Shown here: positions 1 through 64,000 of the stretch, in pieces
Layout: the number at the start of each line of letters is the position of its first letter
How positions within the stretch are numbered: position 1 is the first letter of the stretch
DNA from: an uncultured Aquimarina sp.
Lineage (GTDB): Bacteria; Bacteroidota; Bacteroidia; Flavobacteriales; Flavobacteriaceae
Direction: 5' to 3'
Length of the DNA stretch: 64,000 bases
Assembly (NCBI GenBank): GCA_947500845.1
Contig: CANMTP010000001.1
Span: forward strand, 248,001-312,000
The notes under the pieces: model-generated
Databases searched by the model: none
Told to the model about the DNA's origin: nothing
What the model saw: only the letters and a program-made list of their open reading frames with translations
Program-made: the position numbers and the translations under genes

Positions 1-1
1 A

Positions 2-661
2 GCCGGGCAATCTGCTTTCGGGGACGTGTTTGAATGGTTTCAAAGTGTGGTTACCTGGCCCATAAGAAATTATTTAGCTCAGCACCCATCTAAGTCTTCT
101 GAAAAATTACTAAACGACATTATTGATAATGCTTTAGTGGAAATGAGTAAGGCAGCTGAAGAACTTTCCTGGGATGAAAATAGTGAATTGGCTTTGGATT
201 GGTTAAATGGTCGGAGAACACCAGACGCTAATCAATTGCTAAAAGGGGCAATTCAAGGATTGCATTTAGGAAGTAATACACCCCATATTTTCAGAAGCTT
301 CGTAGAAGCCACGTGCTTTGGAGCCAAACGTATTATAGAGCGTTTTATAGAAAACAAAATACCCATCAAGGGCATAATAGGAATAGGTGGAGTAGCTCAT
401 AAGTCTCCTTTTATTATGCAAATGATGGCAGACGTTCTGGAAATGCCTATAAAGGTTCATAAATCAGAACAAACCTGTGCTTTAGGAGCCAGTATGTTTG
501 CCGCAACGGTCTCTGAATTGTATCCCAATGTACAAGAAGCAATGAAACAAATGGGCCATGGATTTCAGAAAGAGTACATCCCTAATAAAAAAAGAGCTGA
601 AATATATCGTGATCGTTATGAGAAGTATAAGGAATTTTGTGATTTCATAGATAGGCGATAA
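2..661 (+). CDS. araB: Ribulokinase, C-terminal part (cut by window edge)
   Basis: C-terminal 219 residues of an FGGY-family sugar kinase. The frame is open from base 2 and begins AGQSAFGDVFEWF, a loop characteristic of ribulokinases. GIGGVAHKSPFIMQMMADV and then CALGASMFAA form the C-terminal nucleotide-binding half. The enzyme phosphorylates ribulose with ATP in the cytosol and feeds the pentose phosphate pathway. The GTG at 26 is an internal Val codon, not a start. The next gene follows after 55 bp on the same strand, so this kinase probably belongs to the sugar operon that runs to 10323. The exact substrate (L-ribulose or D-ribulose) cannot be told from this part. Confidence 0.88.
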   Translation, partial: AGQSAFGDVFEWFQSVVTWPIRNYLAQHPSKSSEKLLNDIIDNALVEMSKAAEELSWDENSELALDWLNGRRTPDANQLLKGAIQGLHLGSNTPHIFRSFVEATCFGAKRIIERFIENKIPIKGIIGIGGVAHKSPFIMQMMADVLEMPIKVHKSEQTCALGASMFAATVSELYPNVQEAMKQMGHGFQKEYIPNKKRAEIYRDRYEKYKEFCDFIDRR

Positions 662-716
662 CATAACCAAATATTCTGATAGCAATTATCAATTAGAACA
701 AAGAAACAAGAAAAAT

Positions 717-2597
717 ATGCCGTTGACCGTAAAGCAGAAAGGAAAATCCCTGAAAGAAGCAATATTGAATTGTAGAGAGTTACCTGAGAAAAACAAAGTT
801 ATCACTATTGACAATGGAGCCTATTTTTTTGAAGAGAAGATACAGCTAACAGCTTTGGATTCCGGACTTACCATAAAAGGGAGCGATGATACTAAACTCT
901 ATGGAGGTAAACGAATATTGGATTGGGCCCCTAAGAATGACAAATGGTGGAGTGCAAAACTTCCGGAAATATGTGAAGGCAATTGGGATTTTAGAATGCT
1001 TATTGTCAATGGTAGGTATGCAGACAGAGCACGTTTTCCACAAAAGGATTATTTGATTCATGAAACAGATTTTGATGTTACCTGGCGTAGTACTTATGAA
1101 GGAGGGTTTGAAAGAGAACCTACCTATGAAGAACTGACTACATTACAGTTTAAGAAAGATGATATACCTCAAACTTTAGTGCCTGAAAACGCCGAGATAA
1201 CTGTTTTTCATATGTGGGATGAATCTTTGGTGGGTGTAAAGAACATAGATTGGGAAAATCAATTGATCACTTTTTCAAATCCTTCAGGATGGCCTCCGGG
1301 AGCCTTTGCCAAACATTATAATTTTGATAAGCGTTATATTGTCTGGAATACAGAAGAAGGGCTACAGAAACCTGGTCAGTGGTATTTGGATAGAAAAAAT
1401 GGGGAACTTGTTTATTGGCCGTTAGCTGATGAAGACATGGGTTCTATTGAGATCATTGCACCTATCTTAGAAAACCTTTTTGTGATTGGTGAAGATGAAG
1501 GAGAAGTAGTTCATAATATTTCACTGACAGATATGACAATTTCTGGGACAAACGCTCCCTTGATGAGTGGCGCTTTCGGGGCAAAATTATTTGATGGAGC
1601 GATTTCCATTAGAAATGCAAGAGATTGCCATTTAAATAATTTGTCAGTTGTTAATGTTGGTGCTCATGGAATTAAAGCTTCAGGAAATAATATTAAGATC
1701 ACTTCCTGCTCTATTCATAATGCCGGGGCAGGAGCTATTCGCCTAACAGGTTCTAAGGCTTTAATCCATAATAATCATATACACCATGTAGGTAAGACAT
1801 TCCTTAGCGCTATTGCTCTCTATGTTGGAGCTACCGATCCCAATGTTGCCGAAGAATGGGAAAAAGGTATAAGCTATGCAGATTGTACTATATCACATAA
1901 TGAATTGCACGATGTTCCCTATGCAGCGATATGTGCAGGAGGGAAAAATTTAATAATCCAGAAAAACCTAATTTATCGAGCAATGCAGGATTTATACGAT
2001 GGAGCGGGTATTTATATCACCTTTTGTAAAAATGCTTTAGTGAAGAATAATTTTATAAAAGATATCAAAGATGCACCCGGAGCAGGTACCTCTGCCTATT
2101 ATTTGGACGAAAAAGCTGTAGATTGCCAAATTATCGAAAATATTGAAATCGATGTTCCCAGGCCAAGCCATAATCATATTGCAAGTAATAATGTATTCAG
2201 AAATAATTTTTTTATAATTAAGGGAAAAGGGCGATTCACATTAGAACGTTGTAATGAATATATTTTTGAAAAAAATGTAATGATCGCAGAAGATGGCCTC
2301 GAATTATATGATACAAAAGCAATTGATTCGATGAAAAATAACATACTTTTTTCAGGAAAGGGAAAGTTGATTACTAAAGATCTGGATACATATAACATAA
2401 TTAAAGAGTATGAATTACCACTCGATAATAATAATATAAATACCGACCCTCTTCTGGAAACGTTTGAAGACGGAGTCATACGATTCGCAGAAAATTCGCC
2501 AGCAAGAGGTTTGGGGATAAAAGCGATAGATATTTCGGATGCCGGACGTATCAAAATTAAGGTAACCGATAAAATGAATTGTGATGTTTTAAAATAA
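717..2597 (+). CDS. Right-handed parallel beta-helix protein, putative glycosidase (GH141/GH120-like)
   Basis: 626 residues. The N-terminal part (DNGAYFFEEKIQL, then KLYGGKRILDW) is the lead-in found in large beta-helix glycosidases, where a substrate-gated cap precedes the helix. From about residue 265 to 480 there are repeated short strands with Asn ladders (SLTDMTISGTNAPL, CHLNNLSVVNVGAHG, CSIHNAGAGAIRL, HNHIHHVGK), typical of a parallel beta-helix. No signal peptide is visible, so it probably acts in the cytosol on imported oligosaccharides; this is an inference. It lies 7 bp upstream of the GH130-like gene, which supports one transcript. Family assignment within the beta-helix glycosidases is uncertain; an epimerase or lyase cannot be excluded. 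Confidence 0.7.
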   Translation: MPLTVKQKGKSLKEAILNCRELPEKNKVITIDNGAYFFEEKIQLTALDSGLTIKGSDDTKLYGGKRILDWAPKNDKWWSAKLPEICEGNWDFRMLIVNGRYADRARFPQKDYLIHETDFDVTWRSTYEGGFEREPTYEELTTLQFKKDDIPQTLVPENAEITVFHMWDESLVGVKNIDWENQLITFSNPSGWPPGAFAKHYNFDKRYIVWNTEEGLQKPGQWYLDRKNGELVYWPLADEDMGSIEIIAPILENLFVIGEDEGEVVHNISLTDMTISGTNAPLMSGAFGAKLFDGAISIRNARDCHLNNLSVVNVGAHGIKASGNNIKITSCSIHNAGAGAIRLTGSKALIHNNHIHHVGKTFLSAIALYVGATDPNVAEEWEKGISYADCTISHNELHDVPYAAICAGGKNLIIQKNLIYRAMQDLYDGAGIYITFCKNALVKNNFIKDIKDAPGAGTSAYYLDEKAVDCQIIENIEIDVPRPSHNHIASNNVFRNNFFIIKGKGRFTLERCNEYIFEKNVMIAEDGLELYDTKAIDSMKNNILFSGKGKLITKDLDTYNIIKEYELPLDNNNINTDPLLETFEDGVIRFAENSPARGLGIKAIDISDAGRIKIKVTDKMNCDVLK

Positions 2598-2604
2598 TTT
2601 AATA

Positions 2605-3684
2605 ATGATAAAAGAAAATAAAAAGCCTGTAGCTGGCCTCAATGTAGTAAGATCGGATAAAAACCCGATAATAGCACCCAAAGATGTGAAACCTTCTCAA
2701 TCGGATTTTGAAGTTGTTTGTGTATTCAATTGCGGAGTGATTCGTTTTGAGGGGGATGTGTTATTATTACTTAGGGTGGCCGAAAGACCAATTGCACGTC
2801 ATGAAAATGAAGTTAGAACCGTTTATTTTGATCACCAAAAAGATGAGATAGTAGTGAGATCTTTTGATAAAAATATGCCAGGTATAGGTCTGCATGATTC
2901 TCGGTACATTTATACGCCTGAGCGTATTTTTCTTTCTTCAATGTCTCATTTCAGAATTGCCAGAAGTAAAAACGGAATCGATTTTGAAATCGATGAAACC
3001 CCTTGTATGGTTCCCAGCAATGTGTATGAAATGTATGGGATTGAGGATCCAAGAATTACGTTTCTGAATGATACTTATTACATAAATTACAGCGCCTGTT
3101 CTACTATTGGGGGAGTAACTACCTGCCTGGCGACCACAAAAGACTTTAAGTCGTTTACAAGACATGGTGTGATTTTTACTCCGGATAACAAGGATGTAGC
3201 TATTTTTCCTGAAAAAATTAATGGGAAATACTACGCTTTGAGTCGGCCTATATCTGCAGAATATAAGTTGAAAGATATTTGGATTGCAGAATCTCCTGAT
3301 CTTATCTGTTGGGGCAATCATAAATTTTCAATGAGTACCCGAGAAGGCTATTGGGATGATGGTAGAATAGGATGTAGCGCGGTGCCTTTTAGAACCAATG
3401 ACGGATGGTTGGAAATATATCACGGTGCTTCAAAAGATAATGTGTATTGCCTGGGTGGGGTACTATATGATATAAATGATCCAACAAAAATACTTTCCAG
3501 GTCAGAAAATCCTATTATGCTGCCCGAAGAAGATTATGAAATCAACGGTTTTTTTGGTAATGTAATTTTTAACTGTGGTGTATTGGTCGAAGAAGGAATG
3601 GTGAAAATTTACTATGGAGCTGCAGATACCTATATTGGATATGCAGAGGTTCCATTACAGGATATTCTAGACGACTTAAAATAA
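2605..3684 (+). CDS. GH130-like glycosidase or glycoside phosphorylase
   Basis: 359 residues, a normal length for a five-bladed beta-propeller of family GH130. Visible family marks are FNCGVIRFEGDVLLLLRVAE near residue 45, GIEDPRITFLNDTYYINYSA with the likely general acid Asp148, KDVAIFPEKINGKYYALSRP, and a C-terminal FFGNVIFNCGVLVEEGMVK blade followed by YYGAADTYIGYAEV. Known members cleave or phosphorolyse beta-mannosidic or related links in oligosaccharides. There is no signal peptide, so action in the cytosol is likely. It sits between the beta-helix protein and an MFS permease. Whether it is a phosphorylase or a hydrolase depends on phosphate-binding residues that I did not resolve. Confidence 0.82.
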   Translation: MIKENKKPVAGLNVVRSDKNPIIAPKDVKPSQSDFEVVCVFNCGVIRFEGDVLLLLRVAERPIARHENEVRTVYFDHQKDEIVVRSFDKNMPGIGLHDSRYIYTPERIFLSSMSHFRIARSKNGIDFEIDETPCMVPSNVYEMYGIEDPRITFLNDTYYINYSACSTIGGVTTCLATTKDFKSFTRHGVIFTPDNKDVAIFPEKINGKYYALSRPISAEYKLKDIWIAESPDLICWGNHKFSMSTREGYWDDGRIGCSAVPFRTNDGWLEIYHGASKDNVYCLGGVLYDINDPTKILSRSENPIMLPEEDYEINGFFGNVIFNCGVLVEEGMVKIYYGAADTYIGYAEVPLQDILDDLK

Positions 3685-3713
3685 AAATCCTATACAATCC
3701 TAACTAATAATAT

Positions 3714-4901
3714 ATGATTAATTCAATACGAGCAATATATTTCCTTTTTCATGTAGGGTTAGGTTGTGTGTTTGCATTTTTGGTTCCTTATCTAAGCGCA
3801 GAAGGTTTTAGTGATTCTCAGATCAGTTCTATCTTCTTTCTAGGTTCTTTATGCGGTGCAATAGGAGTGCCACTTTTGTGGGGCTATTTATCAGATAGAA
3901 TAGGAAAACCTCAACTAATTATAAAGATCCTGACCCTCGGAACATTAATAGGTAGCATACCATTATTATTTTTGAATAATTATTGGCCGTTTTTAACTTC
4001 CTATTTCGTGTATTCATTTTTTTCAATAGGGATTATGGGTATTTTGGACGCAATTGCTTCTACATTAGCCAAAGACAAGGGCTTGGATTTTGGTCGTTTA
4101 CGATTATTTGCACCGGCAGGTTGGTTTTTTGGTTCAGTGGTTATGGGAGCATATCTTGAGTATTTTGACAGATCCTGGAATGATCCCGCAGTTATTATCG
4201 GTATGGTGACTAGCTTTGCACTTATGTTTCTAGCTTCTCTGTTTCTTAAAAAGACAACTCTGGAAAAGCAGGAAAGAACAAATGTAAGGGATATACTCAA
4301 ACTTCTAAATAACAAGAGATTACTGATCTTTTTTGTAATGTCTTTTATTAATTTTATCGCACTGGCTGCATACATGGGTAGTTACAGTCAGTTGATTAAG
4401 TCTTCGGGACATGGCGCACTTGTGGTAAGTCTTGCATTTGCAGTAGGAACAATTTCTGAAGTTATCTTCATGTTATTTTTTGACAAATTGAAAGAATGGA
4501 TAGGTTTACATTGGATTATAATATCCTCTATCTTGGTGAGCATTGTGCGATGGTTGGTTGTAGCAAATACTGAAAACGCCTGGATATTAGTAGGTATGCA
4601 AATTTTACATTCTGAAATAGGGTTATTTACATTAGCGTGTGTATCTTTTATTACAGATAGCGTACCAAAAAAAGTTGTGGTCACAGCACAAACCCTGTTC
4701 TATACCCTTACCTATGGTTTAGGTCTTTTTATTGGAGGAAGAATGATGGGAGCTATAGGAGATACTACCCGAAATGGATATGTAAATATGTTTTTAATTT
4801 CAGCCGGTATTCATGTGATTCCTCTATTCTTAGCATTTTATAACCAATATATTTCTAAAAAAGTAAAAACAAACATGGTACCTGCTAATGAAAAGAGTTA
4901 A
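3714..4901 (+). CDS. MFS sugar or nucleoside permease (MFS_1-like)
   Basis: 395 residues with about 12 hydrophobic segments. The N-terminus LFHVGLGCVFAFLVPYLSAE and the loop WGYLSDRIGKPQ between helices 2 and 3 match the LacY/NupG-like MFS branch. It lies in the inner membrane and probably imports the glycan fragment or the sugar released by its neighbours; the substrate is an inference from context. It follows the GH130-like gene by 29 bp. Its end overlaps or directly abuts the next gene, depending on which start that gene uses. A drug-efflux role is less likely inside a catabolic operon. Confidence 0.8.
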   Translation: MINSIRAIYFLFHVGLGCVFAFLVPYLSAEGFSDSQISSIFFLGSLCGAIGVPLLWGYLSDRIGKPQLIIKILTLGTLIGSIPLLFLNNYWPFLTSYFVYSFFSIGIMGILDAIASTLAKDKGLDFGRLRLFAPAGWFFGSVVMGAYLEYFDRSWNDPAVIIGMVTSFALMFLASLFLKKTTLEKQERTNVRDILKLLNNKRLLIFFVMSFINFIALAAYMGSYSQLIKSSGHGALVVSLAFAVGTISEVIFMLFFDKLKEWIGLHWIIISSILVSIVRWLVVANTENAWILVGMQILHSEIGLFTLACVSFITDSVPKKVVVTAQTLFYTLTYGLGLFIGGRMMGAIGDTTRNGYVNMFLISAGIHVIPLFLAFYNQYISKKVKTNMVPANEKS

Positions 4902-4914
4902 AAATATAAATCCT

Positions 4915-7002
4915 ATGAAAAGACAATTTTTACACTTTATCTTCTTATCCTCTATATTGTTTTCTTGTAATGATAGACTAGATGTATCTACAAAAAGGAT
5001 AGAACTTGAAGGCGAATTAGAGAATACCGAAGGAACACGACAGGTTCATCTTGACTTTCATAATTCAGAATTTATTGAAGACATAGGGGCAAAATTCGAT
5101 AAAGAACAGTTTCAGGAAGCGCTTAAAACAGGCCACGTAAACGCTATAAATATTTTTGCTAAAGGACATCATGGCTGGACCTATTATGATACAAAAATAG
5201 GAAAGATGCATCCGCATCTCGATTTTGATCTTATGAAAGCTCAAATAGAAGCTTGTCGTGAAATAGGGGTTAAAGTCAAAATATATTTCACAGTGGGGTA
5301 TTCTGATTGGGAAGCAAAAGCATATCCTCAATGGGTTCAAAAAAATAAAAGCGGCTCCAGTTTATATCTCGAAGGTATCAAGGGATTAGGTCCTGATGAT
5401 ACATTTCAGGGATGGCAATATTTAGAACCTATGGGAGCCTATGCGGAAAAGATCTATGCTCAGGTCGAAGAAATTGTTAAAAACTATGAGATTGACGGAA
5501 TGTGGTTTGACATTCATAATGCTTGGAGAGTGAATTATAACGATTTGGCAAAAGCAGATTACAAATCCAGGGGTATTGATATCAATGATGATGAAGCCGT
5601 CTTTAAAAGAACTATTGAGAAATACGAAACCTTTTATCAAAAAACACTAGCGATTGTTAAACAGCATAGGCCGGAAGCTTCTGTATTTTGGAATGGTACC
5701 ACAGCAGAATTTAATAGTAAAATGCTATCCGATTTCCGGCACAATATGTTTCGCCTTAATACCAAATTAGACCTGGAAGATTTGCCTACTGCTTGGTTTG
5801 GTTATGATGTTTTTCCCTGGAGGTCAAAATATTTCAGTAATACTGATAAGGATATTGTCGCGATGAGTGGTAAATTTCATACAGCTTGGGGTGAGTTTGG
5901 AGGGTTTAAATCAAAAGAGGCACTCAAGTACGAAGTGGCATCGATGGTGGCTTATGGAGCTAATATTAATATAGGAGATCAACTTCATCCCTCCGGAGAG
6001 ATGGATATGGGAACATATCAAAATATTGGATATGCATTCGAATATGCAAAAAAAATTGAAAGTTATGGTATTGGTGGTGAACACAAAGCAACTACGGGTC
6101 TTTATGTAGGAGGTGATAAACCAGCCTTAGAAGGTCTGGTTGCCATGTTGGTACAAAACCAAATAAACTTTAATGTGGTCAACCTATTGGAAGATTGGTC
6201 TGATATTGAGGTTTTAGTCGTCACAAGCGACGGTATATTAGAACGTGATCAGCAACGATTAGATGACTTTGTTATCAGAGGAGGCAAAGTGATCCTTATG
6301 GGAAAAGGAGCTTTCAGGGATGGAATTCCAATCCTTGACATAGGAGCAGATTATCTAGACGACGCCAAATACGATGTGGACTATACAGTGGTTAATGATA
6401 CCATATCAAAAAATATTGTACGTTCACCATTTCTAAACTACGAACCCGCAATACGTGTACAACCAAAATCAGATACAGAAATATTGGCAAAATTAAGGGA
6501 ACCCTATTTTTCAAGAACATTAAGCCATTTTTCTTCTCATAAAAACACCCCTTTTGTGTTAGAAGATGCAGAGCATCCTGCAGTAATTAGAAAAGGAAAT
6601 GTTATTTTCTTTGCACACAATATTGACAAGCAATACAAAGAAATGGGAGTGCAACTACATAGAGACTTGTTCTACAATGCTTTCAATCTTTTACGTAGTA
6701 AAGCCTTCGTAAAAGCAGAAATGCCAAGTATGGGGAGAATTAACTTACTTCATCAACCAGAGAAAAACAGGTATGTGGTTCATCTGCTGTACGCCTCGCC
6801 AATTCAACGTGGTAAGGTACAGGTTATTGAGGATATGCCAGTACTGTACAACATACCAGTGACAGTTGATTTGAAAGAGGATATTAAAAGAGCTTATTTA
6901 ATTCCGTCGGGAGAACTTATGCAAATGAATGTTAAAGAAGGAAAAATTAATATTACAGTACCACAATTGAAAATGCACACGGGTATTGTACTAGAATATT
7001 AA
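4915..7002 (+). CDS. Lipoprotein glycoside hydrolase, TIM barrel plus trimerisation-type domain (GHL6-like)
   Basis: About 695 residues from this start. A lipoprotein signal with Cys18 (FLSSILFSC) indicates export and membrane anchoring. Residues 50-370 resemble the putative glycosyl hydrolase 6 barrel: GHHGWTYYDTKIGKMHPHLD, VKVKIYFTVGYSDWEAK, then YEIDGMWFDIHNAWR and AWGEFGGFKSKEALKYEVAS. Residues 390-600 look like the beta-galactosidase trimerisation domain (VLVVTSDGILERDQQRLDDF, GGKVILMGKGAF). I chose ATG 4915 because it gives a compact lipoprotein signal without gene overlap; ATG 4888, which overlaps the permease by 14 bp, would add nine basic residues. The substrate is unknown; related barrels act on fucosides, galactosides and arabinosides. 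Confidence 0.72.
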   Translation: MKRQFLHFIFLSSILFSCNDRLDVSTKRIELEGELENTEGTRQVHLDFHNSEFIEDIGAKFDKEQFQEALKTGHVNAINIFAKGHHGWTYYDTKIGKMHPHLDFDLMKAQIEACREIGVKVKIYFTVGYSDWEAKAYPQWVQKNKSGSSLYLEGIKGLGPDDTFQGWQYLEPMGAYAEKIYAQVEEIVKNYEIDGMWFDIHNAWRVNYNDLAKADYKSRGIDINDDEAVFKRTIEKYETFYQKTLAIVKQHRPEASVFWNGTTAEFNSKMLSDFRHNMFRLNTKLDLEDLPTAWFGYDVFPWRSKYFSNTDKDIVAMSGKFHTAWGEFGGFKSKEALKYEVASMVAYGANINIGDQLHPSGEMDMGTYQNIGYAFEYAKKIESYGIGGEHKATTGLYVGGDKPALEGLVAMLVQNQINFNVVNLLEDWSDIEVLVVTSDGILERDQQRLDDFVIRGGKVILMGKGAFRDGIPILDIGADYLDDAKYDVDYTVVNDTISKNIVRSPFLNYEPAIRVQPKSDTEILAKLREPYFSRTLSHFSSHKNTPFVLEDAEHPAVIRKGNVIFFAHNIDKQYKEMGVQLHRDLFYNAFNLLRSKAFVKAEMPSMGRINLLHQPEKNRYVVHLLYASPIQRGKVQVIEDMPVLYNIPVTVDLKEDIKRAYLIPSGELMQMNVKEGKINITVPQLKMHTGIVLEY

Positions 7003-7021
7003 ACTTATTTGGTGATAACTT

Positions 7022-8056
7022 ATGAGACATGATATTAGAATAAATTTTGTTTTGCTTTTTTTGGTTATTATTTGTTTTTGTACCTGTAGCAAAGAATCTA
7101 AAAACGAAGTGCCTAAAATTATATTTGATACAGATATTGGAGGAGACATAGATGATTTAGGCGCACTCTATGCCCTACACGTCTATGCTGATAAAGGGCT
7201 CTGTGATATAAAGGCGGTCATGTCATCGTGGCCAATGACACATCATGTCGAGGGCATAGATGCAGTAAACACCTTTTTTGGTAGGCCAGATTTACCAATT
7301 GGGGCATACGAGGATGATTTTTTTTCTGAAGAAGAATATACTTGGCATATAGGTAAAGAATTCCCAAGTGATTTAACCAGCGAAAAAGCGCCTAAAACTA
7401 CCGAATTGTACCGAGAAATTCTTTCCCAAAGTGTTGATACCAGTATTACAATTGTTGTTACAGGAAGACTTAATAATATCGAAAAATTGTTCAAGTCAAA
7501 AGCGGATAAATATTCAGACCTCGATGGACTGTCTCTAGTTGATAAAAAAGTTAAGGCGTTTTATATAATGGGTGGATTTTACAATGGTGACCAAAGGGTA
7601 GAATCTAATTTTAAATGGAGCGGTGAGGGTACTGCAAAATACGTTGTTGACAATTGCTCAAGACCCATGATTTTCAACGGGGGCGAAATAGGTGAATCCA
7701 AATTTGGATACGGAACAGGTTCGCGAATCAATGAACTAGGAGATAATAATATCCTCAAAGCTGGGTATCGTTTTTTTTTCACAAACCCACCAAAGTGGAC
7801 CGGACGTGAACCGGTTGAAACCATTGAAGAATGGTCCATTTGGGATATTATAACAGTACAATTGGCGGTAACAGGGGTAAACGACTATTTTAATATCATA
7901 GGAATAGGATACAATCATATAGAACATTCAGGAAAAAACGAATGGCTAGCAAGTCCAGACAAAGAGCATTATTACGTAACAAAAAAAATAAATCCTAAGA
8001 CTTATGCAGATTCTGTAATAGAGCCATTGTTTTTAACTAGACCCAAGAATAATTGA
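7022..8056 (+). CDS. Nucleoside hydrolase-like lipoprotein (IU_nuc_hydro family)
   Basis: 344 residues. A hydrophobic N-terminus ends at Cys22 (FCTCSK), so it is probably an exported lipoprotein. FDTDIGGDIDDLGAL (Asp36 to Asp45) is the calcium- and ribose-binding Asp cluster of inosine-uridine preferring nucleoside hydrolases. VVTGRLNNIEKL matches the normal TGPLTNLA-type motif, but with R in place of P. Family members hydrolyse the N-glycosidic bond of ribonucleosides to base and ribose. It sits 2 bp before a ribokinase gene, which fits ribose release and use. Bacteroidota carry many lipoprotein homologues in glycan loci, so a ribofuranosidase acting on something other than a nucleoside is a fair alternative. 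Confidence 0.82.
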   Translation: MRHDIRINFVLLFLVIICFCTCSKESKNEVPKIIFDTDIGGDIDDLGALYALHVYADKGLCDIKAVMSSWPMTHHVEGIDAVNTFFGRPDLPIGAYEDDFFSEEEYTWHIGKEFPSDLTSEKAPKTTELYREILSQSVDTSITIVVTGRLNNIEKLFKSKADKYSDLDGLSLVDKKVKAFYIMGGFYNGDQRVESNFKWSGEGTAKYVVDNCSRPMIFNGGEIGESKFGYGTGSRINELGDNNILKAGYRFFFTNPPKWTGREPVETIEEWSIWDIITVQLAVTGVNDYFNIIGIGYNHIEHSGKNEWLASPDKEHYYVTKKINPKTYADSVIEPLFLTRPKNN

Positions 8057-8057
8057 A

Positions 8058-8972
8058 ATGATAGAACAAGAACGCAATAAAATACTAGTAATAGGTAGTA
8101 GTAACACCGATATGGTAATTAAATCCTCTAGGATCCCCGAAAAGGGAGAAACTATTTTAGGGGGCGAGTTTATTATGAATCCAGGCGGTAAAGGTGCCAA
8201 TCAAGCAGTAGCAGCTGTTAAGTTGGGTGGCGATGTTATATTTATTTCAAAACTTGGAAATGATTTACTTGGCGAATCGGCAATTGAAGGTTTTAAAAAG
8301 GTGGGAATAGATACCTCTAAAATACTAATTGATAAAACAGTACCTTCTGGAGTGGCTCTCATCATGGTAGATGATAATGGAGAAAATAGTATTTCGGTAG
8401 CCCTAGGAGCGAATGCTAAACTTTCAGCAGATAATATTGCACAACTTACAGAAACCTTTAAATCAGTTGAATATGTGCTTGTTCAACTTGAAATTCCAAT
8501 AGAAACCGTAAACAAGATTTGTGAAATAGCATCAGATTTTGGTAAAAAAGTAGTTTTAAACCCTGCACCGGCTCAAAAGCTTTCAGATGATATTTTAAAG
8601 CATATCTATGCATTAACCCCAAACGAGACTGAAGCAAAACTCATAACAGGAGTTGCCGTACAAGATAAAATCTCGGCTCAAAGAGCTGCAGAGGTACTCA
8701 AAGATAAAGGCGTGCCAGTTATAATTATTACATTGGGTATTAAAGGTGCTTATGTTTATTCTGAAGACTTTATTGGGTTGATTCCTGCCCCAAAGGTGAA
8801 GGCGATAGATGCCACTGCCGCAGGAGATACATTTAATGGCGCTTTAGTGGTTGCATTAGCCGAAGGTAAAACTATAGAAGACGCTGTTCTTTTTGCAAAC
8901 AAGGCTGCTGCCTTATCTGTAACCAAACTCGGTGCACAGTCGTCCACTCCTTTTAGATCACAAATAACATAA
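8058..8972 (+). CDS. rbsK: Ribokinase
   Basis: 304 residues, standard length for a PfkB-family ribokinase. NPGGKGANQAVAAVKLGG near residue 40 is PfkB signature 1 and binds ribose. NPAPAQKL and TPNETEAKLITG are ribokinase-specific segments. DATAAGDTFNGAL is signature 2 with the catalytic base at Asp257. It phosphorylates D-ribose with ATP to ribose 5-phosphate in the cytosol. The start lies one base after the stop of the nucleoside hydrolase gene, so the two are probably translated in sequence. A FucP-type transporter gene follows after 16 bp, which together suggests a release, import and phosphorylation module for a pentose. Confidence 0.92.
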   Translation: MIEQERNKILVIGSSNTDMVIKSSRIPEKGETILGGEFIMNPGGKGANQAVAAVKLGGDVIFISKLGNDLLGESAIEGFKKVGIDTSKILIDKTVPSGVALIMVDDNGENSISVALGANAKLSADNIAQLTETFKSVEYVLVQLEIPIETVNKICEIASDFGKKVVLNPAPAQKLSDDILKHIYALTPNETEAKLITGVAVQDKISAQRAAEVLKDKGVPVIIITLGIKGAYVYSEDFIGLIPAPKVKAIDATAAGDTFNGALVVALAEGKTIEDAVLFANKAAALSVTKLGAQSSTPFRSQIT

Positions 8973-8988
8973 TTTAGATAAATTCTTA

Positions 8989-10323
8989 ATGTCAAATCCT
9001 ATTTCTAAAGAAAATCCCCCTGTGGTACAGCAAAAGTTGTTATTCCCATTTATAATGATAACCTCGTTGTTCTTTTTGTGGGGAATAGCCAATGATTTAA
9101 CGAATCCTATGGTCTCAGCATTCAAAAAAGTAATGCCGGAACTTTCAAATTTTGAAGCCGCCTTAGTACAATTAGCTTTTTATGGCGGCTATGCTACTAT
9201 GGCCATACCCGCAGCACTTTTTATAAGAAGATTTAATTATAAAAAAGGGATATTATTAGGTTTAGGTTTGTATGCCACGGGGGCTATGTTGTTTTATCCT
9301 GCAGCAGCTTGCGAGACATTCGGATTTTTCTTAGCTTCTCTATATATTCTCACATTTGGTTTAGCTTTTTTAGAAACTACTGCTAATCCATTTATTCTAT
9401 CAATGGGTGATCCGAAAACTGCCACGCAGCGTTTAAACTTATCGCAGGCATTTAATCCAATGGGATCATTATTGGGTATGTTGGTAGCTCAAATATTTGT
9501 TATTCAAGCACTACGTTCAGATGATTATAATAACGAAACCTATCAAGCCCTAGATATTATCGAAAGAGCGGCCATACGTGAAAACGATTTAAATATCATT
9601 AGTTTCCCATATATAGCACTTGCTATTTTGGTACTACTTATATTTGTTATTATCGCATTCACAAAGTTTCCGACTATCAAAGAATCTGCTAAAATACCTC
9701 TGATAGAAGCCTTTACAAAATTAAAAAGCAATAAACGATACCGTGAAGGTGTAATGGCACAAGCCTTTTATGTGGGTGCTCAAATAATGTGTTGGACATT
9801 TATATTTCAGTATGTTGATGAGATGAACTTGTCAAGAGACGAAGGAAGTCAGTTGACAGCAACATGGTACAACATGGCGGCCATGCTTCTATTTTTAATG
9901 GGAAGATGGCTTTGTACCTACTTACTAAAGTTTTTTAAACCGGCAAAACTAATGTTGAGATTTGCCGTAGTTGGTGTGCTTTGTTGTCTAGGAGCCGTGA
10001 TGCTTCCTGGTATTTTAGGACTCTATGCATTAGTAGGTATAAGTATATGTATGTCGTTAATGTTTCCAACGATTTATGGTATTGCACTCAATGGTATGGG
10101 TGATGAAGCAAAATTGGGTTCAGCGGGATTGGTTATGGCTATTGTTGGCGGGGCTTTAATGCCACCACTTCAAGCATCTATATTGGACTGGGGTGGAGAA
10201 GGTTTCGCTGATTTACAATTTTTTGGCTATATCCCTGAAGTGCGATTATCTTTTTTATTGCCAGCTCTATGCCTAGGTGTTGTTGCAATTTACAGCTATC
10301 GTTCGATAAACGTTAAAACGTAA
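8989..10323 (+). CDS. FucP-family sugar:H+ symporter
   Basis: 444 residues with about 12 transmembrane helices. FFLWGIANDLTNPMVSAFKK near residue 25 and the segment FLETTANPFILSMGD followed by LNLSQAFNPMGSLLGMLVAQ are hallmarks of the FucP/GluP branch of MFS proton-coupled sugar importers. It lies in the inner membrane. As last gene of the operon, directly after ribokinase, its likely cargo is the pentose that ribokinase uses, although the family is named for L-fucose. No clear terminator was found between its stop and the convergent GH88 gene 40 bp away. Confidence 0.85.
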   Translation: MSNPISKENPPVVQQKLLFPFIMITSLFFLWGIANDLTNPMVSAFKKVMPELSNFEAALVQLAFYGGYATMAIPAALFIRRFNYKKGILLGLGLYATGAMLFYPAAACETFGFFLASLYILTFGLAFLETTANPFILSMGDPKTATQRLNLSQAFNPMGSLLGMLVAQIFVIQALRSDDYNNETYQALDIIERAAIRENDLNIISFPYIALAILVLLIFVIIAFTKFPTIKESAKIPLIEAFTKLKSNKRYREGVMAQAFYVGAQIMCWTFIFQYVDEMNLSRDEGSQLTATWYNMAAMLLFLMGRWLCTYLLKFFKPAKLMLRFAVVGVLCCLGAVMLPGILGLYALVGISICMSLMFPTIYGIALNGMGDEAKLGSAGLVMAIVGGALMPPLQASILDWGGEGFADLQFFGYIPEVRLSFLLPALCLGVVAIYSYRSINVKT

Positions 10324-10363
10324 TTGCCATTTTTAACACCATTATTTTTTAACTAAGGTTGTG

Positions 10364-11560
10364 TTATTGAGTATTTATTAAGCTTTGTCTATAGAGTGCC
10401 TCCAAAAAATAATAATCGCCATAATTAATAGCAACTTCTATTTCATCATTTTTTGGTTTATTCCCCGTGCTATGCTTTAGGATAAAAGGAGCATTATTAT
10501 CTTTAGATAAAAGATAAGTGTCAGTCTGCAATGTTTTTAAAACCATATTTGCATAATTCTTATACAGTTTGTTTTTTGTAATGTTGAATAGCTCAAAACA
10601 AGCAGATGCAATGATTGCCGCGGCCGATACATCTTTTGGTGCATTGGGTATTTCAGGGTCATCAAAATCCCAATAGGGTATACCATCTGTTGAAAGGTTT
10701 TTATGATTAAAAAAAAAGTTGAAAGTATTTTCGGCTTGATTTAAATACGATTCATTGTTTGTATATCTGTATGACATTGTAAAACCATAGATTGCCCAGG
10801 CTTGGCCTCGTGCCCAACTGGATTGGTCAGAAAAACCTTGATGAGTCACTTTTTGAAGCGATTTACCATTAATGGTATCAAAAACAACTACATGGTATGT
10901 GCTGTGATTTTCCCTAAAATGGTGCTCTAACGTCTTATTAGCATGCGAATCTGCAATTTTGTAATAGGTACTGTCCTTTGACAATTTTGTCGCTTCAAAC
11001 AACAATTCAAGGTTCATCATATTATCTATAATTACCGGGTATTCCCAAATGTCTTTGTTCCAATCCCAAGAGCGTATTGCACCTACCTTGGAATTATAAC
11101 GTGTACTTAATGTTTGGGCAGTTTGTAGAATAATGTCTTTATAACGTCTATCATTAGAGATTTCGTAACCTTTGCCAAAGCTATTATAGATTATAAAACC
11201 AGTGTCATGCGTTCGGTTATTAAACTTTTCTTTCTCTATAAAATCAGTCCATTGAGCTGCCTTTTCTTTATAAGGTAAAGAATTTGTTAAACTATACAGA
11301 TACCAAAGACTTCCTGGGAAAAAACCACTTGTCCAATCTTTAGAGGTTATGGTTCTTAATTCGTTTGTTTTAAAATCAAAGCTTCTAGGAATGGCGGTGG
11401 AATCTACTTCGTAATTCAACAATTTAGAAAAACGGCTGTTCAATACGTCATTAGGGGAGTTTTCAGCGGTATCTTCTTTTGTAGAATCTTTACAACCAAA
11501 AAGTGTGATACATACCAATAGGATAACTACCAAATATTGAAATTTAAGAGGTTTATACAT
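10364..11560 (-). CDS. GH88 unsaturated glucuronyl hydrolase lipoprotein
   Basis: 398 residues. Lipoprotein signal with Cys23 (VCITLFGC). The (alpha/alpha)6-barrel marks of GH88 are present: WTSGFFPGSLWYLY, DTGFIIYNSFGKGYE with a conserved Asp, IIDNMMNLELLF with the catalytic Asp, and THQGFSDQSSWARGQAWAIYGF. The enzyme hydrates the 4,5-unsaturated uronate at the non-reducing end left by a polysaccharide lyase and frees a product that opens to 5-keto-4-deoxyuronate. It probably acts in the periplasm or at the membrane. It precedes a permease gene on the same strand, and the divergent kduI/kduD genes use the product, so the pathway is consistent. Confidence 0.88.
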   Translation of the reverse strand: MYKPLKFQYLVVILLVCITLFGCKDSTKEDTAENSPNDVLNSRFSKLLNYEVDSTAIPRSFDFKTNELRTITSKDWTSGFFPGSLWYLYSLTNSLPYKEKAAQWTDFIEKEKFNNRTHDTGFIIYNSFGKGYEISNDRRYKDIILQTAQTLSTRYNSKVGAIRSWDWNKDIWEYPVIIDNMMNLELLFEATKLSKDSTYYKIADSHANKTLEHHFRENHSTYHVVVFDTINGKSLQKVTHQGFSDQSSWARGQAWAIYGFTMSYRYTNNESYLNQAENTFNFFFNHKNLSTDGIPYWDFDDPEIPNAPKDVSAAAIIASACFELFNITKNKLYKNYANMVLKTLQTDTYLLSKDNNAPFILKHSTGNKPKNDEIEVAINYGDYYFLEALYRQSLINTQ

Positions 11561-11571
11561 TTTAAATGAAT

Positions 11572-12567
11572 TTAACGTGATAAGATGATGATTGTTAAAC
11601 CTAATACATAAAGCGCAAGCATCAGATACAGTATGTAGTTAACGGATTTTGAAGCCTTTTTAAATTCTTTCCATATAAAAATTCCCCAAATGGCCGCAAC
11701 CACAGTGGCACCTTGTCCTAATCCATAAGAAATGGCAGGTCCAGCCTTATCAGAGGCTATAATGCTAAATGACATACCAATACACCAAATGATACCGCCC
11801 AATATTCCTATCAAATGTGTTTTTAAGCTTCCTTTAAAATATTCAGCATATGACGTTGGGCTTCCTACAATGGGTTTTTTCATTATGAATGTGTTAAATA
11901 GAAAGTTGCTCATAAAAATACCAACCGCAAAAATAACAATTGCGGTGTAAGGGCTTAGTTTACCGGGCTCTGGAACAGTAAAATCAGAAAACATGGAAAC
12001 TGCTACGTATTTGTAGAAAAACCCCATCAATATGCCGGCAGCAATGGCTAAAACAAGGCCTTTTACAGATACATTCTTCGTGGTAGATGACGTCTTTCTG
12101 TAGGCATAGGCATTTAGAACAATCGCTATAGCGATTAAGGCGACACCTAAAAAGAGCGTACCGGCATTGCCTACAGGGTTCTCGACATAATTTACGACCA
12201 CACCTATAATAAGTGCCAGACCAATACCAACAGGAAATGCAACTGACATACCGGCAATTCCAATGGCAGCTACAAGCAATATATTCGCAGCGTTAAAAAT
12301 AACACCTCCTATAAAAGCAGAACCAAGAGATGCCATGTCAGCCTGATTTAAATCTGCAATAAAGCTCCTGCCTTCTATACCTAAACTACCCAAAGTAAAA
12401 GCAGAAACAAGTGATAATAATAAAATTCCGATAACATAGTCCCAATAAAAAAGCTCGAAGCGCCAGGTAGATGCTGCCATTTTTTGTGTGTTGGCCCATG
12501 AACCCCAACATAACATAGTAATAATACAAAAAATCACTGCGGTACTGTAAGTGTCTATTATAAACAT
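11572..12567 (-). CDS. GRP/RhaT-like sugar permease (DMT superfamily)
   Basis: 331 residues with ten predicted transmembrane helices. MLCWGSWANTQKMA near the N-terminus, FIGGVIFNAANILLVAAIGI and VGIGLALIIGVVVNYVENP are typical of the glucose/rhamnose (GRP) and ureide permease branch of the drug/metabolite transporter superfamily. It lies in the inner membrane and probably imports a uronate or the GH88 product; that assignment rests on the neighbouring genes. It is transcribed before the GH88 gene with an 11-bp gap. A -7 box (12602-12609) and a perfect inverted repeat lie in its upstream region. Confidence 0.75.
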   Translation of the reverse strand: MFIIDTYSTAVIFCIITMLCWGSWANTQKMAASTWRFELFYWDYVIGILLLSLVSAFTLGSLGIEGRSFIADLNQADMASLGSAFIGGVIFNAANILLVAAIGIAGMSVAFPVGIGLALIIGVVVNYVENPVGNAGTLFLGVALIAIAIVLNAYAYRKTSSTTKNVSVKGLVLAIAAGILMGFFYKYVAVSMFSDFTVPEPGKLSPYTAIVIFAVGIFMSNFLFNTFIMKKPIVGSPTSYAEYFKGSLKTHLIGILGGIIWCIGMSFSIIASDKAGPAISYGLGQGATVVAAIWGIFIWKEFKKASKSVNYILYLMLALYVLGLTIIILSR

Positions 12568-12601
12568 TTTATTTTAAGATTGTTGAGATAAGTTTGTACT
12601 T

Positions 12602-12609
12602 CAAAATTA
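12602..12609 (-). promoter_or_regulatory. Bacteroidota-type -7 box for the RhaT-like/GH88 unit
   Basis: Read on the minus strand this is TAATTTTG, a full match to TAnnTTTG, 35-42 bp upstream of the permease start. It overlaps the inverted repeat at 12606-12623, so a repressor bound there would block the promoter. Confidence 0.55.
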
Positions 12610-12623
12610 GATCGTTATCTAAT
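12606..12623. promoter_or_regulatory. Candidate operator, 7-bp perfect inverted repeat
   Basis: ATTAGAT-CGTT-ATCTAAT. The arms are exact. It covers the -7 box of the minus-strand permease promoter. The form fits a dimeric regulator (GntR or LacI type), but no regulator gene is in the window. Confidence 0.5.
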
Positions 12624-12681
12624 CCATTTATCTTAGATTTATAGGAATAGATTATTAAATATTTCAAATATACATATTTTA

Positions 12682-12695
12682 GTTAAACGATTAAC
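12682..12695. promoter_or_regulatory. Second candidate operator before the kdu genes
   Basis: GTTAA-ACGA-TTAAC, 5-bp arms around a 4-bp spacer, followed at 12707-12714 by TAACTTTA, a near match to the -7 consensus on the plus strand. It could control the unit that once began with uxuB. The short arms make this weaker than the 12606 site. Confidence 0.35.
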
Positions 12696-12733
12696 CAAAT
12701 TTTATTTAACTTTACCAAAGTCAAAATATTTTC

Positions 12734-13054
12734 ATGAAAAAAACAGTTGTAGTAACAGGGGCAGGTCGAGTACATTGTAGTGTTATAGCTGAAGCTTTGG
12801 CAAAAGAGAGATACAATATTGTAGTGCTTAATTTATAAAAAGAAGCTACAGAAAAAGTAGCGAAAACGATTAGAGTTAATGGCGGAAAAGTAATTAGCAT
12901 TGTATCAAATGTTTTAGAAAAAGAATCTTTAGTTGAAGCTAAAAAAGAAGTTAATGCAATCTATAGTGAGTGTGAAATTTTGATTAATGGTGCTGGAGGG
13001 AATCACCTGGCGGGAACTACAAGCAATCCGTTTTTTGAGATCACAGTAATTTAG
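12734..13054 (+). pseudogene. uxuB-like SDR oxidoreductase remnant (mannonate oxidoreductase)
   Basis: The frame from ATG 12734 reads KKTVVVTGAG, AEALAKERYNIVVL, then a TAA stop at 12836-12838, and continues KEATEKV, VNGGKVISIVSNVLEKES and ILINGAGGNH up to about 13039. These are the N-terminal half of a short-chain dehydrogenase of the kind encoded beside uxuA in Bacteroidota. The catalytic YxxxK part and everything after it are missing. The dinucleotide-binding glycine motif is also damaged (GAGRVHC). The frame runs straight into a uxuA fragment, so a deletion has joined the two genes. Not functional. Confidence 0.8.
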
Positions 13055-13269
13055 ATATTTATGTAGTAATGAAAGCATTGGTTTTAGAGCAGCAAAAACG
13101 AGTTAAGGCTGGTCGTAAAGATTTACGTATGCCGTTTAGACCAGACCACGGTCATAAAATGTTAGACGATTTAAAAAAGAAAACTAATCCTGGTTATTCA
13201 GGTATTGGACGTTTACGTTGGCTAGCCGAACTACGTGGTTTGGAATTAGGAATACGACGTTCATTATAA
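13039..13269 (+). pseudogene. uxuA: uxuA remnant (mannonate dehydratase C-terminus)
   Basis: A frame without its own start reads [20 protein letters not shown], then [38 protein letters not shown] and LGIRRSL to a TAA at 13267-13269. The [21 protein letters not shown] block and the [13 protein letters not shown] end are diagnostic for UxuA. Only about 75 of roughly 390 residues remain. It follows the uxuB fragment in a different reading frame with the junction near FFE (13031-13039). The ATG at 13069 would give a 66-residue peptide without an active site. kduI starts 21 bp downstream. Confidence 0.85.
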
Positions 13270-13290
13270 AAATTAAAAAAATAAAACACT

Positions 13291-14130
13291 ATGTCAACTA
13301 CTTTTGAAACAAGATATGCTTCAAATCCAAAAGCCGTAAAGCAATACGATACGCAGCAATTAAGAGATGAATTCTTGATTAACGATTTAATGCAAAACGG
13401 AAAAATAAAATGGGTCTATACACATTATGACCGTTATATGGCTGGTGGTGCAGTACCCACTTCAGACTTAAAACTAGAAACCATTGACCCTTTAAAAGCA
13501 GATTACTTTTTAGAACGCCGCGAACTGGGTATCATTAATGTTGGTGGAGACGGAAGTGTTTTAGTAGATGGTGAAACTTTTAAAGTCAATCACAAAGATG
13601 CCTTATATATTAGTAAAGGTGCAAAAGATGTGATTTTTAAAAGTGATGACCCTAAGCAACCCGCAAAATTTTATATGAACTCTGCACCAGCGCATAAAAC
13701 GTATCCAACTAAAAAAACAAGTCTAGCGGAGGCTAATAAAATAGAATTGGGAAGCCTAGAAACAGCAAACCATAGAACCGTTAGTCAAATGATTATAGGT
13801 GGTATTATTACAACCTGTCAGTTGCAAATGGGAATGACAGAACTAAAAACAGGTAGCGTTTGGAATACCATGCCAGCTCATGTTCATGATAGGCGTATGG
13901 AAATATATTTCTATTTAGATGTACCTGCAGAGCAGGCCGTTTGCCATTTTATGGGACAACCGCAAGAAACACGTCACATCTGGATGCATAATCACCAAGC
14001 AGTGATTTCACCACCTTGGTCTATCCACTCTGGCTCAGGAACATCCAACTATACCTTTATCTGGGGAATGTCTGGTGAGAACCTAGATTATAACGACATG
14101 GACGTTGCAAAAATTACAGACTTAAGATAG
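13291..14130 (+). CDS. kduI: 5-dehydro-4-deoxy-D-glucuronate isomerase
   Basis: 279 residues, standard for KduI. The zinc ligands are visible: His197 and His199 in MPAHVHDRRMEIYFY, Glu204 in the same segment, and His246 in WSIHSGSGTSNYTFIWGM. The cytosolic enzyme converts 5-keto-4-deoxyuronate, the opened form of unsaturated uronate, to 2,5-diketo-3-deoxygluconate. The stop is followed at once by kduD with a 1-bp gap. It fits downstream of the GH88 enzyme encoded divergently. The KDG kinase and aldolase needed to finish the route are not in this window. Confidence 0.95.
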   Translation: MSTTFETRYASNPKAVKQYDTQQLRDEFLINDLMQNGKIKWVYTHYDRYMAGGAVPTSDLKLETIDPLKADYFLERRELGIINVGGDGSVLVDGETFKVNHKDALYISKGAKDVIFKSDDPKQPAKFYMNSAPAHKTYPTKKTSLAEANKIELGSLETANHRTVSQMIIGGIITTCQLQMGMTELKTGSVWNTMPAHVHDRRMEIYFYLDVPAEQAVCHFMGQPQETRHIWMHNHQAVISPPWSIHSGSGTSNYTFIWGMSGENLDYNDMDVAKITDLR

Positions 14131-14131
14131 T

Positions 14132-14926
14132 ATGTTACAAGAGTTATTCAATATTAAAGGAAAAGTGGCTTTGGTCACTGGCAGCACTCATGGTTTAGGA
14201 ATGGCAATGGCTATGGGACTTGGAAAAGCTGGTGCAACTATTGTTGTTAATGGGAATTCCTCTCAAGAAAAAATTGACAACGCTGTAACTGAATACAAAA
14301 AGGAGGGGATTAATGCCGTGGGTTATAAATTTAATGTTGCAGATGAAGATGAGGTAATTGCAAATATCAAAAAAATTGAAACTGAAGTTGGTAACATAGA
14401 TATTCTTGTCAATAATGCGGGAATTATTAAACGTACACCTCTAGCCGAAATGGAAGTCGAAGACTTTAAACAAGTACTAGACATTGATTTGGTTAGTCCT
14501 TTTATTGTCTCGAAACATGTCGTAAAAGGCATGATGGAGCGCAAAGCTGGAAAAATAATCAACATCTGTTCTATGATGAGTCAGTTAGGTCGTAATACTG
14601 TTGGTGCTTACGCTGCTGCAAAAGGTGGATTAGTCATGCTAACCAAAAATATGGCAACAGAATGGGCAAAATTCAATATACAAGTTAATGGTATTGGCCC
14701 AGGTTACTTTGCCACATCACAAACTGAACCGATCCGCGTAGATGGTCATCCTTTCAATGAATTTATTATTAATCGTACACCTGCAGCTAAATGGGGAAAT
14801 CCAGATGATTTAGCTGGTGCAGCGATATTTTTAAGTTCTAGAGCAAGCGACTTTGTTAATGGACATATCCTATATGTTGATGGTGGAATATTGGCCACTA
14901 TTGGTAAACCATCAATCGAATTATAG
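14132..14926 (+). CDS. kduD: 2-deoxy-D-gluconate 3-dehydrogenase (KduD-type SDR)
   Basis: 264 residues, a complete short-chain dehydrogenase. TGSTHGLG near residue 16 binds the dinucleotide, NNAG follows near residue 93, and Tyr160 and Lys164 (YAAAKGG) are the catalytic pair. The C-terminal GHILYVDGGILATIG is also typical. It reduces 2,5-diketo-3-deoxygluconate to 2-keto-3-deoxygluconate. A gluconate 5-dehydrogenase call is possible from sequence alone, but the immediate kduI neighbour favours KduD. The next gene starts directly at the base after the stop. Confidence 0.9.
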   Translation: MLQELFNIKGKVALVTGSTHGLGMAMAMGLGKAGATIVVNGNSSQEKIDNAVTEYKKEGINAVGYKFNVADEDEVIANIKKIETEVGNIDILVNNAGIIKRTPLAEMEVEDFKQVLDIDLVSPFIVSKHVVKGMMERKAGKIINICSMMSQLGRNTVGAYAAAKGGLVMLTKNMATEWAKFNIQVNGIGPGYFATSQTEPIRVDGHPFNEFIINRTPAAKWGNPDDLAGAAIFLSSRASDFVNGHILYVDGGILATIGKPSIEL

Positions 14927-16105
14927 ATGAAAAAAATTGCAATTCTTTTTTTGGCTTTATGTTGTTTTGGCTGTGAAGAAAAACAATCAGATGATATCTT
15001 AGTTACAATAAAGAACACCTTAGATTTTGATAGAAGTTTTGAAACTATAGAAATTAGTGATTCGCAACTAAAGTCCTTAAATGCTAAAGCTTACAAAATT
15101 ATAGATGCCGAAACTGAACAAGAAATCATCTCACAAGTTATAGATTATAACGATGATGGTATTGATGATGCATTACTATTTCAACCTGAAATCTCAGCAA
15201 ACACTGAAAAATCATTTAGAATAATCGGTAAGCTTTCCGAAGAAAAAGATAGCGGTCTTTTACAATGCTACTCACGTTTTGTACCAGAACGTACAGATGA
15301 TTATGCTTGGGAAAATAACCTTGTGGCCTTTAGAACTTTTGGGCCTACCGCCCAACAAATGAAAGAGGATGGTGTAAACGGTGGTACACTATCAAGCGGC
15401 ATTGATGCTTGGCTCAAACGTGTGGATTATCCTATTATCAATAAATGGTATTATAAGGAACTACATACAGATGGTAGTTATCATGAGGATACAGGTGAAG
15501 GGTTGGATAATTATCATGTTGGCATGAGTAGAGGTGTTGGTGGTACGGCACTAAAAATTGACAGTACTTATGCGGTTTCTAAAAACTTTATATCCTACAA
15601 AACTATTACAAACGGGCCAATCCGTACTGTTTTTATTCTTGAATATGACACCTACTATGCCAATGGTAAAACAATCAAAGAAACTAAATTTATAAGTCTA
15701 GATTATGGTCAAAATTTAAGCCGTCATAGTGTTGAAGTTTCTGGTACTGATAATTTATCCGTTGGATTGACTCTTCATAAAAAAGATGGTACAACAACTA
15801 CAAACAAGGATGAAGGTTGGATGAGCTATTGGGAATCTTTGGACGATTCTGAATTAGGACAAGGAGTTGTTGTTTCTGAAAAACAAGCATTAATCAATTT
15901 TGATAAGTACGAAACTGATGAAAAAGACAAGAGTAATCTATACGCAAATTTGAGTGTCGTAGAAAATTCAGTTGAATACTATGCAGGTTTTGGATGGAAA
16001 AAATCAGGGCAATTTTCAAATAAAGACGAATGGAACAATTACTTATCTCGATTTTCAAAATGCATAGATAACCCACTAGAATTAGCAATAAAGCCAACTA
16101 ATTAA
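14927..16105 (+). CDS. DUF4861 family lipoprotein
   Basis: 392 residues with a lipoprotein signal ending at Cys16 (LALCCFGCEE). The body matches the DUF4861 type: DYNDDGIDDALLFQ, RFVPERTDDYAWENNLVAFR, YHEDTGEGLDNYHVGMSRGV and GPIRTVFILEYDTY. DUF4861 genes are commonly found in uronate-containing glycan loci of Bacteroidota and sit with kduI/kduD as here, but I do not know a firm activity to assign. The all-beta, aromatic-rich composition would suit a carbohydrate-binding or glycan-modifying role. It starts immediately after kduD and is followed by exuT after 17 bp. Confidence 0.75.
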   Translation: MKKIAILFLALCCFGCEEKQSDDILVTIKNTLDFDRSFETIEISDSQLKSLNAKAYKIIDAETEQEIISQVIDYNDDGIDDALLFQPEISANTEKSFRIIGKLSEEKDSGLLQCYSRFVPERTDDYAWENNLVAFRTFGPTAQQMKEDGVNGGTLSSGIDAWLKRVDYPIINKWYYKELHTDGSYHEDTGEGLDNYHVGMSRGVGGTALKIDSTYAVSKNFISYKTITNGPIRTVFILEYDTYYANGKTIKETKFISLDYGQNLSRHSVEVSGTDNLSVGLTLHKKDGTTTTNKDEGWMSYWESLDDSELGQGVVVSEKQALINFDKYETDEKDKSNLYANLSVVENSVEYYAGFGWKKSGQFSNKDEWNNYLSRFSKCIDNPLELAIKPTN

Positions 16106-16122
16106 ACAACCACCAACACTAT

Positions 16123-17424
16123 ATGGATATAGCAAAACAGAAAATTGGAAACTATCGGTACAGGATTTTAGCCTTACTTATGTTTGCAACCACGATCAAC
16201 TACTTTGACAGAAGTATTATTGGTGTAATGGCACCAACATTAGAAAAACTGTTCGATTGGTCAAATAACGATTACGCCAACATCATGATTTCCTTTAAAG
16301 TAGCTTATGCTATAGGTATGCTTTCCATGGGATGATTAATAGACAGGTTAGGAACCAAAAAAGGGTATACTCTATCCATCGCTATTTGGAGTATTTTCGG
16401 GATGCTTCATGCAGCTGTTAGACCCGCATTTAGTGTGATAGGTTTCGCTGCTGCTCGATTTGGTCTTGGCTTTGGTGAAGCGGGTAACTTTCCGGCTGCA
16501 ATAAAAACAACGGCAGAATGGTTCCCAAAAAAAGACCGTGCTTTTGCAACTGGTTTGTTTAATGCTGCTACCAGTATTGGTGCTATTGCTGCACCATTTG
16601 TTGTGGGTTGGGTTGTACATGAAAACGGTAAAAACTGGCAAATTCCTTTTTTGATTACCGGCGTACTTAGTACGATTTGGGTTTATCTATGGTTTAAAAT
16701 GTATAAAAAACCGCAAGTACATCCCAAGGTTTCAAAAGATGAATTAGTGTATATCCAAAGCGATTCTGAAATAGAAAATGAAGATAAATTACCTTGGAAG
16801 AGCGTATTGGGCAAACGCCAGACATGGGCATTTGGATTGGCCAAGGTAACAGACGCTGTATGGTGGTTCTATTTATTTTGGGGTGCTAAATTTCTAGCCG
16901 AAACGTTTGATGTGAATATCAAAAATATAGCACTTCCGTTCTTTGTTATCTATATTTTAGCGGATGGCGGAAGTATTTTAGGAGGCTACCTTTCAGGCGC
17001 ATTAATGCGAAAAGGCTGGACTATCAATAAGGCAAGAAAGATTACCTTATTGATTTGTGCATTTATTATTCTACCAGTTAGCCTCGTAGCCATAACAGAA
17101 AGTAAATGGGTCGCCATCTTTTTAATTGGACTTGGTGCAGCAGATCACCAGGCTTGGTCTGCAAACATTTTTACATTAGTTTCTGATGTGTTTCCAAGAA
17201 AAGCCACAGCATCTGTAGTAGGAATTGGTGGTATGATTGGTGCCCTTGCCGGCATTATCGAAGACAAAGCCTTAGGTTCCGTTTTAGATACCGCAGGAAA
17301 TAGTGGCTATTTTTGGGCGTTTCTCATTGCTGGTTCTTGTTATTTAATAATTCTAGGAATCGTACACTTATTGATGCCAAAAATGACACCATTGAATGAC
17401 AATCTTGAAAAAATCACCGCATAA
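16123..17424 (+). pseudogene. exuT: ExuT-type hexuronate MFS transporter with internal TGA
   Basis: One frame codes for an entire hexuronate:H+ symporter of about 433 residues, but codon 71 is TGA (16333-16335). Before the stop lie TTINYFDRSIIGVMAPTLEK and YAIGMLSMG; after it LIDRLGTKKGYTLSIAIW, FGLGFGEAGNFPAAIKTTAE and DHQAWSANIFTLVSDVFPRK, all strong ExuT/anion:cation symporter marks. The stop falls in the loop between helices 2 and 3, where homologues usually carry Gly, Trp or Arg. A single-base change would restore the frame. Either a recent nonsense mutation or a base error; the rest of the frame is intact, so the damage is young. An ATG at 16402 exists, but a product from there would lack two helices. 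Confidence 0.82.
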
Positions 17425-17473
17425 AATAGCAACTGTTTTATAATTAAAAACAAAAGGTAGTTTGCTCTTTCAA

Positions 17474-17551
17474 TTACTCAAAATTGAAGTATTCTTTTGC
17501 GTTATAATAGCAGATGTCGCTTACTATTTTACCCAGCCATTTTTCGGGATC
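17474..17551 (-). pseudogene. uxaC: uxaC remnant (glucuronate isomerase C-terminal tail)
   Basis: On the minus strand the frame ending with TAA at 17474-17476 reads DPEKWLGKIVSDICYYNAK then EYFNFE. The pattern WLGxxVxDICYYNAKxYF is the C-terminal end of uronate isomerase UxaC. Only about 26 codons remain and the frame meets a stop just upstream, where the IS-derived sequence begins. It lies tail to tail with exuT. The call rests on a short but characteristic stretch. Confidence 0.65.
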
Positions 17552-17569
17552 AACTGAATTTTATGGGGA

Positions 17570-18481
17570 TTAAGCGAATAGTTTTTCTAATCTGAATAGG
17601 AAAAACAGATTATTTTTTACTCCTCTAAGATTAGCTCTAAAGAGCTTAATTTTTGCATTGAATGATTCGGCATATGCATTAGTACTTCTTCGATCAAAGA
17701 AGTTAAAGATAGTGTCAAAATGCTGTTTGATAGTCATAATTAAGTAGTAAAAAGGATAATGTTCCTCAATAAGTGTTTTTTCAATCCATCCAACTAGAGC
17801 CTTACTAGCAGTTCTTTTATCAACCAATTCATAGATTGCTCTGAACTCTAAATGATGATGATAAGCTGCTTGTAAATCTGGATACCTTTTAAATAGGATT
17901 TTGGCTCTTTTTGCTTGATCTACAGTCCATTTATTAGGTGTTTTAAAGAGTAAATATCTTGATCTTGCCAAGAGCTGCTTAACAGTATCCCCATTGGGAA
18001 GTACTTCAGGGAAGAAAGGTATTTTTTCTTTTCTTGCCTTTTTTATCCGCTCATTCTCTTTTTTGATAGCCATCCACCTATGTTCTATGCGTTCTTTTTG
18101 TAAAGCTTCTGTAATGAGTTGTACCACATGAAAACGATCAGATACTTGCTTAGCTTTAGGAAATACATTTTTAATAGCAACTTCCATAGTAGCAGCTATA
18201 TCCATAGTAACTTCTTTAACAATGTGTTTGTTGGGTAATTTATTTAGTACAGCAATAATATCATCTGATTTAGTGCCCTGTATAACAGCTATTATTGTTC
18301 CTTTTTTAGAACGTTTTGATTTGTTGGTTAATATGGTATATAAATCGCCTTTAGACAAGGCGACTTCGTCAATAGCTAAGTATTCTCCAATGTTTTCAGG
18401 ATAAAGTAAGTAATCCTCTGCATGATCCTTTTGATCCCAAGTGGTGTAATTACTACTCGCTTTTTTGTAATCTCTAATCAA
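17570..18481 (-). CDS. ISAon1-like transposase, catalytic part
   Basis: 303 residues from a TTG at 18479-18481; the frame is open back to 18553, so more N-terminal residues may be made by frameshift from the first reading frame. ENIGEYLAIDEVALSKGDLY carries the first catalytic Asp, VTMDIAATMEVAIKNVFPKA and VSDRFHVVQL the second region, and RRSTNAYAESFNAKIKLFRA the catalytic Glu of ISL3-type DDE transposases. The C-terminus FFLFRLEKLF is complete. An HTH segment (TIKNIASYYGVKADKL) lies just upstream of the listed start in the same frame. Confidence 0.8.
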   Translation of the reverse strand: MIRDYKKASSNYTTWDQKDHAEDYLLYPENIGEYLAIDEVALSKGDLYTILTNKSKRSKKGTIIAVIQGTKSDDIIAVLNKLPNKHIVKEVTMDIAATMEVAIKNVFPKAKQVSDRFHVVQLITEALQKERIEHRWMAIKKENERIKKARKEKIPFFPEVLPNGDTVKQLLARSRYLLFKTPNKWTVDQAKRAKILFKRYPDLQAAYHHHLEFRAIYELVDKRTASKALVGWIEKTLIEEHYPFYYLIMTIKQHFDTIFNFFDRRSTNAYAESFNAKIKLFRANLRGVKNNLFFLFRLEKLFA

Positions 18482-18518
18482 TTTATCAGCTTTAACACCA
18501 TAGTAACTAGCTATATTT

Positions 18519-18743
18519 TTAATCGTATCTACTCGGGTCTCTACCTGTACCTTTTAAAAAAGCCGACAACTCTGCTGTCAGTTTAACGCCTTTGGCAATA
18601 AAACTATAATCACTCTTGATCTCCTCACTAGTCTTTTTATGACGCCATCTACGGCGTTTTATAATTAAGTACAAAGCCTTACCTCGAATAGGAAAATCTT
18701 GAATAGTCTTGGGGTTATAAAAACCCTTGGATTCAAAATCCAG
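18519..18743 (-). pseudogene. ISAon1-like transposase N-terminal reading frame, fragment
   Basis: Minus-strand frame without a start codon reading LDFESKGFYNPKTIQDFPIR, then GKALYLIIKRRRWR and SFIAKGVKLTAELSAFLKG, ending at TAA 18519-18521. QDFPIRGKALYLxIKRRRW is the mark of the ISAon1 N-terminal region protein. A stop sits just upstream of LDFE, where the element is cut. The catalytic frame is shifted by one base relative to this one and overlaps its end. Confidence 0.7.
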
Positions 18744-18756
18744 ATTTTATTTTAAT

Positions 18757-18838
18757 GCCTCGGTGGCGGAATTGGTAGACGCGCCGGATTCAAAATCCGG
18801 TTCTTTCGGGAGTGTGGGTTCGATTCCCACCCGAGGTA
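18757..18838 (+). tRNA. tRNA-Leu (CAA)
   Basis: 82-base cloverleaf. Acceptor GCCTCGG pairs with CCGAGGT (first pair G-U). The anticodon arm CCGGA-TTCAAAA-TCCGG gives CAA. A long variable arm and a GGGTTCGATTCCC T-arm follow. CCA is not encoded. It marks the left side of the integrase-carrying segment. Confidence 0.95.
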
Positions 18839-18842
18839 CGGA

Positions 18843-18875
18843 AAAAAGCTTAGATGAAAATCTAGGCTTTTTTTA
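18843..18875 (+). terminator. Rho-independent terminator after tRNA-Leu
   Basis: AAGCTTAGAT, loop GAAA, ATCTAGGCTT, then seven T. One G-U pair in the stem. It ends the tRNA transcript. Confidence 0.75.
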
Positions 18876-19642
18876 TGCTCAGGTACAACATAGGTACAAC
18901 AATTTACCAATTTTTTCTTCTAACATAGTATTTGATTCAATTTGATATAGATTGGTATTTATAAGCCGCTCAGCACATTTCCACTTCATTTCATTACGGG
19001 AAAAGAGCTTCACTCAAAAAGTCTTGTGCCCAATTTCAAAGCCAGTATCTATTTCACAAATAACATTTAGTACAACAAGAAAATTTCTCTATCTGGGGTA
19101 AGCTTTGAAATTGCGCACGCCTGGTCAAAACATCACTTCTACTTTTCCCCACAAAGTTTTAAAATTTAGTCTGAGACGGACTGCATAACCGCTCGTGCCG
19201 TCGCTTTTATAAGCCCTTACTCATTCTAAATTTTAGGTCAGGTTAACGAAAAGGTAACAGCGATAGGCTCTATGGGAAGTAAATGGATAAAAAGAATTTG
19301 AACAGCTATTTTTTGTTTTAACAAAAAAACTGTGTTAATAATATTCGACCTCATTTAAGGTCAAGTGAAAAGGAAAACGCTCAGGATATAATAAGTAAAT
19401 AGATAAGTGCCATTCTGGCAATCAATTGACTACAAATTGGAACAAATTATATGGCTTCAATTTTGCTTTAAAAGTAAATGGCTTTTCGAAGAAAGTATGG
19501 AAGACCCGAAATGAAATGGAGGGATGGAATAGCAAGAGGGTAACACGCTTCGCGATGTTGCGATATTGAGCTTTTTCAAAACACCAGTAAAATCAATACT
19601 TGACAGCGATTGATTGTTTTGTGTTTTAAAATTAAAGCATTG
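18876..19642. other. Gene-free structured stretch of the integrated element
   Basis: About 770 bp between the tRNA-Leu terminator and the first mobile-element gene without a plausible coding frame. It starts with two copies of AGGTACAACA (18881, 18892). Inverted repeats include AAAATTTAG (19161) with CTAAATTTT (19226), nested around GACGG (19175) with CCGTC (19198), and a TTTTTTGTT/AACAAAAAA hairpin near 19308-19330. Such a layout ahead of a mobilisation gene could include an origin of transfer or an attachment region; this is an inference from position. Confidence 0.4.
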
Positions 19643-19700
19643 TTTTTCACGGAAAAATACCCACAACCCAATAAAAACAACAAATTTTTCACGGAAAAAT
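19643..19700. promoter_or_regulatory. Pair of identical palindromes before and over the bfmA-like start
   Basis: TTTTTCACGGAAAAAT occurs at 19643-19658 and again at 19685-19700. Each is a palindrome (TTTTTC-ACG-GAAAAA). The spacing is 42 bp, four helical turns, so both face the same side. The second copy covers the ATG at 19699. This fits autoregulation by a DNA-binding product. Confidence 0.6.
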
Positions 19701-20106
19701 GGATAGAGGATATGAAAAAGAGCAATTTAAGAGCTTAAGCATAAAAGCTTCAGTAGCAGATAAATTCAATAAGTTTTGCAAAGAAATGTCACTGTCAAAA
19801 TCAATGACCTTATTGGTAATGATGGATTTTTTTCAAGAAAACGGTATTTCCCCAGCAGAGTCAATTGGACCAAATATGGAAACTTTAGAAAAGCGAATTT
19901 CGTTACTCATCAAGAAACGAATGAATGGAATGATTGCCATAATGAAAGACATTGAAAAGAACCAAACCAAACCGACTGTAGCTATGTTACAATCTCTTTT
20001 TGAACAATCTGAACCGCCCAAAAAGAAATTGATATTGGAAAAAAATCGTCCAGAAATAAAAGAAATGCGTTTTCGGAAAATCAAAAGTCCAAGGACTGAT
20101 GAATAA
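19699..20106 (+). CDS. BfmA/BtgA-like mobilisation protein
   Basis: 135 residues. LSIKASVADKFNKFCKEMSL followed by SKSMTLLVMMDFFQENGISP has the ribbon-helix-helix-like N-terminal layout seen in BfmA/BtgA mobilisation proteins of Bacteroidota. A basic C-terminal tail follows (KKKLILEKNRPEIKEMRFRK). Such proteins bind the transfer origin of mobilisable elements and help nicking. The start overlaps a palindrome, suggesting self-repression. Its stop (TAATGG) overlaps the ATG of the next gene by one base. The family call comes from length, composition and setting; it was not checked by search. Confidence 0.6.
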   Translation: MDRGYEKEQFKSLSIKASVADKFNKFCKEMSLSKSMTLLVMMDFFQENGISPAESIGPNMETLEKRISLLIKKRMNGMIAIMKDIEKNQTKPTVAMLQSLFEQSEPPKKKLILEKNRPEIKEMRFRKIKSPRTDE

Positions 20107-20777
20107 TGGAGAAGGTAAATTACATCACTCAGCTTAATGCGGTTTTGGAAATGTTTAATAATGATAATCGTATTAAACAAGGGCATATCACTTTATACTT
20201 GGCGTTTTTCCATTTATGGAACCGAAAGTTTTTCAAAGAGACGCTTACCATAAATCGTGAGCTAATAATGGAAAGAGCAAAGATTAAATCAAAAACAACG
20301 TATCATAATCACTTACGAGACCTAGATGCCTGGGGATATTTAAAATATTATCCGTCATATCATCCATCAAGAGGTTCTAAAATTAAGATGACCAGAGCTT
20401 GTCCCAAAAGTGGTACAACTATAAGCACACAAGAAGTTCAAAATTTGGCCAACTGCGTTCCAGAACCTAGCCAAAATTTGGTATCTTCTTATAAACATAA
20501 AACAAAAGAAAACTTAAATAAACAGCCAAATATCATTTTTAATAAAAGTATGGTTATTTCATTTTTTAAGAAAAATAATTGGCCAGAGATAGAAGCGAGA
20601 AAATTCTATGTATTCATTAAATCAAAAAAATGGAAAACAGATAACTGGCACATGATTGCAACGATTTTTGCCAAAAATGATTTTAAATTAAAAGAACCAA
20701 AAAAGACCAGTCCAATTTCTGGCTATGTAGAAAAACTAAAACGTGGTAAGCATAAGGACGATGGAATGCCTCTTTAG
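20106..20777 (+). CDS. Mobile-element protein with winged-helix-like N-terminus
   Basis: 223 residues, function not recognised. Residues 20-90 (HITLYLAFFHLWNRKFFKET, ERAKIKSKTTYHNHLRDLDA, WGYLKYYPSYHPSRGSKIKM) look like the winged-helix domain of replication or regulatory proteins: a helix, a recognition helix after SKTTYHNHL and a beta-wing rich in basic residues. A Ser/Thr/Gln linker follows, and residues 145-200 form a helical domain (SFFKKNNWPEIEARKFYVF). Similar genes usually follow bfmA-like genes in flavobacterial elements. Coupled to the preceding gene by the TAATG overlap. A replication initiator or an element regulator are both possible. Confidence 0.55.
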   Translation: MEKVNYITQLNAVLEMFNNDNRIKQGHITLYLAFFHLWNRKFFKETLTINRELIMERAKIKSKTTYHNHLRDLDAWGYLKYYPSYHPSRGSKIKMTRACPKSGTTISTQEVQNLANCVPEPSQNLVSSYKHKTKENLNKQPNIIFNKSMVISFFKKNNWPEIEARKFYVFIKSKKWKTDNWHMIATIFAKNDFKLKEPKKTSPISGYVEKLKRGKHKDDGMPL

Positions 20778-20783
20778 AAACCT

Positions 20784-22028
20784 CTATTTTGTTTTTCTTT
20801 CTGTTGCTAGAGCTGAAGCCTTCATTTTTGCCTTTAGTATCTTCATATCATCACTCACCTTTCTATCCAAAATTTTTGCGTAATGCTGAGTAGTTCTTAA
20901 AGATTTGTGACCAAGCATTTTACTAACAGATTCAATAGGCACACCATTCGATAGTGTCACTGTAGTTGCAAAAGTGTGTCTTGCCAAATGAAAAGTAAGA
21001 TTTTTGTGAATTTTACATAAAATGGCTATTTCCTTGAGATAGGCATTCATTTTCTGGTTGCTCAAAACGGGAAGCAATCTGCCCTTACTTGAAACATCTG
21101 GGTGGTCTTTATACTTATCCAATATTTCGAGAGCAGTTGGTAATAAAGGAATACTACTTCTGGTATCGGTTTTTGAGCGCTTTATTTTAATCCATTTATC
21201 CCGATCTATGCCAAGTACAATATCATTTCGAGAAAGCTTTTTTACATCAGAGTAGGCCAGACCAGTAAAGCAACAGAAAAGAAAAATATCTTTAACCTGA
21301 TCCAATCTATTAGTATGTAATTTTTTCACTACCATTTTCTGAATTTCTTCTTTAGTAAGAAATTCTCGTTCAACAACTTTTAGTTTTGCTTTCCAATTTA
21401 AAAAGGGATCTTTGTTTATCCAATCATTAGCAAAAGCAATTCTTATAATTTTTTTAAAATTAGTAATATACTTTATTGTTGTATTATGTCTACAGCCTCT
21501 TTCTGTTTTTAAATAGTATTCAAATCCGCTAATAAATCTATAGTCAACATCTTTAACAGGGATGTCGGTCAAATCATACTGAGCCTTAATATAATCTTGA
21601 ATATGTTTCTTTGCGGTTCTATATCGTTCTGCAGTACCTGGTGCATATTCTTTTCCAATGAGTTTTTCAATTTTGTAATTGTGCTCTTGGAAAATAGTTA
21701 GAAGCATCTTGTTTTGATTACTTTTACCGGTATATGCATTTCTCAATTTTTCAGCAGTAATTTCTTTTCCCTCATCTATAAACCTCTGATGATGATGATA
21801 AATTTTACTTTTTATTGTTTCAATATATCTATTAATTTCTTTAGATTCTAAGGAATATCCTTTAACCATGCCGGTAGATACATTCCATTTTTCTATTGGG
21901 ACCTTACGACGAATACTTAATTCAGACCGCTTACCATCAACTGTAATTCTCAAATAGATATTTGCATTACCATTGCCATCAGCTTTACTTCTTTTAATAT
22001 AAAAAATGATTGAAATTGAATTAGACAT
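20784..22028 (-). CDS. Tyrosine recombinase (site-specific integrase)
   Basis: 414 residues from ATG 22026-22028 (MSNSISIIFYIKRSKADGNG), the usual arm-binding N-terminus of Bacteroidota integrases; an upstream ATG would add 29 atypical residues. A SAM-like core-binding domain covers about 100-190. The catalytic domain shows HLARHTFAT (His and Arg of box II), LGHKSLRTTQHYAKI with the nucleophile Tyr383. Box I reads FTGLAYSDVKKL with Ala where the first Arg is normally placed, as in the IntDOT-like branch. It catalyses insertion and excision of the element. It is convergent with the winged-helix gene. Confidence 0.9.
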   Translation of the reverse strand: MSNSISIIFYIKRSKADGNGNANIYLRITVDGKRSELSIRRKVPIEKWNVSTGMVKGYSLESKEINRYIETIKSKIYHHHQRFIDEGKEITAEKLRNAYTGKSNQNKMLLTIFQEHNYKIEKLIGKEYAPGTAERYRTAKKHIQDYIKAQYDLTDIPVKDVDYRFISGFEYYLKTERGCRHNTTIKYITNFKKIIRIAFANDWINKDPFLNWKAKLKVVEREFLTKEEIQKMVVKKLHTNRLDQVKDIFLFCCFTGLAYSDVKKLSRNDIVLGIDRDKWIKIKRSKTDTRSSIPLLPTALEILDKYKDHPDVSSKGRLLPVLSNQKMNAYLKEIAILCKIHKNLTFHLARHTFATTVTLSNGVPIESVSKMLGHKSLRTTQHYAKILDRKVSDDMKILKAKMKASALATERKTK

Positions 22029-22118
22029 AGGTGTCACTAATTTTTTTGTATCTAAAGATATAAAAAATGATAAAACAAAATTAGTATAAAGTGCTGTTTT
22101 TGTTGGTTTTAACACTTG

Positions 22119-22156
22119 TTCGGTGTCAGTAAATCAATCTAAAAAAGTGACACCGA
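22119..22156. promoter_or_regulatory. Inverted repeat upstream of the integrase
   Basis: TTCGGTGTCA (22119-22128) and TGACACCGAA (22147-22156) are exact reverse complements. A further GTGTCAC lies at the integrase start (22031-22037). Likely binding sites for the integrase, an excision factor or a regulator. Confidence 0.45.
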
Positions 22157-22210
22157 ATGAGTCCCTTTTTATTTGATATTGTATAGTGTTGTATGGTAAC
22201 AAGGATAATG

Positions 22211-22245
22211 AAAAAAGCCTATAAACATAATATTTACAGGCTTTT
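22211..22245 (-). terminator. Terminator after tRNA-Ser (UGA)
   Basis: On the minus strand AAAAGCCTGTAAA and TTTATAGGCTTTTTT form a stem followed by T residues, 24 bases past the tRNA 3' end. Confidence 0.7.
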
Positions 22246-22268
22246 AGTGGAATCTGGTTGATTCTCTG

Positions 22269-22353
22269 CGGAGAAAGAGGGATTCGAACCCCCGGAGGTG
22301 TGACCCTCAACAGTTTTCAAGACTGCCGCATTCGACCACTCTGCCATTTCTCC
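22269..22353 (-). tRNA. tRNA-Ser (UGA)
   Basis: 85-base cloverleaf on the minus strand. Acceptor GGAGAAA pairs with TTTCTCC. The anticodon loop CTTGAAA gives TGA. It has a long variable arm and the T-arm GGGGGTTCGAATCCCTC. Confidence 0.93.
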
Positions 22354-22495
22354 TTTGCGGGGGCAAATATAAAACCTTTTTTATATCTAAAAAGAATATT
22401 TTTGAAATAATTTTAGAATTTTCTTACGGCATAAAATATTCTTTCTATAATATTACAGGAAATCAGTATCTTGTGCATTCTTAATTAAAAAATAC

Positions 22496-23551
22496 ATGAA
22501 AAACACTTTATTATTCATTAGTTCATTTATCATTTATTGTTGTGGAACTTCGCAAAATGCTACTTCTACAACTGCAAAAATAGATACTGATCTAACTCCT
22601 GAATCTGCCGTAGTTTCTTATGCACAAAGCATAACTGCAGAGGAGCTAAAGGAATACCTATACACCTTTGCTGGAGATGATTTTGAAGGAAGAGATACTG
22701 GGGAACCAGGTCAAAAGAAAGCAGCAACGTTTTTAAAGCAGCAATATAAAAAAATCGGAATACCTTCTCCATTAGGAGGAGACGATTATTTTCAGGAAAT
22801 ACCAGAGAGTTTTTTTAGAGCGGGTATAAAGTCTTCAGAAAATGTTTTGGCATTTATAGAAGGAACCGAGAAGCCAGAAGAAATCATTGTAATTTCTGCT
22901 CATTACGATCATGTTGGTAAAGATGATAACGGTAATATTTATAATGGTGCCGATGATGATGGATCCGGAACGGTAAGTTTACTTGAAATCGCCGAGGCTT
23001 TTGCAATGGCCAAAAAGGATGGATTTGGCCCCAAAAGATCGATCTTATTTTTACATGTAACAGGCGAAGAAAAGGGCTTGTATGGCTCTAGATATTACAC
23101 CGAAAACCCTGTTTTTCCTCTTGCCAATACAGTTACTAATCTCAATATCGATATGATAGGAAGAATAGACAAAAAACATGAATCGGAAGATAAAAACAAT
23201 TATGTGTATTTAATAGGTAGTGATAGATTAAGTACTGATTTGCATAATATTAGTGAGGAAGCTAATGCCAAGTATACGAAATTAGACCTTGATTATACTT
23301 ATAACGCAAAGAACGATCCTAATAGATTTTATTTCAGAAGCGACCATTATAACTTTGCCAAGCATAACATCCCTATTATATTTTATTTTAATGGTGTACA
23401 TGAGGATTATCATAAACCCACAGATACACCAGATAAAATAGAATACGATTTAATGGCCAAAAGAGCTCGATTAACATTTTATACAGCATGGGAAGTGGCT
23501 AACAGATCTCAAAGAATTGTAGTAGATGGAGTAGGGAGCGAAGGAGAGTAG
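22496..23551 (+). CDS. M28 family zinc aminopeptidase, exported
   Basis: 351 residues with an export signal ending near Cys15/Cys16 (FIIYCCGTSQ), probably a lipoprotein. The two-zinc site of M28 peptidases is complete: ISAHYDHVG, NGADDDGSG, VTGEEKGLYGSRYY, NIDMIGR and GVHEDYHKPTDT supply the His, bridging Asp, Glu, Asp and His ligands. It removes N-terminal residues from peptides in the periplasm or outside. It stands alone, with a bidirectional terminator at 23585-23613. Confidence 0.9.
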   Translation: MKNTLLFISSFIIYCCGTSQNATSTTAKIDTDLTPESAVVSYAQSITAEELKEYLYTFAGDDFEGRDTGEPGQKKAATFLKQQYKKIGIPSPLGGDDYFQEIPESFFRAGIKSSENVLAFIEGTEKPEEIIVISAHYDHVGKDDNGNIYNGADDDGSGTVSLLEIAEAFAMAKKDGFGPKRSILFLHVTGEEKGLYGSRYYTENPVFPLANTVTNLNIDMIGRIDKKHESEDKNNYVYLIGSDRLSTDLHNISEEANAKYTKLDLDYTYNAKNDPNRFYFRSDHYNFAKHNIPIIFYFNGVHEDYHKPTDTPDKIEYDLMAKRARLTFYTAWEVANRSQRIVVDGVGSEGE

Positions 23552-23584
23552 ATTTTTACAATCATCGATATTTATTTAGAAAGT

Positions 23585-23613
23585 AACAAAGCTCTTGAAA
23601 AAGAGCTTTTGTT
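23585..23613. terminator. Bidirectional-type hairpin after the M28 gene
   Basis: AACAAAGCTCTT, loop GAAA, AAGAGCTTTTGTT. It ends the M28 transcript; the tail after the stem is only modestly T-rich. Confidence 0.55.
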
Positions 23614-23701
23614 CAAAGAGTGGAGGATGCGTTTTTATATTTTTAAAGTCAAATTCAGCTCTCTCGTATAATCAATTACAATACAGAAATAGTATATAAC
23701 A

Positions 23702-23732
23702 AAAAAAGCTTCTCATTTCTGAGAAGCTTTAC
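23702..23732 (-). terminator. Terminator after tRNA-His
   Basis: On the minus strand AAAGCTTCTCAG, a short loop, TGAGAAGCTTT then seven T. Strong intrinsic terminator. Confidence 0.8.
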
Positions 23733-23736
23733 TTTT

Positions 23737-23812
23737 GGGTGGAAGATCGGTCTCGAACCGACGACCTCCTGAACCACAATCAGGCGCTCTAACCAACTGA
23801 GCTACAACCACC
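23737..23812 (-). tRNA. tRNA-His (GUG)
   Basis: 76 bases on the minus strand. The anticodon arm CCTGA-TTGTGGT-TCAGG gives GTG, and an extra 5' G is present as expected for His. The T-arm is GTCGG-TTCGAGA-CCGAT. In the acceptor, GTGGTTG faces CTTCCAC, leaving two U-U mismatches at pairs 5-68 and 6-67. Confidence 0.88.
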
Positions 23813-23871
23813 ATTTAAATTTAGGCTGCAAAAATAAAGTATTTCTCTATTTCTACAAACATTTTTTTGCA

Positions 23872-24588
23872 TTAAATTAGATCAAAAATAGAATCAACTG
23901 CTACATAGCGTTCTACAGTAAAGCCTTCGGCATAGTCCACACCAATTATTCTTCCTAAATCGGCAGCTCTGTATTTAATACTATCTAAAAAGTTTTTACT
24001 TGATATAGGAGTAGAAGGTTGCTTACTATTTGCATCATAAAATTGAGAGGCATATGCTTGCACACTTTCGATCTTTTTTTCTATGTGATCACTGATATTA
24101 ACAACAAAGTCTGGCTCTATATGTTTCCATTGTATATAATGATACACCTGTTTAGGCCTCCATACCTCCTGTTGTTGCTTGTTATATACGGTTTCAATTT
24201 TCTTTAAACCTGATAAAAAACAAGCGTCACTTACTAATTTGCTTCCTCTGCCATGATCAATGTGTCGGTCATTTATCGCATTACATAATACTATTTCTGG
24301 TCTGTACTTTCTCAGTATTTTAATTACTTCTAATTGATGTTCTTCATTATTGATAAAAAAACCATCTTTAAAATTAAGATTTTCTCGAGTTGCCACTCCA
24401 AGAATTTCTGAAGCTTTTTGAGCTTCGGTATCTCTTATTTCTGCACTTCCTCTGGTTCCTAGCTCCCCCCTGGTAAGATCAAGGATACCTACTTTTTTAC
24501 CTTTGTCAACTTCTTTGGCGATAGTTCCAGAGCAACTTAATTCTACGTCATCAGGATGTGCTCCTACAGCTAGAATGTCTAATTTCAT
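23872..24588 (-). CDS. bshB1: Bacillithiol biosynthesis deacetylase BshB1
   Basis: 238 residues. The zinc motif AHPDD (His11, Asp13, Asp14) opens the protein in GAHPDDVELSCSGT, and GELGTRGSAEIRDTEAQKAS and INDRHIDHGRGSKLV continue the PIG-L/LmbE deacetylase pattern of BshB1. The enzyme removes the acetyl group from GlcNAc-malate to give GlcN-malate, the second step of bacillithiol synthesis in the cytosol. It lies 2 bp behind the trans-sulfuration gene, which links low-molecular-weight thiol and sulfur amino acid metabolism. Confidence 0.93.
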   Translation of the reverse strand: MKLDILAVGAHPDDVELSCSGTIAKEVDKGKKVGILDLTRGELGTRGSAEIRDTEAQKASEILGVATRENLNFKDGFFINNEEHQLEVIKILRKYRPEIVLCNAINDRHIDHGRGSKLVSDACFLSGLKKIETVYNKQQQEVWRPKQVYHYIQWKHIEPDFVVNISDHIEKKIESVQAYASQFYDANSKQPSTPISSKNFLDSIKYRAADLGRIIGVDYAEGFTVERYVAVDSIFDLI

Positions 24589-24590
24589 AG

Positions 24591-25760
24591 TTAATGTTGT
24601 AATGCTAAGACTTTTGTTTTTTTGATGGCTTGCAGTATATCCTGCATTAAATCTTCTCTTTCTTCAATGCCTACACTAAATCGCAGTAATCCATCTCGAA
24701 TGCCCTGCCGTTCTCTTTCTTCTTCTGAAAGTAAAGCATGGGATGTGAGTGTAGGGGAGAGAATAGTGCTTTCTACTCCCGCAAGGCTCATTGAACTTTT
24801 GATTAGCTTTAATTTTTTTTGAAATTTGCTTGCATCTAACCCTTCATTCAATTCAAAAGAAAGCATTCCGCCGAAACCTTTCATCTGTTTCTTGGCAATC
24901 TCGTGATCTGGATGAGATTTTAATCCAGGATAATAAACAGCAGAAACATCTTCAAGTTTATCAAGCCATTTAGCTAATTTCATGGCATTTTTATTTTGAG
25001 CTTTTACTCTAATTCCCAAAGTTTTAATACTTCTTTCTAACATCCATACCGTAAAATCACTGAGGCTACCTCCAAAGTTTTTAGCAACTTGAAAAATTTG
25101 ATCTATATGTTTTTCAGTTGAAACTACAGCACCCGCGAGAATATCACTATGACCGCCTAAATACTTGGTTGCCGAATGTAAAACAATATCAATACCTAAC
25201 TCTATTGGATTTTGATTTACCGGAGAAGCAAAGGTATTATCAATCATCGTTGTGATATCATGTTTCTTTGCAAGGTCTCCTATAGCTTTTATATCTGTAA
25301 TACTTAATAAAGGATTCGAGGGTGTTTCGATATAAATAACTTTTGTATTCGATTTTATTTTTTCTTCATAACCTTCAAAAGTGTTTGAATCTACATAAGA
25401 AAATTGTATTCCATGTTTTTCAAATTCTTCATTAATAAGGTTTGCAGTACCGCCATAAATTTCTCGTTGTAAAACGATATGATCTCCTTTTTGTAAAAAG
25501 GCAAATAATGTGGTGCTAATTGCCGCCATACCGCTTCCAAAAATTAATGAAGCTTCTCCTTTTTCTAGAGCAGCTATTTTTTTGCAAAGAGCCTCTTGAT
25601 TTGGAGTATTAAAATATCTTGGATAACGCTTTATATCAACATCTTCAAATGCATATGATGTAGATAAGTAAATCGGAGACACCGCTCCCTTAAATTGTTC
25701 ATCATTAATTTCGCCAAGATGCGTACAGATGGTATTGAAACCTATTTTTTTTGAATTCAT
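24591..25760 (-). CDS. Cystathionine gamma-synthase/lyase family PLP enzyme
   Basis: 389 residues. HSATKYLGGHSDILAG holds the PLP lysine (Lys199). FGSGMAAIST, YIETPSNPLLSITDI and MIDNTFASPVNQ are standard for the Cys/Met metabolism fold-type I family. The enzyme acts on cystathionine or O-acyl-homoserine in the cytosol; sequence alone does not separate gamma-synthase, gamma-lyase and O-acetylhomoserine sulfhydrylase. It is first in a two-gene unit with bshB1, which needs cysteine for its pathway end product, so a lyase that supplies cysteine is attractive but unproven. Confidence 0.88.
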   Translation of the reverse strand: MNSKKIGFNTICTHLGEINDEQFKGAVSPIYLSTSYAFEDVDIKRYPRYFNTPNQEALCKKIAALEKGEASLIFGSGMAAISTTLFAFLQKGDHIVLQREIYGGTANLINEEFEKHGIQFSYVDSNTFEGYEEKIKSNTKVIYIETPSNPLLSITDIKAIGDLAKKHDITTMIDNTFASPVNQNPIELGIDIVLHSATKYLGGHSDILAGAVVSTEKHIDQIFQVAKNFGGSLSDFTVWMLERSIKTLGIRVKAQNKNAMKLAKWLDKLEDVSAVYYPGLKSHPDHEIAKKQMKGFGGMLSFELNEGLDASKFQKKLKLIKSSMSLAGVESTILSPTLTSHALLSEEERERQGIRDGLLRFSVGIEEREDLMQDILQAIKKTKVLALQH

Positions 25761-25879
25761 ATTTAATACGATAGCCTTGAATTTTCAGCATCTAAATTAA
25801 CATATTCAAAAGAAACCAAATAGTATTTAACAGATTTAAATTAAATATTAGACATTCAATATTGTGAAATAAAGAAGTA

Positions 25880-28183
25880 TTAAGCCATTTTTACTTTTGA
25901 GATATTCCTCATTATTGTCTGGAAGAATTGCTGTGTATCGTAAGGTTTTATAATAACGTCATTCATTCCTACCGATAATGCCTGATTTCTAATTTCTCCT
26001 TCTTCAACGGCTGTTAGGGCTATTATTGGAATGTGTGTGTTGAATGTTCTTATGACTTTGGTCGCTTCTAGTCCATTCATTTCGGGCATATTAATATCCA
26101 TCAATACTAAATCAAATTTTTCTTTTTTTAGCATTTCAATCGCCGCCATTCCATTACTGGCAATATTACAGGTATATCCTTTCTTTTTCAAGATATTTTG
26201 GGTAACTATTTGATTAATTTTATTATCGTCAACAATAAGAACGTAGAAGTTACTTGTACCAATACTAAGGTTTTCTCCTGATTGAAGGGATATTTCTTCT
26301 TCTTTTACTGCTTTTTCATACGTTAGGTCAAAATAGAACTCTGAACCTTTACCTTCCTGACTTTTTATTTTAATTTCGCTATTGTGCAATTGTATTAATT
26401 TTTTAACAATGGCTAGACCTAACCCAGTACCTTCATATTCCTGATTTTCGTTTTTTACCTGCGCAAAATTGTCAAATATCGTTTGTTGTTTGTTTTTAGG
26501 GATTCCTATACCATCATCTTTAACTATAAAACGTAAATCATAACTATCCTCTTTGTTTTGCAAACATTTTACAGATACCCATATGTTTCCGTTTTTTGTA
26601 AATTTTAATGCATTACCGATTAGATTTATAAGTATTTGTGAAAGTCTTACCGAATCACCAAGAAGGGTAGTGTTTATATTTTTGTCAATATCAATATGTA
26701 CCGTATTGTCATTGCTTTTTTGTTTTGTGTGCAGCGAATTAACGATACCTTCAATGAGTGACCTGATGTCAAAAGAAACTTTCTCCAGTTTCACTTCATT
26801 TGTTTCTATCTTACTTAATTGTAATACATCGTTAATTAATGCAAGAAGATAATCTCCAGAAAACTTAAGAGATTCCAGGTATTCCGTTTTTTTCTTTTTA
26901 TCTGGATCTTCCATAAGGAGCGACGTAAGTCCAATGACACCATAAAGAGGTGTTCTTAGTTCGTGGCTTACTGTAGAGATAAACTGTGATTTTAGTGTAG
27001 AAACTTGCTCTGCAGTTTCCTTGGCGCTGATTAACTCTTTGTTTTTTTCTATGAGAACGCTGTTTAATTTCTTTTTTTGAATATTATTATTATATGCACT
27101 AATCAAAAACGCCATTGAAATTAGAATGAGAATAATCCCTAGAATTATACTAATCTTCCATTTGGTTACCTCTGCAACACTTTCTTTTTTTTCCGTTTCG
27201 GCTTTTTTAATTTTTTCTTCGTACTGATCAACCTCGTATTTTATATTAGCCCGCTGTAGTTCTATAAGTTTCTTAAAATCTTTTGCTCTTAAAATATTTT
27301 GAAATTGTTTTTTCTGATAATTATATGCATTCTGATAATCTTGTTGTTTTTTGTACAGTTCAGATTTGGTTTCATAAGCAGAAGCTAATTCTTCGTAATA
27401 AGTAGAGATCAACTCATCATTATTGTTTTTGTTCTTTGTCTCTCCCAAAGAATATGATATTGCCCGATCTATATATTCTTCGGCTACTTCATACCTTCTA
27501 ACATTTAAGAAATACCTTCCTAACAAGCCATTTAATTTTGTTTTATCAAGGTTAGAAGAATTCTCATGAATTAATTCTCGTGCAGGAGCAAGATATTCGT
27601 AGGCACTATCAAAATCATTTCTGGAAATATAATACTCACCCAGATTAAGAAGGGGTCTTATCATTCTTGCCGTGTCATTGAGCTCTACAGCAAATTCATA
27701 TGATTTTTTGTAATAACCAACTCCTTTTGATCTTGTCAAATTATGTTTTGTGTATACCCGGGCAAGATTGTTGTATAAGTCAGTTTCTAATACTTTACTT
27801 TTTGAACTTCGTGCGTGCGTCATTGCCCTTCTGTAATTGCTTCTTGCCTTAGTGTCATCTTCACTAATTTCATAATTTTTGGCAATTATATTATAGATAT
27901 AACCCAGACTTTTATCATCATTGTTAAACTGTGCATTTTGCAAAGCAGCCTTAGCTATTTCTAATGACTCTTCATACTTATACTCTTCCTGTAGTTTTTC
28001 AGCTCTTTTGATATAGCTCTGTATACTGTCTGAGATTAAGGAAGGTTGAGCGTGCAAGATTTTGGTGAAACTTACTATAAATAAAAGGATTATATATTTT
28101 GTGGTGTTTCTCAACTCACTCTGGTTAAAGGGTCGTATTAATAGGCGAAAATACAAAAATAGATTTAAGAAAGTGTTATTCAC
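25880..28183 (-). CDS. TPR hybrid histidine kinase with receiver domain
   Basis: 767 residues. A hydrophobic N-terminal signal (TKYIILLFIVSFTKILHAQP) precedes TPR repeats at about 50-310. A transmembrane segment lies near 345-370 (ISIILGIILILISMAFLISA), then a coiled coil. The HisKA domain has His407 in SHELRTPLYGVIGL, and the ATPase domain shows DDGIGIP and EGTGLGLAIVKKL. The C-terminal receiver has the phosphoacceptor Asp696 in LVLMDINMPEMNG. It probably senses a periplasmic signal through the TPRs and passes phosphate internally; no output domain or partner gene is next to it. The start is the only long in-frame ATG, with a longer than usual n-region. Confidence 0.88.
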   Translation of the reverse strand: MNNTFLNLFLYFRLLIRPFNQSELRNTTKYIILLFIVSFTKILHAQPSLISDSIQSYIKRAEKLQEEYKYEESLEIAKAALQNAQFNNDDKSLGYIYNIIAKNYEISEDDTKARSNYRRAMTHARSSKSKVLETDLYNNLARVYTKHNLTRSKGVGYYKKSYEFAVELNDTARMIRPLLNLGEYYISRNDFDSAYEYLAPARELIHENSSNLDKTKLNGLLGRYFLNVRRYEVAEEYIDRAISYSLGETKNKNNNDELISTYYEELASAYETKSELYKKQQDYQNAYNYQKKQFQNILRAKDFKKLIELQRANIKYEVDQYEEKIKKAETEKKESVAEVTKWKISIILGIILILISMAFLISAYNNNIQKKKLNSVLIEKNKELISAKETAEQVSTLKSQFISTVSHELRTPLYGVIGLTSLLMEDPDKKKKTEYLESLKFSGDYLLALINDVLQLSKIETNEVKLEKVSFDIRSLIEGIVNSLHTKQKSNDNTVHIDIDKNINTTLLGDSVRLSQILINLIGNALKFTKNGNIWVSVKCLQNKEDSYDLRFIVKDDGIGIPKNKQQTIFDNFAQVKNENQEYEGTGLGLAIVKKLIQLHNSEIKIKSQEGKGSEFYFDLTYEKAVKEEEISLQSGENLSIGTSNFYVLIVDDNKINQIVTQNILKKKGYTCNIASNGMAAIEMLKKEKFDLVLMDINMPEMNGLEATKVIRTFNTHIPIIALTAVEEGEIRNQALSVGMNDVIIKPYDTQQFFQTIMRNISKVKMA

Positions 28184-28341
28184 CGTAAAAAAAGTACAAT
28201 TTATCCGTAATATTTGTAGGTAAATGAATATGTTTGTAGGAATTTAATAAGGTGATCGAAGGAATTTTTTGGTAATTAGAAAAAACTATAGAAACATAAG
28301 TAATAAAAATTAGGGACTTTCTTTTATTACTTATGTAAATG

Positions 28342-28349
28342 TATCTTTG
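28342..28349 (+). promoter_or_regulatory. -7 box of the peroxiredoxin gene
   Basis: TATCTTTG, a full match to the Bacteroidota consensus TAnnTTTG, 44 bp before the ATG, with a T-rich stretch around 28317-28326 at the -33 position. Confidence 0.6.
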
Positions 28350-28392
28350 CGATATTCAAAAGAAATTAATTAATAAATTTTAAAAATAAAAT

Positions 28393-29031
28393 ATGGCATT
28401 TGTAGGCAAAAAATTTCCAAATCTAGACGTAGACGCAATGAATGATATGGGAGATACTTTTAAACTTAATGTTTTAGAAGAGGCTAAGAACAATAATAAA
28501 AAGGTCTTACTGTTTTGGTACCCAAAAGACTTTACTTTCGTTTGTCCAACAGAGCTTCACGCTTTCCAAGAGGCACTAGAAGAATTTGAAAAAAGGAACA
28601 CTATTGTAATTGGTGCTTCTTGTGATACTCCAGAAGTACATTTTGCTTGGCTGAACACTTCTAAAGATAATGGAGGAATAGAAGGAGTAACATATCCTAT
28701 TCTTGCTGATTCTAATCGCAATTTATCAAACACTTTGGGTATTCTAGATATTACTAATGAATCGTATAACGAAGAAACCGGGGTTGTGACCGTCGAGGGA
28801 GATAATGTTACATATAGAGCAACGTATTTAATTGATGAGGAAGGTACCGTTTTTCATGAAGGTATAAACCACATGCCAGTAGGAAGAAATGTTGCTGAAT
28901 TCTTAAGACTTATCGATGCATATGCGCATGTTCAGAAGAATGGCGAAGTTTGTCCTGCAAACTGGGAAGAAGGAAAAGAAGCAATGAATGCTAATAGAGA
29001 AGGAGTAGCATCATATTTAGCTTCTAATTAA
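28393..29031 (+). CDS. 2-Cys peroxiredoxin (AhpC/Prx1 type)
   Basis: 212 residues. The peroxidatic Cys51 lies in DFTFVCPTELHAF and the resolving Cys187 in GEVCPANWEEGKEA. Also DTPEVHFAWLN and YRATYLIDEEGTV. It reduces hydrogen peroxide and organic peroxides in the cytosol. It opens a peroxide-defence cluster with a thioredoxin-like gene 78 bp downstream that may serve as reductant and with a thiol peroxidase further on. An A/T-rich inverted repeat (TTTTTCCAGAATA/TATTCTGGAAAAA) in the 29050-29080 gap could attenuate transcription between them. Confidence 0.93.
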   Translation: MAFVGKKFPNLDVDAMNDMGDTFKLNVLEEAKNNNKKVLLFWYPKDFTFVCPTELHAFQEALEEFEKRNTIVIGASCDTPEVHFAWLNTSKDNGGIEGVTYPILADSNRNLSNTLGILDITNESYNEETGVVTVEGDNVTYRATYLIDEEGTVFHEGINHMPVGRNVAEFLRLIDAYAHVQKNGEVCPANWEEGKEAMNANREGVASYLASN

Positions 29032-29050
29032 TAAATACATTTTTATTTTA

Positions 29051-29083
29051 CAATTTTTCCAGAATATGTATTCTGGAAAAATT
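29051..29083 (+). terminator. Hairpin between peroxiredoxin and thioredoxin genes
   Basis: CAATTTTTCCAGAATA and TATTCTGGAAAAATTG form a long perfect stem with a tiny loop. Few T follow, so partial termination or transcript protection is more likely than a hard stop. Confidence 0.5.
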
Positions 29084-29109
29084 GTAAATATCATTTTAAT
29101 AGTATTCAT

Positions 29110-29424
29110 ATGATTCAAGAATTAAAAGAAGATAATCTTTCTCAACTGGTTAGTGATAACGATACAGTTGTAGTACAGTATTCTGCTTCATGGTGCGGTA
29201 ATTGTCGTATTATGAAACCAAAATTTAAAAAACTGGCAACAGATAAAGAAGATGCTACTTTTGTGATGGTGGATGCAGAAAAATATCCTGAATCACGTAA
29301 AATGGCAACCGTAGACAATCTTCCTACCTTTGCTACTTTCAAAAATGGAGTTTTTGTAAATCAGGTGCAAACCAATAAATTTGATATCCTTAAAAAATTA
29401 GTAGATGAAGTTACCAATAATTAA
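29110..29424 (+). CDS. Thioredoxin family protein
   Basis: 104 residues, a single thioredoxin domain without signal peptide. The redox motif is CGNC (Cys29, Cys32) in SASWCGNCRIMKPKF, unlike the CGPC of classic thioredoxin. The cis-Pro lies in DNLPTFATFKNG. It is probably a cytosolic disulfide reductant for the neighbouring peroxiredoxin. Its end overlaps the next gene by 20 bp in another frame, so the two are co-translated. Confidence 0.9.
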   Translation: MIQELKEDNLSQLVSDNDTVVVQYSASWCGNCRIMKPKFKKLATDKEDATFVMVDAEKYPESRKMATVDNLPTFATFKNGVFVNQVQTNKFDILKKLVDEVTNN

Positions 29425-29662
29425 ACATCTTACAGGATTTATCGAAGAAAATGATGAGGACTTTTTAGTCGAAACTATCGAAACCCTGGAAGCATTGACT
29501 GAAGTTCCTTCACTTAAAGACGAAGAGTTAGATGTGATAGGAGAATTAATCTCTAATATGTACGGTGCTCTTGAGGTCGATAAAATGGTCAAACAAGGAA
29601 CTCCCAAAAAAGAAGCATTGAATAATTTTATGCAAAGGGTACTAGGATCCATTGATGCATGA
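29405..29662 (+). CDS. DUF6952-type small protein
   Basis: 85 residues, acidic, mainly helical (EENDEDFLVETIETLEALTE, DEELDVIGELISNMYGALEV). I recognise it as the small protein that regularly follows this thioredoxin gene in Flavobacteriia, annotated as DUF6952, with no known function. The overlap with the thioredoxin frame and the shared terminator at 29677 show that it belongs to the redox unit. A role linked to the thioredoxin is an inference. Confidence 0.75.
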   Translation: MKLPIIKHLTGFIEENDEDFLVETIETLEALTEVPSLKDEELDVIGELISNMYGALEVDKMVKQGTPKKEALNNFMQRVLGSIDA

Positions 29663-29676
29663 AAAAGAAAAAGTCA

Positions 29677-29705
29677 AACCTTCCAAACCGGAAGGTTTTT
29701 TTATT
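29677..29705 (+). terminator. Terminator of the peroxiredoxin/thioredoxin unit
   Basis: AACCTTCC, loop AAACC, GGAAGGTT followed by a run of T. Confidence 0.85.
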
Positions 29706-29778
29706 TTCTAAAAACTTTACCAAAATTACCATATAATCTTACTAATTTTAAGGCACAAAAAAATAACAATCATTTATT

Positions 29779-30276
29779 ATGGCTACGATAACATTAAAAG
29801 GAAACCAAATACACACCAATGGAAATTTACCAAAGGTAGGACAAAAAGCTCCAGATTTTGAATTAGTTGGTGCGGATTTATCTATATCTAAACTATCAGA
29901 TTTTAAAGGATCAAAAGTTATTTTGAACATTTTCCCCTCTATCGATACAGGGATTTGTGCAGCTTCTGCAAGGATGTTTAACAAAGAGGCAAGTAACTTG
30001 TCAAATACAAAGGTTTTATGTATATCTAGAGACCTACCTTTTGCACAAGGACGTTTTTGTGCTTCAGAAGGATTAGAAGATGTAATTAACCTTTCTGATT
30101 TTAGAACGGGACAATTTGGTAAAGATTATGGGTTAGAAATTGTAGATGGTCCCATGAAAGGACTACACTCTAGAGTAGTAGTTGTACTTGATGAAGAAGG
30201 AACTGTTACCTATACAGAGCAAATTCCTGAGATTGTTCAAGAGCCTGACTATATTGCTGCTTTAAAAATATTGTAA
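29779..30276 (+). CDS. tpx: Thiol peroxidase
   Basis: 165 residues, standard for Tpx. Peroxidatic Cys60 lies in PSIDTGICAASARMF (family form PSxDTxVC) and the resolving Cys94 in LPFAQGRFCASEG. It reduces lipid and alkyl hydroperoxides with thioredoxin. The export-free protein probably works in the cytosol. dgkA starts 7 bp after it, and both share the terminator at 30703. Confidence 0.95.
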   Translation: MATITLKGNQIHTNGNLPKVGQKAPDFELVGADLSISKLSDFKGSKVILNIFPSIDTGICAASARMFNKEASNLSNTKVLCISRDLPFAQGRFCASEGLEDVINLSDFRTGQFGKDYGLEIVDGPMKGLHSRVVVVLDEEGTVTYTEQIPEIVQEPDYIAALKIL

Positions 30277-30283
30277 TAGATTA

Positions 30284-30652
30284 ATGAATAAACTATCTAA
30301 ATTTATTGCAGGCAGACTTCGAGGTTGTGGCTACGCTTTTAAAGGTGCCATATTATTATTAAAAACAGAACCGAGTATACAAGTACAGACAGGAATTGCT
30401 GTACTAATGACTGGACTTGGATACTATTTTAACATCACATCGACAGAGTGGATCTTACAGGTTTTTGCAATTGGTTTAGTAATGAGTATAGAAGGATTAA
30501 ATACAACCATCGAAGCCATAGCAGATTTTATACATCCCGATTTTCATGATAAAATAGGTTTCATAAAGGACGTATCAGCAGGAGCTGTTTTTATTGCTGC
30601 AATTACGGCTATGATAATCGGTCTTATAATTTATATTCCTTATATTTTTTAA
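30284..30652 (+). CDS. dgkA: Diacylglycerol kinase
   Basis: 122 residues with three transmembrane helices. EGLNTTIEAIADFI holds the catalytic Glu and Asn, and KIGFIKDVSAGAVFIAA the conserved Asp and Ala pattern of the DgkA family. The enzyme phosphorylates diacylglycerol or undecaprenol in the inner membrane and recycles lipid from envelope synthesis. Co-transcribed with tpx. Confidence 0.92.
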   Translation: MNKLSKFIAGRLRGCGYAFKGAILLLKTEPSIQVQTGIAVLMTGLGYYFNITSTEWILQVFAIGLVMSIEGLNTTIEAIADFIHPDFHDKIGFIKDVSAGAVFIAAITAMIIGLIIYIPYIF

Positions 30653-30702
30653 ATATTGGAGTAGTTCTGAAGTTGGTTGAGGGATACTAAATATTTAAAA
30701 AA

Positions 30703-30735
30703 AATCCAGTAAAGAAAGCTTTACTGGATTTTTTT
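30703..30735 (+). terminator. Terminator after dgkA
   Basis: AATCCAGTAAAG, loop AAAG, CTTTACTGGATT followed by T residues. The 12-bp stem is perfect. Confidence 0.88.
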
Positions 30736-30750
30736 ATGCATATACTTTAC

Positions 30751-31932
30751 TTAGTAGTTAATAGTTATGTATTCTGTTTTGCATTGTTGCGCTGTAATAT
30801 TACCTCTTCCCAAGATTACATAATTGACTTGGTCGTTAACAGAGTTTTTAATTTTTACAAAGAAAGGGTATTCTCCAAGTTTAATACTTTTAAAATATCC
30901 TCTAGAATTCGCTTTTACTTCAATTTCTTTGTAATCTCCATAATATTTGTCTTTTTGCTTTTTTTGGAGGGTGACCAAGACATTTTTATTCGTGTTATTT
31001 ACGAAACAAAAGTCACCATATCCTTCCAAACAATTTACTTTGGAAGTCGTGTTACTTCTTCCCAAGGTATTGATATCTGTAAAAATATCCGGATTAGCAG
31101 CTGTTTTATTTTTTGTCACCGGATTTAAAGACATTGCATTGGATTGATTAGCAAAACCATCAGAATTAAGTGGCCTTGAATGTAAAGGAACATTTTCCTG
31201 GTTTCTAGTCAAATTGCTATTTGTATAATTTGTTGGAACTTCAATTTGTTGGTTATACTGCCCCGGATTATTAGTAAAAGATCCATTATAGTTTTCTAAG
31301 GGTTGTTGAAGATTTTGATTACTTCCCGTATATCTGTTATTTTGTTGTAAGGCACCAGCTCTATTCACTGAATGCATATTTGCATCTTGGTTCCTCAAAT
31401 ATTGAGGTGTTGTATTTTGAGAGTTATTCTGAGGTATTTCGTTGTTACGTTCTGAATAATAGTTTTGATTATAATTTTGAGGAATTGGTTGATAACCTTG
31501 CTGAAATTGGGTTACTGGTGTGGGAGAATAACTATTTTGAGTGTTATTTGAAGGAGCAGTATTTGTATTTCCAATATTAGGATTTAGGTTAGATCCGGAG
31601 GTATAATTGTTATAGGGTGTAGTATTACTAGAATTAGCATTATAACGCTTTTGATTAGCCATATTATTCTCTGGCATAACCATTTTAAATTGCTCATCTT
31701 GCGTTAGTTTTCTAGAGTTTTGTTCCTTTTTAATGCTCCTAACATCCTGTGTCCTAAACATAAATCCATATCCATCTTTAGTTTGTACTGTTAGATTTTC
31801 ATTAAAATTAAATTCAGTAATTTTTCCAACAATAACACTTCCGTTTTGTAATGTGATGATATCCCAGGATTCTTGTGCCAGACAATGAATATAGGTGGCT
31901 GACACCATTAATAATAAGAGTAGCTTTTTCAT
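30751..31932 (-). CDS. Exported Asn/Gln-rich protein
   Basis: 393 residues, family not recognised. A signal peptide (LLLLLMVSATYIHCLAQ) is followed by a short beta domain (ITLQNGSVIVGKITEFNFNE and GYGFMFRTQDVRSIKKE) of a kind found in other exported Bacteroidota proteins. Residues 85-290 form a low-complexity stretch very rich in Asn, Gln, Tyr, Pro and Ser, without regular repeats. The C-terminal domain (about 300-393) is beta-rich with two Cys (NCLEGYGDFC). It could be a surface or envelope protein with a disordered linker between two folded ends. Divergent from ftsK. Confidence 0.7.
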   Translation of the reverse strand: MKKLLLLLMVSATYIHCLAQESWDIITLQNGSVIVGKITEFNFNENLTVQTKDGYGFMFRTQDVRSIKKEQNSRKLTQDEQFKMVMPENNMANQKRYNANSSNTTPYNNYTSGSNLNPNIGNTNTAPSNNTQNSYSPTPVTQFQQGYQPIPQNYNQNYYSERNNEIPQNNSQNTTPQYLRNQDANMHSVNRAGALQQNNRYTGSNQNLQQPLENYNGSFTNNPGQYNQQIEVPTNYTNSNLTRNQENVPLHSRPLNSDGFANQSNAMSLNPVTKNKTAANPDIFTDINTLGRSNTTSKVNCLEGYGDFCFVNNTNKNVLVTLQKKQKDKYYGDYKEIEVKANSRGYFKSIKLGEYPFFVKIKNSVNDQVNYVILGRGNITAQQCKTEYITINY

Positions 31933-32228
31933 GGTTTCTTTTTTAGTTTTAATAAATTCGACTTGTGTTTAGAGATAATTGTCTGAATAATTAATCTATT
32001 CTAATTTGAATAGTTCATAACAACTACTTATTTCTCAACTTGTGCGTTGATGTAGGAAAGAATGATTTTTGTTCTCTCTTCACAAATTAATGATTATCAA
32101 TAAATTATGTAGTTAACTCTTTATTAAAATAAATGCTAAAGTTTTTAAAAAATTAACGGGAGATTATTCTTTGAGAGTTTCGTTAAGAAAATTTTTGGAT
32201 CATTTTTACGTTCCATTATAGATATTCG

Positions 32229-32236
32229 TATTTTTG
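32229..32236 (+). promoter_or_regulatory. -7 box of ftsK
   Basis: TATTTTTG, a match to TAnnTTTG, 19 bp before the ATG. The remaining part of the 320-bp gap to the Asn/Gln-rich gene holds only A/T-rich sequence. Confidence 0.55.
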
Positions 32237-32254
32237 CGATAAGACATCCAAAAA

Positions 32255-34765
32255 ATGGCTAAAAAAAAGGTAAGTACAAAAAGGAAAACAACAAAAAAAC
32301 CTAAGACTCCATTAAAAGAACGATTAGCTTTATCAAGACAACAAAAAGTTGTTTTGGGAAGTTTTTTATTCTTTCTTGGGATAGGGTTGTTCTTTGCGTT
32401 TATTTCGTTTTTCTTTAATTGGAAAATAGATCAAAGCGAGGTATCGCAATTCTATAATAGAGCCTCCTCTCCAAAAAACTGGCTTAGTAAATTTGGCGCA
32501 GCAGTAAGTCACTTTTTTATATTTAAAGGGTTTGGAGTATCCTCCTTGATTCTTCCAGTGTTAACTTCGTTGACCGGAGTGTATCTGTTTTTTGATTTGA
32601 ACAAAAGAAAATTGGCAGGATTCTGGTTTTGGGGAACATTGGTGATGATCTGGATATCTGTTATCCTTGGTTTTATTAAAAAAGAAAGTGGACTATTGGC
32701 AGGAGTGGTTGGTTATGAAACCAATGATTTTCTGCAAGATTATATTGGATTCATTGGTACTGTATTAGTATTAGCTTTCTTTGCTATTGTATATATAGTA
32801 GTACGTCTACGATATACACCAGAGAAACTTACGGCTTCGTTAAAAAATACTCAACAAGTCATTACAAATGATTTTGAGTCGGCTATTACCACAACTGCAA
32901 CAAATAATAATGGTTCAACAGTATCTTCGGCAGCTACAGAGGATTCTGGTTCTAGTATCAAAGAAAAAATTGATGCCATTATTGCAAGATCTAAAGACAT
33001 TGGTAAAAAAGAAGAAGATAAAAAAGAGGTTGTAAAGAAAGAGATCTTTAAGAAAGAAACTACCGCAAATGAGATAACTTTAAACCCAACGATTAATGAT
33101 TTCTATGGTGATCCTAAAAATAGAGATGGCGAAGCGCCTGAGAAACTAATTATCAAATCTGAAGACAATCCGGAGGATATCGCAATGGAGGTCGAAACAG
33201 TTGCCGAAGAGGAAGTCGTTAAAAATGTAAGTGCAAAATTGGTAAAAGATTTTGGGGAGTTTGATCCAAAACTAGAGCTTGGTAATTATAAATTTCCTGC
33301 GATTAATCTTTTAAAAGATTATACCGCACACGCAGGAGGTATTACTATTGATCAAGGTGAATTAGAGGAAAATAAGAACCGTATTGTTGAAACCTTAAAA
33401 AACTATAAGATTGAGATTGCTCAAATTAAGGCAACAGTTGGTCCTACGGTAACATTATACGAGATTGTACCAGAAGCAGGAATACGAATTTCCAAAATAA
33501 AAAATCTTGAAGATGACATTGCATTATCTCTTGCAGCTTTAGGAATTCGTATTATTGCTCCTATACCAGGAAAAGGTACTATTGGTATAGAGGTCCCCAA
33601 TAAGAAATCAACAATTGTATCTATGCGCTCGGCAATTGCATCTTCAAAGTTTCAAAATGCAGAAATGGAACTACCTTTATCCCTTGGTAAAACTATTTCT
33701 AACGAAACTTTTGTAGTCGATTTGGCGAAAATGCCACACCTTCTAATGGCAGGTGCCACAGGACAGGGTAAATCAGTAGGATTGAATGCGATTTTAACAT
33801 CATTATTGTATAAAAAACATCCCGCTGAGGTGAAATTTGTTTTGGTTGATCCCAAAAAAGTAGAACTTACTTTATTTAATAAAATTGAACGTCATTATTT
33901 GGCGAAGTTACCAGATACAGAAGAGGCTATTATTACCGATAATACCAAGGTGATTAATACGCTTAATTCACTATGTATAGAGATGGATACTCGTTATGAT
34001 TTGCTGAAAAACGCAATGGTTCGTAATATTAAAGAGTATAATACAAAGTTTAAAGCGCGAAAATTAAATCCAGAAAACGGGCATAGATTTTTGCCTTACA
34101 TCGTTCTTGTAGTAGATGAATTTGCAGATCTTATCATGACTGCAGGTAAGGAGGTAGAGACTCCTATCGCTAGATTAGCACAATTAGCTCGAGCTATTGG
34201 GATACATTTAATTATTGCTACACAACGACCTTCGGTAAACGTGATTACAGGGATGATTAAAGCTAATTTTCCAGCAAGGATAGCATTTAGAGTTACTTCA
34301 AAGATTGATTCCCGAACCATTTTAGATACAGGAGGAGCAGATCAATTAATTGGTCGTGGAGACATGTTATTTACTCAAGGTAATGATATCATAAGAATAC
34401 AGTGTGCGTTTGTAGATACACCCGAAGTTGAAAGAATAACAGAGTATATTGGTAGTCAAAAAGCATATCCGGATGCTCATCTATTACCAGAATACGTGGG
34501 TGAAGAAAGTGGCACAAGTCTTGATATAGATAAAAGTGATAGAGATAAACTTTTTAACGAAGCTGCCGAAGTAATTGTAACAGCACAGCAAGGTTCTGCG
34601 TCTTTATTACAAAGAAAACTAAAATTGGGATATAATCGTGCAGGAAGATTAATTGATCAATTAGAGGCGGCAGGAGTTGTTGGACCATTTGAAGGTAGTA
34701 AAGCCAGACAGGTATTGGTTACCGATCTTGTTTCATTACAACAGTTGTTAGATAATGAAAAATAA
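32255..34765 (+). CDS. ftsK: DNA translocase FtsK
   Basis: 836 residues. The basic N-terminus is followed by four transmembrane segments (about 28-50, 88-107, 117-135, 160-183), an acidic/basic linker to about 335, and the motor domain. Walker A is AGATGQGKS (499-507) and Walker B VLVVDEFADL (from 617). The C-terminal winged helix (gamma) carries QGSASLLQRKLKLGYNRAGR and LIDQLEAAGVVGPFEGSKAR. It pumps chromosome ends through the septum and activates XerCD dimer resolution. It is followed by a LolA-like gene and an LptF/LptG gene, a conserved order in Flavobacteriia. Confidence 0.96.
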   Translation: MAKKKVSTKRKTTKKPKTPLKERLALSRQQKVVLGSFLFFLGIGLFFAFISFFFNWKIDQSEVSQFYNRASSPKNWLSKFGAAVSHFFIFKGFGVSSLILPVLTSLTGVYLFFDLNKRKLAGFWFWGTLVMIWISVILGFIKKESGLLAGVVGYETNDFLQDYIGFIGTVLVLAFFAIVYIVVRLRYTPEKLTASLKNTQQVITNDFESAITTTATNNNGSTVSSAATEDSGSSIKEKIDAIIARSKDIGKKEEDKKEVVKKEIFKKETTANEITLNPTINDFYGDPKNRDGEAPEKLIIKSEDNPEDIAMEVETVAEEEVVKNVSAKLVKDFGEFDPKLELGNYKFPAINLLKDYTAHAGGITIDQGELEENKNRIVETLKNYKIEIAQIKATVGPTVTLYEIVPEAGIRISKIKNLEDDIALSLAALGIRIIAPIPGKGTIGIEVPNKKSTIVSMRSAIASSKFQNAEMELPLSLGKTISNETFVVDLAKMPHLLMAGATGQGKSVGLNAILTSLLYKKHPAEVKFVLVDPKKVELTLFNKIERHYLAKLPDTEEAIITDNTKVINTLNSLCIEMDTRYDLLKNAMVRNIKEYNTKFKARKLNPENGHRFLPYIVLVVDEFADLIMTAGKEVETPIARLAQLARAIGIHLIIATQRPSVNVITGMIKANFPARIAFRVTSKIDSRTILDTGGADQLIGRGDMLFTQGNDIIRIQCAFVDTPEVERITEYIGSQKAYPDAHLLPEYVGEESGTSLDIDKSDRDKLFNEAAEVIVTAQQGSASLLQRKLKLGYNRAGRLIDQLEAAGVVGPFEGSKARQVLVTDLVSLQQLLDNEK

Positions 34766-34822
34766 TCTGATCTTTGTTAGAAGTTCGTAGAGAATTAAAA
34801 AATAAAAGAAGAATAAAATAAA

Positions 34823-35458
34823 ATGATAAAAAAAATAATATTTATACTATTTGTATTTGGTATTACTACTTTACAAGCTCAAAGTGTAAAAGAACTTCTT
34901 ACAGAAGTTTCCAAAAAGGTAAAGACCTATGATAACATAGTAATTGGATTTAAATACAGCCTTAATAACCCAACAGAAAATGTGTCTCAAGAAACAAGAG
35001 GAGATGTAACACTAAAGGGTAACAAGTATCTTTTAAATCTAATGGGTACAAAACAAATGTATGATGGAAAAAAGTTGCATGTTATTATTCCTGAAGATGA
35101 AGAGATTAATATATCATCTCAAAATGAAGAGGATGAAAATAGTGTTACTCCTTCAAAAATGCTGACTTTTTATGAAGATGGATATTCTTATAAAATGGAT
35201 ATAGTTCAGGACGTTAATGGAAGAAAAATTCAGTATGTAAAATTAACTCCTATAGATTCAAAAAGTGATATGAAAGAGATATTATTGGGGGTTGATAAAC
35301 AAACAATGCATATTTATAAAATGATTCAGAAGCAAAACAATGGCACTAATGTTACCATAACAGTTAATAGTTTTAAAACGAATCAACCATTATCTGAAAC
35401 ATTATTTGTGTTCGATGAATCGAAATATGAGAATTACTATATTAATCGATTAGATTAA
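34823..35458 (+). CDS. LolA-like outer-membrane lipoprotein carrier
   Basis: 211 residues. Signal peptide (IIFILFVFGITTLQAQ) and a LolA-type half barrel: NVSQETRGDVTLKGNKYLLN, MYDGKKLHVIIPEDEEINIS and PSKMLTFYEDGYSYKMD, with LGVDKQTMHIYKM near the end. It probably carries lipoproteins or other lipids across the periplasm. The position between ftsK and the LptF/LptG permease supports an envelope role. Similarity to LolA is in the pattern, not in long identical stretches. Confidence 0.8.
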   Translation: MIKKIIFILFVFGITTLQAQSVKELLTEVSKKVKTYDNIVIGFKYSLNNPTENVSQETRGDVTLKGNKYLLNLMGTKQMYDGKKLHVIIPEDEEINISSQNEEDENSVTPSKMLTFYEDGYSYKMDIVQDVNGRKIQYVKLTPIDSKSDMKEILLGVDKQTMHIYKMIQKQNNGTNVTITVNSFKTNQPLSETLFVFDESKYENYYINRLD

Positions 35459-35507
35459 TTAAATTCTTTTGAGAGCATAATATAAAAATTGTGATACATA
35501 AAATTTT

Positions 35508-35548
35508 AAAGAACGGGCGTATAATATTGCGCACGTTCTTTAATTTTT
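35508..35548 (+). terminator. Terminator after the LolA-like gene
   Basis: AAAGAACGGGCG and CGCACGTTCTTT pair with one mismatch around ATAATATTG-type loop sequence, followed by a T-rich tail. Confidence 0.7.
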
Positions 35549-35591
35549 GGATTACTTTTATCATAAAGGTGATTTTTCAAAAATAAAATAA

Positions 35592-37028
35592 GTGAAGATT
35601 CTTGATAGATATATTTTAACAACTTTTTTAAAGACCTTTTTTCCACTCTTTATCATAATCATGTTTATTCTTTTATTACAAACCATTTGGTTGTTTATAT
35701 CAGAATTAGCAGGAAAAGATCTAGATTTTTCGGTAATTATAAAGTTTTTGACATTTGCTACACCAAGGTTGATTCCTATGGTTCTTCCTCTTACCGTTTT
35801 ACTTACTTCAATTATGATTTTTGGAAGTTTTGCTGAAAACTATGAGTTTGCGGCTATGAAATCTTCTGGAATATCATTACAAAGAGCAATGCGAACACTT
35901 TCGGTTTTTATCTTCTTTGTAGGAATAGGTGCTTTTTTCTTTTCTAATACAGTAATACCTGCTTCAGAAAAAAAGTTTATTAACCTTCGCAAGAATATAG
36001 TTAAAGTAAAACCAGCAATGGTCATTACTCCAAATCAGTTTAATGATTTGGGGGATATAAACATTAAAGTGTCTGAGAAATATGGTGACAACGATCAATT
36101 TTTAAAAGACGTGATCATACATAAAAGAGCAGCCAGACCTGGTAATTTTACAGTTATAAAAGCTATTGACGGAGAATTACAGGGGAGTGTCAATTCAGAT
36201 CTTATTACTTTGATATTAAATGAAGGTAATTATTATGACGAAATTCAACAAAGATCACCACAACGAAGAAATAAACTTCCCTTCGCCAAAACTCATTTTA
36301 AGAAATATATCTTAAATATCGATTTGTCTTCTTTGGGAAGTGTAGATATGGATGCTCAGCAATATAGCAAGGGGTATAACATGTTAAACGTTAATGGGTT
36401 AAAAAATGAAATTGATACGTTATCGATGCAAGTGAATGAAGAAATAAAAACGCTTGGCGTAGAAATAGATAGGAGAATAGGATTTGAAGGACTAAACAAG
36501 AATATGAAAATTGATAGTATTCAGGACATCAGAAAAGATACATTGGATATTATGGATCATTTTGATGCTAAAAAGAAAATCCAGATTTATGTAAGTGCTA
36601 TTTCAAATACTGAAGGTGTTGTAAGAAAAATAAACACATTAAACGAAAGAAATGTAAGGACAAAAAGAGCATTAAACAAGTACGAAATGTCATTGCATAA
36701 TAAATATGCCCTAGGGATTGCATGTATAATTCTTTTCTTTGTAGGTGCACCTCTAGGAGCCATAATTAGAAAAGGAGGGATGGGATTGCCAATAGTTATA
36801 GGTGTTGTTTTGTTTTTAACTTATCATTTTATTGGTATTTTTGCTAAAAACAGTGCAGAAGAAGGAGGAATTCCTCCATTTCTAGGATCTTGGCTCTCAA
36901 CATTCGTTATATTTCCATTGAGTATTTATCTTACGTTAAGAGCAACTGCAGATCGAGGAATCTTTAGTTTTGATAATTTTGTTCAGCCCATACGAGATTT
37001 CTTTGCAAAACGCTCCTCTAAAATCTAA
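35592..37028 (+). CDS. LptF/LptG family permease (YjgP/YjgQ)
   Basis: 478 residues starting with GTG (35592) at [20 protein letters not shown], the conserved N-terminus of the family; no ATG is available nearby. Three N-terminal transmembrane segments (to about 120), a large periplasmic beta-jellyroll domain (about 130-370), and three C-terminal segments ([21 protein letters not shown] onward). It is the membrane part of the LptB2FG ABC transporter that moves lipopolysaccharide to the LptC-A-D bridge. LptF and LptG cannot be told apart reliably here. Confidence 0.88.
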
Positions 37029-37048
37029 AAATTCGATTTCTTTTTGAA

Positions 37049-37056
37049 TATCTTTG
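37049..37056 (+). promoter_or_regulatory. -7 box of the ribB gene
   Basis: TATCTTTG, 26 bp before the ATG at 37082, match to TAnnTTTG. Confidence 0.55.
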
Positions 37057-37081
37057 CAAGCAACAATTTAAGAGTACTATT

Positions 37082-38233
37082 ATGTCGCAGATTACCGAAA
37101 CCAAAAAGAAATTTAAGTTGAATACCATAGAAGAAGCTATAGAAGATATTCGACAAGGAAAGGTAATTATCGTTGTTGATGATGAAGACCGGGAAAATGA
37201 AGGAGATTTTATTGCTGCTGCAGAAAAAGTGACTCCCGAAATGATCAATTTCATGGCCAAGCACGGTAGAGGCCTCATTTGTGCGCCTCTTACTGAAGAT
37301 CGTTGTGATGAATTGAGTCTTGAAATGATGGTTCAGAATAATACTGTGCTACACGAAACACAGTTTACAGTTTCTGTAGATTTGATAGGTAGTGGTTGTA
37401 CCACAGGTATTTCTGTGCATGATCGTGCAAAAACTATCAAAGCTTTGGTAGATGAAAATACAAAGCCTCATAATTTGGGACGACCAGGGCATATTTTTCC
37501 TTTAAAAGCAAAAAATGGTGGAGTTTTACGACGAACGGGTCATACTGAGGCAGCTGTAGATTTAGCAAGATTGGCAGGATTACAACCTGCGGGAATTTTG
37601 GTAGAAATTTTAAATGAGGATGGGACCATGGCGCGCCTACCGCAATTAGTAGAAGTTGCCAAAAAATTTGACCTTAAATTGATATCAATAGAGGATTTAG
37701 TAGCATATCGTATGCAGCACGATTCTTTAATTGAGAAAAAAGAAGACTTTGACATTGCCACACGATTTGGAAATTATAGATTAAGGGCATACAAACAAAC
37801 TACCAACAATCAAATTCATATTGCTTTAACACTTGGTACCTGGAGTAAAGATGAACCTGTACTTACCCGGGTAAATTCTACATTATTTAACAATGATATT
37901 TTAGGAACACTCACTAATAATGCTGATAAGCGATTAGATGCTATGTTTCAGCGCATTAATACTGAAGGTAAAGGAGCTATTATTTTTATTAATCAAGAAA
38001 GTACATCGTTTAATCTTCTTAATCGTTTAAAGGCATTAAAGGAAATTCAGAACGGAAAAGACGTAGTAAAAGCTCCAAAAATTGATATGGATACCAAAGA
38101 TTTTGGAATTGGCGCGCAAATACTTCACGATATTAGTGTTCATAAACTGCGCTTAGTATCCAATACAGTTCAACAGAAGCGTGTCGGGATGATAGGGTAT
38201 GGGTTAGAGATTGTAGAGTATGTAGAGTACTAA
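37082..38233 (+). CDS. ribB: RibBA-type protein: DHBP synthase with degenerate GTP cyclohydrolase II domain
   Basis: 383 residues. The N-terminal domain (to about 205) is a complete 3,4-dihydroxy-2-butanone 4-phosphate synthase: [10 protein letters not shown] (33-42), [37 protein letters not shown] and [16 protein letters not shown]. It makes the four-carbon unit of riboflavin from ribulose 5-phosphate. The C-terminal part aligns with GTP cyclohydrolase II by position but contains no cysteine, so the zinc triad is gone, and the RCDCG block is absent. It is therefore probably RibB activity only, with the tail serving structure or regulation. A separate RibA would be needed elsewhere. Confidence 0.88.
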
Positions 38234-38253
38234 ATATGTAATGTTTTTATACG

Positions 38254-39444
38254 CTATAAGACACTTTTTATAGCTTCTACCATTTTAGATGCTCTTTTGT
38301 TTACCTCTTCTTCTGTCCAACTTAATTTTATTAGACAAGAAATTGTTCTACCCATCCAGGCATCACTAGCTTCAAAGGATCTATTATTCTTTTTTAATCC
38401 GTTTTGGACTTCTTCAGAAAGTCTGCCCAGGGATTTTTGTTCTAATAGATGCTCCCATTTTTTATAATAATGCCAGTTATTATCAAACCAATAAAAACAT
38501 GCATCAACTCCATGAGCGCCCAAAGCTTTATGAGCATTTCTTGCAAGATTTTCATTCGGTAAAAATAAGTTTAGAAAGGCATAACTTTCAACTCCGGTCT
38601 CAGGCACTCTTCTGAAAGTAACTTCTGGAATTGCTTCTAAGGCATTACGAAGTATTGAGTAATTCTTTTCTTGAGTAGCCAGTGTAGTATCTAATTTTCT
38701 TAATTGCGCAATACCAACGGCAGCATTTAATTCTGATAATCGGTAGTTATATCCCAAAAAAGGATGTGTTTCTGCACCGCGGTCATTACCAACATGATCA
38801 TGACCATGATCTTGATATTTATGAGCTCTATCGGCAAATTTTTTAGAATTAGTGATAATTCCACCACCCTCGCCACAAGTAATTGTTTTTACATAATCAA
38901 AAGAAAAACAACCTAAATCACCATAACTTCCCAGAGGTTTATTGTCATAAGTTCCGCCTATGGCCTGGCATGCATCTTCTAATAAAATAAGATTGTGCTG
39001 ATCACAAATAGCTTTTAAAGCGCTAAGATCTGCCATTGATCCGCACATATGTACAGGCATTATTGCTTTAGTTTTAGGTGTGATAGCGGTTTCTACAGCT
39101 TTAGGGTCAAGAGTTAGAGTATCATCAATATCACACAACACCGGAACTGCACCAACAGAGAGTATGGCTTCAAAACTAGCAACAAAGGTAAATGTTGGCA
39201 TAATGACTTCATCACCCGAACCAATTTCGGCAGATGCTAACGCTACGGTTAAAGCTGCTGTACCACTAGAGACTACCTGAGCGTATTTGGTTTGCATTCT
39301 TTTTGCAAGATCTTTTTCAAGTTCTAATGCTTTATGATGACCATTTCTCATGGGATCAAACCCGTATCTCATCAAAACTCCATTATCCAAAACATCTTGA
39401 ACTTCTTTCTTTTCCTCAGCACCAAATAACTCAAATCCTGGCAT
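38254..39444 (-). CDS. DegT/DnrJ/EryC1/StrS aminotransferase family protein
   Basis: 396 residues, complete. VSSGTAALTVALASAEIGSG opens the PLP domain, MPTFTFVASFEAILSVGAVP follows, LLEDACQAIGGTY holds the PLP-ring Asp and DYVKTITCGEGGGIIT the catalytic Lys. The C-terminal part has YNYRLSELNAAVG. Members transfer an amino group to keto sugars for surface glycans. No sugar nucleotide genes lie next to it, so the substrate is open. Convergent with the ribB gene. Confidence 0.88.
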   Translation of the reverse strand: MPGFELFGAEEKKEVQDVLDNGVLMRYGFDPMRNGHHKALELEKDLAKRMQTKYAQVVSSGTAALTVALASAEIGSGDEVIMPTFTFVASFEAILSVGAVPVLCDIDDTLTLDPKAVETAITPKTKAIMPVHMCGSMADLSALKAICDQHNLILLEDACQAIGGTYDNKPLGSYGDLGCFSFDYVKTITCGEGGGIITNSKKFADRAHKYQDHGHDHVGNDRGAETHPFLGYNYRLSELNAAVGIAQLRKLDTTLATQEKNYSILRNALEAIPEVTFRRVPETGVESYAFLNLFLPNENLARNAHKALGAHGVDACFYWFDNNWHYYKKWEHLLEQKSLGRLSEEVQNGLKKNNRSFEASDAWMGRTISCLIKLSWTEEEVNKRASKMVEAIKSVL

Positions 39445-39580
39445 AGTAATATCGTATTAAATTCTGTTTCCCGCAAAAATACCGAAAAGAGTTTTGATTT
39501 TACAGTCGATCTTTTATATTTTTTTAGATAATATAGGTCTGGTACTATAATAGTATGGTAATACTAGGATAGCTTTGTTT

Positions 39581-40210
39581 TTACATGGTGATCACTGTAT
39601 CTGTGATGTCTTTTCTTACCTTTTTCAAGTCAGAAAATATATCATCCTGGGCTCTATAACCTACAGGTAAAACCAATACAGATGAGAGACCTAAATCTGC
39701 AAGTTTTAGTAATTCATCATATTTTTCGGGTACAAACCCTTCCATAGGACAGGCATCGATTTGTTCAATGGCGCATACCGTTAATAAGTTACCCATTGCT
39801 AAGTATGCTTGTTTCGCGGCCCATATCGATATTTCTTCCGAAGGTTTATTTTTAAAGGAATCTACTAATTGTTCTTTAAAGGGATTTAGTATCTCATCTG
39901 GAGTATTTCTGGTGGTTTTTACATTATCAAAATATTTGGCAATGTATTCTTCTCCCACTACATTTTCAATGCAAAAAATCAAAACATGTGATGCATCTGC
40001 TACCTGCTGCTGATTCCAGGAATGTTGAGTAAGCTTTTTTTGAAGCTTTTTATCTCTTATAACTACAAGCTTTAAAGGTTGTAAACCATAAGAAGTGGCA
40101 GTAAGATTAAAAGCCTCAGTAAGGGTATCTATTTTTTCTTGTGGAAGAATTTTGTTATTGTCGAATTTTTTTGTGGCATATCGCCAGCGCAAACTTTCTA
40201 GAATATTCAT
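39581..40210 (-). CDS. NAD(P)H-dependent nitroreductase family protein
   Basis: 209 residues, a typical FMN oxidoreductase of the NfsB-like family: SLRWRYATKKFDNNKILPQE at the start binds FMN phosphate, and ATSYGLQPLKLVVIRDKK and AKQAYLAMGNLLTVCAIEQI are conserved. It reduces nitro compounds or quinones in the cytosol; the natural substrate is unknown. Its promoter (40234-40241, minus) is back to back with that of the thioesterase gene. Confidence 0.87.
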   Translation of the reverse strand: MNILESLRWRYATKKFDNNKILPQEKIDTLTEAFNLTATSYGLQPLKLVVIRDKKLQKKLTQHSWNQQQVADASHVLIFCIENVVGEEYIAKYFDNVKTTRNTPDEILNPFKEQLVDSFKNKPSEEISIWAAKQAYLAMGNLLTVCAIEQIDACPMEGFVPEKYDELLKLADLGLSSVLVLPVGYRAQDDIFSDLKKVRKDITDTVITM

Positions 40211-40233
40211 TTGAAGTTTTTTTTAATACGCTA

Positions 40234-40241
40234 CAAAGATA
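40234..40241 (-). promoter_or_regulatory. -7 box of the nitroreductase gene
   Basis: Reads TATCTTTG on the minus strand, 24 bp before the start codon. Confidence 0.55.
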
Positions 40242-40254
40242 ATATGATAAGATT

Positions 40255-40262
40255 TACCTTTG
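40255..40262 (+). promoter_or_regulatory. -7 box of the thioesterase gene
   Basis: TACCTTTG, 38 bp before the ATG at 40301; divergent from the nitroreductase promoter. Confidence 0.55.
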
Positions 40263-40300
40263 ATATATAAAATTATAAGAAAAAACTATATCACAATTGC

Positions 40301-40699
40301 ATGAATACTATAGATGAATTAATCAAAAAGTCTGAAACAAGAATTTTTAAAGCGGTATTCCCAAATACAACAAATCATTATGAAACTTTGTTTGGGGGTA
40401 CAGCATTACAACTTATGGACGAAGTTTCTTTTATTTGTGCTACTCGATTTAGTAGAAAAAAAGTAGTAACTATTTCTACAGATAAAATTGATTTTGAAAA
40501 ACCAATACCTGAAGGAACTATCATAGAGCTTGTAGCAAAAGTAACCAAAGTTGGAAGAACTAGCTGTTTGGTAAAAGTTGATATTTATAAAGAAGATATG
40601 TATAGTTATGATCGAGAACTAGCAGTTTCTGGTCATTTTAAGTTTGTGGCCATAGATAATAATAAAAACTCCATACCAATTATTGATGAAAAAAAATAA
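40301..40699 (+). CDS. Acyl-CoA thioesterase (hotdog fold)
   Basis: 132 residues, one hotdog domain. FPNTTNHYETLFGGTALQLM followed by DEVSFICATRFSRKKVVT is the YciA/BACH-type active-site helix with the catalytic Asp of MDE. DKIDFEKPIPEGTIIELVAK and KVTKVGRTSCLVKVDIY complete the fold. It hydrolyses acyl-CoA to free acid and CoA in the cytosol. Single gene, own promoter. Confidence 0.9.
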   Translation: MNTIDELIKKSETRIFKAVFPNTTNHYETLFGGTALQLMDEVSFICATRFSRKKVVTISTDKIDFEKPIPEGTIIELVAKVTKVGRTSCLVKVDIYKEDMYSYDRELAVSGHFKFVAIDNNKNSIPIIDEKK

Positions 40700-40734
40700 G
40701 AAATATGGGTGTAAGGGTTTTGGAGCATATATTC

Positions 40735-42240
40735 CTATGCTCTTTTAAGTAGCTCGTTTTCGTTTTGCACTAATTGTTTAATTTTTATTTTGAAGGCTGC
40801 AAAAAACAAAGTCATAAATGGACTTAACCAGTTAAATATGGCAAAAAAGAAATAATCTACTACAGGTACACCAAGTACTCCACTTTGATACGCCCCACAA
40901 GTATTCCACGGAACCAAAACCGAAGTTACGGTACCAGAATCTTCCAGGGTACGACTTAGGTTTTCAGGAGCGAGGCCTTTATCTTTGAAAGCTTTAGCAT
41001 ACATTCTCCCCGGAACAACAATAGCAAGGTATTGGTCAGAGGCTGTAACATTTAAGGCCAGACAGCTAACTACCGTGCTTGCAAACAGACCAAAAACTGA
41101 ATCAAATAGGTTAAGAAGTGCTTTACTGATTCTTGCCAAAGCTCCTATAGCATCCATCACGCCACCAAAAACCATAGCACATACGATAAGCCAAATAGTG
41201 CCTAACATTCCAGACATTCCACCTGCAGAGAATAAATCGTTAAGTTGCTCATTTGTTGTTTCTACAGTCGTATCTACAGTCATCGCCTTCATTACACCCA
41301 TATAGGCAGAATTAAAAGTAAGTTCGTTACTTCCGGCAATCTTCATTACAATATCAGGTTGCGCAATAATAGCGGCTATGGCACCAAGTAATGTTCCTGC
41401 CAATAATGCAATTAGTGGAGGCGTTTTTTTGATGATTAATCCAATAACTAGTAGTGGAACAATAAATAACCAAGGTGAAATATTAAATGCACCTTTTATA
41501 GCTTGTAGTTGTTCTGTTATTTGTGGAGTACCAGACGTATCAATGGCAAAACCAATAATGATAAAAACAATTAAGGTTATTACTATGGTTGGTACCGTAG
41601 TGTAGGTCATATACTTTATGTGAGAAAATAATTCTCCGCCCGCCATAGCGGGTGCTAAATTGGTAGTATCTGATAGCGGAGACAATTTATCACCAAAATA
41701 TGCCCCTGAAATTACTGCTCCTGCTGTCATTCCGAGTGAAATGCCCAGGGTATCACCAATTCCGATTAAAGCAATTCCCACTGTTGCAGAGGTGGTCCAC
41801 GAACTACCTGTTGCTATCGAAATTATAGCACAAATAATAACACAGGCGGCTAAGAAAATGGTTGGATTTAGAATTTGCAACCCATAATAGATCATTGTGG
41901 GTATGATCCCACTGATCAACCAGGTACCCGCCAGGGAGCCTACCATTAACAAAATAAGCAAAGCCCCGGTAGTAGACCTTACATTTCTTGCTACTTCTTC
42001 CATCATTTGTTTGTAGGAGACTTTATTGAAGAAACCTACAATAGCCGCAACTGCTGCACCAAGTAGTAGTATAAATTGGTTACTACCACTTAGGGCATCA
42101 TCACCAAATAGGTACACATTATAAAACAACATTCCTACTAAAATAATTACCGGCAGTAATGCCTCCCAAATGTTCAATTCTTTATTCTCGATAATATCTT
42201 CGTTTTGGGGATTTGTAGGAGTAATGTTTTGACTTTCCAT
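40735..42240 (-). CDS. nhaC: Na+/H+ antiporter NhaC family
   Basis: 501 residues with about 12 transmembrane segments. ATGSSWTTSATVGIALIGIG, GAYFGDKLSPLSDTTNLAPA and the late segment LVPWNTCGAYQSGVLGVP are diagnostic of NhaC. It exchanges sodium for protons across the inner membrane, suited to a marine life style. Single gene. A gene-free 420-bp stretch lies upstream and holds the sRNA candidate on the other strand. Confidence 0.92.
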   Translation of the reverse strand: MESQNITPTNPQNEDIIENKELNIWEALLPVIILVGMLFYNVYLFGDDALSGSNQFILLLGAAVAAIVGFFNKVSYKQMMEEVARNVRSTTGALLILLMVGSLAGTWLISGIIPTMIYYGLQILNPTIFLAACVIICAIISIATGSSWTTSATVGIALIGIGDTLGISLGMTAGAVISGAYFGDKLSPLSDTTNLAPAMAGGELFSHIKYMTYTTVPTIVITLIVFIIIGFAIDTSGTPQITEQLQAIKGAFNISPWLFIVPLLVIGLIIKKTPPLIALLAGTLLGAIAAIIAQPDIVMKIAGSNELTFNSAYMGVMKAMTVDTTVETTNEQLNDLFSAGGMSGMLGTIWLIVCAMVFGGVMDAIGALARISKALLNLFDSVFGLFASTVVSCLALNVTASDQYLAIVVPGRMYAKAFKDKGLAPENLSRTLEDSGTVTSVLVPWNTCGAYQSGVLGVPVVDYFFFAIFNWLSPFMTLFFAAFKIKIKQLVQNENELLKRA

Positions 42241-42464
42241 GTGTCGTATTCAAAATTTTATGGATGTAATGTTACGATATTAATAAAATTTATGCAACGT
42301 CTGGATCGAGTTTAATTTTTTCAATGTAGATCAAAGTATGGAGTTATAAAGGGATGATGTACTCGTTTTAATAAATATATGCATTTTATCGAATTTATTT
42401 GCTTTTTGTCGATATAAGTAGTATTATTGTCCTATAGTTTTATTTAAAACATAGAAAGTTAACC

Positions 42465-42472
42465 TACTTTTG
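42465..42472 (+). promoter_or_regulatory. -7 box upstream of the C-rich hairpins
   Basis: TACTTTTG, full match to TAnnTTTG. Start of transcription would be expected near 42479, with no coding frame before the terminator at 42582. Confidence 0.5.
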
Positions 42473-42478
42473 AAGTGT

Positions 42479-42608
42479 AAAATAAAAAGAGTAAGAGAAA
42501 AATTGGAATTGATTGTTTTAAACTTTTTTTGCCCCTCGAAAGAATAATTCCCCCCGAATTATTTGATCCCAAAACCTATAAAAGCCTCTTCCCCCAGAGG
42601 CTTTTTTT
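42479..42608 (+). ncRNA. Candidate small RNA with C-rich hairpin loops
   Basis: About 130 bases between a -7 box and a strong terminator, with no convincing ORF. Hairpin 1: AATAATTC (42543-42550), loop CCCCC, GAATTATT. Hairpin 2 is the terminator, whose loop is TCCCCC. A third C run (GCCCC, 42531-42535) is unpaired. C-rich loops are a known means for small RNAs to pair with G-rich targets. It could instead be a leader that attenuates the CPBP protease gene starting 54 bp further on. Not identified as a known RNA family. Confidence 0.45.
42582..42608 (+). terminator. Terminator with TCCCCC loop
   Basis: AAGCCTCT, loop TCCCCC, AGAGGCTT, then T residues. Strong intrinsic terminator lying between the starts of two divergent genes, so it must end a transcript that begins in the gap. 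Confidence 0.85.
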
Positions 42609-42662
42609 GTTAAAAAAAACATCCAATTCAGTATTTATACGGAAATTAGTCAAAAAATAAAA

Positions 42663-43295
42663 ATGCAGACTGCTATATACAAAGGCATAGAATTATTTCT
42701 TCTTTTCATTGTATTACCATTAAGTTTTCTGATCAGTTATCCTATTGCTATTAAAATGGCACTTACTATAATAGGCTTTCTTTATATTTTGATAATACTA
42801 AAACGCAAAGGACTCCTAAAATTGAGATTTCCAGATAAAATGTATTGGAAGCCATTTTGGAAAGAGACGATTATTAAGCTTGCCATAGTAATGATTATAA
42901 CGGGATTATATGTTCTTTTTGTGGCACCGGATAAATTATTTTCAGTTTTGATAAAAAAACCACATTTATGGTTAATGATTTTATTTATCTATACCTTTTT
43001 GTCTGTATGGCCTCAAGAAATTATATATCGTACTTTTTTTTATGAGCGTTACCAGGGATTGGTAAAAAATAAATGGTTATTCGTTTTTATCAATGCGATT
43101 CTTTTTTCGCTTGCCCATCTTTTCTTACGAAGTTTTTTGGTTCAGGCACTTACTTTTATTGGAGGGATGTTATTTGCTTATACCTATCAAAAAACAAAAT
43201 CAACTACGTTAGTATCTGTAGAACATGCTATATATGGTAATTGGTTGTTTACCGTTGGAATGGGAGAGATGTTAGCTTTTCCAGGAGCAGACTAA
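42663..43295 (+). CDS. CPBP family intramembrane protease
   Basis: 210 residues with six or so transmembrane segments. [19 protein letters not shown] is motif 1 of the CPBP (Abi/CAAX-like) family, but the first Glu of EExxxR is Gln here. [11 protein letters not shown] holds motif 2 His, and [16 protein letters not shown] motif 3. Members cleave substrates inside the membrane; substrate unknown. The end overlaps the convergent rdgB gene by 4 bp. Confidence 0.82.
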
Positions 43296-43864
43296 CGATT
43301 CAAAAAATCAATTAATTCTTGTACTGCTTTTCCGCGATGGCTAATCTTGTTTTTTTCTTCCAAAGGGAGTTCTGCGAATGTTTTAGAATATCCATCAGGA
43401 ATAAAAATGGGATCATATCCAAATCCTTCATCACCTTTTTTAATGTTACTAATACTTCCTTCACAAATACCCGTAAACGGTATCAGTTCATTATTTAGTT
43501 CTAAAGCGATGACAGTCTTGAATTGAGCAATTCTATTTTCTTCTCCTCGTAGTTCATTTAAAAGTTTATCCATATTGGCATTAGCATCTTTTGAGTCACC
43601 GGCATATCTGGCTGAATATACCCCCGGAGCTCCGTTAAGTGCCTCGACTTCTAGTCCGGTGTCATCGGCAAAACAATCATAACCATAATGTTTTTTGACA
43701 TATTGAACTTTTTGCTTTGCATTGCCTTCGATAGTAGATGAAGTTTCCGGGATATCTTCGACGCATCCTATATCTGCAAGACTTAATAGCTCAATTTGGG
43801 CTGGAAGTAACGCCTGTACTTCCTTGACTTTATTAAGATTATTTGTAGCAAATACTATTTTCAT
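43292..43864 (-). CDS. rdgB: Non-canonical purine NTP pyrophosphatase (RdgB/HAM1)
   Basis: 190 residues. [16 protein letters not shown] at the N-terminus, [20 protein letters not shown] with the metal-binding Asp pair, [20 protein letters not shown], and the C-terminal [20 protein letters not shown] and [11 protein letters not shown] are all diagnostic. It hydrolyses ITP, dITP and XTP to keep them out of nucleic acids. Confidence 0.95.
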
Positions 43865-43915
43865 TTTAGTTTAATGTTATGAATTTCTAGTGTTTAAGTT
43901 TTTGTAGTATTTTTT

Positions 43916-43971
43916 ATCATCAATCATCAATCATCAATCATCAATCATCAATCATCAATCATCAATCATCA
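43916..43971. repeat. Heptamer tandem repeat, eight copies of ATCATCA
   Basis: Eight exact uninterrupted copies of a 7-bp unit between kdsC and rdgB, starting 6 bp after the kdsC stop. Perfect copies imply recent slippage. A 7-bp unit changes frame with every copy, but no frame runs through it. Confidence 0.95.
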
Positions 43972-43977
43972 ACTTAC

Positions 43978-44502
43978 TCATGCTTCAGCATCAAAATCCG
44001 ATATCCATTTTCCTTGAACCTTCAACACCTGTTCAATCACATCCCGAACACATCCTTTTCCTCCCTTTTTAAATGAAACATACTTTGAAATCTCCTTAAT
44101 TTCGGCCACAGCATCTTGCGGACAAGTAGGTAACCCTACCATTTGCATTACCGGCATATCAGGAATGTCATCACCCATGTACAATACATTTTCAGACTTA
44201 ATATTATAAATATCAAGGTATTCATCTAATTGTTCAACTTTATGATGTGCACCAAGATAAATGTCAGTAATTCCTAATCCTTTTAGCCTTTGGCGTACAC
44301 CTTCATTTTTTCCGCCTGAAATAATACAAACATTAAACCCTTGTTGCACAGCTGTTTTTAATGCATATCCGTCTTTAATACTCATTGTTCTTAGCAACTC
44401 CCCATCTGTGTTTATAATTACAATACCATCGGTAAGTACACCATCAACATCAAAGATAAAAGTAGTAATGTGTCGTAAGTATTCTTTATAACTTTTTTCC
44501 AT
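43978..44502 (-). CDS. kdsC: KDO 8-phosphate phosphatase (KdsC family HAD)
   Basis: 174 residues, a cap-less HAD phosphatase. FDVDGVLTDG holds nucleophile Asp18 and Asp20; ISGGKNEGVRQR follows as motif II, and YMGDDIPDMPVMQMVGLPTC as motif IV. It removes phosphate from 3-deoxy-D-manno-octulosonate 8-phosphate in the KDO branch of lipopolysaccharide core synthesis. Its start overlaps the end of the DUF2520 gene by 17 bp, so the two are likely coupled. Confidence 0.9.
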   Translation of the reverse strand: MEKSYKEYLRHITTFIFDVDGVLTDGIVIINTDGELLRTMSIKDGYALKTAVQQGFNVCIISGGKNEGVRQRLKGLGITDIYLGAHHKVEQLDEYLDIYNIKSENVLYMGDDIPDMPVMQMVGLPTCPQDAVAEIKEISKYVSFKKGGKGCVRDVIEQVLKVQGKWISDFDAEA

Positions 44503-45250
44503 ATTTAGATTGAATTGCTTTGGTTAATGTTTGATATATTTCTTTCTGTAGTGGATCTGACAAGATATTCAAATGCCGCTCTATAGTTTTGGTATCTTTT
44601 CTAATGGCAGGACCTGTCTGTGCTTGATCTGGATTCATTTGTATTACTTTTTGTACCGTTTCCTGAATTAAAGGATATAAAATTTCAAAAGGAATGTTAT
44701 GTTCTTTGCAAATAGCATTACCGATCGAAAATAAATGATTTGTAAAATTGTTTACAAATACGGCAGATACATGCAGTATATTACGTTGGTCTGATGAAAT
44801 TTCGTATATCTTGGATGATAAAGGTGTAGCAAGATCTTTTAAGAGATGTACATCTTTTTCTTCTTCAGCCTCTATACAGATAGGAACACTATCAAAATCG
44901 ATGTTTTTATCCCTACTAAATGTTTGCAATGGATAAAACACACCTCTTTTATTTAAATTACAAAGAGCTTTCATAGGAACACTCCCTGATGTATGAACGA
45001 CTAGTTTGTTCTTAAAAGGAAGTTGGGCCGATAAGGGTGTAATTGCAATATCGCTTACAGCAAGTATATAAATATCTGCCTCTTTTAGCGAACCAATATC
45101 ATCTGTAATCGAGTTTTCTTCTTGTGCAGGATGAAATAGTAATCTTTTACGATTGTAACATTGTATTACTTTTGCATGTTTTTGATCTAAAAACCCGGCA
45201 TAAAGGTGTTGAGCAACATTTCCGGAACCAAGAATTACGACTCTTATCAT
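44486..45250 (-). CDS. Rossmann-fold/DUF2520 domain protein
   Basis: 254 residues from ATG 45248-45250 (MIRVVILGSGNVAQHLYAGF). GSGNVAQH is a dinucleotide-binding loop as in NADP oxidoreductases of the ProC/F420 type. The C-terminal half (ILHVSAVFVNNFTNHLFSIG, EILYPLIQETVQKV, GPAIRKDTKTIERHL) is the DUF2520 helical domain. Function not established. An upstream in-frame ATG would add 16 residues ahead of the Rossmann strand and is unlikely. Confidence 0.82.
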   Translation of the reverse strand: MIRVVILGSGNVAQHLYAGFLDQKHAKVIQCYNRKRLLFHPAQEENSITDDIGSLKEADIYILAVSDIAITPLSAQLPFKNKLVVHTSGSVPMKALCNLNKRGVFYPLQTFSRDKNIDFDSVPICIEAEEEKDVHLLKDLATPLSSKIYEISSDQRNILHVSAVFVNNFTNHLFSIGNAICKEHNIPFEILYPLIQETVQKVIQMNPDQAQTGPAIRKDTKTIERHLNILSDPLQKEIYQTLTKAIQSKYGKKL

Positions 45251-45356
45251 TTGGCTAAAATAAGCAAGTTCCATTAAAAAATTAAACAATAGTAACACTT
45301 CTGTTAAAACCTTTATAACAAAGGTAAATGATGCTACTTTATCCTACCAAAAACAC

Positions 45357-45364
45357 TAAATTTG
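45357..45364 (+). promoter_or_regulatory. -7 box of ccsBA
   Basis: TAAATTTG, full match to TAnnTTTG, 25 bp before ATG 45389. It covers an in-frame TTG at 45362, which therefore cannot be the start codon. Confidence 0.6.
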
Positions 45365-45388
45365 CCGATCAAAAAAAGAAAGGTTATT

Positions 45389-48300
45389 ATGCAGGATAAG
45401 TTTGCAAGCATTTTGTTCTCTACACGATTAATGGCAATTTTATTTATAGTTTTTGCAGTTTCAATGGGAGTAGGTACTTTCTTAGAAGATGCCTATGGTA
45501 CCACAGCCGCAAGAATATGGATTTATAATACTTGGTGGTTTGAGGCTATAATGGTGTTTTTTGCCATTAACTTTTGTGGAAATATCGTTAGGTATCAACT
45601 TTATAAAAAGGAGAAATGGGCCACACTACTATTACATTTATCCTTCATTCTTATTATTATAGGAGCTTTTATTACTCGATATATCAGTTATGAAGGTGTC
45701 ATGCCTATAAGAGAAGGTGAAACAACTTCAACATTCCTTTCTGAAAAGACATATTTAACCATCTTCCTTGATGGCGAAATTAATGGAGAACCCAGACGTA
45801 GGATAATTTCTAAGGATTTTGAGTTAGCTGAGGCGACCGATAACAGTTTTACTATTGATACAGATTATAATGAGCAACCTGTTACAGTTCAATATAAAAA
45901 CTATATACAAGGAGCAGAGATGGGACTGGTCGAGTCTGAAGATGGTAATAGATACCTCAAAATTGTAGAGGCAGGAGATGGTGATCGACATGATCATTTT
46001 TTACAGGAGGGTGAAGTCTCAAACATTCACAATGTATTAGTGGCTTTCAATAAACCAACCGATGGAGCGATCAATATTACCTATACCAATGACGAATATT
46101 TTATAAAATCCCCATTCGAAGGCTCTTATATGAGAATGGCAGATCAAAAACAGGGTCTTGTCTTCAAAGATAGTCTTCAGCCTTTGATGCTTCGATCATT
46201 ATATCAAACTGCTGGTATGCAATTTGTAATTCCTGATCCCGTAGTTACGGGTAAATATGATGTAGTTCCTGTAAAGATCAAAGATAAAGGACAACAAGAT
46301 GCCTTGTTTATTAATGTTTCAACTAATGGAGAAACAAAAGAAGTTAAATTATTAGGAGGGAAAGGTTATCACAATGATATGACTAAAATATCTTTGGGTG
46401 GATTAGACATGTATTTTTCTTACGGATCCAAACAAATGGAGTTACCATTTGCTCTTAAGTTGAATGATTTTATTGCAGAAAAGTATCCTGGTACCGAGAA
46501 TGTCTACAAATCTTTTAAAAGTAAAGTGGATATTGTCGAAGAAAATAATTCAAGGCCTTATGACATTTATATGAATCATGTACTGGATCATAAAGGATAT
46601 CGATTTTTCCAGGCCTCTTTTGATCCAGACGAAAAAGGGACAGTATTATCTGTAAATCATGATCGCTGGGGAACTTTGGTTACTTATACGGGGTATATGC
46701 TATTGTATTTAGGTATGATGTTAATCTTATTTACGAAAGGCTCTAGATTCAAGGATTTAGAAAAAATGCTGAATAAAGTAAAATCAAAAAAGAAAAATTT
46801 AGTAACGTTGATAGTACTTATGATTTCGTTGTCTTCTATGGGCCAGGAGCTTCCTAATCAGACAGATCATCTTCAAACGTTACCTACCAAAGCTCAATTA
46901 GATTCTGTAATCAAAGCCAATGCTGTTAGTAAAGAACATGCAGCCAATTTTGGTAGTATTGTGATTCAGGATGAGCGAGGAAGAATGAAACCTGTAAATA
47001 CTTTTTCTTCCGAATTACTTCGTAAACTTAGTAAAAAGGATACGTATGAAGGGCTAAGCGCCGATCAGGTATTTGTTTCTATGATAGAAAATCCTTTTGT
47101 ATGGTATAGTGTTCCTATCATTGAGATTGACCGAAAGAATGATAGCATTAGAAAGATATTAGGCGTTCCTAAAACAGAAAAAAAAGTATCCTTAATAGAT
47201 CTTGTAGAGCCGGATGGATCTTACAAACTGACACCTTATCTCGAGCGTGCCAGTAGTACAAATACACCAAGTAGTTTTGAAAAAGACTTTCTTAAGACTC
47301 ATGAAAAATTTTATTTACTGAATCAAGCACTTGGCGGAGGAATTCTAAAAATATTTCCTGTACCTGGTGATGAAGGGAATAAATGGGTTTCTATCCCAGA
47401 ATTAAACGAATTCAAGTTTAGTGGAATGGATTCTGTATACACACGTCAGATCATTCCTATTTATCGACAATCATTACAAGAGGCCAGAAAAACTGGAGAT
47501 TATAGTAAGCCGGATCAATATGTGGTAAGTATAAAAAGTTTTCAGAAGAAATTTGGTAGTGAGGTATTACCGACTGATAAGAAGATAAAAGCTGAAATAG
47601 CATTAAACAAGTACGATATCTTCAGAACGCTGTATCGATATTATATGATGGCCGGATTGTTATTAATGGTTTTTGTAATTTTCAGGATATTTAAAGAATC
47701 AAAAGTTATTCGAGGATTAATTAACGCAACCATTGGACTTGTTGTCTTATTATTTATAGCACATACGGCAGGATTAATAATACGATGGTATGTTTCTGGT
47801 CATGCTCCTTGGAGTGATGCCTACGAATCTATGATTTACGTAGCATGGGCTACTTTGGCAATAGGATTAGCTTTCGGTAGAAAGAGTAATCTTACCATCT
47901 CAGCTACTACTCTTGTAGCGGCAATTATATTATTCTTTGCACATGAAAACTGGACAGATCCTGCAATTGCCAATTTACAACCTGTTTTAGATTCTTATTG
48001 GGTACTTATTCATGTTTCGATTATTGTAGGAAGTTATGGGCCTTTTTTCGTAGGAGCCATTCTGGGAATCCTTGCTTTATTGTTAATGATCCTTACTACC
48101 AAATCGAATAAGAAAAGAATGGACCTTAATATCAGAGAAATTACTATTATTAACGAAATGGCACTTACTATCGGCTTGGTGATGCTTACAATTGGTAATT
48201 TTTTAGGGGGGATGTGGGCCAACGAAAGTTGGGGACGTTATTGGGGATGGGATCCAAAAGAAACCTGGGCTTTAGTTAGTATTATGGTATATGCCTTTGT

Positions 48301-48556
48301 AATTCATATGCGACTAGTACCCGGCCTTCGAAGTAGATGGTGGTACAATTTGGCATCTGTAATTGCAATTTACAGTGTACTAATGACCTATTTTGGGGTG
48401 AATTTTTATTTGAAAGGGCTACATTCGTATGCAAGTGGTGATAAAGTGATTACGCCTAATTCTGTATATTATTCTGTTGCTTTTGTAATTCTTTTGGGAG
48501 CACTTTCTTATTGGAGGTATAAGGTGTATTATAAAAAAAAGAAAGAAATGGCATGA
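45389..48556 (+). CDS. ccsA: Cytochrome c biogenesis fusion protein CcsBA (ResB-CcsA)
   Basis: About 1055 residues. The ResB-like N-terminal half (to about 470) has transmembrane segments in IFVAVSM-type sequence near 15-35, 50-70 and 80-100, a long periplasmic part and a segment near 450. The C-terminal half is CcsA with about eight segments and the haem-binding WWD motif: WANESWGRYWGWDPKETWAL near residue 950. HVSIIVGSYGPFFVGAILG and HMRLVPGLR contribute haem histidines. The fusion exports haem and attaches it to apocytochromes c by the system II route. The start was chosen because the promoter box lies over the alternative TTG. Confidence 0.9.
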   Translation: MQDKFASILFSTRLMAILFIVFAVSMGVGTFLEDAYGTTAARIWIYNTWWFEAIMVFFAINFCGNIVRYQLYKKEKWATLLLHLSFILIIIGAFITRYISYEGVMPIREGETTSTFLSEKTYLTIFLDGEINGEPRRRIISKDFELAEATDNSFTIDTDYNEQPVTVQYKNYIQGAEMGLVESEDGNRYLKIVEAGDGDRHDHFLQEGEVSNIHNVLVAFNKPTDGAINITYTNDEYFIKSPFEGSYMRMADQKQGLVFKDSLQPLMLRSLYQTAGMQFVIPDPVVTGKYDVVPVKIKDKGQQDALFINVSTNGETKEVKLLGGKGYHNDMTKISLGGLDMYFSYGSKQMELPFALKLNDFIAEKYPGTENVYKSFKSKVDIVEENNSRPYDIYMNHVLDHKGYRFFQASFDPDEKGTVLSVNHDRWGTLVTYTGYMLLYLGMMLILFTKGSRFKDLEKMLNKVKSKKKNLVTLIVLMISLSSMGQELPNQTDHLQTLPTKAQLDSVIKANAVSKEHAANFGSIVIQDERGRMKPVNTFSSELLRKLSKKDTYEGLSADQVFVSMIENPFVWYSVPIIEIDRKNDSIRKILGVPKTEKKVSLIDLVEPDGSYKLTPYLERASSTNTPSSFEKDFLKTHEKFYLLNQALGGGILKIFPVPGDEGNKWVSIPELNEFKFSGMDSVYTRQIIPIYRQSLQEARKTGDYSKPDQYVVSIKSFQKKFGSEVLPTDKKIKAEIALNKYDIFRTLYRYYMMAGLLLMVFVIFRIFKESKVIRGLINATIGLVVLLFIAHTAGLIIRWYVSGHAPWSDAYESMIYVAWATLAIGLAFGRKSNLTISATTLVAAIILFFAHENWTDPAIANLQPVLDSYWVLIHVSIIVGSYGPFFVGAILGILALLLMILTTKSNKKRMDLNIREITIINEMALTIGLVMLTIGNFLGGMWANESWGRYWGWDPKETWALVSIMVYAFVIHMRLVPGLRSRWWYNLASVIAIYSVLMTYFGVNFYLKGLHSYASGDKVITPNSVYYSVAFVILLGALSYWRYKVYYKKKKEMA

Positions 48557-48609
48557 TAAATCTAAATTTAAGATAGTCTTTAACTCTTTATGATTTAAAA
48601 AATAGTAGA

Positions 48610-48645
48610 ACGCTCAACCAAATTTTAGGGTTGGGCGTTTTTTAT
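48610..48645 (+). terminator. Terminator after ccsBA
   Basis: ACGCTCAACC, loop AAATTTTAG, GGTTGGGCGT and a T run. Confidence 0.88.
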
Positions 48646-48654
48646 TTTGCAGTA

Positions 48655-48777
48655 ATGAAAAAAAGAAAAAGGATAAGAGATGAAAATCAGAGGATTAATT
48701 CTAATAGGACAAGGTTGGATCATAAAGACATAGCTCGAATTATACAATTATATTTAGATAAGAAGAATGAAAAGTAA
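48655..48777 (+). CDS. Small basic ORF, 40 residues (doubtful)
   Basis: ATG AAA AAA AGA start, 40 residues with a net positive charge (MKKRKRIRDENQRINSN start, LDKKNEK end). It starts 10 bp after the ccsBA terminator, with no clear promoter. Not recognised. Listed because it is short and clean; it may be chance. Nothing else was seen between it and 49057. Confidence 0.2.
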   Translation: MKKRKRIRDENQRINSNRTRLDHKDIARIIQLYLDKKNEK

Positions 48778-49057
48778 TACAAAACCTATACTAATCATGG
48801 CAAATAGTTAATTTAATAAGGTTCTAGAAAGGTATAAGTCGAGTATTGTATACTTCAATAAAGTATATAGAAATTCCAGTATAGTTAGAAAAAATAGCGA
48901 AAGTTTGATAATAGTGAAGAGTAGATAGTCTTTTTTTTCGCTTTGAAAATGAAAATATTAGTTATTCACTAACCTTATACGTTTAATAATGAGCCCCCAA
49001 ATTATTTTGTATTCCTGATGATGAACTTTTCCCGAGTTCATTTCATTCTGCATAGTA

Positions 49058-49606
49058 TTATAAAGATACTATAGTCGTAATTTTAAGTGAAGGATTTATC
49101 TGAGATATAATAGTTATACTTTTATTATTCTCATGAATAACCTGAGTTTCCGGAATTTTAGATAGCTCAGTTTCCTTTTTGAAATGCAAAAGTTGATCTC
49201 TTTGGTGGTTGTATTCCTGTACCACTTCTTCCTTAGAACCGTAAGCAGATCCCAAATACACCGATAAGGGTCGCGGTCTAAAATCGATAAGCCAACTAAT
49301 TAATTCTAAGTTAGCAGGTGTAGTTGATTTTGTTTCTCCTGTCAAAAAATTGACAATTGGCTTAAACTTATCTCCATTAACCCGCTCAATTGCATGCATC
49401 TTGTTTTCGCCTTCTTTAAACTTAAAAAAACGACTGAGGATACGATCATCATACTTTTCTTTTCGCTTGTCTAGTAGCCAAAGACAGGCTTCTTTAATTT
49501 GTTTGCGAGTAGGTTCGATAAGATAACTACTCATTTCTCCTCCTTTTTCCTTTTTGTACTTCTCTAGAATTTCATCACGATAAGTACTACTTGTTTTTAG
49601 TCCCAT
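49058..49606 (-). CDS. Hypothetical protein
   Basis: 182 residues, not recognised. No signal peptide or membrane segment. N-terminal half helical and basic (RDEILEKYKKEKGGEMSSYL, ACLWLLDKRKEKYDDRILSR), then FRPRPLSVYLGSAYG and a beta-type tail (NKSITIISQINPSLKITTIV). The segment AIERVNGDKFKPIVNFLTGE TKS could bind nucleic acid, but this is a guess. It stands alone in a gene-poor stretch next to a signalling unit. Confidence 0.5.
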   Translation of the reverse strand: MGLKTSSTYRDEILEKYKKEKGGEMSSYLIEPTRKQIKEACLWLLDKRKEKYDDRILSRFFKFKEGENKMHAIERVNGDKFKPIVNFLTGETKSTTPANLELISWLIDFRPRPLSVYLGSAYGSKEEVVQEYNHQRDQLLHFKKETELSKIPETQVIHENNKSITIISQINPSLKITTIVSL

Positions 49607-49946
49607 AAATTTTTTGAATTATTGGAATCTTACAGCTTTCTGCGGAATCTTTGGAATCTTTGGAATCGATTATGGAGTAACCAGCAAAGCCTCCTTAAAT
49701 TCACATAGTAACTAGTTCCAGTTAGACATTGCTAACATAGTAAATGTATTAGCGAAGTTTTTACGGGAATCCGTAAGCGAGTAGTTGAAGGTCATTGGAA
49801 AGTAGCCTAATACTAATCCATCAGATTCCCGCTTTCCATAAAAATTAAGGAGTACTCCCTTTTTAAGTTACGGCTACTGTTGCCAAAATTTTCTCAAAAA
49901 TTTTGGATGGTAACCTCTATGTCAAATTCAAAAAAAGTAAAAAATT
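49607..49946. other. Gene-free stretch with small hairpins
   Basis: Contains three successive TGGAATCTT-like direct repeats near 49645-49668, the hairpin TTACGG-GAAT-CCGTAA at 49761-49776 and an A/T hairpin CCAAAATTTT/AAAATTTTGG at 49883-49906. No coding frame seen. Possible leader or regulatory RNA of the small lipoprotein gene. Confidence 0.35.
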
Positions 49947-50108
49947 ATGAAAACAATATTTTATATATTAATCGCCCTATTTATGTCTACAACATTCACT
50001 TCTTGCACAGCAGATAGTGTTTCAGATAATGTTGAACTTTCTGTAGAAGAAGTTGCAACAACAGGAGAGGATGGACATTATGAAGATGAAGATGAAGGAG
50101 GAAATTAA
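49947..50108 (+). CDS. Small acidic lipoprotein
   Basis: 53 residues. A clean lipoprotein signal with Cys20 (LIALFMSTTFTSC) is followed by a short acidic tail (EDGHYEDEDEGGN). Not recognised as a family. It lies 68 bp upstream of a two-component pair and ends before a perfect 12-bp inverted repeat. It could be a small envelope peptide sensed or controlled by that pair; this is inferred from position only. Confidence 0.55.
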   Translation: MKTIFYILIALFMSTTFTSCTADSVSDNVELSVEEVATTGEDGHYEDEDEGGN

Positions 50109-50129
50109 ATGATTCAGAAATTTTGTCTG

Positions 50130-50159
50130 TTAAATTTGGTCGGTGCAGACCAAATTTAA
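50130..50159. terminator. Perfect 12-bp inverted repeat before the histidine kinase gene
   Basis: TTAAATTTGGTC, loop GGTGCA, GACCAAATTTAA. Acts as terminator of the small lipoprotein gene or as an operator for the kinase promoter (-7 box TAATTTTG at 50165-50172). Confidence 0.55.
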
Positions 50160-50164
50160 TTTAG

Positions 50165-50172
50165 TAATTTTG
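50165..50172 (+). promoter_or_regulatory. -7 box very close to the kinase start codon
   Basis: TAATTTTG ends 4 bp before ATG 50177. If used, the transcript would begin at or within the start codon (leaderless). Confidence 0.4.
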
Positions 50173-50176
50173 GGGA

Positions 50177-52132
50177 ATGAAACTTTGGCGCGTCACTTCC
50201 CCATTTTACTTTCTTATATGGGGTGTTATCTTATTTACTAGTATTTTATCTACTTTAGGTCAAACTGAAGAAGTAAAAGCTCCTTCTCTAGAAGTATTAG
50301 ATAGTATTTCTAAATGTTATGAATTAAGTAAATCAGATTCTTTATCTATCCAGCAAAGATTAAAATATGTTTCTTCTTTTTTGGAGAAAGCTTTATTTTA
50401 TGAAAGAGATTCATTAATTTATAATGGATTGATGCAAAAAACAATGCTTTTAAGTAAGTCCAGAATGCTCGATAGCGCAATAGCATATTCTTACCAATTG
50501 TATGACTTTGCAAATCAAAATTTGGATACAACTTATATGCTAAAAGCTTCTATAAAGTTAGGGTTTTATCATAAAAAAAATAACAAACCAACTAAGGCTT
50601 TTCAGTATTACAATGAGGCTTTCAAAATTTCCCGAAAGAGAAAAGATAGTTTGGTTGCAGGTAAAAGTTTACTACAAATGGCAAATATACAAAGTACACT
50701 TGGCGATTATTCCGGAAGTAAGACTACTGCCATAGATGGAGTTAAATATCTTGAAAACACTAATGATTTAAAAAGCCTTGCAGGTTTATATCACATTATT
50801 TCTGTAGCAAATAGAGAGCAAAAAAATTATATCGGAGCTATAGAATATAATGAAAAAGCGCTCAAAATAGATGCTACTAATAGAGGTACTCAAATTTTAA
50901 AAAACACTAGAGCGAATATTTTAGCTGATCAAAAAAAATACAAACATGCAATATCAATTTTGTCAGGATTAGCATTAGATTCCTTGATCAAAAAGAACAA
51001 AAATAGCTATGCAAGGGTATTAGGTAATTTAGGCTATATAAAATGGCTTCAGGATAAGGATGATAGGAATGCGGAAACTTTATTACTTCAATCAATGAAA
51101 CTTCGAGAGGAAATACAAGATGTTCAAGGTTTGATTGCAAATAATATTCATTTGGCCAAGTATTATTTCGATAAGAATATAGTAAAATCTTTGAAGTATG
51201 CAGAATCTGCTTATCAGTATGCATTAGAACAGCATAGTTTGACATCAATTATTGAATCTCTAAGTCTTATATTTAAGTTAAAAGAAGAGACCAATGATGA
51301 GGCAAAAGTGTACGATAAAATACATAATGAGCTAATCGATATTACACAAAGAAATAGAGAAATATATGCGGTAACCAAATATGAGAATGATAAATTGATT
51401 ACAGAAAACTTAGAACTTGAAACAGAAAAAGCAAAGCTGGAAGTAGAAAAAGCCAAAGAAGAGCGAGAAAACATTATTTATCTTTTTGGTAGTATAATTT
51501 TAATACTTTCTACAGGGTTTGTGGTGTACTTGTTACAACAACGACATAAAAGAGAACGTATACGTGATGTTTTTAATGCTGAAACCCGAATTTCTAAAAA
51601 ATTACATGATGAACTGGCAAACGATGTCTATCATGTAATGACACAAATACAAAACAAAAGAAATGATCATGAAGTGTTGGATAAATTAGAGGATATTTAT
51701 AGTCGTACCCGTGATATCTCCAGGGAAAATAGCAATTTTAAAATTAACAAAGATTTTGTGCATGAGCTTAGCGGTATGCTAAGTAGCTATGGATCTCTTG
51801 AAACTAAGATTATTATAAAAGATATCGATGATATCCATTGGTCATCAATAACTCCCGAAAAAAAAATAATTATTCATCGTATTATACAGGAATTAATGGT
51901 CAATATGAAAAAACATAGCCAAGCTACTTTAGTTGCTGTAACCTTTAAAAAAGGACTTAAAACCCATGAGATTAGCTATGCAGATAATGGCGTTGGTGTT
52001 GCCAAAAATGATATAATTTATAGTAGCGGACTCCAGAATGCGGAAAACCGTATAAAAACTATTGGTGGATCATTTATCTTTGACTCTGAAGAGGGAAAAG
52101 GCTTTAAAGCCAGAATACATTTCCCAAATTAA
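50177..52132 (+). CDS. TPR sensor histidine kinase (HisKA_3/NarX-like)
   Basis: 651 residues. Signal segment (FLIWGVILFTSILSTLGQ), TPR repeats at about 50-370, coiled coil at 400-430, transmembrane segment near 434-452 (NIIYLFGSIILILSTGFVVY). The dimerisation helix has His477 in RISKKLHDELANDVYHVM, and the ATPase domain IIQELMVNMKKHSQAT (N box) and YADNGVGVAKND (G1). This layout is the NarL-partner class of kinases. It probably senses a periplasmic ligand through the TPRs. The response regulator gene follows after 20 bp. Confidence 0.9.
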   Translation: MKLWRVTSPFYFLIWGVILFTSILSTLGQTEEVKAPSLEVLDSISKCYELSKSDSLSIQQRLKYVSSFLEKALFYERDSLIYNGLMQKTMLLSKSRMLDSAIAYSYQLYDFANQNLDTTYMLKASIKLGFYHKKNNKPTKAFQYYNEAFKISRKRKDSLVAGKSLLQMANIQSTLGDYSGSKTTAIDGVKYLENTNDLKSLAGLYHIISVANREQKNYIGAIEYNEKALKIDATNRGTQILKNTRANILADQKKYKHAISILSGLALDSLIKKNKNSYARVLGNLGYIKWLQDKDDRNAETLLLQSMKLREEIQDVQGLIANNIHLAKYYFDKNIVKSLKYAESAYQYALEQHSLTSIIESLSLIFKLKEETNDEAKVYDKIHNELIDITQRNREIYAVTKYENDKLITENLELETEKAKLEVEKAKEERENIIYLFGSIILILSTGFVVYLLQQRHKRERIRDVFNAETRISKKLHDELANDVYHVMTQIQNKRNDHEVLDKLEDIYSRTRDISRENSNFKINKDFVHELSGMLSSYGSLETKIIIKDIDDIHWSSITPEKKIIIHRIIQELMVNMKKHSQATLVAVTFKKGLKTHEISYADNGVGVAKNDIIYSSGLQNAENRIKTIGGSFIFDSEEGKGFKARIHFPN

Positions 52133-52152
52133 TTAAAAATAATGAGTATATT

Positions 52153-52821
52153 ATGTTCAACAAAGTTTTAGTTGCAGAGGACCTGGGGAGTATTAATCAT
52201 GGAATCTCTAATATTTTACATGAAAGAACAGGAGTCAAAGAAATAAAACAGGCGCAATATTGTGATGACGCCTATTTGAAATTTAGAAGAGCCTTAAGGG
52301 ATCGTAATCCTTTTGATTTACTAATTACAGATCTTTCGTTTAAAGATAGTCATCGAGAGAGAGAGATTGTTTCAGGAATTCAGTTAATAGAAGAAATAAG
52401 AGCAATACAAACCGATATAAAAGTAATTATTTACTCAATGGAAGATCGGCCAGCAAAAGTAAAATCATTTTTTGATGAATATGGTATAAATGGTTATGTA
52501 TGTAAAGGACGATATGGTTTAAATGAATTAGTACAATGCGTAACCGAAGTTTATAAAGGGAATACATTCCTTTCTCCATTATTGGCTAGTGCAATGAGTA
52601 AGAATAACATGTTTGAACTTAAGGACTATGATCTTTTATTGCTTAAGCATTTATCTGATGGCCTTACTCAAGAACAAATAGGTGCCTATTTCAAGAAAAA
52701 TCATATTTCACCTAATAGTATCAGTTCTATAGAAAAAAGATTAAATAAACTAAAGTATAATTTCAAGGCAAAAAATGCAATTCATCTCATCGCAATGACC
52801 AAAGACCTAGGTCTTTTATAG
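52153..52821 (+). CDS. Response regulator, NarL/LuxR-like
   Basis: 222 residues. Receiver domain with acidic Glu9 and Asp10 (VLVAEDLG), phosphoacceptor Asp60 (LLITDLSFKD) and KVIIYSMEDRPAKVKSF. The C-terminal part (LLLLKHLSDGLTQEQIGAYF, SISSIEKRLNKLKYNFKAKN) is a LuxR-type HTH, somewhat divergent. It would regulate genes in response to the upstream kinase; targets are not known. Confidence 0.9.
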   Translation: MFNKVLVAEDLGSINHGISNILHERTGVKEIKQAQYCDDAYLKFRRALRDRNPFDLLITDLSFKDSHREREIVSGIQLIEEIRAIQTDIKVIIYSMEDRPAKVKSFFDEYGINGYVCKGRYGLNELVQCVTEVYKGNTFLSPLLASAMSKNNMFELKDYDLLLLKHLSDGLTQEQIGAYFKKNHISPNSISSIEKRLNKLKYNFKAKNAIHLIAMTKDLGLL

Positions 52822-52926
52822 GGAAAAGAAAATTATAATAAAACAACCCCGCAATTGTAAAACTTTGGCGAGCCAACAAAAGCAGGGTCTGAATAACAAT
52901 CGATTTAATGTAAATCAACCATTATA

Positions 52927-52999
52927 TTGGATGTTTTTTCAAATGAAATAACTCAAAAAAGCATTCATGTTTTTTTGAGTTATTTGGTTAAACATCCAA
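52927..52999. other. Long imperfect stem-loop after the response regulator
   Basis: TTGGATGTTT ... AAACATCCAA closes the stem and AAATAACTCAAAAA ... TTTTTTTGAGTTATTT continues it inward. Together with a T-rich interior it may terminate the two-component transcript. The rest of the 376-bp gap to the tRNA cluster (52822-53197) shows no gene. Confidence 0.55.
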
Positions 53000-53169
53000 A
53001 TTTAAAATCATTTAGGATAGGGGTTCCTTACTTTACTTTTTATAACGCACAATATAATAAGAACCTTTTAAATATTTACGGTTTCCCGTAGAAAAAAAAA
53101 CTTATTTTGATTTGAAAGAGTTTTTTAAGATTGAATTCTTATCGATATAGCAGTATTTCTAGAACAAAA

Positions 53170-53193
53170 AAGCCTTACAAAAAAGTAAGGCTT
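53170..53193 (-). terminator. Terminator of the tRNA cluster
   Basis: On the minus strand AAGCCTTAC, loop TTTTTT, GTAAGGCTT and a run of T, a few bases past tRNA-Arg. Confidence 0.85.
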
Positions 53194-53197
53194 CCTG

Positions 53198-53271
53198 TGA
53201 TCGCGACAGGATTCGAACCTGTGACCGTCTGCTTAGAAGGCAGATGCTCTATCCAGCTGAGCTACGCGACC
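53198..53271 (-). tRNA. tRNA-Arg (UCU)
   Basis: 74 bases. Acceptor GGTCGCG with CGCGATC. Anticodon arm TCTGC-CTTCTAA-GCAGA gives TCT. T-arm CAGGTTCGAATCCTG. Third of three tRNAs transcribed together. Confidence 0.95.
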
Positions 53272-53290
53272 AGAATATATATTTTAATTG

Positions 53291-53365
53291 TCGGGGTGGC
53301 AGGATTCGAACCTGCGACCTCCGCGTCCCAAACGCGGCGCGATAACCGGGCTACGCTACACCCCG
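53291..53365 (-). tRNA. tRNA-Pro (UGG)
   Basis: 75 bases. Acceptor CGGGGTG with CACCCCG. Anticodon arm CCGCG-TTTGGGA-CGCGG gives TGG. Confidence 0.95.
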
Positions 53366-53376
53366 AAACAAAAATG

Positions 53377-53460
53377 CGGAGAGACCGGGATTCGAACCCG
53401 GGCAACACTTGCGCGTTGACAGATTAGCAATCTGCTCCATTACCACTCTGGCACCTCTCC
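53377..53460 (-). tRNA. tRNA-Ser (GCU)
   Basis: 84 bases with a long variable arm. Acceptor GGAGAGG with TCTCTCC. Anticodon loop TTGCTAA gives GCT. First of the three-gene tRNA cluster. Confidence 0.94.
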
Positions 53461-53718
53461 TGTAAATTTGTTAAGAACTCTGCATTAGTGTTTCAAATGC
53501 GGATGCAAATGTAGCTTTTATGTGCCTACAATGCAACATTTTTTTAGCATTATTTTTTATTTGATTTGACCGTGTTTTTAAAAACTTGAAAATCAGATTT
53601 TTCTTATCTTTTTTATTGGTATGAACTTTGTTAATAAGGTCAAAGAAAGCTTTTATATATTTGTATTCGATTGACCTATTAAAATATTGTTATGAGTATT
53701 TGCAAAAACTATCCGAAA

Positions 53719-55314
53719 ATGAATACCAAATCTGTCTTTTTCTTTATCCTGTTTATAAGCAGTATGGCCTTTGCCCAAAAACCAGTACTGCTGGAAGATT
53801 TCGAATTTAAAACAGGTGAGAAGTACAAAAGGATCAAAAGCCTTGGTACTTATCATGTTGCTTCTGGAAATCGTCTGGTTTCGATTAAAAAGGGGCGTAA
53901 TTCTATGACAATCCAGAGATTTAATCTTGATAAATTAGTAGAAGATGTAAAAATGCGTCAGGTTATCGAAGATAAGGGTAATTTTCAATCGGTAATGAAA
54001 TTAGGTGATAATGCAGTCGTTTTTTATTCTACAAAAGATAAAGCTTATGGACAAAAAATTTCGCCAACAGGAATTGTAGCAAAAAAACCTATTCTACTTA
54101 TAAATGATAAAGAAAATATAGACAGAGATTTTGGGTTTAAAAGTACTTACGGATTTGATGCCGGCGGTCGCATCAATAAATTTGCTTTCAAAAAATCACC
54201 TGACGGTAAAAAACTATTAACATTATTTCGCATTAAGACAGGAGACAATAAAGCTGATAAAATTGGGATCACGGTTTTTAGTGATGGATTGAATATGTTA
54301 TGGAGAAGAAAAGTGACAATGCCTTATGCGTCTGATATTCTTCAGAATGAAGATTTTGCGATCGACAATAAAGGAAATTTTTACATGACTGCTTCTATTT
54401 TTAGTGAAGCATCCCAGGAAAAGAATAAATTGGAATCCTCTTATAGAACTGAAGTATTTAAAATTACCGAAAATGGAAAAGAAGTGATCAAGCATAAAAT
54501 TAATATTCCAGGTCAGTCAATCATTGATGGAGTTCTAGAATTCGATAAAGGAGATGTACCTAAGGTATCTGGATTGTATGCGAGTAATACAAATAAAACC
54601 GAGATTTCTGGAGTTTTTACGGCAACGCTGGCTAGTGATGGATCAATAGCTTCTTTATCCAAGAGTGATATTCCTGAAGAAACCATACAAAATTTTGTAC
54701 TCCAGAGAGAAGCACGAATTAATGAAGGAACTCAAAAAGAAAATGATCTAAAAGACCTTGAAAAATTAAGAGTGAATGATGTGGTTTTCAATCCTGATGG
54801 CAGTACCGTAATTTTTGCAGAGCAACGTTTTGTTGATGCTTTTACAACGTCAAGCTCGTCTGGATCAAGAACAACCTATAAATATTACTATCGCGATATT
54901 TTTGCTTTTAAGTTATCTGCCGGCGGAAAAATAGTATGGATGCACAAGCTTCCAAAGTGGCAAATGGGTACTGTAAGCAAAAGAAGTATGTCTTACATAA
55001 GTTTTAAGAATGCAGGTAAGCATTATTTGTTTTTTATCGATGATTTTACAAACCTTAAACGATCTTTCGAAGAAACTCCAACACGATATTTTGATGGTAA
55101 AAAAGAGTTTATTTATCTTACTTCTTATGTGATTGATGATGCTACTGGTGAAGTCGTCAAAGAAGCAATTTTAACGGGAAGCGATATAAGAAATTCTCGA
55201 TTAGATGTCTTAGAGCTTACCAAGGCGGCTACATTACCTAATAAAGATATTATTCTTGAAGTTTTTGACGGTAAGAAGAATAATTTATTACTTAAAATTT
55301 CGTTGGCTAAATAA
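53719..55314 (+). CDS. Exported protein, beta-propeller-like
   Basis: 531 residues from ATG 53719, which gives a clean signal peptide (SVFFFILFISSMAFAQ); an ATG at 53692 would add nine residues. Family not recognised. The mature part shows repeated short beta strands such as FAIDNKGNFYMTASIFSEAS and VNDVVFNPDGSTVIFAEQRF and KHYLFFIDDFTNLKRSFEET, spaced like propeller blades. There is no T9SS sorting domain at the end, so it is probably periplasmic. It forms a pair with the next gene (12-bp gap). Confidence 0.65.
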   Translation: MNTKSVFFFILFISSMAFAQKPVLLEDFEFKTGEKYKRIKSLGTYHVASGNRLVSIKKGRNSMTIQRFNLDKLVEDVKMRQVIEDKGNFQSVMKLGDNAVVFYSTKDKAYGQKISPTGIVAKKPILLINDKENIDRDFGFKSTYGFDAGGRINKFAFKKSPDGKKLLTLFRIKTGDNKADKIGITVFSDGLNMLWRRKVTMPYASDILQNEDFAIDNKGNFYMTASIFSEASQEKNKLESSYRTEVFKITENGKEVIKHKINIPGQSIIDGVLEFDKGDVPKVSGLYASNTNKTEISGVFTATLASDGSIASLSKSDIPEETIQNFVLQREARINEGTQKENDLKDLEKLRVNDVVFNPDGSTVIFAEQRFVDAFTTSSSSGSRTTYKYYYRDIFAFKLSAGGKIVWMHKLPKWQMGTVSKRSMSYISFKNAGKHYLFFIDDFTNLKRSFEETPTRYFDGKKEFIYLTSYVIDDATGEVVKEAILTGSDIRNSRLDVLELTKAATLPNKDIILEVFDGKKNNLLLKISLAK

Positions 55315-55326
55315 TAACCTTGATTG

Positions 55327-55806
55327 ATGAACATTTTATATATAGTTGTAGCATTATTTTTTACTAACTTGAGTGCAGAAGTAATTAGTATGGAAGAGAT
55401 TAGAGAATCTTATAAAGTCTGCAATGTATCAAAAGAAAATGCAGAAGATTTTTATAAACTTACCAAAAAAGCTCTTGACAATAAGGAGGCCATTTATCAG
55501 GGATATCATGGCGCAGCCTTGGCTTTAAAGGCTTCTTTTTCATGGAACCCTGTTAGTAAATTATCTTATTTCAATAAAGGTAAAAAAATGATCGATGATG
55601 CGATCAAATTGGATCTGGATAATATTGAATTACGTATGATACGTTTAAGCATTCAGTCGAATGTTCCTAAAATTATTGGATATTATAAAAATATTGAAGA
55701 AGATAAAAATTTCATTTTAGAAAATGTAGAAAAGATCACATCTTCAGAATTGAAAGAGTATATTGAAGGTTTTATAGCCTATTCTGAAGTTTTTATAACA
55801 CCCTGA
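55327..55806 (+). CDS. Small exported helical protein
   Basis: 159 residues from ATG 55327. Signal peptide (ILYIVVALFFTNLSAE) and a helical body resembling tetratricopeptide helices (AALALKASFSWNPVSKLSYF, KMIDDAIKLDLDNIELRMIR). Not recognised as a named family. Directly follows the propeller-like gene and may work with it in the periplasm. Confidence 0.6.
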   Translation: MNILYIVVALFFTNLSAEVISMEEIRESYKVCNVSKENAEDFYKLTKKALDNKEAIYQGYHGAALALKASFSWNPVSKLSYFNKGKKMIDDAIKLDLDNIELRMIRLSIQSNVPKIIGYYKNIEEDKNFILENVEKITSSELKEYIEGFIAYSEVFITP

Positions 55807-56150
55807 TTGTATAAATATCCTAATCCTTATCGATAAAAGTCTTCGGCAAAAGAGAAAAAAACTATTTTTTAGCTTTATATGTAGCGGTTAACACTTGCCA
55901 TAATTTTTAGGAAATAACCATTTAGTTTCCAAAAAGCCAGTTCAGGATTGAGTTCCATCTTTTAAAGCTTTTAATATAACTCTTCTAATTTTTACAGTTT
56001 AGCTACAAATCATGGCCGTTAAGCTAAAAAAAGAATTTTTATACATCCTATCTATTATATTGTAGTATAAGTAGTATTAGTAGATAACTGTATGAATGAC
56101 TATTACTAATTTCAAACACGGCAAATTTGCTCTAGGTTATTTTTATTCTT

Positions 56151-56312
56151 ATACCAGTTCTTATATGAAGTTACTGATATACGAATTGAACTATTTTGAT
56201 TTTAGGCAAGGCAAAAAATTTATGGATAGCCATAGCTATCGATCAATTTTATAACGAAGCATCAAGTCAAAAGAGACAATTTTATACGGTAATTTCATGT
56301 GAGAAATGGTAT
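56151..56312. repeat. MITE-like inverted-repeat element, about 162 bp
   Basis: Two arms of about 75 bases, imperfectly complementary over their full length, meet at a central hairpin GATAGC-CATA-GCTATC. Outer ends are ATACCAGTTCTTATATGAAG and the complement of CATGTGAGAAATGGTAT. No coding frame. The shape is that of a miniature inverted-repeat element. Only one copy lies in the window, and no clear target duplication was found. The rest of the 600-bp gap (55807-56410) is A/T-rich without a gene. Confidence 0.65.
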
Positions 56313-56410
56313 TATTTACTTAATCCATAATTTGGATATGCTTGGCCTTGCTAATTTGTGCCTATAACTACTCAATATATTCTAACGCTAACTATAAAAA
56401 CCATGTTATT

Positions 56411-58051
56411 ATGAGAAAATTTTACTACACTTTTCCATTGATTCTTTTGATGGCTTTAATGTTTACCCTGTCATCATATGCACAAAAAAGAGTAGGCTAC
56501 ATACAAAGCTGGCGCGCACAAGTCACAGCTGATCAAGCCTCTAAGTTAACCCATGTCATTTATTCGTTTGCAACCATTCATCCCGATTTGGATGGTAAGT
56601 TAAATGCCATAGACGGTAGTTACCTTAGTACGATGGTATCTATAGCTCACGCTCAAGGTGCCAAGGCTATTCTTGCTGTTGGAGGTTGGTTTCCTTGTAG
56701 TTATGCATATCAGTCTGGTGCTTGTGCTGCAGATGGCAATCCGGAAGCATTCAATGCGGTCTCCCAAGGGTCTGCCAGAACAAATTTTGTAAACAACCTG
56801 TACAATGTGATTGTGCAGTATGACCTGGATGGTATTGACTTGGATTGGGAATATCCAAGTGCTGGTAGTCAAGGGCTATATGTTAATTTACTAGCAGCCC
56901 TTAAAGCCAAGATGAATACACATCCAACAAAAAACTTAGAACTTTCTACAGCAGTTCCTGCGTCTGCTTATCGTGGGCAACACTTCTCATCTTCTGCTTT
57001 TCAGTATCTGGATGATATACATATTATGGCATATGATGCCAGTCCTCGAATAAACCATTCAACATACGCCTTTGCTGCCAGTGCAATTAATTACTGGCAG
57101 GGACGTGGAGTATCTAGCTCCAGACTGCAATTGGGACTTCCTTTTTACGGTTGGAATTCTAGCGGAGGATCCATGGCTTACAAAGAGATTGTTGCTGCCG
57201 ACCCTAGTGCTCCAAACAAAGTGTATCCAAATAATAATACCTGTGATCAATCAAACGGTTATGGTTATAATGCGAAGAAGTTGATCGAAGACAAAGTACA
57301 ACTGGCGTTGGATGAAAACATTGGTGGTATCATGATATGGGCCATTGATCAAGATCACTCTAATCCTTCAAATTCTTTACTTAATGTGATTGATGCTAAA
57401 TTGAATGGCGGAAGCGGTGGTGGAGGCGGATCAGGAGGTTCTTGTACTCCCTGGTCGGCAGGAACACCGTATTATGTTGGTGATATAGTAACGTATAATG
57501 GAAGCAATTATATTTGTGTCCATGACAATCCTGGTTATGATCCTGTGATTAGTCATTGGTTCTGGGATCCTACCTCTCAAAATTGTAGTGGTGGTTCTGG
57601 TGGAGGAGGAGCCTGTTCTGCATGGTCTGCAGGTACTCAATACTATACTGGTGATATAGTAACGTATAATGGAAGCAATTATATTTGTGAACATGATAAT
57701 CCAGGGTATGATCCCGTGATCAGTACATGGTTCTGGGATCCTACATCTGCTAGCTGTAGATCGGCTAAGTTAAATACCAACTATACTACCAAAAATATGG
57801 AGGTACGCGTGTATCCTAATCCTTTAAGTAATACTACTCTCAATTTGAATATTGAATCAAATAAAGGTTCGCAAATTAATGTGAAAATTCTTGATCTTCA
57901 GGGTAGAGTGATTAAGAGAATAGACTTTGGGAAGTTGAATGTTGGGCATAACAATTTTCAGTTGGATGCTTCTGACTTGAGAGTAGGCACGTATTTAATC
58001 TATGTTATTTCTGATCAGGGTACAAAAACTAAGCGATTTAGCGTGATATAA
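56411..58051 (+). CDS. Secreted GH18 chitinase with two chitin-binding modules and T9SS sorting domain
   Basis: 546 residues from ATG 56411, the start that gives a proper signal peptide (FPLILLMALMFTLSSYAQ). The GH18 barrel (26-330) carries AILAVGGW and DGIDLDWE with the catalytic Glu147 (Asp140, Asp143 and Asp145 complete DxxDxDxE). Two Gly-rich linkers frame two CBM5/12 modules (about 344-392 and 401-449: WSAGTPYYVGDIVTYNGSNY and the same with TQ and T). A C-terminal sorting domain (VRVYPNPLSNTTLNLNIESN, DLRVGTYLIYVISDQGTKTK) indicates type IX secretion. It hydrolyses chitin outside the cell. Confidence 0.95.
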   Translation: MRKFYYTFPLILLMALMFTLSSYAQKRVGYIQSWRAQVTADQASKLTHVIYSFATIHPDLDGKLNAIDGSYLSTMVSIAHAQGAKAILAVGGWFPCSYAYQSGACAADGNPEAFNAVSQGSARTNFVNNLYNVIVQYDLDGIDLDWEYPSAGSQGLYVNLLAALKAKMNTHPTKNLELSTAVPASAYRGQHFSSSAFQYLDDIHIMAYDASPRINHSTYAFAASAINYWQGRGVSSSRLQLGLPFYGWNSSGGSMAYKEIVAADPSAPNKVYPNNNTCDQSNGYGYNAKKLIEDKVQLALDENIGGIMIWAIDQDHSNPSNSLLNVIDAKLNGGSGGGGGSGGSCTPWSAGTPYYVGDIVTYNGSNYICVHDNPGYDPVISHWFWDPTSQNCSGGSGGGGACSAWSAGTQYYTGDIVTYNGSNYICEHDNPGYDPVISTWFWDPTSASCRSAKLNTNYTTKNMEVRVYPNPLSNTTLNLNIESNKGSQINVKILDLQGRVIKRIDFGKLNVGHNNFQLDASDLRVGTYLIYVISDQGTKTKRFSVI

Positions 58052-58082
58052 TGCTAAAAAAATTAAAATAAATTTATTGATA

Positions 58083-58110
58083 AAAGGTGTCTTTTAAAGG
58101 CACCTTTTTT
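58083..58110 (+). terminator. Terminator after the chitinase gene
   Basis: AAAGGTGTCTT, short loop, AAAGGCACCTTT plus T residues. Confidence 0.75.
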
Positions 58111-58196
58111 AAGACTTAAAACCTAATAAAGATATTCTGTCAAACGTAGTTAGTCAAAATACAATTAATCATACTCAACGTTTGAAATGTCTTAGA

Positions 58197-59387
58197 CTAG
58201 CTAGTATTGACTTTTTTGCACTGTATCATGATCTTTTTGTTATCCAAATCTGTGGTAAAGAACAGATAGTTTTCGCCTCCGTCTTCAATTTTTAGTTTTT
58301 TTCTTAACGTAGATACGCTTTCAGGGAAATTGCGTATTGTAATATTAGCTTTTGAAATCCCTGTATTAGAAATGATTTTTTTCGAATAGGGATATACAGA
58401 CACAATTTCAAAACTTCTTCCGGGAAACTCTATTTTCTTCTCAGACGTATATAAGTGCGAATGAATATGGAGTTTTTCTAAGACAAAACGATTACCAATA
58501 CTCAAAAAACCACCACTTTTTAAAATTGCAGAATTTGGCTCGTATAAAAATGATTTTGGTGCTCCCAGATATAGAGGCTGTAACGCTTCATCTTTTAAGA
58601 TAAAATCAAACTCCTGTCTGGTACTTTTTAAAAGATTAATTGTCTTCACCGTAATATTTTCTTCAAAGCCTTTTTCTACAACCCATAGTAATTCCTTTAC
58701 CTCGTTTTCAACAGCTACGACATGAATTTCTTTTACGTGGTTCAACGTATTTATTCCGATCTGAAGATCGAGAAGCGGTGAGGTTTTAATTAAAATGTTC
58801 TTACTTTTTGTGAAGAGTGTATGCAAATTTGCTGGAACATTTGGCTGGCAATCTTCGAGAAAGAATACTTTTCCTTTGCGATCATGTCTTCTTGAAGGGT
58901 CTATATAAATCCAGTCTAACGAGTCGTAGTTTTTAAGAGTTTCCAGACCATCACCTACTACACATTGGATATTTCTGGCCCCAAGGATGTCAAAATTATG
59001 CTTAGCTAAATTACTTAGCTCTTTATTAAGTTCACAATGAATCACTTGTTTCATTTCTTTAGAAAAAAAGTAATCATCTATCCCAAAACCACCTGTAAGA
59101 TCAATAAGAGTATCCCCAGAAACCAGTTCGCTCTTATAAGCAGCAGTCGCTTCAGAAGAAGTTTGTTCTAGATTGAGTATAGGCGGATAATAGATTTTTT
59201 CTGTGGCGTACCAGGAAGGGAGTTTTTGCTTAGCTTTTAACCTTCCATCTATTTGTTGTGCCAATTCATGTATAGAAATATTCTTAAAAGGACTTCCTTT
59301 TAATATTAATTTGCTTAGATCGATTGAGGTTGTAGACTTCTCAAAAATAAACGCTTGTACTTCTTTATGTAGCAGTAGAGAATTCAA
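58197..59387 (-). CDS. THUMP-like class I SAM-dependent methyltransferase
   Basis: 396 residues starting with TTG (59385-59387), which directly follows the stop of the upstream gene. The Rossmann methyltransferase core shows LIDLTGGFGIDDYFFSKEM (SAM motif I), HCELNKELSNLAKHNFDILG, and DWIYIDPSRRHDRKGKVFFL (motif IV). The C-terminal THUMP-like part holds GRSFEIVSVYPYSKKIISNT. It probably methylates an RNA. The substrate is unknown; the start TTG is the first possible codon after the stop at 59388. Confidence 0.82.
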   Translation of the reverse strand: MNSLLLHKEVQAFIFEKSTTSIDLSKLILKGSPFKNISIHELAQQIDGRLKAKQKLPSWYATEKIYYPPILNLEQTSSEATAAYKSELVSGDTLIDLTGGFGIDDYFFSKEMKQVIHCELNKELSNLAKHNFDILGARNIQCVVGDGLETLKNYDSLDWIYIDPSRRHDRKGKVFFLEDCQPNVPANLHTLFTKSKNILIKTSPLLDLQIGINTLNHVKEIHVVAVENEVKELLWVVEKGFEENITVKTINLLKSTRQEFDFILKDEALQPLYLGAPKSFLYEPNSAILKSGGFLSIGNRFVLEKLHIHSHLYTSEKKIEFPGRSFEIVSVYPYSKKIISNTGISKANITIRNFPESVSTLRKKLKIEDGGENYLFFTTDLDNKKIMIQCKKVNTS

Positions 59388-60476
59388 TTATAAATCCTTG
59401 GTTAATGTTTTTACAATTTTATATTTAGACAGGAATTCTTTTGCAATTACTTTAATTGCAGTGTAAAATGGTACGGCAACGATAAGACCACTGATCCCAA
59501 ATAGTAATCCGAAAATTAGGATTGCGAGAAAAATTTCTAATGGATGTGACTTTACACTAGTTCCAAAGATTAAGGGCTGATTTAAGAAATTATCGATTAA
59601 TTGAATAATCAGATAGCCAATAAGAATATATGTGAGTTTTGGCAATATTACTGTTGGGAAATCGTAACCCAGATTGCTTGTAGTGGCTAGAATTAATACA
59701 AAAACGCCCCCAAACAATGGTCCGATATACGGAATGAGGTTAAAAATAGCGGCAATCAAAGCAACAGCAATAGCGTTATTCACTCCAAAAATGAGCAATA
59801 GAATAGTGTAGAGCACAAAAAGTATGAATATCTGTAACAATAGTCCTACAAAATAACGAGATAACAAATCTTTAATTTTGTTGAAAGCCTGCATGAATTT
59901 ATTTTCATCTTCTTTTTTTGCAAACACCAATAAGCTGTTTTCTAGCAAATAGCTATCCTTTAATAAGAAAAAGGAAATAAACAAGACAGAAAATAATCCA
60001 ATCATTACAGATCCGAAACCACTTAAAAATGAATTAATGGTATTAGGAACAGCTTTAAGGTCGAAAACCTCCATGAGATCTGTTTTTTTTATGAGTTCTA
60101 CAAGGCTAAGCTTCTCTATATCAAAATAATCACTTATTTCTTGATTAAGTCGGTCCAGGTCATGACCGATTCTATTAACGTCAATTTCGCCAATCAACTG
60201 TCCTTGTTCTACTACGATGGGTACAAACAAAGTAAAAATACTAAAGAATAGAAAAATTGTTATCAATAAGGTGCAAACAACAGCGAGGGTATTTTTAAAT
60301 TTTAATTTTCTTTTCAGAAAGGATACCAGGGGTCTTCCCATTAGAGAAATTACCGAAGCAAATGCAATGTAGATGAGAACGGACTGGATTTTATATAAAA
60401 ACCACAATAGCCCCAGTACACCAACGATGACAGCAACTGCTCTAATAATTCCGTATGCAATTATTTTTGAATTCAT
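59388..60476 (-). CDS. AI-2E family transporter (YdiK/PerM type)
   Basis: 362 residues with about eight transmembrane segments. VFFLLKDSYLLENSLLVF-type segments (FISFFLLKDSYLLENSLLVF), NAIAVALIAAIFNLIPYIGP and the closing GLLFGISGLIVAVPFYTAIK are typical of the family. Members export small molecules or act as Na+/H+ antiporters; the name refers to one member only. The preceding intergenic part carries a heptamer repeat. Confidence 0.85.
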   Translation of the reverse strand: MNSKIIAYGIIRAVAVIVGVLGLLWFLYKIQSVLIYIAFASVISLMGRPLVSFLKRKLKFKNTLAVVCTLLITIFLFFSIFTLFVPIVVEQGQLIGEIDVNRIGHDLDRLNQEISDYFDIEKLSLVELIKKTDLMEVFDLKAVPNTINSFLSGFGSVMIGLFSVLFISFFLLKDSYLLENSLLVFAKKEDENKFMQAFNKIKDLLSRYFVGLLLQIFILFVLYTILLLIFGVNNAIAVALIAAIFNLIPYIGPLFGGVFVLILATTSNLGYDFPTVILPKLTYILIGYLIIQLIDNFLNQPLIFGTSVKSHPLEIFLAILIFGLLFGISGLIVAVPFYTAIKVIAKEFLSKYKIVKTLTKDL

Positions 60477-60563
60477 GATTTAAGTTTCATAGTCGCAAAG
60501 AACCAAAGTTACGAAGTTCTGAAATTACGAAGTGCTCAAGAGGCAAAAGAATTAGATTAATTT

Positions 60564-61121
<558 letters not shown>

Positions 61122-61122
<1 letters not shown>

Positions 61123-61763
61123 TAATTCTCGAAAGCATATTTAATGATATTAGCTCCCATCTTGAGAGCTTTTAATCGAACTTCTTCCGGATCGTTATGT
61201 ACCTCGGGGTTTTCCCAACCGTCGCCAAGATCACTTTCAAAGGTAAACAATAATAACAATCTACCTTCGTGAATAATTCCTAGAGCTTGTGGTCGCTTAC
61301 CATCATGTTCATGAATTTTTGGTAATCCCTGTGGGAAATCATATTGGTAAGAAAAAATAGGATGCGTTGCAGGTAACTCCACTAACTCTTTATTAGGAAA
61401 TACTTTGATAAGCTCTTTACGTACATAAGGCTCCATCCCGTAATTGTCGTCAATATGTAAAAAACCACCGCTTAGCAGATAATTTCGCAAGTTTTCGGCA
61501 TCTTGATCTGTGAAAAACACATTTCCGTGTCCCGTCATATGAATGTAGGGATATTGAAAAATATCAACACTCTCTGGCTTTACTGTTTTTGGTTTATCGC
61601 CCATAGCAGTGTTTATATTTTGATTGCAGAATTTGATAAGATTGGGTAATGCTGTTGGATTGCTATACCAATCTCCACCACCTTTATAATGCAAAACCGC
61701 TATGTCCTGACCATAAATTGAAGTCGAAAATACTATAAAGAAAATGTATACTGTAAGTTTCAT
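61122..61763 (-). CDS. DUF4159 domain exported protein
   Basis: 213 residues from ATG 61761-61763, giving a signal peptide (LTVYIFFIVFSTSIYGQ). DUF4159 marks are GGGDWYSNPTALPNLIKF, YPYIHMTGHGNVFFTDQDAE, LSGGFLHIDDNYGMEPYVRK and LLFTFESDLGDGWENPE. The fold resembles glutamine-amidotransferase-like domains. Function unknown. An in-frame ATG 48 bp upstream would add 16 residues. Coupled to the SpoU gene. Confidence 0.85.
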
Positions 61764-62100
61764 TCGTACAACATCTAAAATAAAGACTAAAAGTACTAAA
61801 ATTAAATTCATACAAACAAGATTTTGTAGCTCCTGTGGTTTTAAAGAAAAACATCTGAGGATTCATGGAATAAGTGATAGTTGATCTTTTGAGATGATCT
61901 TATGCGGAACGGTAATAATTGCATAACCAGAACTTACTCTATAATCGAGATTTAAATACTCTGTGGCTTACTATAAAATCAAAATTCATTACCGATCTAT
62001 GCCCTGTACGTAGTTTACTTTCATCAGCAATGTTCCCACTACAAAAGTTTTATGCTATGTATTTACTAAATCGCCCAAAATATTGAAAATCAATGATGTA

Positions 62101-62310
62101 AATATCTCCTGCAGTCCTGCGAGAGCTCATTGCATATTGTAAAATATCTCCCGCAGTCCTGTGAGAGCTCGTTGCGTACTATAAAATATCTCCTGCAGTC
62201 CTGCGAGAGCTCGTTACATACTATAAAATATCTCCTGCAGTCTTGCGAGAGCTCGTTACATACTATAAAATATCTCCTGCAGGCCTGAGAGCGCTTGTTG
62301 TCTACTATGG
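62101..62310. repeat. Five tandem 42-bp units with hairpin core
   Basis: Units begin at 62101, 62143, 62185, 62227 and 62269. Each contains AATATCTCCTGCAGTCCTGC then GAGAGCTCGTT. TCTC and GAGA flank GCAG-TC-CTGC and can fold into a hairpin; changes in units 2 and 4 keep pairing through G-U. The last unit is diverged. One frame is open on each strand but none has a start. It lies 80 bp past the stop of the phytase-like gene. No other features were seen between 61764 and 62387. Confidence 0.9.
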
Positions 62311-62387
62311 CAAAACACTAGAATTATAAATCTTCTATATTAAATTATATTTATGTGTATTATTCGGATATTTTAAAATATAATATG

Positions 62388-63530
62388 TTAAGGCATCACC
62401 CTAAATACGATCAATTGTGTAAGTTGTGGAAAGAACGAATTAAAGTTATTATCTGATATGACGGCTAACGTTCTGCTTCCATCTTCTAGTTTCGGGCCAA
62501 AAGTGATGCCTTCCAGATTATCCACTGTACTGCGAGTTAATTGACTGCGAATGGTTTCAAAATCAAAAAGTAAGGTTTTGGTAGCTTTAGCATACGTCTC
62601 TGTAGCAAGTGAATTTATGTTTAATGTATTTGTTGCATTAGTAGCATCAACTTTATAGATCTTTACATTATTTCCACCATCTAAATAACCAGAGGCAAAA
62701 GATCGCTCAAGGGCTAGAAACTTATTCTGATCGTATTCTAATATCTCTACGAGTCCGTTAACTTCAAAAGACGTCCCGAACATAGCTTCTCTCGCAACGG
62801 GATCGAGTTCGTAAGCAAACTGTCGTTCTGCAATTCCGCTTGTTTTGTTTAAAAAAGTTATTCTTACCGGTGATTCGGTATCTGTGGTGGTGGGTTCTGG
62901 ACCATCCTCAATAAGAGGCAGTTCAAATGAGACCCAATATCCTTTCTGGTCATAACTTATTGATAACCCTTCCAAAACACCATTATGTCGTGGACCCGAG
63001 GTATCATCAGTGGTATTCGCCTTAAAATTATCGGGTAATGTAAAACTTCTTATTTGATTTGCTTGTGCAGAAATTTCTATGAGCGCAGGATCGATACCAT
63101 TATTTATTGATCCTTCACTAGTGTATAAAATAGTATTGGTAGCTGGATCAAGCCTTATCGCTTCGGGATCTACCACACCTTGTTCCAAAGGATTTTCAGA
63201 TGCATCTTTAATTTCGATCATGTTTGTAATACCAATATCCTGAAACCCATCTTTTGTATATGATATATTGGCTTCATAATAACGTATGGGAGGAGTAGAA
63301 GTATCACAGATGATATACCATTTTCCGTTTTGATAATCAATTCCCGAGAATCCACCTATGGGAAAGCCATTGATCTCCTGATTTGGGAAAACGAATTCAT
63401 CGATAAATTCGACAGCACTAATTGTATTTTGGTTATTGTCGGGATTAGAGGTGTCGGGATCATTGTTGCTCGAAGAACAATTCACGAGTAGAAAAACTAA
63501 AGGAAAAATATAGTAAATCAACTTTGGCAT
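62388..63530 (-). CDS. Esterase-like phytase family lipoprotein
   Basis: 380 residues. Lipoprotein signal with Cys18 (LVFLLVNCSSSNND). PIGGFSGIDYQNGKWYIICD near 60, GVVDPEAIRLDPATNTILYT, RHNGVLEGLSISYDQKGYWV and NLEGITFGPKLEDGSRTLAV are typical of the esterase-like activity of phytase domain, a propeller-like fold. It is exported and may act on phosphate esters, but the biochemical role of the family is poorly settled. Single gene. Confidence 0.88.
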   Translation of the reverse strand: MPKLIYYIFPLVFLLVNCSSSNNDPDTSNPDNNQNTISAVEFIDEFVFPNQEINGFPIGGFSGIDYQNGKWYIICDTSTPPIRYYEANISYTKDGFQDIGITNMIEIKDASENPLEQGVVDPEAIRLDPATNTILYTSEGSINNGIDPALIEISAQANQIRSFTLPDNFKANTTDDTSGPRHNGVLEGLSISYDQKGYWVSFELPLIEDGPEPTTTDTESPVRITFLNKTSGIAERQFAYELDPVAREAMFGTSFEVNGLVEILEYDQNKFLALERSFASGYLDGGNNVKIYKVDATNATNTLNINSLATETYAKATKTLLFDFETIRSQLTRSTVDNLEGITFGPKLEDGSRTLAVISDNNFNSFFPQLTQLIVFRVMP

Positions 63531-63847
63531 AATACTAAGGGTTGTAAATATGTAAAGGTATAGATTTCTGATGTAAACTATACTTTAAGAATACGTTAAT
63601 TGAGTTGTTGCTACAGTAAAACCTTACTTTGTTGTAGGTCTTTAACCCTTGTTTATCAGTTGTATACCTCTAGGAACTTATAAAGGGATGTTATTATTTA
63701 GCCTCCAACATTGTTAATGTTAGAACATTTACTTACCCCGTTCTGTATATTCAGAAAAACTTCGAACTACCGTTGCAGATTGTCTAAGCGTAAACTGCAC
63801 AGGATTACAGGAAAACACATTTATTAACCAATTTAATACAAATCATT

Positions 63848-64000
63848 ATGAAAACAATTTATTATTGTATTGCCTGTTTTTTTATGGTGAACATGAGTTT
63901 TTCACAGTTTCAACATTCTTACGGAACGGAAACGTCGGATATGGGGAGATCACTTACTCAGCTTAAAAAAGTAGAAAAAGGATATTTAATAGCCGGGTAT
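63848..64000 (+). CDS. Secreted protein, N-terminal part (cut by window edge)
   Basis: 51 residues visible from ATG 63848. Signal peptide (IACFFMVNMSFSQF) followed by MGRSLTQLKKVEKGYLIAGY, which resembles the first propeller repeat (delta-60 type) common in Bacteroidota surface proteins with type IX sorting tails. The rest is outside the window. The 317-bp stretch upstream (63531-63847) holds no gene; an inverted AACATT/AATGTT pair near 63707 is the only feature seen. Confidence 0.5.
   Translation, partial: MKTIYYCIACFFMVNMSFSQFQHSYGTETSDMGRSLTQLKKVEKGYLIAGY

Follow-up and report, generated by a model that had tools for sequence, protein, structure and literature searches.

A predicted multicopy family of C-rich small RNAs in Aquimarina and its candidate LytTR regulator

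The gap between the genes nhaC and CPBP of an Aquimarina genome, which diverge around it (gene calls, Pfam), carries a predicted small-RNA gene that is a member of a so far undescribed multicopy Aquimarina family. The DNA analysed, a stretch of 64,000 nucleotides referred to here as the window, comes from contig C1 of this genome, and the closest relatives of its NhaC protein are titled Aquimarina (among the best 80 of 571 relatives). Genome comparison establishes the gene family, a fixed promoter layout, conserved C runs that are exposed in predicted folds, and the occurrence of the promoter's direct repeat beside one LytTR gene. Our proposal as a whole, to which we give a probability of roughly 0.6 and in which transcription, regulator identity and pairing are all inferred, is that the plus strand from 42477 to 42608 would encode one member of the family, a trans-acting small RNA some 130 nt long that acts by base pairing and whose gene is activated by a LytTR response regulator. 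A single system unites an RNA family with a promoter layout and a regulator candidate, and the question is raised of how C-rich small RNAs act without a Shine-Dalgarno G tract. An earlier note on this DNA had described a single candidate RNA; the tandem family and the repeat go beyond it. The features of the locus, in window coordinates, are as follows.

42380 to 42393, plus strand: first half-site of the direct repeat, TGCATTTTATCGAA (sequence, pattern, consensus)
42400 to 42413, plus strand: second half-site, TGCTTTTTGTCGAT, 20 bp from the first (sequence, pattern, consensus)
42465 to 42472, plus strand: -7 box TACTTTTG; the repeat's first TTT, at 42384, lies 81 bp upstream (sequence)
42477 to 42608, plus strand: predicted small RNA, its start placed from the position of the box and its end at the T run
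42495 to 42511, plus strand: GAGAAAAATTGGAATTG, part of the 5' stretch that is best conserved among window-type copies (alignment, fold)
42531 to 42535, plus strand: GCCCC after a T run, four C unpaired (sequence, fold, alignment)
42543 to 42563, plus strand: hairpin with a C-run loop, AATAATT-CCCCCC-GAATTATT (fold, pair count)
42568 to 42570, plus strand: short CCC between the hairpins (sequence, fold)
42580 to 42605, plus strand: terminator hairpin AAAAGCCTCT-TCCCCC-AGAGGCTTTT (terminator scan, fold)
42602 to 42608, plus strand: terminator T run of seven consecutive T (sequence)

The -7 box, two C-loop hairpins, unpaired C run and strong terminator that had been described between the divergent genes are all present. 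The plus strand of 42465-42608 folds at -29.3 kcal/mol against a shuffle mean of -17.5 (z -3.64), a value reached by none of 200 shuffles, whereas the minus strand of the same stretch is unexceptional (z -0.35; 73 of 200 shuffles as good). A terminator scan of 701 bp returned two sites, a single stem found once on each strand, against a shuffle mean of 0.2. Some details of the earlier description need amending. Its loop contents were CCCCC and TCCCCC, of which the second is correct while the first has six C by sequence; its three C-rich segments exist, alongside a fourth run at 42568-42570. The pairing of GCCCC, given as unpaired, depends on the stretch folded: from 42476 on, the four C are free and the G is paired, but the segment is partly paired when 42465-42608 is folded. 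The GAGAAAAATTGGAATTG stretch is A-rich and weakly paired in the lowest-energy fold. The predicted start of the RNA was set by the position of the box in Flavobacterium psychrophilum, -12 to -5 in the available part of the report (PMC9723704). In Rfam 15 the best match of the region scored 25.2 bits against a gathering threshold of 55, so that no family was reached, and a scan of the whole window returned six tRNAs only. The RNA sequence occurs once in its own genome, with a single copy at the nhaC-CPBP gap. On the other side of the gap, a stretch of about 40 bp upstream of nhaC (42262-42302, GGATGTAATGTTACGATATTAATAAAATnTATGCAACGT) varies little across the Aquimarina gaps listed and is probably the nhaC promoter or operator.

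The RNA gene is found at the same nhaC-CPBP place across the genus. In the loci read there are one to three copies, arranged in tandem, which stretch the gap from 422 bp to 1264 bp. Sixty-six distinct copies were catalogued from 37 loci, a set that omits copies missed by the script, such as the first one in L098; typed by crude rules, they divide into 34 A, 14 B, 9 C and 9 D, some of the C copies resembling A. Among the best 80 of 571 relatives, grouped by title or identity into Aquimarina-like and other nhaC loci, the direct repeat (at most 3 mismatches) was found at 29 of 31 Aquimarina-like loci against 1 of 49 others, and a GCCTC/GAGGC-like terminator at 27 of 31 against 0 of 49; where those other loci lacked CPBP, up to 1500 bp was read, and 262 bp in L155. 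Aquimarina brevivitae has neither the repeat nor a GCCTC/GAGGC-like terminator at its nhaC locus. Terminator stems vary by species, with GCCTC, CCCCGG and CCTTGG types, the latter two carrying a loop without CCC. Together these data argue strongly for a family of conserved small-RNA genes whose promoter layout is fixed and whose transcription is predicted. A literature search by title and start of abstract, which covered few subscription journals, returned nothing on Aquimarina small RNAs; a search by title, similarly restricted, returned no LytTR-small RNA system under Bacteroid- or Flavobacteri-.

The repeat has the consensus TTTNRTCGA-N11-TTTNRTCGA, often preceded by TGY. Its distance to the -7 box is 81 in 54 of the 66 copies, a count made on copies whose selection favoured 79-83. 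When 50 gap repeats (at most 2 mismatches) were taken without regard to offset, an exact TANNTTTG was found at +81 in 36, at +80 in 5, and once each at +79 and +82, the next commonest offset being +39 (n=6). The pattern repeat-81-TANNTTTG (at most 2 mismatches) occurs in 49 of 52 Aquimarina genomes, with 174 matches against 3 for the reversed pattern, and at no more than 1 mismatch in 4 of 149 genomes of the family at large. Six loci with the pattern were fetched from three other genera, and a C-loop RNA of the window kind was found in none of the five that were read, L094 being the sixth. In the window's own genome the full pattern is confined to the window copy; the repeat alone (at most 3 mismatches) is found 31 times and its reversed pattern 12 times, so a single weak site carries little weight and not every one of these is real. 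The same -7 box is in use in F. psychrophilum, according to the part of the report available (PMC9723704).

What might act at this repeat? LytTR sites are described, in the accessible part of the source, as repeats of 9-11 nt separated by 11-13 nt (PMC4847170), and the Aquimarina repeat, with 9 nt repeats and an 11 nt spacer, falls within that definition. In the own genome one copy of the repeat (L033) is located 69 bp upstream of a gene whose product carries Response_reg and LytTR domains (Pfam). A LytTR-adjacent repeat (at most 3 mismatches) was found in 27 of 52 Aquimarina genomes, a search in which at least two extra matches (G009, G027) are other repeats, and its distance to the LytTR gene is 64-69 bp in all ten fetched loci, own included. 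On the other side of the repeat rpsF is about equally near in 8 of the 10. Nevertheless, rpsF is some 280 bp away in the own genome and, with a second LytTR-like gene between, about 1 kb away in L200, and in both the repeat is still beside the LytTR gene. The gene was matched at E<=1e-40 in 98 of 120 genomes of the family, the weakest perhaps being paralogues. Upstream of its orthologue a repeat-like site (at most 3 of 16 mismatches) is present in 11 of the best 30 loci, own included, compared with 1 of 301 other windows, a background of largely coding DNA; seven of the 11 sites have nearly one common block. The orientation of the repeat to the gene in Aquimarina differs from that in most other genera with the site. 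An AraC-type regulator was also considered, prompted by the spacing of araI. On these grounds the LytTR response regulator gene is the best candidate for the activator of the repeat-driven RNAs, though rpsF is usually equally near, and the association of gene and site makes LytTR control of the RNA family likely.

The 66 copies contain 203 runs of at least three C against 4 runs of at least three G, and 126 runs of at least four C against a mean of 4.7 and a maximum of 12 in 200 mononucleotide shuffles. Partition-function folding of the 66 RNAs leaves C runs 85% unpaired, compared with 33% for other C. In lowest-energy folds, CCC lies in the last hairpin loop of 44 copies (absent from it in 22), in another hairpin loop of 35 and in an unpaired stretch of 41; 18 copies combine all three placements, and 3 have it nowhere exposed. 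Other parts of the RNA change, but the C runs persist and are for the most part unpaired. The conservation of C loops in relatives, on which the earlier note had staked its reading, is thus real in that the runs persist but uneven as to place, from 44 of 66 for the last loop and 35 for the other to the 3 copies with none. The small-RNA gene it proposed, about 130 nt long and with more than one exposed C run, is supported by the family comparison and the folds. Covariation lends the middle hairpin no support: the RNA is kept in Aquimarina nhaC-CPBP gaps and this hairpin is kept too, 85% paired by pair count, but no two-sided change appears in the alignment (MAFFT, some rows shifted).

In the favoured reading, the LytTR response regulator would bind the two upstream 9-bp repeats and activate a sigma-A promoter a set distance away. 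The resulting RNA would expose C runs in a loop, a single strand and the terminator loop, plus its A-rich 5' stretch, and may base-pair with a few specific G-containing RNAs through several sites per molecule. Putative pairing through the C runs is plausible. As a general rule, pairing of C loops with G-rich start sites finds no support: between -60 and +20 of 313 predicted genes (444,004 bases, own genome) GGGG was seen 9 times against about 28 expected, on which a general anti-start-site role is rejected, and CCCC was seen 22 times in the same positions. Flavobacteria are described as devoid of Shine-Dalgarno sites in the part of PMC9723704 available and GGGG is depleted at starts, so the RNA would need specific G-containing partners.

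No target emerged: neither the kinase candidate in the window nor 29 sites complementary to the 5' stretch yielded a convincing mRNA. The kinase gene at 50177, with TTTTGGGGA ahead of its ATG, was rejected since GGGG is present in only 5 of 15 orthologues compared (15 of 31 matches listed), and since TTTTGGGGA overlaps a -7 box, TAATTTTG. The start codon of this TPR kinase stands directly behind the TAATTTTG box (50160-50180), so it is perhaps a leaderless gene, or one whose true start lies further downstream. The complement of the 5' stretch (at most 3 mismatches) has 74 sites in the own genome, the RNA gene included, against 38 for the reversed pattern. Of the other 73, the 29 examined include one on the sense strand at codons 7-12 of a 512-aa protein and another 103 bp ahead of a start; the rest of the 29 are not near the start of an 80-codon frame. 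Further genes with GGGG near the start are L186, L189, L195, L196 and L197, the last encoding a cadherin/CHU_C protein.

Other RNA-like units stand behind the repeat. One in the own genome (L052, contig C7) has C runs, a CCCCC terminator loop and a -7 box at +80. Two tandem units, L041 and L055 (G000:C10, about 95226-95567, minus strand), both have the -7 box at +80 and are flanked by what are presumably dcp and purE. Two more, L058 and L059 (G000:C15:17293 and 17808), have no clear -7 box at +81; these and L072 are tandem RNA-like units with terminators that have GTGAGGACATTAG and CTAAAGAGAGTAC in common, and a relative exists in G011. Rfam returned two sub-threshold matches for the related repeat-driven units and none at gathering threshold. 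The C10 pair recurs in relatives, one of its RNAs carrying an apical GGGGUAU loop and the other not, and this loop is conserved while the flanking stem varies.

The G-loop RNA suggests a rival explanation, in which C-loop and co-regulated G-loop RNAs meet loop-to-loop and titration sets a threshold within one regulon. We consider this unlikely, although it survives best among the alternatives. Its fuller form, in which one LytTR regulator drives opposed C-loop and G-loop RNAs that pair through exposed loops and the output follows from the ratio of tandem copies, is slightly more doubtful still; if true, a group without Shine-Dalgarno sites would have a built-in switch that works by RNA-RNA titration. 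The G-loop RNA lies behind the same repeat: the best one within -140 to -60 sits 93-95 bp ahead of the RNA motif in 30 of 30 fetched loci, with at most 2 mismatches in 28. At least three of the four G are unpaired in all eight G-loop RNAs folded, and the pattern is as genus-limited as the C-loop RNA (33 of 52 Aquimarina genomes against 0 of 197 of other genera). The C terminator loop seen most often, AUACCCCA (8 of 66), is the reverse complement of UGGGGUAU, and complementarity within a genome is 7.6 nt, compared with 6.66 when flanks are permuted (200 permutations, maximum 7.47; 17 genomes). However, complementarity between genomes, at 8.1, is as good, which argues against coevolution of C and G loops, and it is only 6 nt in the own genome; the signal depends largely on related species with one common terminator loop. 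The duplex of the whole window RNA with its own G-loop RNA, at -43.0, is better than the shuffle mean of -29.3 but falls short of the minimum of 300 shuffles (-43.6), and its pairs are spread over most of both molecules, stems included.

A C-loop RNA is present in 25 of 33 genomes (G000-G032) at E<=1e-4 in or beside the gap, a cut-off chosen afterwards, and the exact G-loop pattern in 22 of these 25 against 1 of the 8 others (Fisher 2e-4, kinship ignored). A renewed search of 11 genomes lacking one or both RNAs, plus two controls, added G015 (loop AGGG) and G024 to the G-loop genomes; G022 matched only at the LytTR-adjacent repeat, and a weak match in G028 without a G loop was not counted. The result, 24 of 25 against 1 of 8 (Fisher 1.4e-5), again ignores kinship, and the Fisher values are no evidence of function. 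In G013, a genome 78% complete with no C-loop RNA at E<=1e-4, three tandem copies of the G-loop pattern lie at C17:62081-62878.

Decoy action of RNAs occurs in other families. That the present RNA is a decoy for a C-rich or A-rich single-strand binder (an RRM protein, cold-shock protein or Rho), with no RNA pairing, seems improbable to us. It would fit the many exposed C runs and few G runs, and the fact that the best-conserved stretch is the A-rich 5' segment, outside the C runs. An RRM protein is reported to bind small RNAs in Bacteroides, in the part of the source available (PMC11697453).

It is far less probable that the unit is a leader or attenuator of CPBP and not a free RNA. CPBP starts 54 bp past the T run on the same strand, but tandem copies have their own promoters and terminators with only the last adjoining CPBP, a unit of the same make stands at an unlinked place (L052), and L131 has no CPBP in the 2500 bp searched. 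Least credible is a short peptide, for which there are a 14-codon TTG frame after the A-rich stretch of the window copy, ATG in 44 of 66 copies and 13 ATG frames of at least 10 codons that end inside an RNA, since the window RNA has no ATG, several copies of the window type have lost the TTG and the encoded peptides vary from copy to copy.

The favoured reading, a regulator-driven base-pairing RNA, has its closest analogue in LhrC of Listeria monocytogenes, to which it is compared by description and with no homology implied. The part of the LhrC report available describes five copies that depend on one response regulator, LisR, and on the promoter region upstream of -53, with redundant C motifs in a loop, a single strand and the terminator loop that block the Shine-Dalgarno sequence (PMC4132741). 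The window copy has a C motif in all three places, as do 18 of 66 in the Aquimarina family; both families are multicopy, the Aquimarina copies being tandem in relatives and single at the own-genome gap, and its regulator inferred. They differ in phylum, in the regulator (LisR against a LytTR candidate) and in Shine-Dalgarno pairing, given the rarity of GGGG at Aquimarina starts. The Aquimarina RNA has no Rfam match of any kind, in a library whose inclusion of LhrC is unconfirmed.

In the same phylum as Aquimarina, Bacteroides has the paralogous small RNAs FopS/GibS, with 14 copies, said in the accessible part of the report to be deposited in Rfam; FopS is described as having a single-stranded 5' stretch with the seed R1, a terminator, canonical promoters and several loci (PMC11697453). 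The Aquimarina RNA differs in its C-run loops, tandem array and activator-type repeat, and it has no FopS match in the Rfam scan, the FopS model being unconfirmed in the copy used. Rfp18 and other small RNAs of F. psychrophilum, which belongs to the same bacterial family as Aquimarina, are transcribed on their own, according to the available part of that study (PMC9723704); this likeness too is by description. The csRNAs of Streptococcus are likewise several small RNAs under one response regulator, CiaR, as in the proposed system.

Protein genes also stand behind the repeat, among them one that looks like mscL, a small lipoprotein gene and one for a 48-aa membrane protein. The promoter is therefore not confined to RNA genes, and because the repeat precedes these three, a role of the RNA family in envelope or osmotic stress may be guessed at. 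In this respect the repeat differs from the site of the Escherichia coli LytTR regulator YpdB, in which GGCATTTCAT is directly repeated across an 11-nt gap and for which one target gene is reported (PMC4847170). The Aquimarina repeat resembles it, often reading TGYATTTYATCGA with a 20-bp period, but heads several RNA genes as well as protein genes. The gene for the 48-aa membrane protein (MKKNF...KILFG), behind the repeat in L037, L275, L276, L277 and L281, has a -7-like box at a distance of about 50 bp from where the repeat starts, roughly three helical turns closer than 81. Lipoprotein-like genes follow the repeat in L036, L070, L073, L081, L087 and L280, and in five of these six, L073 being the exception, CCCC lies shortly ahead of the start codon.
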